A stretch of DNA of 38,843 nucleotides from Bacillota bacterium (GTDB lineage Bacteria > Bacillota > Negativicutes > Sporomusales > CTSoil-080), in assembly GCA_017889625.1 (NCBI GenBank), contig JAGGAD010000035.1:1-38843 (forward strand), in the 5' to 3' direction. Below are positions 1 through 38,843 of this stretch, one piece after another. The translations under genes were made by a program, and so were the position numbers. The first letter of the stretch is position 1. Each line of letters opens with the position of its first letter. A model generated the notes under the pieces. That model worked only from the letters and a program-made list of their open reading frames with translations. It searched no databases and was not told the DNA's origin.

Positions 1-20
1 TGTTTAGTTTTCAAGGAACA
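1..20 (-). promoter_or_regulatory. boxA-like rRNA leader element
   Basis: Read on the minus strand this is TGTTCCTTGAAAACTAAACA, which resembles the boxA antitermination/processing leader found just before 16S and 23S rRNA genes in Firmicutes. It lies downstream of three tandem promoters on the same strand, so an rRNA operon probably starts just outside the window. No rRNA sequence itself is visible here. Confidence 0.6.
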
Positions 21-89
21 CTTCGTTCGGTTACTAGAACCTCACTTTGGCATTTTTGCCGTTTGCGCCCCGCTTGAGGCGACTTTTAT

Positions 90-118
90 ATATTAACATC
101 ACTGTTCAGTTTTGTCAA
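90..118 (-). promoter_or_regulatory. rrn-type promoter, proximal of three
   Basis: On the minus strand a TTGACA -35 box (113-118) and a TAATAT -10 box (90-95) are separated by exactly 17 bp. The element is nearly identical to the promoter about 84 bp upstream. It points toward the boxA-like leader at the window edge, so it most likely drives an rRNA operon. Confidence 0.75.
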
Positions 119-173
119 CATCTTTTTTTTGTTTCGCTGTTTTAATCACGTCGCCGTTTTCAACAGCTTTTAT

Positions 174-202
174 ATATTAACACAGCGTTTATATTGTGTC
201 AA
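174..202 (-). promoter_or_regulatory. rrn-type promoter, middle of three
   Basis: On the minus strand TTGACA (197-202) and TAATAT (174-179) have a 17-bp spacer. The -10 region shares the string TTAATATATAAAAG with the proximal promoter, so the pair probably arose by local duplication. Confidence 0.75.
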
Positions 203-239
203 TATTTTTTCCCCACATTTTATTTGATAGCTTTTAGCT

Positions 240-268
240 ACTATATAAGTGGGTTGACTTCTAGTCAA
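240..268 (-). promoter_or_regulatory. rrn-type promoter, distal of three
   Basis: On the minus strand TTGACT (263-268) and TATAGT (240-245) have a 17-bp spacer. The -35 box is one arm of a small palindrome, TTGACT-TCT-AGTCAA (254-268). It lies between the gyrA terminator and the two stronger promoters. Confidence 0.55.
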
Positions 269-322
269 TATACAACAACGTCAGCCTACATATTTTAACA
301 CAACTAAATATGTATTATACAT

Positions 323-357
323 AGAAAAAGAGACTGTACTTATTTTATAGTACAGCC
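323..357 (-). terminator. gyrA intrinsic terminator
   Basis: A hairpin with 8-bp arms at 333-340 and 349-356 (GCTGTACT / AGTACAGT on the minus strand, one G-U pair) is followed on that strand by a T-rich tail. It lies 12 bp past the gyrA stop codon and separates gyrA from the rrn-type promoters. Confidence 0.8.
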
Positions 358-368
358 CCTTTAACATT

Positions 369-2804
369 TTAATCCTGATCAACTTTTTTCTCGACTGCAG
401 CCAATGCTACTACATTATCATTTTCGTCGATTCGCATAAGTTTTACCCCTTGAGTATTTCGACTAATAACCGAAACCTCATCAACATCAAACCTTATTAC
501 CACACCTTCACCAGTAATAAGTATTAACTCATGGCCAGGTCGAACTACTTTAATCCCTACAACCTTGCCTGTTTTTTCATTTACCCGGTTATTAATAATA
601 CCTTTACCACCACGAGTTTGTTTACGATATTCATCAAGCTTAGTCCGTTTACCATATCCACCTGCGGTAACCGTTAACAGTTCACTATCCGGTTTAACTG
701 AATCCATACCAACAACAACATCGCCATCTCGTAGCTTAATTCCTCTTACACCACGGGTTGACCGCCCCATTGAACGAACATCAGTTTCATGGAAATTAAT
801 AGTAAGACCATCCATTGTTCCTAGAATTAGATTCATATCGCCATTAGTTAATTTAACATCAATTAACTCGTCATCTTCATCCAGGACAATAGCAATTAAT
901 CCACCGCGCCGCGATGTGTCAAATTCCATTAATTCGGTTTTCTTAACAATACCTTTTTTAGTAGCCATGAATAAGAAACGCCGATTATTAAATTCTCTAA
1001 GTGGGATAACGGCAGTAATTATTTCTTTAGGCTCCAACGTCAGAAGGTTGACTATAGCCGTGCCTTTAGCGGTTCGACTAGCTTCCGGAACTTCATAGCC
1101 TTTAAGTCGATATACACGTCCACGATTAGTAAAAAACAAAATATTATGGTGAGTTGTCGTCACAAAGAGATGTTCTACAAAGTCTTCTTCCTTGGTTCCC
1201 ATTCCTGTAACCCCATGCCCACCTCGTTTTTGACTGCGATAGGTATCTGTTGGCAAACGCTTAATATACCCACCATGGGTGATAGTTATTACAATATCTT
1301 CTTCAGCAATTAAATCTTCTAAATCTAAGTTAGAAACATCAGTCGTAATAATAGTACGGCGCTCATCAGCAAACCGCTTCTTTACATCGGCCAATTCTTC
1401 CTTAATAATTTGAAGAACCTTATGCTCATCAGCCAACACAGCTTCCAACCACTCAATAGTTTCAATAATATCTCGATATTCTTGTTCAATTTTCTCGCGT
1501 TCAAGACCAGTTAATCGCTGCAAACGCATTTCCAGGATCGCCTGGGCTTGTTTTTCACTAAGGCTAAAATTAGTTATTAAACTTCCTTTAGCAATATCCA
1601 CCGTCTGAGACTGGCGAATTGTCGCAATAACCGCATCAAGTTTATCTAAGGCAATTTTTAAACCCTCTAAAATATGGGCTCTGTCTTTAGCCTTAGCCAA
1701 TTCAAACTGAGTCCGACGGACAATTACATCTTTTTGATGTTCAATGTAATAATAAATAATTTCTTTTAAGTTAAGTACCCTCGGGTGTCCATCAACTAAC
1801 GCCAATAAGTTAACGCCAAAGGTATCCTGTAACTGAGTATGCTTGTATAATTGATTTAAAATAACGTCTGGATTTGCATCTCGGCGCAATTCAATTACTA
1901 TTCGCATCCCCGAGCGGTCACTTTCATCCCTGAGATCAGTAATCCCATCAATGGTCTTATCCCGCACTAAATTTGCAATATTTTCAATTAATCGGGCTTT
2001 ATTCACTTGATATGGTATTTCTGTTACCAATATCCGGTGTTTACCACTAGACATCTTCTCAACCTTAGACTGCGCCCGCATTTTTACTGAACCACGCCCA
2101 GTAGTATATGCATCACGAATACCAGCATGCCCTAAAATCAGCGCCCCGGTCGGAAAATCTGGACCTTTAATTACAGTCATTAAATCTTTTACAGTAACTT
2201 CCGGATTATCAATCATCATGAAGATACCTTCAATGACTTCACCCAAATTATGAGGAGGAATATTCGTAGCCATCCCTACAGCAATCCCAGATGAACCATT
2301 AACTAAAAGATTAGGAATCTTAGCCGGCAGCACCGTAGGTTCTTTCAATGACTCATCATAGTTAGGCGTAAAATCAACGGTATTTTTTTCAATATCTTCC
2401 AACATTTCTTCAGCCATTCGCGACATACGAACTTCCGTATACCGCATTGCTGCCGCTGAATCACCATCTACTGAACCAAAGTTACCATGTCCATCCACTA
2501 ATAAATACCGTGTGGAAAAATCCTGAGCAAGACGTACCGTTGCATCATATACCGAAGAATCACCATGCGGATGATATTTACCTAACACTTCACCAACGAT
2601 ACGGGCTGACTTTTTATAAGCCTTATTAGGCGTCATTCCCGCTTCATGCATAGCATACAAAATTCGCCTATGAACAGGTTTTAGTCCATCACGAACATCT
2701 GGCAACGCCCGCATCACAATAACACTCATCGCATAGTTAATATAAGCGGTTTTCATTTCATCTTCTATTCGTACAGGTAAAACCTTTCCTAAACCAAAAT
2801 CCAC
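369..2804 (-). CDS. gyrA: DNA gyrase subunit A
   Basis: This is the breakage-reunion subunit of DNA gyrase, which introduces negative supercoils as an A2B2 complex with GyrB. The 811-residue length is normal. The N-terminal winged-helix/tower region carries the catalytic tyrosine in [11 protein letters not shown]. The quinolone-determining region reads [17 protein letters not shown], with the wild-type Ser and Asp. The C-terminal beta-pinwheel has a GyrA-box-like QKRGGHG and a later TRGGKG. The start is GTG at 2804, preceded by GAGGTGAG. It lies downstream of gyrB on the same strand but is separated from it by three unrelated genes, so it probably has its own promoter. It has its own terminator before a putative rRNA operon, as in Bacillus. 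Identification is secure. Confidence 0.98.
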
Positions 2805-2973
2805 GTTCTCACCTCGAACAAAATTAAACTTTGACTTTTATAAATTCCCTATGTCAGCAAAATATTCCTGCTTATTACCTTATTCACTATTTTTTTCGTG
2901 ATTTGTAACCTCTTTACGCTTTGTGAAATATATTATTTTGACACAACGTCACAATAGAAAGAGGCGGATAATA

Positions 2974-3600
2974 TTGGAATTTCTTTATGTCTTTATACTT
3001 GGGATTGCCTTAAGCATAGATGGCTTTTTTACCGGTATAGCTTACGGTTTTAAAGGTATTTCACTTTCTCTGCACTCTCTCTTCATTGTTAGCTTTATAA
3101 CTGCGTGTAGCACTGCACTAGCTATGTATTTTGCCCAACAGATCGGACAGTTTATCAATATATACTTGGCTATAACCACTGGCGCAATCATCCTCATCAC
3201 CCTTGGTGGCATCAACCTTACAAAAGAAATTTTTAACAAAAATAATATTTCTTATAAGTCAATAATTAAAGCTTTATCCTCAAAAAGAGTGAATTTACAT
3301 TTAGATATTATTACCGAGCCACTGGCAGCTGATATCGATCATTCCAACTCAATTAATGCCGCAGAGGCCGTTTTATTGGGGATTGCCCTCGGCATTGATA
3401 ATATGGTTGCAATATTCGCCGCCAGTCTAACTGGTCAACTGCCTTATTATACACCATTGTTAATAGGAGTAATCCAACTTGTTCTCATTACAACTGGGCG
3501 CTGGCTGTCAGCTCGTATTATACCTGATAAAATTCAAAATAACTTTACTTACCTATTTGGGATTATTCTAATTTGCCTTGGCATCTGGCGATTAATGTAA
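2974..3600 (+). CDS. ytaF: YtaF-like sporulation membrane protein (MntP/YtaF family)
   Basis: A polytopic membrane protein of about 208 residues with two homologous hydrophobic halves. Each half carries an acidic motif in its first helix: GIALSIDGFFTGIAYG near the N-terminus and GIALGIDNMVAIFAA near residue 140. This duplicated LGxALxxDxx pattern is typical of the YtaF/MntP family. MntP is a manganese exporter; YtaF is annotated as a sporulation membrane protein whose transport activity is not established. I chose TTG at 2974 because it follows AGAGGCGG at good spacing; an upstream in-frame start would add a basic, non-hydrophobic stretch. It is transcribed toward the origin, against its neighbours gyrA and gyrB. 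Family assignment is fairly sure; the substrate is unknown. Confidence 0.8.
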   Translation: MEFLYVFILGIALSIDGFFTGIAYGFKGISLSLHSLFIVSFITACSTALAMYFAQQIGQFINIYLAITTGAIILITLGGINLTKEIFNKNNISYKSIIKALSSKRVNLHLDIITEPLAADIDHSNSINAAEAVLLGIALGIDNMVAIFAASLTGQLPYYTPLLIGVIQLVLITTGRWLSARIIPDKIQNNFTYLFGIILICLGIWRLM

Positions 3601-3642
3601 ATTATTCTACCTAATTCACAAGTATGTACCAAAATCTTTAAA

Positions 3643-4221
3643 TTATTCTCCGCTATCAAATTTGTACCCATTAATAATAACCTCAATTTCACCATTATTA
3701 GGATTAAATATTAACCCATGAATGGGCACATCTTGAGGAATAAGTGGATTATCCCGTATTTTTTCTACAACTTCTTTTACATTTTGCACCGGATTATGAA
3801 AATTATCTAGCCAGCTTTCTAATTCATTTTCAATCATTTTTATCGCATCAGGTGAAATCCCCCGCTCTAACATTTTTTTCGTAATGCTATGCGACGTAGA
3901 ATGTGCTACCCCACAATCTAAATGACCAATTACAATAACTTCGTTAACCCCTAACTCAAAGATACCAACAATTAAACTTCTAATTGTGGCTTCAAACGGT
4001 CCAGTTACAGAATTTCCAGCATTTTTTATTACTTTGGCTTCTCCTCTTTTTATTCCCATTGCTGGCTCTAAAAAATCAACCAATCTTGTATCCATACAAG
4101 TAAAAATAGCTAATTTACGTGATGGCAATTTATCAGTTTCTTGATAATAATTCACAAACCTTTCCGGTAAATTATTAATAAACTTTTGATTAGCCGCTAA
4201 TACTTGATCTAAAAGTTTCAT
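3643..4221 (-). CDS. Beta-class carbonic anhydrase
   Basis: Catalyses reversible hydration of CO2 to bicarbonate. The zinc-site signature is complete: CMDTR (Cys42, Asp44, Arg46) and HLDC (His100, Cys103), the four-residue Cys-Asp-His-Cys set of beta-class enzymes. The protein is 192 residues, a usual length for the compact bacterial form, with no signal peptide, so it is cytoplasmic. The start is ATG at 4221, directly behind AGGAGG (4227-4232). A possible upstream in-frame start would leave this ribosome-binding site inside the gene. It ends 43 bp from the ytaF stop and is convergent with it. An extended -10 promoter lies about 130 bp upstream. CO2-fixing or acetogenic anaerobes often carry such enzymes, but the role here is inferred only from the family. 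Confidence 0.93.
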   Translation of the reverse strand: MKLLDQVLAANQKFINNLPERFVNYYQETDKLPSRKLAIFTCMDTRLVDFLEPAMGIKRGEAKVIKNAGNSVTGPFEATIRSLIVGIFELGVNEVIVIGHLDCGVAHSTSHSITKKMLERGISPDAIKMIENELESWLDNFHNPVQNVKEVVEKIRDNPLIPQDVPIHGLIFNPNNGEIEVIINGYKFDSGE

Positions 4222-4242
4222 ATAAACCTCCTGAATAGTCAT

Positions 4243-4587
4243 TATAAAAAATTTTAATTTATTTTTATAGGTTTAACGTGGTTACAACAAAAGGGCTGGA
4301 AACTAATCCACCCCAAATAAACGACTTTTAAATTATTAATCCTTACTTATATTATAGCATAAATCCTCATTAGTAAATAGTATTATATGAATATTATTTT
4401 AACTAAACCTTAGCTCGTATTAATTACAACGGCAGTACTATAATATTCCATTAAGGTTTTATTATGCGTTGGTTGTTATATTTTGCTCTAATCGCTACTT
4501 ATTTTAGCTATATCAAAACTACTGCGTTATTTTCATATTCGAAAAATTACGCTAAATATGCTACTATTTAAGCAGTTATCACTATAA
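4243..4587. other. AT-rich intergenic stretch between carbonic anhydrase and riboswitch
   Basis: About 345 bp without a confident gene. It holds the extended -10 promoter for carbonic anhydrase and, on the plus strand, the unidentified promoter of the c-di-AMP riboswitch transcript. A 35-codon open frame at 4464-4571 (starting MRWLLYFALIATYFSYI, with AAGG upstream) encodes a short hydrophobic peptide. Nothing corroborates it, so I do not call it a gene. Confidence 0.5.
4351..4359 (-). promoter_or_regulatory. Extended -10 promoter for carbonic anhydrase gene
   Basis: On the minus strand the sequence is TGCTATAAT, an extended -10 element with a perfect TATAAT. No good -35 box is visible 17 bp upstream, as is common for extended -10 promoters. 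It would give a leader of about 120 nt before the carbonic anhydrase start. Confidence 0.45.
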
Positions 4588-4690
4588 AAAGCCGAATCCA
4601 TTTTTGGTACGGGGGAACCATTTGTGGGGTGAAACTCTTCATTGAGTGGGGTATCCTTATCCTAACCCGTCAGCTAACCTCGGAGGCTAA
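4585..4690 (+). ncRNA. c-di-AMP riboswitch (ydaO/yuaA family)
   Basis: The conserved blocks of the ydaO aptamer occur in order: GCCGAATCC, GGTACGGGGGAACCA, GGGGTGAA, GGGGTATCCTT, and AACCCGTCAGCTAACCTCGG. It ends just before the AAGGAG ribosome-binding site of a secreted NlpC/P60 hydrolase. That is the classic target of this riboswitch, which turns expression off when cyclic di-AMP is high. No strong independent terminator with a T-run is visible between aptamer and gene, so control may act through the ribosome-binding site or an aptamer-overlapping structure. Confidence 0.94.
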
Positions 4691-4703
4691 AAGGAGTTGA
4701 CTA

Positions 4704-5375
4704 TTGAAAAAACTATTGCTTTTGGGTTTTTTTATCCTCGCCTATTCATTTTACCCGGCAATAACTACCGCTCAAATTCCCTATCAACAAGGTGATCAAG
4801 GACAAGATGTAGTTATTATTCAACAAAAACTTAGTAAACTTGGCTTATTTGACGGTAATTTCGATGGAAAATTTGGCCCAAAAACAACTAACGCTGTAAA
4901 AATTTTTCAAAAAAATAACAACTTAGTTACTGATGGAATTGTTGGAGAAGAAACTTTTCGAGCATTACTTGAACCTACTTCCGAAATAAGCCGCGGTAAT
5001 TCCCGGAACAATGTTAGCAAAATTATTAATTACAGCATGAAATTTATTGGTGTTCCTTATGTTTTTGGTGGAACCTCTCCTAATGGCTTTGATTGCTCCG
5101 GCTATGTACAATATGTCTTTGCAAAAAACGGAATAATTCTGCCGCGTACTGCCGATATCCAATTTACTCAAGGAAAGTTGGTATCTAAAAACGATCTTAC
5201 CCCAGGTGATTTAGTGTATTTTACAACTTACGCCCCAGGTGCTTCACATGTAGGAATATATATCGGTGATAATAAATTTATTAATGCCCAATCAAGTAAA
5301 GGCGTAGCTATTGCCAATCTTAGCAATTACTATTGGGCTAGCCGATACTTTGGTGCAAAACGAATTTTAATTTAG
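4704..5375 (+). CDS. Secreted NlpC/P60 cell-wall hydrolase with peptidoglycan-binding domain
   Basis: Probably a gamma-D-glutamyl-diamino-acid endopeptidase that cuts peptidoglycan stem peptides outside the membrane. Residues 1-23 form a signal peptide with a Lys-Lys start, a hydrophobic core and a likely cut after TTA. Residues about 29-88 form one PG_binding_1 repeat (DGKFGPKTTNAVKIFQK). Residues about 105-223 form the NlpC/P60 domain with Cys131 in FDCSGYVQ and His182 in SHVGIYIG; the third polar position appears to be Asn194 in FINAQ. The start is TTG at 4704 behind AAGGAG. It sits directly under a c-di-AMP riboswitch, linking wall hydrolysis to turgor and potassium signalling. It is head-on relative to replication, unlike gyrB and gyrA. 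A strong terminator follows. Confidence 0.92.
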   Translation: MKKLLLLGFFILAYSFYPAITTAQIPYQQGDQGQDVVIIQQKLSKLGLFDGNFDGKFGPKTTNAVKIFQKNNNLVTDGIVGEETFRALLEPTSEISRGNSRNNVSKIINYSMKFIGVPYVFGGTSPNGFDCSGYVQYVFAKNGIILPRTADIQFTQGKLVSKNDLTPGDLVYFTTYAPGASHVGIYIGDNKFINAQSSKGVAIANLSNYYWASRYFGAKRILI

Positions 5376-5395
5376 CCAATAAACAACTAAATAAA

Positions 5396-5446
5396 AGAGA
5401 AGCTACCTATTAAGCAAACTAGCTTTTAGGCAGCTTCTCTTTTTTA
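5396..5446. terminator. Bidirectional terminator between hydrolase gene and gyrB
   Basis: A long imperfect inverted repeat has arms AGAGAAGCTACCTA and TAGGCAGCTTCTCT. It is flanked by AAAA on the left and TTTTTT on the right, so it can end both the plus-strand hydrolase transcript and the minus-strand gyrB transcript. Confidence 0.85.
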
Positions 5447-5449
5447 TAC

Positions 5450-7411
<1,962 letters not shown>

Positions 7412-7417
7412 TCACTT

Positions 7418-7663
7418 TTACTCGTTAGTTATAAACTGGGCTCGTTTTTTTAGAGTTAACGATGAAATAGGTGAAAGATACACTTTTTGGTCAGTAACAA
7501 CAAAACTTTTAGCATTACCCGCAGAAATATCAACTATTAAGTGTTCTTCCTGCATTATTTTCAAAAAATCATCATTTATCACTGATTGGCCATTTTTTAT
7601 ATCGTTAATAGTAATTAAATCTTTTAGCGGAACGATAGTATCAGCACCTAGGTGTAAAAACAT
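7418..7663 (-). CDS. remB: RemB/YaaB-like regulator (DUF370 family)
   Basis: A small protein of 81 residues starting MFLHLGADTIVPLKDLI and ending TLKKRAQFITNE. Both ends match the B. subtilis YaaB (RemB) pattern, and the gene is in the same place, between recF and gyrB. RemA/RemB are DNA-binding regulators of biofilm matrix genes in Bacillus; RemB's own function is poorly defined. The start at 7663 follows AGGGGG. The first 23 bases overlap the end of the DciA-like gene, suggesting translational coupling. Orthology is supported by position and sequence; the regulatory role in this organism is inference. Confidence 0.85.
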   Translation of the reverse strand: MFLHLGADTIVPLKDLITINDIKNGQSVINDDFLKIMQEEHLIVDISAGNAKSFVVTDQKVYLSPISSLTLKKRAQFITNE

Positions 7664-8489
7664 TCTTTTTCCCCCTGATCTTATCCAGCGTACCATCAAT
7701 AATGTTCTTGGTAATGGCTTCAGGTTTAACCCCATATATTAGCATTGCCGCCATAGCAATTTTCATACTATCAGCCTGATTTGAAGCAACGTCTTTACGA
7801 ACTTTATCAACAAGTTCGCTTTTTATTGTCATGAAATCAGTTTTTCGACATTGAATATAGCTTGTACACTCTTTATAACTAAGCCATGGTGCCTGCTTCA
7901 ATAGATTACGTACCTCTATCTTTAAAAGATCACGCTGCTGAATATCACAGGCCACACAATAATCTTGATCTTGAGGACATAGTGTACCACATTGAATACA
8001 TTTTTTCCAATTACTTTTTTGTCTTATTTTACGTAAAGCCATTTCTTTGCATAATATTTTTTTTACCTTTTGGCGTAATTCACCATCGGTTATACACTGA
8101 GCAATATCATCGGCAACACCAATATCATCCTTGCTTAATACAATGGTCTCCGGCTTTATTGTCAATTTTTCTTCATCAACTTCTGAATAATTCTGGTATT
8201 TTTTTAAATATCCTGCTTGAAATTTTATATCATAAATGACTTTTTCGCCAAAAAAGTCATTTATTTGGGTAATAATTTGCTCTTTTAAGGTCATTAAATG
8301 GTGTACCCAGACTGAATTGGTCACCCGAACCATTAACACGCCGTGCGCCAAATTTTCCGGCTCAGATCGTGCTGCAACTTCTTTGCCAACAAGATTAGAC
8401 CAGCTAAAAAGAATTTTTTCAGCCTTATAACGTTTTTCTAGGCCCATTTTTTTAAGTGCCCTGCCCAAAAGATCGCTAAAATGCTGCAT
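7641..8489 (-). CDS. DciA-like (DUF721) protein with C-terminal zinc-ribbon extension
   Basis: Residues 1-95 are a DUF721/DciA domain. The family includes DciA, the ancestral helicase-operating factor used by bacteria without DnaC or DnaI, and its genes often lie beside recF and gyrB. This protein is unusually long at 282 residues. After a linker it has a four-cysteine ribbon, Cys164-x2-Cys167 and Cys178-x2-Cys181, then a predicted helical tail of about 100 residues rich in Lys, Asp and Ser. The cysteines probably bind zinc. The start at 8489 has its GGAG within the last codons of recF, only 2 bp away, so the two are probably translationally coupled. The function of the extension is unknown. 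Confidence 0.8.
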   Translation of the reverse strand: MQHFSDLLGRALKKMGLEKRYKAEKILFSWSNLVGKEVAARSEPENLAHGVLMVRVTNSVWVHHLMTLKEQIITQINDFFGEKVIYDIKFQAGYLKKYQNYSEVDEEKLTIKPETIVLSKDDIGVADDIAQCITDGELRQKVKKILCKEMALRKIRQKSNWKKCIQCGTLCPQDQDYCVACDIQQRDLLKIEVRNLLKQAPWLSYKECTSYIQCRKTDFMTIKSELVDKVRKDVASNQADSMKIAMAAMLIYGVKPEAITKNIIDGTLDKIRGKKNVFTPRC

Positions 8490-8491
8490 AT

Positions 8492-9592
8492 TTATTTCTC
8501 CATAACCATACCAGATTTAACCTGATAATAGTGTCCCATTTTTATTTTTGGAAAAAGTTCTGCATCAGTAGCAGTTATAAACGTTTGTATCCGATTATGA
8601 ATAAATAATAACAACTGTTCTCGCCGCCAAATATCTAATTCACTCATAACATCATCCAACAGCAAAACCGGATATTCTCCAGTTTCGGATTTTAAGAACT
8701 CAAGTTCAGCCAGTTTAAGTGCTAAAATACCAGTTCGTTGCTGACCTTGAGAACCAAAATTTTTAAGTTCTTTGTCATTTACTTTTAATAATATATCGTC
8801 CCGATGCGGACCAACACTAGTACTGCCACGAATAATGTCATTTTCTCGAACTGACTGTAAAGTCTTTATGTACCATTCATAAAGATTTTCAGCTATACCA
8901 TCGTTATTATTGGCTTGATAATAATCAATGGTCAAATTTTCTTTACTTGAGGTCAATCTACGATGCATCAAATTAGCTAACATTCCCAATTTTTTTATAG
9001 CTTCTAACCGTTTATTAACTATAAATACGGCTGCCTTAGCCAATTGTTCATCCCAAGAGTCAAGCATTAATAAATTTGCTTTTTTTTCTTTTATTTTTTT
9101 TAATAAGCTATTACGCTGATTAATAATCCGATTATATTGCAATAAAGATCGATAATAAAGCGGTAAAGCCTGGGAAATTTCTACATCAAGAAACCGCCGT
9201 CGTAAAGCTGGCGACCCTTTTATCAACCCTAAATCTTCCGGCGAAAATAGCACAACATTTAGTGATCCCACAAGTTCCTTAAGTTTTATTGGAAAATCAT
9301 TAAAATATATTTGTCGGTTTGCATCGCAAATAAATTTAAACGATAGTTTATTTTCTATATCTTGGCGTTTAAATATAATATCAACTGTTGCCGTTGATTG
9401 CAACCACTTAATCATGTCATTATCTACTGATGTACGATGAGATCGACCAATGGCTGCAAGATAGATTGCTTCAAGAATATTAGTTTTTCCTTGAGCATTA
9501 TCACCAATAAGAATATTAATATTATCAGTAAAAGTTACTGCTAATTCAGAATAACTGCGAAAATTACGCAATATAAGCTGGCTGACTCTCAT
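8492..9592 (-). CDS. recF: DNA replication/repair protein RecF
   Basis: An SMC-like ATPase that helps load RecA at single-strand gaps through RecO and RecR. The 366 residues show a Walker A motif GDNAQGKTNILEAIY near residue 30, an ABC-type signature around GSQGQQRTGILALKLAEL, and a Walker B/D-loop PVLLLDDVMSELD. The start overlaps the yaaA stop by 4 bp (ATGA), a coupled arrangement conserved in Firmicutes. Confidence 0.97.
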   Translation of the reverse strand: MRVSQLILRNFRSYSELAVTFTDNINILIGDNAQGKTNILEAIYLAAIGRSHRTSVDNDMIKWLQSTATVDIIFKRQDIENKLSFKFICDANRQIYFNDFPIKLKELVGSLNVVLFSPEDLGLIKGSPALRRRFLDVEISQALPLYYRSLLQYNRIINQRNSLLKKIKEKKANLLMLDSWDEQLAKAAVFIVNKRLEAIKKLGMLANLMHRRLTSSKENLTIDYYQANNNDGIAENLYEWYIKTLQSVRENDIIRGSTSVGPHRDDILLKVNDKELKNFGSQGQQRTGILALKLAELEFLKSETGEYPVLLLDDVMSELDIWRREQLLLFIHNRIQTFITATDAELFPKIKMGHYYQVKSGMVMEK

Positions 9593-9813
9593 GGATTTTC
9601 CTGGTCAGCAACTTCCCAACAGCCTAATTCTTCAACTTCGACAATATCACCTGAATATAACTTTTTCCGGCGTTCTGTTACTAAATTGCCATTTACTTTT
9701 ATTAATCCATCAGCTATTAATAATTTGACTTTTCCCCCACTATCTACAGCACTAACTAACTTTAAAAACTGATCAAGGTTAATAGATATTGTATTTATTG
9801 ATATTTTTTCCAT
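9589..9813 (-). CDS. yaaA: S4-domain protein YaaA (RlbA-like)
   Basis: A 74-residue protein made almost entirely of one S4 RNA-binding domain: FLKLVSAVDSGGKVKLLI, then ADGLIKVNGNLVTERRKKLYSGD. This matches the small S4 protein conserved between dnaN and recF in Firmicutes, linked to ribosome assembly in some species. It lies 8 bp downstream of dnaN and overlaps recF by 4 bp, so it belongs to the dnaA-dnaN-recF operon. Confidence 0.92.
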   Translation of the reverse strand: MEKISINTISINLDQFLKLVSAVDSGGKVKLLIADGLIKVNGNLVTERRKKLYSGDIVEVEELGCWEVADQENP

Positions 9814-9821
9814 ATTCCCTC

Positions 9822-10931
9822 CTAGTTTGTTCTAACCGGAGTAATTATATAAGTATAATTACTATCATTATCCGGTGTAATACAAGCTGGACTAAGTTCG
9901 GTGTTAAGTGAAAATATAATATTTTCACTATCAATATTTTTGAGAATATCAATAATATATTTTGCATTAAAAGCAATTTCTAGGCCGTTTCCACTTAAAG
10001 TAGCATTTACAGTTTCATAAGCTTTACCAACATCTGGATTGTTTGAAGTTATTATTACTTCGTCGTTAGTAAAATTAAATTTAGCTACGTTGTATTCACC
10101 ATCTTTAGCTAATAGTGAGACTCTTTCTACCGCTGCTAAAAATTCATCAGTATTAATTTCTATGGTTGTGGTATAGCTCGGGGGAATGACTTTATTATAA
10201 TCCGGAAATTGGCCTTCGATTAGTCTTGAAATAATGTAAACATTATCAAATGCAATACCAACCTGGTTTTTTTGCCAAGATAAAGTAACATCTTGAGCGT
10301 CTTCACCAACTAATAACCGTGCTAATTCACTAAGAATTTTAGCAGGAATGATTAGTTTCATCTGATCAGATCCAGATTCTAGACTATCTTTTTTTAAGGC
10401 TAAACGATGTGTATTAGTTGCAACTAATCGTATTTCTTGATCTTTTATTTCTAGTAAACCACCGGTGAAGATAGGGCGAGCCTCATCATTAGCACAGGCA
10501 AATACTGTCTTTTTAATAAGTTCTCGTAGACAATAGTCTTTTACAATTATTGGATTTTCGCTATTAATTTGCCGTAGTACCGGAAATTCTTCGGCCGGTA
10601 AGCTAAGTAGGTTAAATTGTGAATTGCCAGCAGTTATTTTTATAGTTCGTTCTTCGGTACTTGTTGATATTTCAATACTTTCTCCAGGTAGTTTTCTCAC
10701 CATCTCCTGAAAGTAGCGGCCAGAAAGTACTATGGCGCCTGGTTGTTCTATATTAGCATCTATGGTACAGCTAATGCCTATTTCATAATCAGTTGCTTGT
10801 AATTCAAGCTTGTCATTTTTTGCTTCAAGGTATATTCCTGTAAGGATTGGTAATGGTGTTTTTGAAGCCACTGCCTTCTGGACAGTCTGAACAGCATGTT
10901 GTAGTTGGCTTCTATTGCAGAAAATTTTCAT
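9822..10931 (-). CDS. dnaN: DNA polymerase III beta sliding clamp
   Basis: The ring-shaped processivity clamp of the replicative polymerase, 369 residues, the usual length for three clamp domains. It begins MKIFCNRSQLQHAVQTVQKA. Typical core segments include GRYFQEMVRKLPG, ATNTHRLALKK, and GQFPDYNKVIP. The C-terminus ends ITPVRTN, the standard clamp end (xxPxR). The start at 10931 follows CAGGAGG at good spacing. The gap to dnaA is 245 bp and contains DnaA-box-like sites. Confidence 0.98.
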   Translation of the reverse strand: MKIFCNRSQLQHAVQTVQKAVASKTPLPILTGIYLEAKNDKLELQATDYEIGISCTIDANIEQPGAIVLSGRYFQEMVRKLPGESIEISTSTEERTIKITAGNSQFNLLSLPAEEFPVLRQINSENPIIVKDYCLRELIKKTVFACANDEARPIFTGGLLEIKDQEIRLVATNTHRLALKKDSLESGSDQMKLIIPAKILSELARLLVGEDAQDVTLSWQKNQVGIAFDNVYIISRLIEGQFPDYNKVIPPSYTTTIEINTDEFLAAVERVSLLAKDGEYNVAKFNFTNDEVIITSNNPDVGKAYETVNATLSGNGLEIAFNAKYIIDILKNIDSENIIFSLNTELSPACITPDNDSNYTYIITPVRTN

Positions 10932-11176
10932 TTTTTGTCCTCCTGAAGGTATATTATTATTATTTAAAACATAGTATAAGAACTAGTCGTCATAGTCATA
11001 GGCGCTGTCGATATGTGCATATGTGGTAATCAATATGTCGAAAGGCGAATAGTTGATGTTGATAACCTGTAGATAAAAAACCCCTTTATGACGGTTTTTG
11101 TCCAAACAATAAACAGCCTTTTTTTCATCGACAAATTATCATCTTTCTATCCAGCATTTATCAACACAATTATGCA
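10932..11176. other. dnaA-dnaN intergenic region with weak DnaA-box cluster
   Basis: DnaA-box variants are TTATCAACA at 11158-11166 (plus), TTATCAACA at 11057-11065 (minus) and TTATGCACT at 11170-11178 (plus, overlapping the dnaA stop). Each differs from TTATCCACA or TTATNCACA by one base. A weak inverted repeat around 11090 (AAAACC...GGTTTT) may end the dnaA transcript. In B. subtilis a second box cluster also lies here, so this is plausibly the minor half of a bipartite origin. Confidence 0.5.
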
Positions 11177-12625
11177 CTATTTCACATTTTCTATCCTTCT
11201 GACTAATTCTTTAATAATATTACTTAGCTTTGAATCTTCATTTCTTTCGCGGCTTATCTTGTCGTGGGCATGAATAACTGTGGTATGATCACGTCCGCCA
11301 AACTTTTCGCCAATACGTGGTAGTGAAGTATCGGTTAATTCTCGGCATAAATACATGGCGATTTGTCGTGGATAAGCGACATTTCTGGTTCTTTTTTTGG
11401 CTAAGAACTCTTCTTGCTTAAGTTTGAAGTAATCAGCGACCACTTGTTGAATTAGTTCCATCGTTATTTGCTTAGGGGTTCCATTAGGGAAGATGTCTTT
11501 TAGGGCTTCTGAGGCCAAATTTACATCAATATTTTGACCTGTCAATGAAGAAAACGCCATTACGCGAATGAGAGCACCTTCAAGTTCACGAATATTATTG
11601 TCAATTCTACTGGCAATATATACCATTACATCATTAGGAACATCAAGGTTTTCAATGAGCGCCTTTTTTCTTAAGATTGCTATTCTGGTTTCAAGGTCTG
11701 GAGCCTGAATATCAGTGATTAGCCCCCATTCAAACCGTGAACGCAAGCGATCTTCAAGGGTAGGAATTTCCCGTGGTGGACGGTCACTTGATATGATAAT
11801 TTGTTTATTTGCTTCATGAAGGGTGTTGAATGTATGAAAAAATTCTTCTTGGGTATGCTCTTTTTTAGATAAGAATTGTATATCGTCAACGAGCAGGACA
11901 TCAATATTACGGTATTTTTGGCGAAAACTTTCGGGGTTGCCATCCCTAATGGAGTTTATTAGTTCGTTTGTGAATTTTTCACTGGAGATATATAGGACTT
12001 TCATATGTTGGTGGGTTTGTCTGATGCGATGACCAATAGCATGCATCAGGTGTGTTTTTCCTAAACCAACTCCGCCATAGACAAAGAACGGATTGTATAC
12101 TTTTGCCGGAACTTCAGCAACAGCCAAGGATGCTGCATGAGCAAAGCGGTTAGAGTTACCAATAACAAAAGTTTCAAAAGTGTATTTAGGAATAAGGGAG
12201 GTGACAAATTCTTCGTTTTGGTTATTACGTTTTTCTATAGTTTCTTGTTTTGTTTTAACTGGTTTCACAATTATTTCTTGCGGATTATCTAATTCAGGTT
12301 CAGATGGGAAAGAAGTTGTATTTTGTTCTTGTGGTCCAGCCGGAGTGGTTTCTTCAGGGGCTTCGTTTTCAAGATTCAAGTTAACAAATTTTACTTCCAT
12401 GTTTTTCGTGGTGACAAGTTGGATTGTCTTTTTAAAGGTGTTGGAATAACGAGCTTCAATCCAGTCTTTGATAAATTGATTAGGCGTGCCAATTTCCAGC
12501 GTTGTATCTGTTAACGATAAAGGAATTGTTGACTTTATCCAGGTATCAAAAATCGGCTTAATTATCTCTTTCTCCATGATTTTTAATACTTGTTCCCAGA
12601 CTAAAGCCATTTGGGCAGCTTCCAT
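11177..12625 (-). CDS. dnaA: Chromosomal replication initiator DnaA
   Basis: The AAA+ initiator that binds DnaA boxes and melts the origin. The 482 residues comprise domain I ([21 protein letters not shown], residues 10-30), a low-complexity linker to about 140, and the AAA+ core. The core has Walker A GGVGLGKT at 184-191 and Walker [11 protein letters not shown]. The C-terminal helix-turn-helix carries the box-recognition signature [12 protein letters not shown]. The start at 12625 follows GGAAAGGATG. It reads away from the main DnaA-box cluster, as in most Firmicutes. Confidence 0.98.
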
Positions 12626-12792
12626 TGCTGTTCATCCTTTCCGTAATAAAAAGTAATAGCCTTTAACGCTACATAAATTATCCACATATTTATCAACAAC
12701 TGTGAATAAGTCGTTTTATCATGTCTTTTTTGCGAAAAAAAATACAACGGTGATTTAGGGAGATACCGCTGTGGTACTAAGTTTCAAAGAAT

Positions 12793-12820
12793 ATTGTAAC
12801 TCGAAAAAAGTCTATTGCAA
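12793..12820 (-). promoter_or_regulatory. Candidate dnaA promoter
   Basis: On the minus strand TTGCAA (12815-12820) and TACAAT (12793-12798) are separated by 16 bp. This is the best sigma-A-like pair upstream of dnaA. The resulting leader of about 160 nt would cross three DnaA boxes, consistent with autoregulation by DnaA. The match is imperfect. Confidence 0.35.
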
Positions 12821-12975
12821 AATAGTGGTTTAAAAACAAAAAAAATTAGAAACAGATAAACAATATAATAGTGATTTTTATCTTATATTAACAAATGAAA
12901 GACAAGTTATCAACAACTAAATTGATATAGTCACATTTTTCGACAGCTTTATCCACAAGTAGGTTTGTAAAATTC

Positions 12976-13005
12976 TTGACACTGATTAAATGGCTGGTCT
13001 ATAAT
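12976..13005 (+). promoter_or_regulatory. rpmH operon promoter
   Basis: Consensus TTGACA (12976-12981) and TATAAT (13000-13005) with an 18-bp spacer, about 70 bp before rpmH. It lies 18 bp from the DnaA box at 12949-12957, so bound DnaA could influence it. Confidence 0.75.
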
Positions 13006-13076
13006 CTTATATAGTTGAAATACTATTATTTTAACATGGATTATTTTTGCGTATTTGCCTAAGGAGGTGTTAATAA

Positions 13077-13211
13077 ATGAAACGCACATATCAACCGAAT
13101 ACATTGTGGAAAAAGAGAACTCATGGTTTTCGTGAGCGGATGAAAACAAAAGGTGGCCGTCTCGTTCTGAAAAAAAGACGTGCTAAAGGTCGTAGGAGAT
13201 TATCTGCATAA
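13077..13211 (+). CDS. rpmH: 50S ribosomal protein L34
   Basis: A 44-residue, highly basic protein beginning [18 protein letters not shown] and ending KGRRRLSA, the canonical L34 sequence. The start at 13077 follows a perfect AAGGAGGTG. It is the first gene of the rpmH-rnpA-yidD-yidC-jag group that flanks oriC in most bacteria. Confidence 0.97.
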
Positions 13212-13262
13212 TAGTAGGCCGCTAGAGTGGCCTATTTTTTCCATTGTTTAGGAAAGATAAAA

Positions 13263-13613
13263 ATGTTGAATTTATCAAAAAGTAAAATATTAAAAAAAAA
13301 TAAGCATTTTCAGGCGGTTTACCGTCATGGAAAATCATTTGCCAATAGGAATATGGTTCTTTATGTATTGAAAGCTAAAAGCGGTGATGGCCGGATTGGG
13401 TTTGCCGCTGGAAAAAAGTTAGGCAATGCTGTTGTCCGTAATCGGGTTAAAAGACTGTTACGCGAAGCTTACCGACAAAATCGTCATAAGCTTTCTATTG
13501 GTGCTGATTTAATTATTGTTGGTCGACAAGCTATTATTGATAAAGGGTATGGTCAAGTTGAGGAGTCTTTTATTAATATATGCAGTCGGGCAGGAGTTTT
13601 GAGGGATTGTTGA
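13263..13613 (+). CDS. rnpA: Ribonuclease P protein component
   Basis: The protein subunit that helps RNase P RNA bind and cleave precursor tRNA leaders. It has 116 residues with the hallmark RNR motif in NAVVRNRVKRLLREAYR and an aromatic/basic N-terminal cleft (KNKHFQAVYRHGKSF). The start at 13263 follows AGGAAAG; an upstream in-frame codon would add residues lacking family similarity. It lies 51 bp after rpmH and 3 bp before yidD. Confidence 0.95.
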   Translation: MLNLSKSKILKKNKHFQAVYRHGKSFANRNMVLYVLKAKSGDGRIGFAAGKKLGNAVVRNRVKRLLREAYRQNRHKLSIGADLIIVGRQAIIDKGYGQVEESFINICSRAGVLRDC

Positions 13614-13616
13614 TAT

Positions 13617-13829
13617 ATGGGAAAAGTGTTGCTATTATCAATAATTAGGTTTTATCGGGTTTTTATTTCGCCGTTGAAACCGCCTTGTTGTCGGTATACT
13701 CCGACTTGTTCGGAGTATGCCTTGATTGCTATTGAAAAATATGGTGCACTTCGTGGTTTAAAAATGGCTATTTGCCGGTTAGCAAGATGCCATCCCTTTA
13801 AGCCGGGGGGATATGACCCTGTTGTTTGA
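13617..13829 (+). CDS. yidD: Membrane protein insertion efficiency factor YidD
   Basis: A 70-residue protein with the conserved YidD cysteine pattern [14 protein letters not shown] and the C-terminal [12 protein letters not shown]. It is thought to help YidC-dependent membrane insertion. It starts 3 bp after the rnpA stop, with only a weak ribosome-binding site (GAGG, far upstream), suggesting translational coupling to rnpA. Confidence 0.95.
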
Positions 13830-13858
13830 TGTAAACTGTCTTGAAGGAAGTGAGTTTT

Positions 13859-14512
13859 TTGTTCAATTTTATTGTTACGTGGATGCAAACGGCATTAACC
13901 TTTTTTTATGATATTACGGTAAGCCTTGGTATTGCTAATTATGGCGTAGCCATTATTTTATTGACCGTGGTAATAAAAATGCTTTTATATCCACTGACGG
14001 TAAAACAGGTAAAATCAATGAAAGCTATGCAGGAACTAGCCCCCAAAATAAAGGCTTTGCAGGAAAAGTATAAGGATAATAAGGAAAAGCTTAATGTTGA
14101 AGTGGCCAATTTATATAAAACTGCTGGTGTTAATCCGGTAGCTGGATGTTTGCCGCTGATTGTTCAGATGCCGTTTTTGATTGCGATTTTTTATGCCATT
14201 CGCGATTATAGTTATGTAAGTAATCCTACTTTTTTATGGATTAATAATTTGTCTCAGACAAGCCCAAGTGATCCATATTACATAATTCCAATTTTAGCAG
14301 CAGTTACCACTTATTTTTCTAGTAGACAAACTACTACTGAACTTAATCAGCAAAATCGGATGATGCTTATGATGATGCCGCTGTTTATTGGCTATCTTAC
14401 GATAAGCTTTCCGGCAGGTCTCGGAATATATTGGGTTATTAGTAATTTTATCCAGATCGGCCAGCAGTGGTGGGTAAACCGGAAACCTAAAGTAATTGGG
14501 GAGGCTGGCTAA
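13859..14512 (+). CDS. yidC: Membrane protein insertase YidC (SpoIIIJ/OxaA type)
   Basis: Inserts and folds integral membrane proteins, alone or with SecYEG. At about 217 residues it is the short Gram-positive type, with five hydrophobic segments and no large periplasmic domain. I place the start at TTG 13859, 8 nt after GGAAG; starting at the TTG at 13841 would put the ribosome-binding site inside the gene. No lipobox cysteine is seen, unlike B. subtilis SpoIIIJ. The conserved positive residue in the hydrophilic groove is Lys (VVIKMLLYPLTVKQ) where many YidC proteins have Arg. It lies just upstream of jag. Confidence 0.94.
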   Translation: MFNFIVTWMQTALTFFYDITVSLGIANYGVAIILLTVVIKMLLYPLTVKQVKSMKAMQELAPKIKALQEKYKDNKEKLNVEVANLYKTAGVNPVAGCLPLIVQMPFLIAIFYAIRDYSYVSNPTFLWINNLSQTSPSDPYYIIPILAAVTTYFSSRQTTTELNQQNRMMLMMMPLFIGYLTISFPAGLGIYWVISNFIQIGQQWWVNRKPKVIGEAG

Positions 14513-14513
14513 A

Positions 14514-15185
14514 ATGAAAGTGCTAGAAGTATCAGGAAAGACGGTCGAAGACGCTTTGGCGGCTGCGTTAGCCGAATTAGTTGTTAGTCGCGATGATGTC
14601 GAGTACGAGGTACTTGAGGAACCAACTAAGGGATTGTTTGGTTTTTTAGGCGGTAAACCGGCTAAATTAAGAGTGGCTGTTAGAGAAAAAGAGCCGGTAA
14701 TTGCGGTAGAATCTGAAAAAGATAATATTGTACATTGTGATGCTGTTACGGTGGCTAATAATTTTTTAAGTAGTGTTTTTTCGGCGATGAAGTTAAAAGT
14801 AAATGTTGAGCAAATGACCACTAGTGAGTATATTGCATTTAATTTGCATGGTGAAAATCTCGGTGTTTTAATTGGCAAGCATGGTCAGACGTTGGATGCA
14901 TTGCAGTACTTAACTAATTTAGCGGCGCATCGGGATAGTGAAGAGCGCGTGAAAATTGTTATTGATGTCGAGGATTATCGTAAACGCCGTGAAGAAACGC
15001 TTATTCGGTTAGCTAGGCGGTTAGCGGATAAGGTTAAAAGTAGTGGTGAGAAGGTAGTTCTTGAGCCGATGACTCCTCAGGAACGAAAAATTATTCACAT
15101 GGCCCTTCAGAATGAGTATAAGATTACTACTTATAGCGAAGGTGAAGAACCATACCGTAAAGTGGTTATTGCTTTAAAAAAATAA
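14514..15185 (+). CDS. jag: RNA-binding protein Jag (KhpB, SpoIIIJ-associated)
   Basis: An RNA chaperone-like protein, often partnering KhpA in cell-wall and division control. The 223 residues contain an N-terminal Jag_N domain (VSGKTVEDALAAALAEL...GLFGFLGGKPAKL), a KH domain with the GxxG-type loop LIGKHGQTLDALQYLTN, and a C-terminal R3H domain (TPQERKIIHMAL). The start at 14514 follows GGGGAGG located in the last codons of yidC, one base after its stop. The next gene is separated by a short terminator-like hairpin. Confidence 0.95.
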   Translation: MKVLEVSGKTVEDALAAALAELVVSRDDVEYEVLEEPTKGLFGFLGGKPAKLRVAVREKEPVIAVESEKDNIVHCDAVTVANNFLSSVFSAMKLKVNVEQMTTSEYIAFNLHGENLGVLIGKHGQTLDALQYLTNLAAHRDSEERVKIVIDVEDYRKRREETLIRLARRLADKVKSSGEKVVLEPMTPQERKIIHMALQNEYKITTYSEGEEPYRKVVIALKK

Positions 15186-15202
15186 CCTTATTGAATGTTC
15201 CA

Positions 15203-15229
15203 CCCAGTAATTTTGATTACTGGGTTTTG
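15203..15229 (+). terminator. Weak intrinsic terminator after jag
   Basis: Hairpin CCCAGTAAT / ATTACTGGG with a 4-nt loop (15203-15224), followed by TTTT. The short T-run suggests partial read-through into mnmE. Confidence 0.6.
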
Positions 15230-15261
15230 TATAAAGTTAGTGCTGTTTGAGGTGTTAATAA

Positions 15262-16647
15262 ATGGTTCAAGAAGATACGATTACGGCTATTGCTACTGCT
15301 GTGGGTGATGGCGGTATCGGAATAGTTCGGTTGAGCGGAGCTAAGGCTGTAGAGACAGTAGAAAAAATTTTTCGGGTTTCTGGGAAAAAAAGTTTAAGTC
15401 AAATAAAATCACATGTTGTAACTTATGGCCATATTTTTGATCCGCGATTAGGTGAGTTAGTGGATGAAGTATTGGTTGTAGTTATGCTTGCGCCAAGATC
15501 TTATACTAAAGAAGATGTGGTTGAAATACATTGTCATGGCGGAGCTATGACGTTGAGAAAAATTTTAGATTTGACGTTGAAAGCCGGGGCACGGTTAGCA
15601 CAGCCTGGTGAATTTACTAAGCGGGCTTTTTTAAATGGCCGAATTGATCTTAGTCAGGCGGAGGCAGTAATTGATGTAATTCGAGCTAAAACGGATGCTT
15701 CACTGAAAATGTCAGTTGGTCATTTGACGGGGGTATTTTCAGAAAAGGTTATCGGATTAAGACATGAATTGTTGCGGCTTATTGCTCATTTAGAAGCAGC
15801 TATCGATTTTCCTGAAGATGATATCGACGCGATTGCTACCGAAGATGTAGCTCAATCGGTAACTGGGTTGTTATCTGAGGTTGAAAATATATTGGCGACT
15901 GCTCAGACTGGGCGGATTTTACGGGATGGTTTAAAAACTGTTATTATTGGCAAACCAAATGTGGGAAAATCAAGTCTACTTAATGCTTTACTTAGAGAAA
16001 AAAGAGCAATTGTTACGGAAATACCAGGTACGACAAGAGATATAATTGAGGAATATAGTAATTTCGGTGGCGTTCCATTACGGATCGTTGATACGGCTGG
16101 TATTCGTGAAACAACTGATATTGTGGAGCGAATTGGGGTAGAAAAAACCTGGGAAATGTTAGATAAAGCTGATATTGTACTGTTTATTATGGATGCTTCA
16201 GTGCCGTTATCTGATGATGACCGGAAAATTTTAGCGTTAATTAAATCAAGAAAAGCCATTGTGCTAGTTAATAAAACTGATTTGCCGGAAGTGCTGGAGC
16301 GGCAGCAAATTATAGATTTACTGCCGGAAAAGCTGATTATTAACATTTCAGCGTTGAAAGAGACTGGTCTTGATGAATTGGCTCAGGCCATTAATCAGTT
16401 AGTTTATAGTGGACAAGTTGAGTTAAATGAAGCAGCTTTTGTTAATAATGTGCGTCATGTCGATATTTTCGAGGACGTAAAATATAGTTTTTGCGAAGTT
16501 ATTAATAGTATTAATGCGGGGATGTCACCAGATTTTTTGGTTATTGATCTTCGGATGGCGTGGCAAAAACTCGGAGAAATTACTGGTGAGACGGTAGATG
16601 ATGATATTATTGATCAGATTTTTAGCCAATTTTGTATTGGTAAATAG
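15262..16647 (+). CDS. mnmE: tRNA-modifying GTPase MnmE
   Basis: With MnmG it installs the (carboxymethyl)aminomethyl group on U34 of certain tRNAs. The 461 residues start with the folate-binding domain (DTITAIATAVGDGGIGIVRLSG). A helical domain follows, with an inserted G domain: GKPNVGKSSLLN, the G2/G3 region GTTRDI and DTAGIRET, and NKTD. The C-terminus ends FCIGK, the invariant CxGK motif. The start follows GAGGTG. It lies upstream of mnmG, its functional partner. Confidence 0.98.
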   Translation: MVQEDTITAIATAVGDGGIGIVRLSGAKAVETVEKIFRVSGKKSLSQIKSHVVTYGHIFDPRLGELVDEVLVVVMLAPRSYTKEDVVEIHCHGGAMTLRKILDLTLKAGARLAQPGEFTKRAFLNGRIDLSQAEAVIDVIRAKTDASLKMSVGHLTGVFSEKVIGLRHELLRLIAHLEAAIDFPEDDIDAIATEDVAQSVTGLLSEVENILATAQTGRILRDGLKTVIIGKPNVGKSSLLNALLREKRAIVTEIPGTTRDIIEEYSNFGGVPLRIVDTAGIRETTDIVERIGVEKTWEMLDKADIVLFIMDASVPLSDDDRKILALIKSRKAIVLVNKTDLPEVLERQQIIDLLPEKLIINISALKETGLDELAQAINQLVYSGQVELNEAAFVNNVRHVDIFEDVKYSFCEVINSINAGMSPDFLVIDLRMAWQKLGEITGETVDDDIIDQIFSQFCIGK

Positions 16648-16712
16648 GGGTTTGCCGTATGTTTTTTAAGCATAAAGATCAGACCTTTTAGTAGTGGACG
16701 GAGTTGATTGAT

Positions 16713-18593
16713 GTGTTTATGGCTGGAAATTTTGATGTTATTGTTATTGGGGCGGGGCATGCTGGCTGTGAGGCGGCTTTAGCAGCAGCTCGCATGGGGT
16801 GTAAGACCTTGTTGGCAACTTTGAATATGGATAATATTGCGATGATGCCTTGTAATCCGGCGGTCGGCGGTCCGGCTAAGGGGCATTTAGTCCGGGAAAT
16901 TGATGCTTTAGGTGGGCAGATGGGGCTTAATACCGATAAGGCTTGTATTCAGATTCGGATGCTTAATACCGGTAAAGGGCCGGCCGTTCATGCTTTAAGA
17001 GCGCAAACTGACAAAAAGATATACCAGTCACTGATGAAGGAAACATTAGAGAATCAACAAAAGTTAGTTGTTAAACAGCTATTAATTGAGCGGTTAGTGA
17101 TTAATGATGGTCAAGTTTGCGGTATTGAAACGGAGAATGGCGAGAATTATAATGCTAAGACAGTCATTCTTGCTACGGGCACGTATTTACGGGGGCGAAT
17201 TATTTTAGGAGAACTGTCTTACGAAGGCGGTCCGAATGGTCAAAGAGCCGCGATGAATCTTTCGGATTCACTTATTAAAAATGGTATTAGCTTAATGCGA
17301 TTTAAAACGGGTACTCCGGCCAGGGTGGATCGAAATACGGTTGATTTTAATAAGATGAGAATTCAGCCTGGTGATGAACAAAATCATAAATTTTCGTTTA
17401 TTAGTGACAGCGATAGACGGGAGCAAATACCGTGTTGGCTTACTTATACTAATATTCAGACCCATCAAATTATTCGCGATAATTTATATCGTGCTCCATT
17501 ATATATGGGAATTATTGAGGGGACTGGCCCGCGGTATTGCCCGTCAATTGAGGATAAGGTTGTACGGTTTGCTGAAAAAGAGAATCATCAGCTTTTTGTT
17601 GAACCGGAGGGACTAAATACTACCGAAATGTATGTGCAAGGTATGTCGACTAGTCTGCCGGTGGAGGTTCAGTATGCTTTTTTGCGGACAATTCCAGGGT
17701 TAGAACAAGTCGAAATTATGCGGCCAGGCTATGCCATCGAATATGATTGTGTCGATCCGCTGCAGTTAAAACCGACGTTAGAGTTTAAGAATATCACTGG
17801 GTTGTTTTCAGCAGGGCAAGCTAATGGTACTTCGGGGTACGAGGAAGCTGCGGCTCAAGGATTAATGGCTGGAATTAATGCTGCCTTGTTGGTAAAAAAT
17901 AAGCCCGGTCTTATTTTAGGGAGATCTGAGGCCTATATTGGCGTTTTAATTGATGATTTAGTTACTAAAGGAACTACTGAACCATATCGGATGATGACAT
18001 CACGCGCCGAATACCGGCTGGTTCTTCGTCAAGATAATGCTGATTTAAGACTCACGGAAAAAGGTAGAACGATTGGTTTAGTTGATGATTATCGGTATAA
18101 TCGGTTTATTAATAAAAAAGAGGCTATTGAAAGTATACTAAAGCTGTTAGCCGATACGTCGGTTAATCCTACCCCTGATAATCAGGCTAAGATGCGAGCT
18201 ATGAATTCAGCTGAATTACGGACTGGGTGCAGTCTATTTGATTTAATGCGGCGAACTGAAATTAATTATACGCTTTTAAGTAGTTATTTCGAGTTGCCAG
18301 ATATTCCCGACGAGGTTCGCGAACAGGTAGAAATAACGATAAAATACGAGGGTTATATTCAAAAACAGCTTTTAGAGGTAGAACGGGCGGTAAAATTAGA
18401 GGCTAAATTATTGCCGGTGAACATTGATTATGATCAGCTTAATGGCTTAGCATTAGAAGCTAGACAGAAGTTGGGTAAAATTCGGCCAGTTTCTGTGGGG
18501 CAAGCAGCCAGGATTTCTGGAGTGTCACCCGCAGATATATCGATTTTGCTGGTTTATTTAGAGCAACAGCGGCGGATGGAGACAGAAAAATGA
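16713..18593 (+). CDS. mnmG: tRNA uridine 5-carboxymethylaminomethyl modification enzyme MnmG (GidA)
   Basis: The FAD- and NADH-dependent partner of MnmE. About 626 residues, the normal length. The Rossmann FAD motif is [19 protein letters not shown]. The signature [19 protein letters not shown] follows, and [10 protein letters not shown] lies near residue 370. Start choice: GTG at 16713 has GGAG at 9-nt spacing; TTG at 16704 and ATG at 16719 are alternatives that change only a few N-terminal residues. The gene overlaps rsmG by 4 bp. Confidence 0.97.
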
Positions 18594-19306
18594 ACTTTGT
18601 AGAAGCCCTTGAAGATGCGGCTAGTCAATCTAATATTGAGCTTAATTCATCTCAGATTGAGGCGTTTCGTTATTATCAGGAGTTACTTTTAGTTTGGAAT
18701 GAAAAGATGAATCTTACGGCTATTACTAAGCCTGCAGATATAGCGGTTAAACATATTATTGATTCATTAATGTGTTATGACCAAGAGGTTTTTACTAATG
18801 GGTGCTCGATTATTGATGTGGGTACTGGTGCAGGATTTCCAGGGTTACCATTAAAGATTTTTTGTCCGGATGTACAGTTGACGCTATTAGATTCACTTAA
18901 TAAACGCCTGGTGTTTTTACAGGAAGTTGTTGATAAGCTTGGTCTTAAAAATGTAAAAATTATTCATGCCAGAGCAGAAGACGGGGCCCGAAATAAAGAA
19001 TTTCGGGATAAATATGATGTTGCGGTATCGCGGGCTGTAGCTAGGTTGAATGTTTTGACGGAGCTATGTTTACCGTTTGTTCGGCGGGGTGGCTATTTTG
19101 TTGCATTAAAGGGAGCCCAATATCAAGAAGAAGTCGACGGTGCAGTTGAAGCAATAAAAATTTTGGGTGGTAGTATTAGGCTGGTTAACCCGGTAAAACT
19201 ACCGGGTTTAGATGATAGCCGCGCTATTATTTATATTAATAAAGTTGGACCTAGCCCCAATAATTATCCGCGTCGTCCTGGTGTACCTGAAAAAAATCCA
19301 TTATAG
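18590..19306 (+). CDS. rsmG: 16S rRNA (guanine-527-N7)-methyltransferase RsmG
   Basis: Transfers a methyl group from S-adenosylmethionine to N7 of G527 in 16S rRNA; its loss gives low-level streptomycin resistance in several bacteria. The 238 residues have the SAM-binding loop [17 protein letters not shown] near residue 75 and an acidic residue in [10 protein letters not shown]. The ATG overlaps the mnmG stop (ATGA). The gene order mnmE-mnmG-rsmG-noc is the standard Firmicute one. Confidence 0.97.
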
Positions 19307-19378
19307 TATAGAGGAAAAAAGTAAGGTGTGCCGAATATTTCCCATATAATGTAATATTAAGCTAAGGCGGTGGTAATT

Positions 19379-20263
19379 ATGAGAAATCTGGCGAAACTGC
19401 TGGGAATTAACAGCGAAGAAACTGTTATGGTCGAACCTCCGCCAGCTCCTGAGGCGGGCTATGTAGCACTTGATAGTGAAGTAATTGAATTAAGCGCGGA
19501 AGAGCTGTTAACTAATCCTTATCAACCAAGGAAGACATTTTCTGAGGAAAGCTTACAAGAATTAGCAGCATCGATACGCGAACATGGCATAATACAACCA
19601 ATTTTAGTAAGAAAAACTAATAATGGTTATGAAATAATTGCTGGTGAACGCCGAATGAGGGCCTCTAGAATAGTTGGGCTGAAAACGGTGCCAGTTATTG
19701 TTCGGGAAATTAATGATAAAGACATGGCTGAGTTAGCTATGATTGAGAATTTGCAGCGCGAGGATTTGCATTATCTAGAAGAAGCAGAAGGGTTTCATCA
19801 TTTATTGGTGAATTTTGGTTTAACTCAAGAGGATTTGGCGCGGCGGATGGGTAAAAATCAGTCAACTGTGGCTAATAAATTGCGCTTACTTCGCTTAAGT
19901 GCAGAAGTTAGGCAACAGTTGGTGGAAAATAATTTAACGGAGCGTCATGCGCGGGCCTTGTTGAAACTTGAAGATCCTGTTAAACAGCAAATGGCCCTAA
20001 ATGCTATTAAAGAAAATAATCTTAATGTCCGTGAGACCGAAGATATGGTTGGGGGGATTCTTGACGATATTTCCCGGGAAATAGCAAAAAAGGCTCCTAA
20101 ACAGAATGTTGTAAAGATAATTCGTGATGTGCGGATTTTTATTAATACTATTAATAGTGTGGTAGCTGAAATGAAAAAGGTTGGGTTAAAAGTTAAAGTA
20201 ACTCAAGAACAAGATGATGATTTTGTAAATATTAGCTTGCGTATTCCCAAACGGCGTAAATAA
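19379..20263 (+). CDS. noc: Nucleoid occlusion protein Noc
   Basis: A ParB-family CTPase that binds specific palindromes and blocks division over the nucleoid. It begins with a short amphipathic stretch (MRNLAKLLGIN) like the membrane-targeting helix of B. subtilis Noc. The CTP-binding boxes are AGERRMRA and ENLQRED. The helix-turn-helix is LTQEDLARRMGKNQSTVAN. At the four positions known to separate Noc from ParB DNA specificity it has Gln (GKNQ), Lys (VANK), Arg (RLLR) and Arg (LTERHA), the Noc-like set with one conservative change. A perfect Noc-binding palindrome lies inside the gene. Start ATG at 19379 follows AAGGCGGTGG. Confidence 0.92.
   Translation: MRNLAKLLGINSEETVMVEPPPAPEAGYVALDSEVIELSAEELLTNPYQPRKTFSEESLQELAASIREHGIIQPILVRKTNNGYEIIAGERRMRASRIVGLKTVPVIVREINDKDMAELAMIENLQREDLHYLEEAEGFHHLLVNFGLTQEDLARRMGKNQSTVANKLRLLRLSAEVRQQLVENNLTERHARALLKLEDPVKQQMALNAIKENNLNVRETEDMVGGILDDISREIAKKAPKQNVVKIIRDVRIFINTINSVVAEMKKVGLKVKVTQEQDDDFVNISLRIPKRRK
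20069..20082. promoter_or_regulatory. Noc-binding site (NBS) inside noc
   Basis: The 14-bp palindrome ATTTCCCGGGAAAT is identical to the published Noc-binding consensus. It lies in the coding sequence for the DISREI segment, near the 3' end of noc. It is the only match I noticed in the window. Confidence 0.8.
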
Positions 20264-20313
20264 AAGCTTGTTGATAGGTATTTAGCCTAGCGTTTATACA
20301 AAGAATATAGGTA

Positions 20314-20358
20314 AAAAAGCTAGTAGGTATCACCTTACGGTGGTACCTACTAGCTTTT
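20314..20358. terminator. Bidirectional terminator between noc and metH
   Basis: A long, almost perfect hairpin has outer arms AAAAAGCTAGTAGGTA and TACCTACTAGCTTTTT and an inner CACC/GGTG stem around TTAC. It has A- and T-runs at its ends, so it ends both the plus-strand noc transcript and the minus-strand methionine synthase transcript. Confidence 0.9.
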
Positions 20359-20400
20359 TAAATATAAGTTATTTTGATTATGCAATAAGGCTTAGACAAT

Positions 20401-22767
20401 TTATATTTTGAGAAGCTTTTTGGCAATATTTACGGCTTGTACTCCATCTGATGCGTAAGCATCTGCGCCGGCTTGGGCGGCGTATTCTGAGGTAAGTACG
20501 GCCCCGCCGACAATGGTTTTTGCCAGTATTTTGTTTTGTTTAAGGGCTTCAATAGTAGCATCGATTTGAGGCATGGTTGTTGTCATTAGTGCACAGAGGC
20601 CAATAATATCTGCCTTGTGTTCAATGGCAGCTTGAACTACAGTTGTTGGCGAGACATCTTTACCAAGGTCAATTACGGCAAAACCGTTGTTTTCTAGAAG
20701 TGCAGCAACAATATTTTTGCCTAAATCATGAATATCACCTTGAACCGTAGCTAAAATTACGGTTCCTACGGATACAGCTTGATGGGCAGGCATGTTTTCT
20801 TTAATCGTTAGAAAGGCAACTCGCATGGTTTCGGCAGCCAGCATAACTTGTGGCAAGAAACTGTGGCCTTGACTAAAAGCTTCACCAACTGTATTCATTG
20901 CTGGAGTCAGAGCCTGGTCGGTAATATCGGGGGGCTTAATCCCGGCAGATAAGCATTGGCAAATTAAATCTGGAACAAGTTCTTTTTCTCCGTTGATTAT
21001 TGCTTGTCGAACTGCGGCTAAGGGGTTATTCGTCAGCATTTCTTTTGTTTGGGACAAAGGCTGCGCGGCAGAATAAGTTAAGCTGTATTGTTGGCCGCTG
21101 GAGTCATGACCTAGGAGACAGGCAGCAGCATTACGCATGTCCAACATTTCTTGGTCATAGGGGTTAAGTATCGGTGCATCCAAGCCTGAGGCTACGGCCA
21201 TTGCATAGAAGGCGCTGTTTAATTGGCTGCGCCGAGGCAGGCCAAAGGAAATATTGCTTAGTCCCATAACGGTAGGAAACCCAAAATTCTTACGATACTG
21301 ACGCAAGGTTTCTAGGGTTTGTTGGGCAGCAGTTGCATCGGCGGCTACGGTCATGACTAGAGCATCAAGCAACAGATCTTTAGGTCTTAGACCAATGTTT
21401 AAGGCAGCATCGACAATAGTGCTAGCAATTTGAACTCGTTCGCTTACGCTTTTTGGGACTCCACCAGCGGCAATAGGTAAACATAGTATGGCAGCACCAT
21501 ATTTTTTAGCTAGTGGGAGAAACGTTTCAAGTCGTTCAGGTTCGGCGGAAATTGAATTAATTAATGCTCGGCCAGGAAACGCTCGAAGCCCGGCTTCAAG
21601 CGTAGCCGCGTCAGTGGTATCAATAGCTAAGGGGACATTTACTAGTAAAGATAAATCTTCAATTACTTGTCGCATGGTTGTTGCCTGATCTATACCAGGT
21701 ACGCCCATGTTGACATCAAGTATGCTGGCTCCAGCTTTGACTTGAGCTAAAGCCTCTTTTTTTATGCCACTATAATTTCCGGCCCGGATGTCGGCCGCTA
21801 GAGTTTTTCGTCCGGTAGGGTTAATTCGTTCGCCAATTATGGCGGTTGGTAAATCAGCACCTAAAAATATTGTTTTACTGCGGCTGGTGAGGGCAGTATG
21901 GGATATAGCGGTGGGGCGTTTAATTTTTATACTAGGTGTAATTGTCTTGCGTAATTCTTTAATGTGGGAGGGGGTTGTTCCGCAGCACCCTCCAATATAG
22001 CTGGCACCGGCGGCTATCAGTTTTGGGCCCCAAGCGGCAAATTCTACGGGTCCCATTGGGAAAACGGTTTGACCGTTGATTAACTCAGGCATACCGGCGT
22101 TAGGCTGAACGCTAAGTGGGACATTACAGTGTGCGGCGAAAGTATTTATGATATTAAGGAGTTTATCTGGACCTAAAGAACAATTAGCCCCAATTATATC
22201 GGCACCAAGGGCTTCTAAAATTATGGCAGCTGTCGCGGGATCAGTGCCGGTAACGGTTCGACCGTCGTCGCCAAAGGTAAGTTGACAAATAACTGGTTTG
22301 TTGGTAGCGGCTTTTGCCGCCAGTAAGGCGGCACGCATTTCTTGAATATCAATAATGGTTTCAATTATTATATAGTCGGCTCCAGCATCAGAAAGAGCAG
22401 ATATTTGTTCGAAAAAAACATTATAGGCAGTTTCAAAGGTTAAATCACCTAGCGGGGCAATTAATTTACCAGTAGGACCGACCGAGCCGGCTATTTTGGT
22501 GGTCGGTCCACACGCTGCGCGGGCGGTTCTGACGGCGGCATGATTTAGCGCAGCTACTTGATCTGAGAGATGGTAGTGGGTAAGTTTAATGCGGTTTGCC
22601 CCTAAAGTATTGGTTTCTATAATATCTGCGCCAATGTCAACATAGCAACGGTGAATGGCTGTGACTTTTTCCGGTTGCTCAAGATTCCATAGTTCGGGGC
22701 AGTATCCTGGCGGTAGACCATTTTCTTGCAACATTGTGCCCATGGCACCATCAAAGATGTAAATCAT
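20401..22767 (-). CDS. metH: Cobalamin-dependent methionine synthase, short form lacking the reactivation domain
   Basis: Transfers a methyl group from methyltetrahydrofolate to homocysteine through cob(I)alamin. The 788 residues show four modules: the homocysteine-binding barrel with zinc cysteines in GANCSLGP and GGCCGTTPSH; the pterin-binding barrel (GERINPTGRKTL, about 310-570); the helical cap; and the B12-binding fold with lower ligand His680 in GDIHDLGKN. It lacks the C-terminal SAM-dependent reactivation domain, which is encoded by the adjacent upstream gene. The start at 22767 follows AAAGGAGTC and overlaps that gene's stop by 4 bp. It is head-on to replication and sits between noc and parA, which are adjacent in Bacillus. 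I saw no cobalamin riboswitch. Confidence 0.93.
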   Translation of the reverse strand: MIYIFDGAMGTMLQENGLPPGYCPELWNLEQPEKVTAIHRCYVDIGADIIETNTLGANRIKLTHYHLSDQVAALNHAAVRTARAACGPTTKIAGSVGPTGKLIAPLGDLTFETAYNVFFEQISALSDAGADYIIIETIIDIQEMRAALLAAKAATNKPVICQLTFGDDGRTVTGTDPATAAIILEALGADIIGANCSLGPDKLLNIINTFAAHCNVPLSVQPNAGMPELINGQTVFPMGPVEFAAWGPKLIAAGASYIGGCCGTTPSHIKELRKTITPSIKIKRPTAISHTALTSRSKTIFLGADLPTAIIGERINPTGRKTLAADIRAGNYSGIKKEALAQVKAGASILDVNMGVPGIDQATTMRQVIEDLSLLVNVPLAIDTTDAATLEAGLRAFPGRALINSISAEPERLETFLPLAKKYGAAILCLPIAAGGVPKSVSERVQIASTIVDAALNIGLRPKDLLLDALVMTVAADATAAQQTLETLRQYRKNFGFPTVMGLSNISFGLPRRSQLNSAFYAMAVASGLDAPILNPYDQEMLDMRNAAACLLGHDSSGQQYSLTYSAAQPLSQTKEMLTNNPLAAVRQAIINGEKELVPDLICQCLSAGIKPPDITDQALTPAMNTVGEAFSQGHSFLPQVMLAAETMRVAFLTIKENMPAHQAVSVGTVILATVQGDIHDLGKNIVAALLENNGFAVIDLGKDVSPTTVVQAAIEHKADIIGLCALMTTTMPQIDATIEALKQNKILAKTIVGGAVLTSEYAAQAGADAYASDGVQAVNIAKKLLKI

Positions 22768-23450
22768 GTTTGAGACTCCTTTCGGGCTAAACAATTTTGG
22801 TGAGAGCATCGTTCACAACTGGTTTTATTACAGGTGATGGAAGTCGATATAATTTCTTTAGGCACTAGCCCGATTATGGCAGTAACTGATTTACGTGGCA
22901 TTAGCATACAACTTGGGGTTACTTTAATTCCCGCCGAGCTGCCGTCGGCTAACGCTAATATGTGGGGTTGGTCGGTAATTGACCAATCGCCGTAGCCAGG
23001 GCTAAAGCGCCAGATGGGTTGAAGGCCGCGGTTAGTATTTTGGACAGTGATAAAATTATTTATTGCATCAGCCACAGTTTCTACTGCCGCTGTTCCGGCG
23101 GCGTCGAGTAATAGACCGAGAGTATAATTACCGGCAGTAAAAAGTTCAGATATTTTTGTTTCAATTTGTTCCCCGATTGTTACTGCTATTATCACAACCT
23201 CTACGGCCTTTTCTAAATGGCGGCTAAGGTTAGTACTGGTAAGTTTAAGCGGGGGATTACTAAGAATAGTTTGGGTCGTGGCGTTGTAGGGATAAGTGTT
23301 CCAAGTTCCTTTTGGGGTTGTCATAATTAATGCTTCGGTGCAAGCTTGCTCGATAAGGGTATCAGGAAAATTCGTCTGTCCTTTGAGACCAGCATAGCGG
23401 CGGGTTTCATTTTGATCAATACACATTATCGGAGCATTATATCTTGGCAT
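22764..23450 (-). CDS. Methionine synthase reactivation-domain protein (stand-alone activation subunit)
   Basis: A stand-alone version of the MetH C-terminal activation domain, which reductively remethylates inactive cob(II)alamin using S-adenosylmethionine. Its 228 residues include RFSPGYGDWSI near residue 150, equivalent to the Arg-x-Ser-Pro-Gly-Tyr SAM-binding signature, and GSSAGIKVTPSCMLMPRKS. A four-cysteine cluster at the C-terminus (CNKTSCERCSHQNC) is extra to classical MetH and could hold a metal or iron-sulfur centre. It overlaps metH by 4 bp and is first in the pair. The start follows GGGGAGG. Function is inferred from family and neighbour. Confidence 0.85.
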   Translation of the reverse strand: MPRYNAPIMCIDQNETRRYAGLKGQTNFPDTLIEQACTEALIMTTPKGTWNTYPYNATTQTILSNPPLKLTSTNLSRHLEKAVEVVIIAVTIGEQIETKISELFTAGNYTLGLLLDAAGTAAVETVADAINNFITVQNTNRGLQPIWRFSPGYGDWSITDQPHILALADGSSAGIKVTPSCMLMPRKSVTAIIGLVPKEIISTSITCNKTSCERCSHQNCLARKESQT

Positions 23451-23657
23451 AAATCCTCCCCAAAAAATTTCCTTGTTTAAACGTATTTTATGCTATTTTA
23501 CCATATTTTCCAGGTACGTGCCATAACTAAGTAAAATGGCTAGGAATTTTGTCTAAATAAAGTTTTCCTTTATACTTATTAAATATTATACGGCAGGAAA
23601 TGCTCGTGATACTGTGGAATAAATTAGACAACAAAACTTGTATTCGAGGTGAAATAA

Positions 23658-24419
23658 GTGGTAAAAGTGATTGCCATTGCCAACCAAAAGGGTGGCGTGG
23701 GCAAAACCACCACCGCAGTTAATTTGAGCGCTTGTCTAGCAACGATTGGTAAAAGGGTATTGTTGATAGATATTGATCCACAGGGGAATTCAACTAGTGG
23801 TTTTGGCTTTAATAAGGCAACAATTAAGCACTGTATCTATGATGTTTTGACTAATGATGTTGAGGTCGAGGCTGCACTGTTGAATACGTGTGTGGATAAT
23901 TTAAAAATTTTACCGGCGACAATTCAACTTGCTGGGGCTGAAATTGAGCTAGTCTCGGTGTTATCACGAGAACAACGACTCAAACGGGCGATTGATACAG
24001 TTAAATATCAATTTGATTATATTTTTATTGATTGTCCGCCGTCTTTAGGTCTATTAACAATTAATGCCCTTACTGCTGCGCATTCGGTGATAATTCCTAT
24101 TCAGTGTGAGTTTTACGCTTTAGAAGGGTTGACACAATTAATGAATACTATTTCGTTAGTGCAAAAAAATCTTAATCCTGCTCTTACCTTAGAGGGAGTA
24201 GTAATGACAATGTTTGATGCTCGTACCAATTTATCAATCCAAGTTGTCGATGAGGTTAAAAACCATATGCGACATAAGGTATATCAGACAATTATTCCCC
24301 GTAATGTTAGATTGAGTGAAGCTCCCAGTCATGGGCAACCGGTGATACAGTATGATCCTAAGTCAAAAGGATCGGAAGTGTATTTTGATTTAGCAAAAGA
24401 GGTGGTTGGCGATGACTAA
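23658..24419 (+). CDS. parA: Chromosome-partitioning ATPase ParA (Soj)
   Basis: A deviant Walker-A ATPase that dimerises on DNA with ATP and, stimulated by ParB, drives origin segregation; in Bacillus, Soj also regulates DnaA. The 253 residues have the deviant P-loop KGGVGKTT at 11-18 with its signature Lys11, Walker A' [14 protein letters not shown], and Walker [10 protein letters not shown]. The start is GTG at 23658 behind GAGGTGA. The last 8 bp overlap the first codons of parB. The gene looks fully intact although its partner parB does not. Confidence 0.97.
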
Positions 24420-25225
24420 ACTGCGAGGGTTAGGTCGGGGAATTGATTCTTTAATTACTCCTTCCTTAATAACAGAAGGGGAGTCGACGGCGGAAGTTGC
24501 GATAAATGATATTATTCCAAATAAATTTCAACCGCGGCGGGTGTTTGATGAAGAGTCGTTGGTGGATTTATCGATGTCGATTGAGCGGTATGGCGTACTT
24601 CAACCAGTTGTTGTCCGTAGGTATATTACGGGTTATGAGTTAGTGGCTGGTGAACGACGTTGGCGGGCTGCACGATTAGCTGGGTTAAAGAGTATTCCGG
24701 CTGTAGTTAGAGATTATACTGACGGAGAAATGACCGAAATTGCGCTCATTGAAAATATTCAGCGAGAAAATTTAAATGTTATTGAAGAAGCTTTGGCCTA
24801 TCGTAGTACGCTTGCTCAATCTTGATTCTGAGGTACAGGAGCATGTTTCACGTGGAACTTTATCAATGGGGCAGGCACGCCCTTTACTTAGTTTAGCTGA
24901 TCGGGAAAAACAGGTGGCAGCAGCAAATAAAATTATTGAAGAAGAATTATCCTCGCGAGATGCCGAAGAATTAGTGAAGCGCATGTTGGAGGAACCAAAA
25001 GCTAAAAATAAAAAAATAGTTCGAGACAAAGAAGTATTTGTTGGAGAACTTGAAGAACGCCTTAAACTAATTTTAGGAACTCAGGTTAAAATTAAACCAG
25101 GTAAATTAAAAAGTAAGATTGAAATAGAATTTTATTCACCGGATGATCTTGAACGCATTATTGAGGTACTTATGGCTAAGCAACAATCGGCTAATAATAA
25201 GTATAAGGGAAATTTGGTAGTGTAA
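24412..25225 (+). pseudogene. parB: parB (spo0J) disrupted by an internal out-of-frame deletion
   Basis: The first part reads LRGLGRGIDSLI, then FQPRRVFDEESLVDLSMSI, AGERRWRAARLAG and ENIQRENLNVIEEALAYR: an intact ParB CTP-binding N-terminal domain. The frame then runs into a stop at 24823-24825. In another frame the protein resumes as VVRLLNLDSEVQEHVSRG and continues to a normal C-terminus at 25225. Aligning with Noc, 27 residues should lie between ALAY and VVRLL, but only one base is left, giving a deletion of about 80 nt near 24804. This removes the helix-turn-helix. The product would be a peptide of about 137 residues without DNA-binding or dimerisation domains. A genuine mutation or an assembly error are both possible. 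Confidence 0.88.
24844..24859 (+). promoter_or_regulatory. parS-like site inside parB
   Basis: TGTTTCACGTGGAACT matches the 16-bp parS consensus (TGTTTCACGTGAAACA) at 14 positions and keeps the central CACGTG. It encodes the VSRGT segment of ParB, the same place as the parS within B. subtilis spo0J. Confidence 0.8.
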
Positions 25226-25229
25226 ATGG

Positions 25230-25245
25230 TGTTTCACGTGGAACA
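25230..25245 (+). promoter_or_regulatory. parS site downstream of parB
   Basis: TGTTTCACGTGGAACA matches the parS consensus at 15 of 16 positions. It lies 5 bp after the parB stop and 16 bp before aspA. These two were the only CACGTG-centred sites I noticed in the window. Confidence 0.85.
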
Positions 25246-25260
25246 TTTGGTGGTGAGAGA

Positions 25261-26655
25261 ATGCGGGTAGAGAAAGATCTATTAGGAGAAGTAACGCTTA
25301 CCGATGATGTATATTATGGGGCTCATACAGCGCGAGCTCTCGAAAATTTTAAATTATCAGGGACCTTGGTACATCCTAAGTTGATTGCCGCTATGGCGTT
25401 GGTGAAAAAAGCAGCGGCAGAAGTTAATGGGGAATTAAACTTTCTGCCACAAAATATTGCAGAGGCGATTACTGTTGCGGCTGATGAAGTGTTGGCTGGT
25501 CGATGGCAAGAACAGTTTGTTGTGGATGCACTGCAAGGTGGTGCCGGGACATCTACTAATATGAACATTAATGAAGTGTTGGCGGCCCGTGCTAATGAGT
25601 TATTGGTTGGAACAAAGCAGGGGCCGGTCCATAGTTTAGATCATGTAAATTGTCATCAGTCTACTAATGATGTTTTTCCAACGGCTTTGCGTATTGCGGC
25701 AGTGTGGTTGTTGAAACCATTAAGTGAGGCCTGTGCCCAGTTACAAGATGCGTTCCAAGCTAAGGAAAAGGAGTTTGCCGGAATAATAAAGGTGGGGCGT
25801 ACGGAAATGCAAGATGCTTTGCCAATTACTTTGGGGCAAGAGTTTAGTGCCTATGCTCAAGCTATTGCTCGCGACCGCTGGCGGCTTTATAAAGTAGAAG
25901 AAAGATTACGGCAGACTAACCTTGGTGGAACTGCAATTGGTACAGGTTTAAATGCTGAAAAAAAATATATCTTTTCCATTACCGAACGGGTTAGACGGTA
26001 TGCGAATATTGGACTGGCCCGCGCGGAAAATATGATTGATGTAACGCAAAACGCAGATGTATTTGTTGAGGTATCTGGGTTATTAAAAGCTTTAGCCGTA
26101 AATTTAAGTAAAGTGGCGAACGATCTTAGATTAATGTCGTCAGGGCCACGGTCCGGGCTTGGTGAGATTAGTTTGCCTGAGCGGCAGGCTGGATCTTCGA
26201 TTATGCCGGGCAAAGTCAATCCGGTTATTCCAGAGGCGGTTAATCAAGTTGCTTTTCATGTTATGGCATCGGATATGGCGATAACTTTAGCGGCTCAGTC
26301 GGGGCAACTTGAACTGAACGCTTTTTTGCCGCTGATTGCCCAACATCTATTGGGAAGTATTGAAGTGCTTACAAATTGTGTGCAGATGTTTACGAGTAAA
26401 TGTGTTAATGGGATTAGTGCTAATATCGAGAGATGTGAAGAATTGGTTAAGGCTAGCCTGATTGAGGTAACAGCATTAGTGCCGCATATTGGGTATGACC
26501 AAGCAACGCGGGTAGCAAAACTTTGCTATTTACATAATGTAACGGTCCGGGAAGTTGTTCTAGAATTAAAGTTATTGACAGCTGAAGCACTGGCGGATAT
26601 CCTTAATCCGAATAGTTTGACTAGACCTGGTATTTCAGGAAAACACCTAAAGTAA
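25261..26655 (+). CDS. aspA: Aspartate ammonia-lyase
   Basis: Converts aspartate to fumarate and ammonia. The 464 residues are full length for the aspartase/fumarase superfamily, with GAGTSTNMNINEV near residue 100, the catalytic loop GSSIMPGKVNPVIPE near residue 317, and the TNDVFPTALR segment. It begins MRVEKDLLGE, as typical aspartases do. Fumarase C is the nearest alternative; the strong YYGAHTARALENF start favours aspartase. It lies just downstream of a parS site and 58 bp upstream of hydF. Aspartase genes recur next to hydrogenase maturation genes in clostridia, suggesting a link to HydF function or nitrogen supply, but this is inference. Confidence 0.9.
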   Translation: MRVEKDLLGEVTLTDDVYYGAHTARALENFKLSGTLVHPKLIAAMALVKKAAAEVNGELNFLPQNIAEAITVAADEVLAGRWQEQFVVDALQGGAGTSTNMNINEVLAARANELLVGTKQGPVHSLDHVNCHQSTNDVFPTALRIAAVWLLKPLSEACAQLQDAFQAKEKEFAGIIKVGRTEMQDALPITLGQEFSAYAQAIARDRWRLYKVEERLRQTNLGGTAIGTGLNAEKKYIFSITERVRRYANIGLARAENMIDVTQNADVFVEVSGLLKALAVNLSKVANDLRLMSSGPRSGLGEISLPERQAGSSIMPGKVNPVIPEAVNQVAFHVMASDMAITLAAQSGQLELNAFLPLIAQHLLGSIEVLTNCVQMFTSKCVNGISANIERCEELVKASLIEVTALVPHIGYDQATRVAKLCYLHNVTVREVVLELKLLTAEALADILNPNSLTRPGISGKHLK

Positions 26656-26713
26656 TTAACGGCATATTGTAAGGGAAAAACACGGATACTATTAGTGGAA
26701 TGGGGAGAAAAAC

Positions 26714-27940
26714 GTGCAGGACACACCAAGAGGTGGACGTTTACATATTGCGATCTTTGGCCGGCGTAATGCCGGGAAATCCAGTTTGATAAATGCATTG
26801 ACTAACCAGGATATTGCGTTAGTATCGAAGGTGGCTGGAACTACTACTGATCCGGTCTATAAAGCGATGGAAATTTTACCGTTAGGGCCAGTGATGCTTA
26901 TCGACACGGCGGGAATAGATGATGTTGGTGAGCTGGGGCTGCTTAGAGTCGAACGGACTATGCAGGTGTTGAACAAAACTGATTTAGCAATTATGGTCAT
27001 TGATCCGGTAATTGGAGTTGGTGAATATGAGACGTCTTTACGGAATAATATCAAAGAACGCAAAATTCCCTTAATATGTGTCGTAAACAAAACTGATGTA
27101 CATATTATGCCGACAGAAAAGTTAGTTTGTTGGGAAGAAATGCTGCAACAAAAAATGTTAACAGTAAGTGCAAAAAGTGGTCAGGGGATTGATGAGCTTA
27201 AACAGCTACTGATAAAAGAGGCGCCAGATAATTGGGAAGGTCCGCCGCTTATCGGAGACTTAATTAATCCGGGAGATTTAGTTATACTGGTAGTACCCAT
27301 TGACTTAGCAGCTCCTAAAGGGCGACTAATTTTGCCACAAGTTCAAACGATTAGAGATATCTTGGATCATGATGCGTATAGTGTTGTAGTGAAAGAACGG
27401 GAATTAAGAGTGGCCCTGGATAATTTAAAACAACCGCCGAAAATGGTTGTTACTGATTCGCAGGAGTTTATGAAAGTAGCTGCTGATACTCCTGAGAATA
27501 TTATGTTGACTTCATTTTCAATACTTATGGCGAGGCATAAAGGGGATATAGAATCACTGGTAGCTGGTGCCAAAGCGGTTGATAAGTTGCAACCTGGGGA
27601 TAAAGTCCTTGTAGCTGAAGGGTGTACCCATCATTCTTTAGCTGATGATATTGGCAGGGTTAAAATACCGCGCTGGCTCAGGCAGGCTGTGGGCGGTGAA
27701 TTGGAGTTTGTTTGGGTAAGCGGCGGTGATTTTCCGCAGGATCTTACGCCCTATAAAGTAATTGTTCATTGTGGGGCATGTATGCTTAATCGTAAAGAAA
27801 TGTTGTATCGTATTGCGCGGGCTCGTCAACAAGGAGTACCGATCGTAAATTATGGAGTATTAATTGCATATCTTAATGGTATTCTCTATAGAGCACTGAC
27901 ACCGTTTCCCGCGGCTCAAATGCTGTTGGAAGAGGATTAA
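26714..27940 (+). CDS. hydF: [FeFe]-hydrogenase maturation GTPase HydF
   Basis: The scaffold on which the diiron subcluster of the hydrogenase H-cluster is assembled, together with HydE and HydG. The 408 residues start with a TrmE-like G domain: P-loop GRRNAGKSS near residue 16, DTAGIDDVG, and NKTD. A dimerisation domain follows. The C-terminal cluster-binding domain carries EGCTHHSL and, about 45 residues later, HCGACMLNR, the CxH...HCxxC cysteine/histidine set for a [4Fe-4S] cluster. The start is GTG at 26714 behind GGGGAG. It implies an [FeFe] hydrogenase elsewhere; hydE and hydG are not in this window. Confidence 0.96.
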   Translation: MQDTPRGGRLHIAIFGRRNAGKSSLINALTNQDIALVSKVAGTTTDPVYKAMEILPLGPVMLIDTAGIDDVGELGLLRVERTMQVLNKTDLAIMVIDPVIGVGEYETSLRNNIKERKIPLICVVNKTDVHIMPTEKLVCWEEMLQQKMLTVSAKSGQGIDELKQLLIKEAPDNWEGPPLIGDLINPGDLVILVVPIDLAAPKGRLILPQVQTIRDILDHDAYSVVVKERELRVALDNLKQPPKMVVTDSQEFMKVAADTPENIMLTSFSILMARHKGDIESLVAGAKAVDKLQPGDKVLVAEGCTHHSLADDIGRVKIPRWLRQAVGGELEFVWVSGGDFPQDLTPYKVIVHCGACMLNRKEMLYRIARARQQGVPIVNYGVLIAYLNGILYRALTPFPAAQMLLEED

Positions 27941-28030
27941 CAATTAAACACAAAGTATATATTGGGAAAAAATAGGGTGAAACTAGACGAGTTAAGATTT
28001 ATTTGTACATAAAGAGAGAAAGGTGAAATC

Positions 28031-28546
28031 ATGAATTTTACAGAGCAGGTTTCAGTTTTAATAATGGGAAATTTACAATCGATAATTCTTGTAATAACAG
28101 TATTGATACTATTAGCGCTGATTGTATTTATTAATATTAATATTAAGTTATCAAGATTAAATAAAAAATATAGTGCGATGATGCGAGGTACTGATGGCGG
28201 GAATTTAGAAAGTCTGTTGATGAAGCAAAGTACGCAAATTGCTCAGGCGGTAGATCAAGTAAGCAAAATGGATATTGAGTGCAAAAAATTGAGTGCAATA
28301 TCTAAAAATTGTGTTCAAAAAGTGGGTTTGGTACGGTTTAATGCTTTTGAAGATGTTGGTAGTGATTTAAGCTTTGCGCTGGCGATACTTGACGGACAAA
28401 ATAATGGGTTAGTAATATCAAGCATTTATGGTCGTAGTGAATCTAGGATATATGCAAAACCAGTTGAAAACGGGCAATCCAGTTACCATTTAACCGATGA
28501 AGAGAAAGCAGCTTTGAATAAGGCTCAAGAGAAAACTATTAGTTAA
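28031..28546 (+). CDS. DUF4446 membrane-anchored protein
   Basis: A 171-residue protein with one N-terminal transmembrane segment (about residues 17-37), a short coiled-coil-like stretch, and a soluble domain with the family hallmark VGLVRFNAFEDVGSDLSFALAI followed by a YGRSESRIYAKPV motif. This is DUF4446, whose genes are often near parA/parB in Firmicutes; the function is not known. The start at 28031 follows AGAAAGGTG. A promoter-like element separates it from the following peptidase gene. Confidence 0.85.
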   Translation: MNFTEQVSVLIMGNLQSIILVITVLILLALIVFININIKLSRLNKKYSAMMRGTDGGNLESLLMKQSTQIAQAVDQVSKMDIECKKLSAISKNCVQKVGLVRFNAFEDVGSDLSFALAILDGQNNGLVISSIYGRSESRIYAKPVENGQSSYHLTDEEKAALNKAQEKTIS

Positions 28547-28557
28547 GCAGGATTTTT

Positions 28558-28585
28558 TTGCTAACCAGAGAAATTATGCTAATAT
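28558..28585 (+). promoter_or_regulatory. Candidate promoter for the M23 peptidase-bactofilin pair
   Basis: TTGCTA (28558-28563) and TAATAT (28580-28585) are separated by 16 bp, and TG at the extended -10 position precedes the -10 box. It is 37 bp before the M23 peptidase start. Confidence 0.45.
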
Positions 28586-28621
28586 AGAAGACTTTTTTAC
28601 ACAACGGAAGGAAGGAGATTA

Positions 28622-29605
28622 TTGCGTTTCGTGCAGTCGATAAATTATTTTATTAAAGGTAGTTTGGGAAAGTTAAAACGAAAATTAATGTCTAAAAATC
28701 TTATGCGGACAGAAAAACGAGAGTATACTTTGATGCTTGTACCGCACCAAGGCAATCAGATTATTAGACTTCGCATACCTATAAAGTTATTAAAGTATAC
28801 GGTTCTTGCAGTTTGTGCAGTGATGGTTTTGGCTGGAGGCACAATTTTGTACTATCGGAATCAGGCTAGTGTTGCCAGTGTTGAAAAACAAGAAATTGAA
28901 AGATTGCAAAAGCTAAATGAAGATCAAAATACCCAAATCGAAAAATTGGCGAAGAAAACAGCCGTACTTCAGGAGGATATGAATCGGCTGGATAAGCTGG
29001 ATACTGACCTCCGACGATTAGTAAATACTGAGGAGCTACCAGCGTCGCGTTCTGGAGTAGTTCGGCCTGGGTATATTGGACAAGGTGGTATTAGGGTTAA
29101 CCCTGAGATTAGCCAGTTAAATGAATTAGTTGAGCAATTGCAAAATGGAGTTAAGCAAAGAGAAGATAGTCTTTCATCAATAAAGGAAATGTTACTTGAA
29201 CGTAACGCCCGGTTGGCAGTGACACCATCAATCTGGCCAGCTAATGGTGAGGTGACTTCACGGTTTGGTTCTCGAGATAATCCATGGGGCGGTGGCGGTG
29301 GCGACTGGCATCCTGGAATTGATATTGCCGGTGATTATGGTGCACCGATTGTTGCTACGGCTGAGGGAAAAGTTGTACATAGTAGTTGGTATGGTGGCTA
29401 TGGTAATTTGGTTGAAATTGATCACGGTAATGGTATTCAAACGCTGTATGGTCACTGTTCAAAGACGGTTGCCCAGGTCGGTCAGACCGTTAAAAAAGGG
29501 GAAGTTATTGCCTATATGGGTAGTACCGGGAATAGTACCGGGACGCATGTTCATTATGAGATTAGAGTTAACGGAACTGCAGTCAATCCAACTAGTTTTT
29601 TGTAA
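28622..29605 (+). CDS. Membrane-anchored M23 family peptidoglycan endopeptidase
   Basis: A 327-residue envelope protein with a basic cytoplasmic N-terminus, one transmembrane helix at about 57-80, and a coiled-coil region rich in Glu/Lys/Gln (about 90-130 and 155-195). The C-terminal LytM/M23 domain has a complete zinc site: HPGIDIAG (His and Asp), YGHCS and HVHYEI. It should cut peptide bridges in peptidoglycan. The start is TTG at 28622 behind AAGGAG. The next gene is a bactofilin; in Helicobacter and other bacteria such pairs position the peptidase to shape cell curvature, and a similar partnership is likely here. Confidence 0.92.
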   Translation: MRFVQSINYFIKGSLGKLKRKLMSKNLMRTEKREYTLMLVPHQGNQIIRLRIPIKLLKYTVLAVCAVMVLAGGTILYYRNQASVASVEKQEIERLQKLNEDQNTQIEKLAKKTAVLQEDMNRLDKLDTDLRRLVNTEELPASRSGVVRPGYIGQGGIRVNPEISQLNELVEQLQNGVKQREDSLSSIKEMLLERNARLAVTPSIWPANGEVTSRFGSRDNPWGGGGGDWHPGIDIAGDYGAPIVATAEGKVVHSSWYGGYGNLVEIDHGNGIQTLYGHCSKTVAQVGQTVKKGEVIAYMGSTGNSTGTHVHYEIRVNGTAVNPTSFL

Positions 29606-29624
29606 TTGAGGGGAGAAAGTTATA

Positions 29625-30038
29625 ATGTTTGGTAAAAAGGGCTCAGTAATGTCTGGCTTTAGTGATAATATAATGGAAACTGTAATTGGCAAAGATACGA
29701 AGTTTGTCGGTAATATTGAGGCTAATGGTACTATCCGGGTGGATGGCTTAGTGGAAGGAGAAATTGTTACTAAGGGTGAATTGATTGTCGGGGAGTCCGG
29801 TAAAGTTAAAGCTAAAGTTAAAGCTAAAGGGGCGATTATTGCCGGTACAATAAATGGCAATGCCGAAATTATAAATAAACTTGAGTTGGCTTCGACTGGT
29901 AAAATTTATGGTGATATTAAGACCACTACGTTAATAATTGGCGAGGGTGCCGTTTTTCGCGGTGCATGCGAAATGCAACATAGTAATGAAGAGCAAATTA
30001 AACAGAAAAATACAACAGAAGCATCTGCAAAAAGTTAA
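29625..30038 (+). CDS. Bactofilin (polymer-forming cytoskeletal protein)
   Basis: A 137-residue protein whose central part (about 22-115) is a run of short glycine-rich repeats of the bactofilin beta-helix: GNIEANGTIRVDGLVEGEI, then KGELIVGESGKVKAKV and IYGDIKTTTLIIGEGA. It polymerises into nucleotide-free filaments near the membrane. It lies 19 bp downstream of the M23 peptidase gene, its probable functional partner. The start follows GAGGGGAG; a second ATG at 29649 is possible. A terminator-like hairpin follows. Confidence 0.93.
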   Translation: MFGKKGSVMSGFSDNIMETVIGKDTKFVGNIEANGTIRVDGLVEGEIVTKGELIVGESGKVKAKVKAKGAIIAGTINGNAEIINKLELASTGKIYGDIKTTTLIIGEGAVFRGACEMQHSNEEQIKQKNTTEASAKS

Positions 30039-30052
30039 CTGTTATGAAATAG

Positions 30053-30088
30053 ACACCTCTGCAAACAATAATTGCGGAGGTGTTTTTT
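30053..30088 (+). terminator. Terminator hairpin that contains the next gene's ribosome-binding site
   Basis: The 11-bp arms ACACCTCTGCA (30053-30063) and TGCGGAGGTGT (30073-30083) pair with one G-U wobble around a 9-nt loop. TTTTT (30084-30088) follows. The right arm holds GGAGGTG, the ribosome-binding site of the gene starting at 30089, so the same structure can end the bactofilin message and hide the start signal of the next gene. Confidence 0.75.
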
Positions 30089-30325
30089 ATGCGGTTAGTT
30101 TCGGTGGATCCTGAGTTAGTTGAAATAAAAGATCATTTAAGCCAATGTGGGTATGAAGTTTTGAATATGCATGAGTATGTGCGACCGGTAGAGGCGGTTG
30201 TTTATAATGGTCAACCGGTAACGACTAAAGCAGGGGGAGCCGGTAAAGCTCGCAGTACAGTGTTGATTAATGCTTCGGGGCTCAAACCGGAGGATGTGGT
30301 AGTTCAGCTGGAAGATCGTTTTTGA
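30089..30325 (+). CDS. YkuS-family (UPF0180) small protein, first copy
   Basis: A 78-residue protein beginning MRLVSVDPELVEIKDHLSQ and ending GLKPEDVVVQLEDRF. It has the YkuS/UPF0180 pattern: a short N-terminal strand, helix, GYEV strand, and a final PEDVV helix. The family function is unknown. The start ATG at 30089 is 8 nt after GGAGG, which lies inside a terminator-like hairpin. A similar gene follows 76 bp later. It is more divergent than the second copy, with an extra basic/glycine loop (TTKAGGAGKARS). Confidence 0.75.
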   Translation: MRLVSVDPELVEIKDHLSQCGYEVLNMHEYVRPVEAVVYNGQPVTTKAGGAGKARSTVLINASGLKPEDVVVQLEDRF

Positions 30326-30401
30326 TGATAATTTTCCTATCAATAGTTAATTAGTATAAATAAAAGAAGACCAGGAAAACTATTGGCGGAGGTGTTTAAT
30401 A

Positions 30402-30641
30402 ATGATGCAGGGACTAGTTGCAGTAGAAGATAATTTGACGCCAATAATTGAACTATTGGAAACCGAAGGCTATGAAGTAGTAGATCTTGATCAAGCAGAT
30501 ATTCAAGCTGTTGATGCTATTGTAGTAAGTGGGGCTGATAAAAATTTATTGAATATCCAAGATGTGTTGACGGAAGCTCCAGTAATAACTGCTGCCGGGA
30601 AAACTGCGGAAGATGTGTTGGAGGAATTAGAAAAATTATAA
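30402..30641 (+). CDS. YkuS-family (UPF0180) small protein, second copy
   Basis: A 79-residue acidic protein, MMQGLVAVEDNLTPIIELL followed by GYEVVDLDQAD and a C-terminal TAEDVLEELEKL. The order of elements matches YkuS/UPF0180 and the preceding gene, so the two appear to be diverged tandem paralogues. The start follows GGAGGTG. The function is unknown. A strong palindromic terminator lies 42 bp downstream. Confidence 0.8.
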   Translation: MMQGLVAVEDNLTPIIELLETEGYEVVDLDQADIQAVDAIVVSGADKNLLNIQDVLTEAPVITAAGKTAEDVLEELEKL

Positions 30642-30682
30642 AAGTTTTGTTTAGTGATTGGGCAGTATGATTATAAGCATAT

Positions 30683-30732
30683 CTGTAGAAAAGTCCGTAC
30701 AACTAATATTAGTTGTACGGACTTTTCTACAG
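30683..30732. terminator. 50-bp perfect palindrome, bidirectional terminator
   Basis: Positions 30683-30707 and 30708-30732 are exact reverse complements with no spacer. The arm starts CTGTAGAAAAGTCCGTACAA. Internal AAAA and TTTT tracts act as T-runs on either strand. It sits between the plus-strand ykuS-like gene and the minus-strand yyaC, where convergent transcription must stop. Confidence 0.85.
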
Positions 30733-30787
30733 GATAAATGGATATCGATTGTAAAAGTTAAAGGAAAATATAACCTTAAAAAATAAA

Positions 30788-31351
30788 TTAATGGTTAAAC
30801 GTGTTGCGTAAAGTTTGGGCTAGGCTACCGGCAATAATTTCGGACATTCTTACAACTAAATTAAGACGGGTGCTTTGTAAAACAAGATGTTCCATAAATC
30901 CTCCGACATTAACGATCCCGGTAATATAGACGTCGCCAACTGCTGGTAAACTTTTATTGACTGCGGCACCTGGTTTAAGTGGGCCAACACCAATTGAGAT
31001 ACAGCCGACGTTTTCTAATTTACCAAGACAGGCATCAATAGCAATAATAAATGGATTGGTAAATGCGGAGTTAATTGCAGCTAGCGTCTCCTCAAGATTA
31101 GTGGCATGTACTGGGTTATCAAGAGTACCATAAATAAAGGGATGCTGCTGAATTGATTGTAATTTGGAACCGGTAAGTGGGCCTAAGGCATCACCGGTAG
31201 AGCGATCGGTACCAATACAGAGGACAATAATTTCTTGTTGGCAAGTACGCATATCGTGAATAATGTTACCGATACCACCAGAAATTTCTTGTAAGGCATC
31301 AGGTTTGGAACTATTAAATTTTAGTTCAGTCCCACTTAGTTCAAAAGTCAT
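30788..31351 (-). CDS. yyaC: YyaC-like sporulation protein (DUF1256, spore protease YyaC family)
   Basis: About 187 residues with the DUF1256 hallmark VLCIGTDRSTGDALGPL and a second conserved block AIDACLG. A later GAAVNKSLPAVGDVYITGIV segment also fits. The fold resembles the germination protease GPR family; B. subtilis YyaC is a sporulation-expressed protein near oriC of uncertain function. The start ATG at 31351 follows AAAGGAG at a slightly long 12-nt spacing; the frame is open upstream but that region is hydrophobic and has no good start. It is head-on to replication. A possible sigma-E-like promoter lies at 31384-31414. Confidence 0.85.
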   Translation of the reverse strand: MTFELSGTELKFNSSKPDALQEISGGIGNIIHDMRTCQQEIIVLCIGTDRSTGDALGPLTGSKLQSIQQHPFIYGTLDNPVHATNLEETLAAINSAFTNPFIIAIDACLGKLENVGCISIGVGPLKPGAAVNKSLPAVGDVYITGIVNVGGFMEHLVLQSTRLNLVVRMSEIIAGSLAQTLRNTFNH

Positions 31352-31473
31352 TAGCTGGTAGAACTCCTTTAGCAAACTTATTAACAGTATGTCAGGTATG
31401 GGTATTAAGTATACTTTAAGACTGTTAAAGCTAAAGAAAAATATAATTATAGATTTTTCCAAAACATATGTAT

Positions 31474-31511
31474 ACAAAAAACACAACGAAACACAATAGG
31501 GTGTTTCGTTG
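31474..31511 (-). terminator. Minus-strand hairpin with T-run upstream of yyaC
   Basis: Perfect 11-bp arms CAACGAAACAC (31484-31494) and GTGTTTCGTTG (31501-31511) enclose a 6-nt loop. On the minus strand the hairpin is followed by TGTTTTTTG, so it looks like a minus-strand terminator. No gene lies before it on that strand. It may shield yyaC from antisense transcription or attenuate a long yyaC leader. Confidence 0.55.
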
Positions 31512-31572
31512 CGACAATTTATTTAAGTTACCATAAAAAATTTGTCAGAATAAACTTTATATAATTTGTATA

Positions 31573-31601
31573 TTGACATAGTAAATTCTTATTTTTATAA
31601 T
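31573..31601 (+). promoter_or_regulatory. Promoter of the glutamate synthase operon
   Basis: Perfect consensus TTGACA (31573-31578) and TATAAT (31596-31601) with a 17-bp spacer. It lies about 45 bp upstream of the ykkC-type riboswitch and should start the riboswitch-glutamate synthase transcript near 31608. Confidence 0.88.
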
Positions 31602-31647
31602 TAGTTTGAACACATTGGTTTGTACCAATGAACAAATGTACCAGGGG

Positions 31648-31776
31648 AGTGGGCCTAGGGTTCCGCGTTTAAAGCGGTCTGGACCGAGCGGCACAGACGC
31701 AATTTGCGTTACACCGTGGGTATAAAAGACCCGGCGGAAGGTCCCGGATTTTTTCCGGAGCCTTCGGCTGGGTCTT
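31648..31776 (+). ncRNA. ykkC-family riboswitch, probably the ppGpp-sensing subtype, with terminator platform
   Basis: The conserved ykkC blocks occur in order: CTAGGGTTCCG, GGTCTGGACCGAG, ACACCGTGGG, and ATAAAAGACCCGG. The subtypes sense guanidine, PRPP, ppGpp or nucleotide diphosphates. The downstream genes are a glutamate synthase, an amino-acid biosynthesis target typical of the ppGpp subtype and not of guanidine exporters. Downstream, AGACCCGGCGGAAGG (31727-31741) can pair with CCTTCGGCTGGGTCT (31761-31775) to form a terminator-like stem that shares the aptamer's last strand. That layout predicts expression on when ligand is bound. Confidence 0.88.
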
Positions 31777-31807
31777 AATTTACAATTTGGAGAGAGGTGA
31801 AATAAGC

Positions 31808-32914
31808 ATGTGTCGAATTGGAGCAATTAAAAGCAAAAAGCCATTTCACCCCTCGCAAGCGTTGCGGTTGATGCTTCCGCAACAGGAAGGGCATGATAAT
31901 TCGGGCTTTGCGATGATAATGCAAGATCTTGGCGGAGTATTTGCTGATTATAAAGATAAACCGCTGTTATCACTTGCTTGTACAGCTCAAGGGGCTAAAT
32001 TGGCCGAGGAATATATGAAGGAACACAATTTTGTCCGAGATTTTGAGTGGGTACCAAAAATTGATCGTCGGCCTGGACTGGATATTAAGGCTATGCCGCT
32101 ATATATGTTTCGATGCTATGATTATCCGGTCGAGTATAAAAGTGCAGATTGGTCCGATAAGGAGCAACTCCTGTTAGATACTCGGTTGGCACTTAGAGAA
32201 TTGTTAGAACAAGACGACCAGGGTTATGTTTTTTCATTTTGGCCGGATGTACTTACCCTAAAGGAAATTGGTGATCCCAGCGACATTGCGACATATTTTA
32301 GACTCTGGGATGATAATGGTGAGTTAATGGCAAGAAATGTTGTAACTCAATGTCGGCAAAATACTAATTATGATATTGTTCGTTATGCTGCGCATCCATT
32401 TTTCATTCAGGGATATACTTTATGTGCCAACGGTGAAAATACCTTTTATACCAAAAATACAGAATACCAGCGTTCTCTGCATCGGGGCTATACGGGTTTT
32501 GAATCCGACTCCCAGAACTTCTTATATACGTTACACTATGTGTTACATGAATTAAAATGGCCAATTAAGTACTTTAAGCATGTTATTACTCCGTTGCCAT
32601 TTAGTGAAATTGGAAAACGTTCAGATAATAAAGAACTTACCGCGATTCGTCAATCGCTGGCGAACTTAGAGATTAATGGACCTAATACAATAATTGCTAT
32701 GTTGCCCGATGGCCGAATGATGACTTGCTGTGACTCTAAAAAGTTGCGTCCGGTAGTAGTCGGTGGGGATGAAACAACTATGGCTATTGCATCAGAGGTC
32801 TGTGGTCTCAATGTGGTATTGCCTAACCGGAACCCCGAACTTGATATATATCCAAATGAACGGGAAGTTGTGGTAATAACCCAGGAACTGGAGGTGCAGC
32901 GATGGAAACAGTAA
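31808..32914 (+). CDS. Glutamate synthase glutaminase subunit (class II amidotransferase, stand-alone)
   Basis: Releases ammonia from glutamine for the synthase subunit encoded next. The 368 residues begin MCRIGAIKSKK, which places the nucleophile Cys at position 2, exposed after Met removal; this fixes the start at 31808 behind GAGAGGTGA. A GHDNSGFAMIM motif near residue 35 corresponds to the conserved substrate-binding loop of Ntn amidotransferases. In ordinary GltB this domain is fused to the synthase, but here it is separate, as in the archaeal-type GltB1/GlxB system. It overlaps the next gene by 13 bp. Confidence 0.88.
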   Translation: MCRIGAIKSKKPFHPSQALRLMLPQQEGHDNSGFAMIMQDLGGVFADYKDKPLLSLACTAQGAKLAEEYMKEHNFVRDFEWVPKIDRRPGLDIKAMPLYMFRCYDYPVEYKSADWSDKEQLLLDTRLALRELLEQDDQGYVFSFWPDVLTLKEIGDPSDIATYFRLWDDNGELMARNVVTQCRQNTNYDIVRYAAHPFFIQGYTLCANGENTFYTKNTEYQRSLHRGYTGFESDSQNFLYTLHYVLHELKWPIKYFKHVITPLPFSEIGKRSDNKELTAIRQSLANLEINGPNTIIAMLPDGRMMTCCDSKKLRPVVVGGDETTMAIASEVCGLNVVLPNRNPELDIYPNEREVVVITQELEVQRWKQ

Positions 32915-34536
32915 AAACTTTGGACATAACTGCAAATGATCTAAATTGGAAGATCCAGTATACTCCTGAGCATTGTACGATGTGCGGCAGTTGTGTTGCT
33001 GCTTGTACTTTCCGGGCTATTGAGGTAGCTGTGGAGCGTCGGGCTACAACGATTTCCACTGCGCGTCAGCCTGAGCCGATACCACAGCATAAAGCTGTTC
33101 CTGTAATTAAGCGAGTTAAAGGGCTGGCTAATGCTTGTGTTGGCTGTGGAATGTGTGAGAAGGTTTGCCCGAATCAGGCTATTAAGCCGGTAAGAAATGA
33201 GGACTCACGGGCTAATATTTTAGCGCGTAGTGGTGGTACTCCGGCAAAACGGGGGGGCCGTAATAACCTGATAAAGGAAAATACTCTGGACAAAATTACG
33301 GTTGGCCGTATTTCACAGATGACGGATCCGGCATTGGATGCTGAACGGCATACTTTTGATATATTGGCGCCGTTTGGCAGAGTGCTTATGCCAAACGAAT
33401 TGCCGTTCAGTAACAATGGTGGAGAATTGAAGATGAATGCTTCAACGCCACCGGTTAATTGGATTTATCCAATTATCTTTAGTGATATGTCGATCGGGGC
33501 GTTATCTACTCGGGCGTGGGAAGCTATTTGTATGGCTACTGCGTATTTGAATGAAAAACACAACATGCCAGTGAGAATGAGTTCCGGGGAAGGCGGTATG
33601 CCGATACAACTGATGAAGTCTGAATATCTGAAATACTCGATTATTCAGATTGCTTCGGGCCATTTTGGTTGGAGCCGTATTGTAAAAGCACTGCCTCAAA
33701 TGAAGGTTGATCCTGCTGGCATTTTAATTAAAATTGGCCAGGGCGCTAAGCCTGGTGATGGTGGATTATTGCCTGCAGCTAAAGTTGCTGAGCATATTCA
33801 GGCTATTCGCGGCGTTCCCAAGGCTGACTTATTGTCGCCGCCAAATCATCAAGGTTTATATTCAATTGAAGAATCGGTGCAAAAGATGCACATGTCGCTT
33901 AATGCGGCTTTTAAATTTAGGGTGCCGGTGGCAATTAAGTGTTCAGCTTCGGCAACTTCCGTCTCAGTATATAATAATTTGTTGCGTGATCCCTACAAGA
34001 TTTGCGGCGGATTTTTCCTTGATGGTATTCAAGGCGGAACAGGGGCGGCTAACGAGGTATCCCTGGATCATACGGGGCATCCTATTGTATCTAAAGTAAG
34101 AGATTGCTATCTAGCGGCGGTGAAACAGGGGCGGCAGGGGCAGATTCCGTTGTGGGCCGGCGGTGGTATTGGCATGACCGGAAATGCTGCGGCTGATGCG
34201 TTCAAAATGATTTGTTTGGGTGCTAACGGAGTGTTTATTTCTAAATTATTAATCCAGCTTTGTGGTTGCGTTGGCAATGAACATAGTCGTTGCAATGCAT
34301 GTAATACCGGGCTGTGTCCGACAGGGATTTGTACGCAAGATAGCCGGTTGGTGCGACGACTTGATATTGATAAGGCTGCGCAGAATATCGTTGAATATAT
34401 GTTAGCCTTTGATACAGAACTACGTAAGCTTATGGCCCCCATCGGTAATAGTTCGCTTCCGGTAGGCAGATCGGACGCGCTGGTTACTACTGATAAAGCT
34501 ATGGCTGATAAATTATCAATTCAGTACGCGTGTTAA
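32902..34536 (+). CDS. Glutamate synthase FMN-domain subunit with N-terminal ferredoxin domain
   Basis: Makes glutamate from 2-oxoglutarate and ammonia. The N-terminal 95 residues hold two [4Fe-4S] motifs: CTMCGSCVAAC and, after a linker, CVGCGMCEKVCP. From about residue 130 the glutamate synthase FMN barrel follows (MSIGALSTRAWEAICMA, then SSGEGGMP, GAKPGDGGLLP, LDGIQGGTGAA). A cysteine cluster CNACNTGLCPTGICTQ binds the iron-sulfur centre. The GXGXG domain of full-length GltB is absent and lies at the start of the next gene. The start overlaps the glutaminase gene, implying coupled translation. Confidence 0.9.
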   Translation: METVKTLDITANDLNWKIQYTPEHCTMCGSCVAACTFRAIEVAVERRATTISTARQPEPIPQHKAVPVIKRVKGLANACVGCGMCEKVCPNQAIKPVRNEDSRANILARSGGTPAKRGGRNNLIKENTLDKITVGRISQMTDPALDAERHTFDILAPFGRVLMPNELPFSNNGGELKMNASTPPVNWIYPIIFSDMSIGALSTRAWEAICMATAYLNEKHNMPVRMSSGEGGMPIQLMKSEYLKYSIIQIASGHFGWSRIVKALPQMKVDPAGILIKIGQGAKPGDGGLLPAAKVAEHIQAIRGVPKADLLSPPNHQGLYSIEESVQKMHMSLNAAFKFRVPVAIKCSASATSVSVYNNLLRDPYKICGGFFLDGIQGGTGAANEVSLDHTGHPIVSKVRDCYLAAVKQGRQGQIPLWAGGGIGMTGNAAADAFKMICLGANGVFISKLLIQLCGCVGNEHSRCNACNTGLCPTGICTQDSRLVRRLDIDKAAQNIVEYMLAFDTELRKLMAPIGNSSLPVGRSDALVTTDKAMADKLSIQYAC

Positions 34537-34549
34537 GGGGGGGAGCGTA

Positions 34550-36865
34550 GTGTTTAAAATAAATGGGTTAGACCATAATAACCGTATGTCTACGCAGGAA
34601 CTCCTGCAGGCAATATATCAAGCATTAGCTGAAGGTGAAACCGAATTTTATGTTAATGCAGCTGGTCAGCACGATATAGGTGGGCCACTATGGCATCCTG
34701 AAGGTAAAAAAATTAAATTTGTGGTTACTAATCCCGGGCAGCGGGTGGGGTCGATGTGTTTAGATGGTACGGAGATTGTAGTTGAAGGCTCAGCCTCGGC
34801 TGACGTTGGTTGGTTAAATGCGGGCGGTCGCATTGTTGTTCGAGGTGATGGTGGTGATACCGCTGGTCACTGTGCGGCATCAGGAAAGATTTATATTGGC
34901 GGTCGAGCCGGTACTCGTACTGGCTCGTTGATGAAGGACGACCCTTTATATTCAACTCCGGAATTATGGGTATTAAAAAATTGTGGTAGCTTTTCTTTTG
35001 AATTTATGTCCGGCGGGGTCGCGGTAATTTGTGGTTATGACAGTGATATGTTTGAATCGGTGCTTGGTGATCGAGCTTGTATTGGCATGGTTGGCGGCAA
35101 ATTGTATTTTCGCGGCAAAGCGAGTGGAATATCACCTAAAGACGTAAAAGTCCTACCACTTGATCAAGCTGATATAACATATTTAGAAAGTAATATGGAT
35201 GATTTTTTAACCAGCATCAAACGGCCTGAACTAAAGTCGACTTTAACCTGCTGGGATGAATGGAAAAAAGTATTGCCGCTTCCTTATGACGAACGGCCCA
35301 AAAAAGCCAATATCGCTATTGAGGCGTTTCGGACTAAGGAATGGGTGCAAGATGGCGTTTTTGGAGATGTATGTGTTGATGATTATGGTGTAGTCGGTTT
35401 AGTGGCTACCGGTAAATACCGGCAACGGGTTCCGTTATGGGAGGATGCCCGCTACAATGCACCTTGTCAATATAATTGCCCGGCTTCTATTCCGACTCAG
35501 TTAAGGTATAATTTACTGCGGGAGGGCAAGATTGATGAAGCCTATAAGCTGGTTTTAGACTATAGCCCGTTCCCTGGATCAATTTGTGGCTCAGTATGTC
35601 CGAATTTGTGTATGGATGATTGCACGAGAAATTTGGTGGATGATTCGGCGCAAATCGGTCAGTTGGGTACCTATTCAGTGGATGTTGCTGTTCAAAAGAC
35701 AGCTAAGAAAACTGACAAGAAAGTTGCTGTTGTTGGTGGTGGTCCGGCTGGCTTATCGGCTGCTTGGCAGCTAAGTCGGATGGGGCATGCTGTTACCGTG
35801 TTAGAAGCCAGCCCAAGAATGGGCGGTAAGATGGAGCAAGTAATTCCCCGTTCACGTCTGTCTGAGGTTACTTTAGAAAAAGAACTTCGGCGGATCGAGG
35901 CTATGGGGGTTGAATTCAAGACTGGTGTTGAGGTAGATAGCACTAAATTTACTGCGCTTCGTCAAGCGTATGATGCGGTGGTAGTTGCTACCGGAGCGCA
36001 TATCCCTAAAGTAATTCCTTGGCCGGGACATGAGCGAATTGTAAAGGGGTTAGATTTCCTAAAAGCTATTAATCGTGGTGAAAAACCGGCTATAGGAAAA
36101 CGGGTAATTGTTATTGGTTGTGGCAACTCAGGTATGGATGCGGCGCTTGGTGCGTATCAGGTTGGAGCCCAAGAGGTAACTTGTATTGATGTGCAGGCTC
36201 CGGCGGCCTTTGCCAAAGAAATTGCTCATGTAGAAGAGCTAGGTGGGGTACTTTTATGGCCGGTTCAGACCAAGGAAATCATCGCGGAAGGTATTATTAC
36301 TCAGGACGGTAAGTTAATAAAAGGCGATACAGTAATTATCACCATCGGTGAGAGTCCAGACCTGAGCTTTTTGCCGGAAGATATCGTGCGTGAGCGGGGA
36401 TATCTTAAACCCAAGAGCAATTTTTCAATTGGTGATAACCTGTTCACCGCTGGTGATACCATCGCACCCGGTCGTTTGGTTGATGCGGTTGGTAATGGAC
36501 GACAGGCGGCTTTGGCAGTGGATGCTTACCTTGCAGGAACAACCTATCAACCGGAGAAAAAACAAAAAATAGCGGCTGATAAAATAAGTACGGCGTATTT
36601 CTCAAAATGTCATAGGTGTGAAGTTCCAGCCGCTAATGAAGATCATGTGAGATGTATAAGCTGTGGCACTTGCCGTGATTGCCACATGTGTGAAAAGTCT
36701 TGTCCGGAAAAGGCTATTTCTCGTGAGCTGCTAAACGATAGCGGTTATCAATATGTATCTGATTCGGATAAGTGTATTGGCTGTGGTATTTGTGCGGGAA
36801 TTTGTCCATGTGGTGTTTGGACAATGTATAAAAATGCTGAACCTATTAATATAATAAAAAAATAA
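34550..36865 (+). CDS. Fusion of glutamate synthase GXGXG domain with GltD-type oxidoreductase and ferredoxin
   Basis: A 771-residue fusion. Residues 1-240 are the GXGXG beta-helix domain of glutamate synthase (GGRIVVRGDGGDTAGH, YIGGRAGTRTG). Residues about 290-370 hold cysteines of the GltD N-terminal iron-sulfur domain (APCQYNCPASIP, GSICGSVCPNLCMDDC). Residues about 385-660 hold the FAD Rossmann motif VAVVGGGPAGLSAAW, an NAD(P)H Rossmann motif VIVIGCGNSGMDAA, and the closing GDTIAPGRLVDAVGNGRQAA. The tail has a cysteine-rich linker (CHRC, CISCGTC) and a ferredoxin-like domain ending CIGCGICAGICPCG. The start is GTG behind GGGGGGAG. It supplies electrons to the FMN subunit; NAD(P)H versus ferredoxin is open. 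Confidence 0.88.
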   Translation: MFKINGLDHNNRMSTQELLQAIYQALAEGETEFYVNAAGQHDIGGPLWHPEGKKIKFVVTNPGQRVGSMCLDGTEIVVEGSASADVGWLNAGGRIVVRGDGGDTAGHCAASGKIYIGGRAGTRTGSLMKDDPLYSTPELWVLKNCGSFSFEFMSGGVAVICGYDSDMFESVLGDRACIGMVGGKLYFRGKASGISPKDVKVLPLDQADITYLESNMDDFLTSIKRPELKSTLTCWDEWKKVLPLPYDERPKKANIAIEAFRTKEWVQDGVFGDVCVDDYGVVGLVATGKYRQRVPLWEDARYNAPCQYNCPASIPTQLRYNLLREGKIDEAYKLVLDYSPFPGSICGSVCPNLCMDDCTRNLVDDSAQIGQLGTYSVDVAVQKTAKKTDKKVAVVGGGPAGLSAAWQLSRMGHAVTVLEASPRMGGKMEQVIPRSRLSEVTLEKELRRIEAMGVEFKTGVEVDSTKFTALRQAYDAVVVATGAHIPKVIPWPGHERIVKGLDFLKAINRGEKPAIGKRVIVIGCGNSGMDAALGAYQVGAQEVTCIDVQAPAAFAKEIAHVEELGGVLLWPVQTKEIIAEGIITQDGKLIKGDTVIITIGESPDLSFLPEDIVRERGYLKPKSNFSIGDNLFTAGDTIAPGRLVDAVGNGRQAALAVDAYLAGTTYQPEKKQKIAADKISTAYFSKCHRCEVPAANEDHVRCISCGTCRDCHMCEKSCPEKAISRELLNDSGYQYVSDSDKCIGCGICAGICPCGVWTMYKNAEPINIIKK

Positions 36866-36878
36866 TCACAAAGATGTG

Positions 36879-36911
36879 CCTCTGTAAGCGTAGCCTTACA
36901 GAGGTATTTTT
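36879..36911 (+). terminator. Terminator of the glutamate synthase operon
   Basis: Perfect 10-bp stem CCTCTGTAAG / CTTACAGAGG around CGTAGC, followed by TATTTTT. It starts 13 bp after the stop codon of the GXGXG-GltD fusion gene. Confidence 0.9.
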
Positions 36912-37038
36912 GTCTAAATTAAAAAAACTGCATTTTATTAAAGTATTATCAAAATCTAAATATGTGATTTTGATGTTAATAGAAAAGAATAATGTGAGGA
37001 TGTTGAGGTTTTTTATACACAAACCGTTATTATATACC

Positions 37039-37067
37039 TTGACAGGCTTGGGCGATACCCCTATAAT
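37039..37067 (+). promoter_or_regulatory. Promoter of the branched-chain amino-acid transporter operon
   Basis: Perfect consensus TTGACA (37039-37044) and TATAAT (37062-37067) with a 17-bp spacer. The leader to the GTG start is about 90 nt and holds a small stem CTGTC-TATT-GACAG, too weak to call a regulator. Confidence 0.88.
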
Positions 37068-37163
37068 GGGAGGAAAGACCTTTGTACGTAGGAGAGAGAC
37101 TGTCTATTGACAGGTTTAACAGGTATGGTCGTTTAATTATTTTTAAAGGGGGTAGCTAAAAAG

Positions 37164-38327
37164 GTGTTAAAAAAGAAAATGAGAGCGGTAGCTATCGGTG
37201 CGGTAGGGTTGCTACTGGTCATGCTGGTTGCTGGCTGCGGTGCCAAAACGGAGTCTAATGAAATTAAGGTTGGCGCGAATGTTGAATTAACCGGTAATGT
37301 AGCTTCATTTGGACAATCAGCTTATAATGGTATTAAATTAGCGGTAAAAGAGATTAATGCTAAGGGTGGCGTGCTTGGCAAGCAACTGGTATTGGTTAGT
37401 GCGGATAACCGGGGTGAATCGTCTGAAGCAGTAAATGCTATGACGAAGCTTATTTCTCAAGATAAAGTCAAAGTTGTGCTTGGACCGATTGTAAGCTCAA
37501 ATGTTATTGCGGCATATAAAGTTGCGGAAGAAAATAAAATTCCGGTGATTACGCCGACCGGAACAAGTGCAGCAATTACTATGGCCAACGGTAAGGTTCA
37601 GGATTATGCATTTAGAGCATGCTTTATTGATCCATTTCAAGGCATAGTGATGGCCAATTTTGCGGGTAAGAGTCTAAACGCTAAAACGGCTGCGATTTAT
37701 ATTGATAACAGCAGTGATTATGCTAAAGGCCTTGCTGAAAACTTTGAAAAACAATTTGTGGCTAATGGCGGTCAAATTGTAGCGCGTGAAGCTTATTTAT
37801 CTAAAGATCAGGATTTTAAAGCTACACTTACTAAGTTGAAAGCTAGTAACCCGGATGTTATTTTTATCCCTGGATACTACCAGGAAGTGGGCCTTATTGT
37901 AAAACAGGCTCGTGAATTAGGTATTACCGGTGTTCTTTTAGGTGGGGATGGTTGGGAATCGCCGCAATTACAGGAGATTGCCGGAGCTGCAGCCCTGAAC
38001 AATTGTTTTTATAGCAATCATTATTCGGCGGAGGACAAAGATCCCAAAACAGTTGAATTTATTGAGGCCTTTAAAAAAGAATATAACCAGACACCAGATT
38101 GTTTTGCCGCGCTTGGTTATGATGCAGTATTAATGCTGGTAGATGCGATTACCCGGGCAAATAGTGATGATCCGGAAAAAATTAAAGAAGCATTAGCTAA
38201 AACTCAGAATATCATTGGTGCTTCTGGAGCTATTAGTTTAAATGCACAGCATGATCCGGTAAAAAGTGCCGTTGTTCTTGAATTGAAAGACGGTAAGCCG
38301 GCTTTTCGGGAAAAGGTAAATCCTTAA
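37164..38327 (+). CDS. livJ: Branched-chain amino-acid ABC transporter substrate-binding lipoprotein
   Basis: Extracellular receptor that delivers amino acids, probably Leu/Ile/Val, to an ABC permease. The 387 residues begin with a lipoprotein signal ending LVAGC (Cys25), which anchors the protein in the membrane. The mature part is a type I periplasmic-binding fold: GANVELTGNVASFGQSAYNG and VKVVLGPIVSSNVIAAYKVAEE. It also has the polyol/Leu-binding hallmark NKIPVITPTGTS. The start is GTG at 37164 behind AAAGGGGG. A terminator hairpin separates it from livH, probably to keep binding protein in excess over permease. The exact substrate cannot be read from sequence. Confidence 0.93.
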   Translation: MLKKKMRAVAIGAVGLLLVMLVAGCGAKTESNEIKVGANVELTGNVASFGQSAYNGIKLAVKEINAKGGVLGKQLVLVSADNRGESSEAVNAMTKLISQDKVKVVLGPIVSSNVIAAYKVAEENKIPVITPTGTSAAITMANGKVQDYAFRACFIDPFQGIVMANFAGKSLNAKTAAIYIDNSSDYAKGLAENFEKQFVANGGQIVAREAYLSKDQDFKATLTKLKASNPDVIFIPGYYQEVGLIVKQARELGITGVLLGGDGWESPQLQEIAGAAALNNCFYSNHYSAEDKDPKTVEFIEAFKKEYNQTPDCFAALGYDAVLMLVDAITRANSDDPEKIKEALAKTQNIIGASGAISLNAQHDPVKSAVVLELKDGKPAFREKVNP

Positions 38328-38332
38328 CCATC

Positions 38333-38365
38333 AAGGGGATGAGGTTAACGCCTTATCCCCTTTTT
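38333..38365 (+). terminator. Terminator between livJ and livH
   Basis: Stem AAGGGGATGAGG / CCTTATCCCCTT (one G-U pair) with loop TTAACG, followed by a T-run. It starts 5 bp after the livJ stop. Partial read-through would feed livH and leave livJ mRNA more abundant. Confidence 0.85.
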
Positions 38366-38427
38366 GCTGTATGACTATAAAAACATAAAGCAAACGATAA
38401 AAACAATTGCTGCAAGAGGGGGAGAGC

Positions 38428-38843
38428 ATGGATTTTTCAGCAGTGTTTCTACAAATAGTTCAACAAATTATTAATGGTGTATCAGTAGGTAGCATATATG
38501 CTCTTATTGCACTAGGTTACACCATGGTTTATGGCATTATTAAACTTATTAATTTTGCCCATGGCGATATATATATGCTGGGAGCGTATGCTGGATTTTT
38601 TTGTACCACGGCGTTACATTTGTCGTTTATTCCGGCCCTATTATTGTCAATGATTATAGCCGGATTAGTCGGAGTGGTTATTGAGCGGGTGGCGTATAAG
38701 CCTCTCAGAAACGCACCACGGATGGCGGTGCTTATCACTGCAATTGGGGTATCATTATTCTTGGAGTATGGCGGGATATTGGTAGTTTCACCTCAGACTA
38801 GAACCTTTCCGGAAGTATTCCCGACTACGCTGTATAACTTTGC
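38428..38843 (+). CDS. livH: Branched-chain amino-acid ABC transporter permease LivH (partial, cut by window end)
   Basis: Membrane permease of the Liv transporter. The visible 138 residues include the family motif GVSVGSIYALIALGYTMVYG, followed by LINFAHGDIYMLGAYAG and ERVAYKPLR, all typical of LivH. Several hydrophobic helices are apparent. The start at 38428 follows AGAGGGGGAG. The frame is open to the last base of the window, so the 3' part, probably livM, livG and livF too, lies beyond. Confidence 0.93.
   Translation, partial: MDFSAVFLQIVQQIINGVSVGSIYALIALGYTMVYGIIKLINFAHGDIYMLGAYAGFFCTTALHLSFIPALLLSMIIAGLVGVVIERVAYKPLRNAPRMAVLITAIGVSLFLEYGGILVVSPQTRTFPEVFPTTLYNF

Follow-up and report, generated by a model that had tools for sequence, protein, structure and literature searches.

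A putative Noc-binding site conserved at the codon level within noc, at positions also used by parS within parB

Noc is the protein that stops bacteria dividing across their chromosome, and the locus described here raises the question of why a perfect Noc-binding site (NBS) lies within the coding sequence of noc itself, what conserves it there, how it is related to the parS site inside the sister gene parB and what it may do close to the origin. The window, i.e. the whole stretch of DNA that was analysed, is 38,843 nucleotides (38.8 kb) long, and its features that concern this question are collected in Table 1.

Table 1. Features of the noc and parAB region, with positions in the window
Feature	Position	Strand	Basis
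noc, nucleoid occlusion protein, 294 aa	19379..20263	+	TIGR04285
Putative Noc-binding site (NBS), site A	20068..20083 (core 20069-20082)	.	16/16 consensus match, codon-level conservation
Hairpin and T run 3' of noc, probable intrinsic terminator	20315..20360	+	Fold of 20301-20370, -34.2 kcal/mol
parA (soj)	23658..24419	+	Sequence and gene order
parB (spo0J), sister gene of noc, broken	24406..25225	+	80-bp deletion
parS-like site TGTTTCACGTGGAACT inside parB, V-S-R-G-T, site B	24844..24859	+	
Second parS-like site TGTTTCACGTGGAACA, just past parB	25230..25245	+	

The palindrome and the gene that carries it

The 14-bp core, ATTTCCCGGGAAAT, is read in frame 0 of noc as I-S-R-E-I (residues 231-235), and a flanking T and A extend it to a perfect 16-bp palindrome, TATTTCCCGGGAAATA, all 16 bases of which match the NBS consensus; TATTTCCCGGGAAATA is the 16-bp consensus given in PMC7383237. 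An earlier note on this DNA had placed the palindrome inside noc and had noticed no other match in the window, and a sequence scan confirmed both points, no other position of the 38.8 kb having fewer than three mismatches to the NBS. The note had also proposed a scan of the whole genome; this was carried out, as were all genome-wide NBS counts reported here, as a pattern search, and gave three exact copies and two copies with one mismatch in 3.30 Mb. A form of the 16-mer with one mismatch is ATTTCCCGGGAAAA. The reversed pattern, used as a control, gave no exact match in any of the genomes listed for the class.

The product of the gene matches the Noc profile TIGR04285 with E = 3.9e-98 and 328 bits (curated cut-off 315; profile search). 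Translation starts at ATG 19379, with GTG 19370 as a possible alternative, and the N-terminus, MRNLAKLLGIN, where an amphipathic membrane helix would be expected in Noc, is akin to that of other Noc proteins, residues 9-31 being unmodelled (pLDDT < 50) in the predicted structure. In the same structure site A falls at the C-terminal end of the helix 217-238, before a low-confidence hinge to the C-terminal domain. The four specificity residues had been described as Noc-type; they are Q-K-R-R rather than Q-K-K-R, three of them being those reported for Noc and the remaining one, at position 184, an arginine. Arginine at position 184 is found in 26 of the 152 Noc proteins sampled, and NBS-specific variants tolerate either R or K at this position (PMC7383237). 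Since the hairpin that follows it is strong and a probable terminator, noc is taken to be the last gene of its transcript; a consensus scan for promoters and terminators gave no result above shuffled sequences and missed this obvious hairpin, and Rfam gave no match within 18500-25500. Between noc and parAB, the window (20401-23450) holds a pair of opposite-strand genes that resemble cobalamin-dependent methionine synthase. The parB gene of the window, compared with five relatives, has an 80-bp deletion that removes the codons of the DNA-binding helix and causes a frameshift, whereas noc is undamaged; the breakage may be a real loss or an assembly artefact.

Conservation of the site in the noc genes of relatives

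The main sample comprised 152 noc genes, all from a single phylum of Firmicutes type; these relatives are not independent of one another, and some of the genomes are fragmentary. Among the 24 noc genes of the same order, 19 have the site at the same codons with no more than one mismatch and a further two have it with two mismatches; the genes with the site come from all eight families of the order, and in the noc genes of the order ATT TCC CGG GAA A is kept while the neighbouring codons vary freely. Outside the order, families f9, f11, f16, f21, f25 and f26 of the class have the site at this place too, as do f19 of the same class, where it is displaced by a small gap, and f102 of another class. 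An internal NBS is lacking in the noc genes of f12 (0/10), f17 (0/4), f22 (0/20) and others, and it is likewise missing from every Bacilli noc gene sampled; f12, f22 and the Bacilli retain noc and other NBSs though the internal site has been lost. A set of named genomes was composed mostly of Bacilli and Clostridia, with one Phascolarctobacterium and the parB of other phyla, none of them close to the window; a Noc profile from the window's class gave 416 bits with Phascolarctobacterium and about 340 bits or less with most of the named Bacilli and Clostridia, from which the window would probably belong to Negativicutes.

In the window and in the same class the site lies in the linker (site A), whereas in other families an NBS lies 50 residues closer to the N-terminus, immediately ahead of LTERHARALL (site B). 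At site B an in-frame NBS with at most one mismatch is present in 13 noc genes, from families f36, f56, f62, f71, f89, f112, f124, f148, f162 and f170. By direct reading, I-S-R-E-x is the only frame of the palindrome without proline and glycine, and it is the frame used at both positions.

The codon-level conservation in relatives by which the earlier note had proposed to check the site is clear, its synonymous positions being near-frozen even in distant ones. Among rows selected by their amino acids alone (I-S-R/Q-E), after thinning at 85% identity, ATT is found in 28/28, TCC in 27/28, CGG in 26/27 and GAA in 28/28 genes; elsewhere in these genes, at 41 further conserved six-fold columns, the frequency of the modal codon has a mean of 0.39 and a maximum of 0.57. 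When synonymous codons were shuffled within each gene, 0.68 of the 152 noc genes were expected to contain an exact NBS and 4.4 an NBS with at most one mismatch, compared with 26 and 45 observed. Judged from these sequence comparisons, the conservation acts on the DNA of the site and not on the protein. It could be argued instead that I-S-R-E is needed in the Noc linker and that the palindrome is merely a by-product of its codons, as the amino acids are conserved wherever the site is present. However, the frozen synonymous positions are restricted to the codons of the site, the synonymous-codon shuffles speak against such a by-product, and the same residues reappear at site B, which is structurally different; moreover, ISRE is almost confined to genes with NBS codons, being accompanied by an NBS in 43 of the 44 genes that have it at site A or B, while genes without an NBS have other residues. 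This explanation is rejected as very improbable. An origin by chance or from base composition, for which nothing speaks except the short length of the site, has practically no probability left and is regarded as refuted, given three exact copies in 3.3 Mb against none for the reversed pattern, the retention of the site across all eight families of the order and shuffled counts far below those observed.

Homologous positions of the sites in noc and parB

A parS site inside spo0J of B. subtilis is known, and the Bacillus, Listeria and Lysinibacillus loci L245, L242 and L256 may be compared. Among the 61 parB genes, 30 have a parS at site B with no more than one mismatch, as GTT TCA CGT GRA AC encoding V-S-R-G/E-T, and six have it at site A, as V-S/P-R-E-T of the Bacilli type; the parS-like site inside the window's parB is homologous in position to the NBS that other Firmicutes have in noc. 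In a joint MAFFT alignment, the NBS of noc and the parS of parB share columns 447 and 509 in the same frame. As the site A column of this alignment sits in a gappy linker, where the likeness of ISRE and VSRE could attract, ungapped distances from anchor motifs were used, and these are identical in noc and parB: site A lies 63 aa after LRLL and 16 after LNVR, and site B lies 13 after LRLL and 9 before HAR. The earlier note had likened the NBS in noc to the parS inside parB, and the analogy is closer than was claimed there, extending to the same two codon positions in the same frame. Each palindrome belongs to its own gene, with no NBS in any of the 61 parB genes and parS in a single one of the 152 noc genes, at neither of the two positions; with the site columns left out of the tree, the two genes separate into clean clades with a support of 99. 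In genome G335 site B is used by both genes, and in G492 the parB gene (L199) has parS at site B as well as another 5 residues past site A, while its noc has an NBS at site B.

The noc site thus resembles the parS of ParABS in being a cognate palindrome, in frame 0, within the gene of its own protein, near oriC and at homologous codons. The two differ in sequence (GTT TCA CGT GRA AC for parS, ATT TCC CGG GAA AT here) and in the proteins that they serve, ParB driving the segregation of the origin whereas Noc blocks division and binds the membrane. The switch in specificity from parB to noc, R-x-x-G to Q-K-K-R, has been described from the protein side, with the mutations traced using idealised sites (PMC7383237). 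The sampled Noc proteins are almost all Q-K-x-R, where x is mostly K or R, and the ParB proteins are R-x-x-G. Set beside this protein half, the sites in noc and parB are a possible record of the DNA half, held inside the genes themselves, and the parB-noc pair would be a natural record of the joint change of a DNA-binding protein and its site, which was earlier approached from the protein side (PMC7383237).

Whether the NBS in noc descends from parS can be considered in this light. It is tentatively possible, at somewhat less than an even chance, that the site is directly descended from a parS within the copy of parB that became noc and was rewritten in place. After the duplication GTT TCA CGT GAA AC would have become ATT TCC CGG GAA AT and V-S-R-E-T would have become I-S-R-E-I/M/K, two of the changes (TCA/TCC and CGT/CGG) being synonymous. 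Meanwhile the protein would have switched from R-x-x-G to Q-K-[KR]-R, so that a binding protein and its site near the origin would have diverged together in a single gene. Sites may have been present in both regions in the ancestor, as they are today in the parB of G492. The identical positions and the two synonymous differences favour such a descent. An independent origin of the NBS in noc and the parS in parB comes close to an even prospect: the two helix ends may alone tolerate [IV]-S-R-[EG]-x, and each protein may benefit from a site in its own gene. This is supported by the many changes on the trees (11 at site A and five at site B in noc, two and five in parB), by the position of site A at a helix end before a flexible hinge and by the lack of an internal parS in the parB of other phyla in the named set, and the similar frame 0 reading of the two palindromes would account for the likeness of the tolerated residues. 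Independent origins must nevertheless accommodate two exact positional coincidences with the same frame and the same ungapped offsets, as well as the arrangements in G492 and G335.

Distribution over genomes and proposed role

Sites were mapped over five complete or nearly complete genomes of the order (G016, G017, G018, G013 and G021, three of which share a genus), with noc taken as the marker of the origin; the window's own genome consists of 113 contigs, and the terminus test rests on these five. Only six of the 65 other sites fall in the last 30% of the chromosome arms (p = 1e-4), the rest being spread along the arms, which agrees with the earlier note's statement that Noc sites are dispersed over the chromosome and sparse near the terminus. 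A genome-wide enrichment around the origin, which the note had also expected, was not observed, one of the 65 lying in the first 5% of an arm. The noc site, where present, is the most origin-proximal NBS, the nearest other NBS being 229, 292, 230 and 73 kb away in the four genomes of the order with the site and 74-136 kb away in three genomes with site B. The noc gene of G008 has no site and that of G013 only a two-mismatch remnant, and within 270 kb neither genome has a substitute NBS with one mismatch or none, so the noc site is not essential everywhere. By a hand tally, 28 genomes of the order contain 94 exact NBSs, versus eight in 89 genomes of f10, f18, f30, f31 and f35, families without a Noc hit, which indicates that the sites go with the Noc protein.

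The site is probably a genuine Noc site, selected at the DNA level and serving as an origin-proximal nucleation point; the exact NBS directly upstream of noc in f17, whose noc genes have no internal site, also speaks for this. Noc is loaded and slides in a CTP-dependent manner and tethers DNA to the membrane (PMC8429893, PMC4331003). By analogy with the Noc of other species, dimers would load at the site inside noc, slide as CTP clamps along the surrounding rsmG-noc-parAB region near oriC and anchor it at the membrane. Nucleation near oriC from this site is therefore plausible by that analogy, and the site would give its own nucleation point to an origin region that is otherwise nearly free of Noc sites. 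Alternatively, Noc bound at and spreading within its own gene could block the transcription of noc, its level being set by the occupancy of the site, in which case what matters would be the placement in noc and not nearness to oriC as such. In keeping with this, the site tracks noc: it lies inside the gene at two positions, in the gap directly upstream of noc in f17 (an exact NBS in four of four genomes) and in the adjoining rsmG in G161, and the four complete genomes of the order that have it contain no other NBS within 73 kb. Against it, site A near the 3' end of noc is a poor location for a repressor, and, with the Noc gene at the origin, 'near noc' and 'near oriC' coincide. As noc and the origin adjoin, autoregulation and nucleation are inseparable from sequence, and autoregulation is a serious though less probable alternative.

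The system described here shares with the Noc-NBS of Bacillus subtilis and Staphylococcus aureus the 14/16-bp consensus, the Noc-type protein and sites that are spread over the arms, with none near the terminus in those two species (PMC4331003, PMC5540599, PMC7383237). It differs in the number of sites, about 70 being reported for B. subtilis and 41 for S. aureus whereas genomes of this order mostly have 5-28 with at most one mismatch, and in the one conserved site inside noc, which the sampled Bacilli genes do not have. No description of an NBS within noc was found in the literature searched, the main mapping study (Wu 2009) being outside its coverage. The two best-studied Noc systems are those of Bacilli, where such a site is easily overlooked, the sampled noc genes being without it; outside Bacilli, the noc of Firmicutes has a DNA site frozen for a putative binding function. 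The finding points to a candidate origin-proximal loading point for Noc that could be altered synonymously, without changing the protein.

Several other sites lie at or near noc. Genome G003, an assembly of the same family, has two different noc genes (L015 and L031), both with the site, which may reflect contamination. A parS-like site is found just 5' of the noc start in the Bacilli-type loci L262 and L268, and L291 and L089 have a parS close to the 3' end of the gene. The f17 genomes (G053, G062, G069 and G036; L304-L307, L308-L311) have exactly two exact NBSs each, the one upstream of noc, which in G069 is the extended palindrome CTTTCTATTTCCCGGGAAATAGAAAG, and a second about 16 kb off, within a gene for a ferredoxin-domain protein, where it encodes I-S-R-E-I. 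The window has a homologous ferredoxin-domain gene, with I-S-R-E-L at the matching place (36716-36730) in non-NBS codons, ATTTCTCGTGAGCTG.
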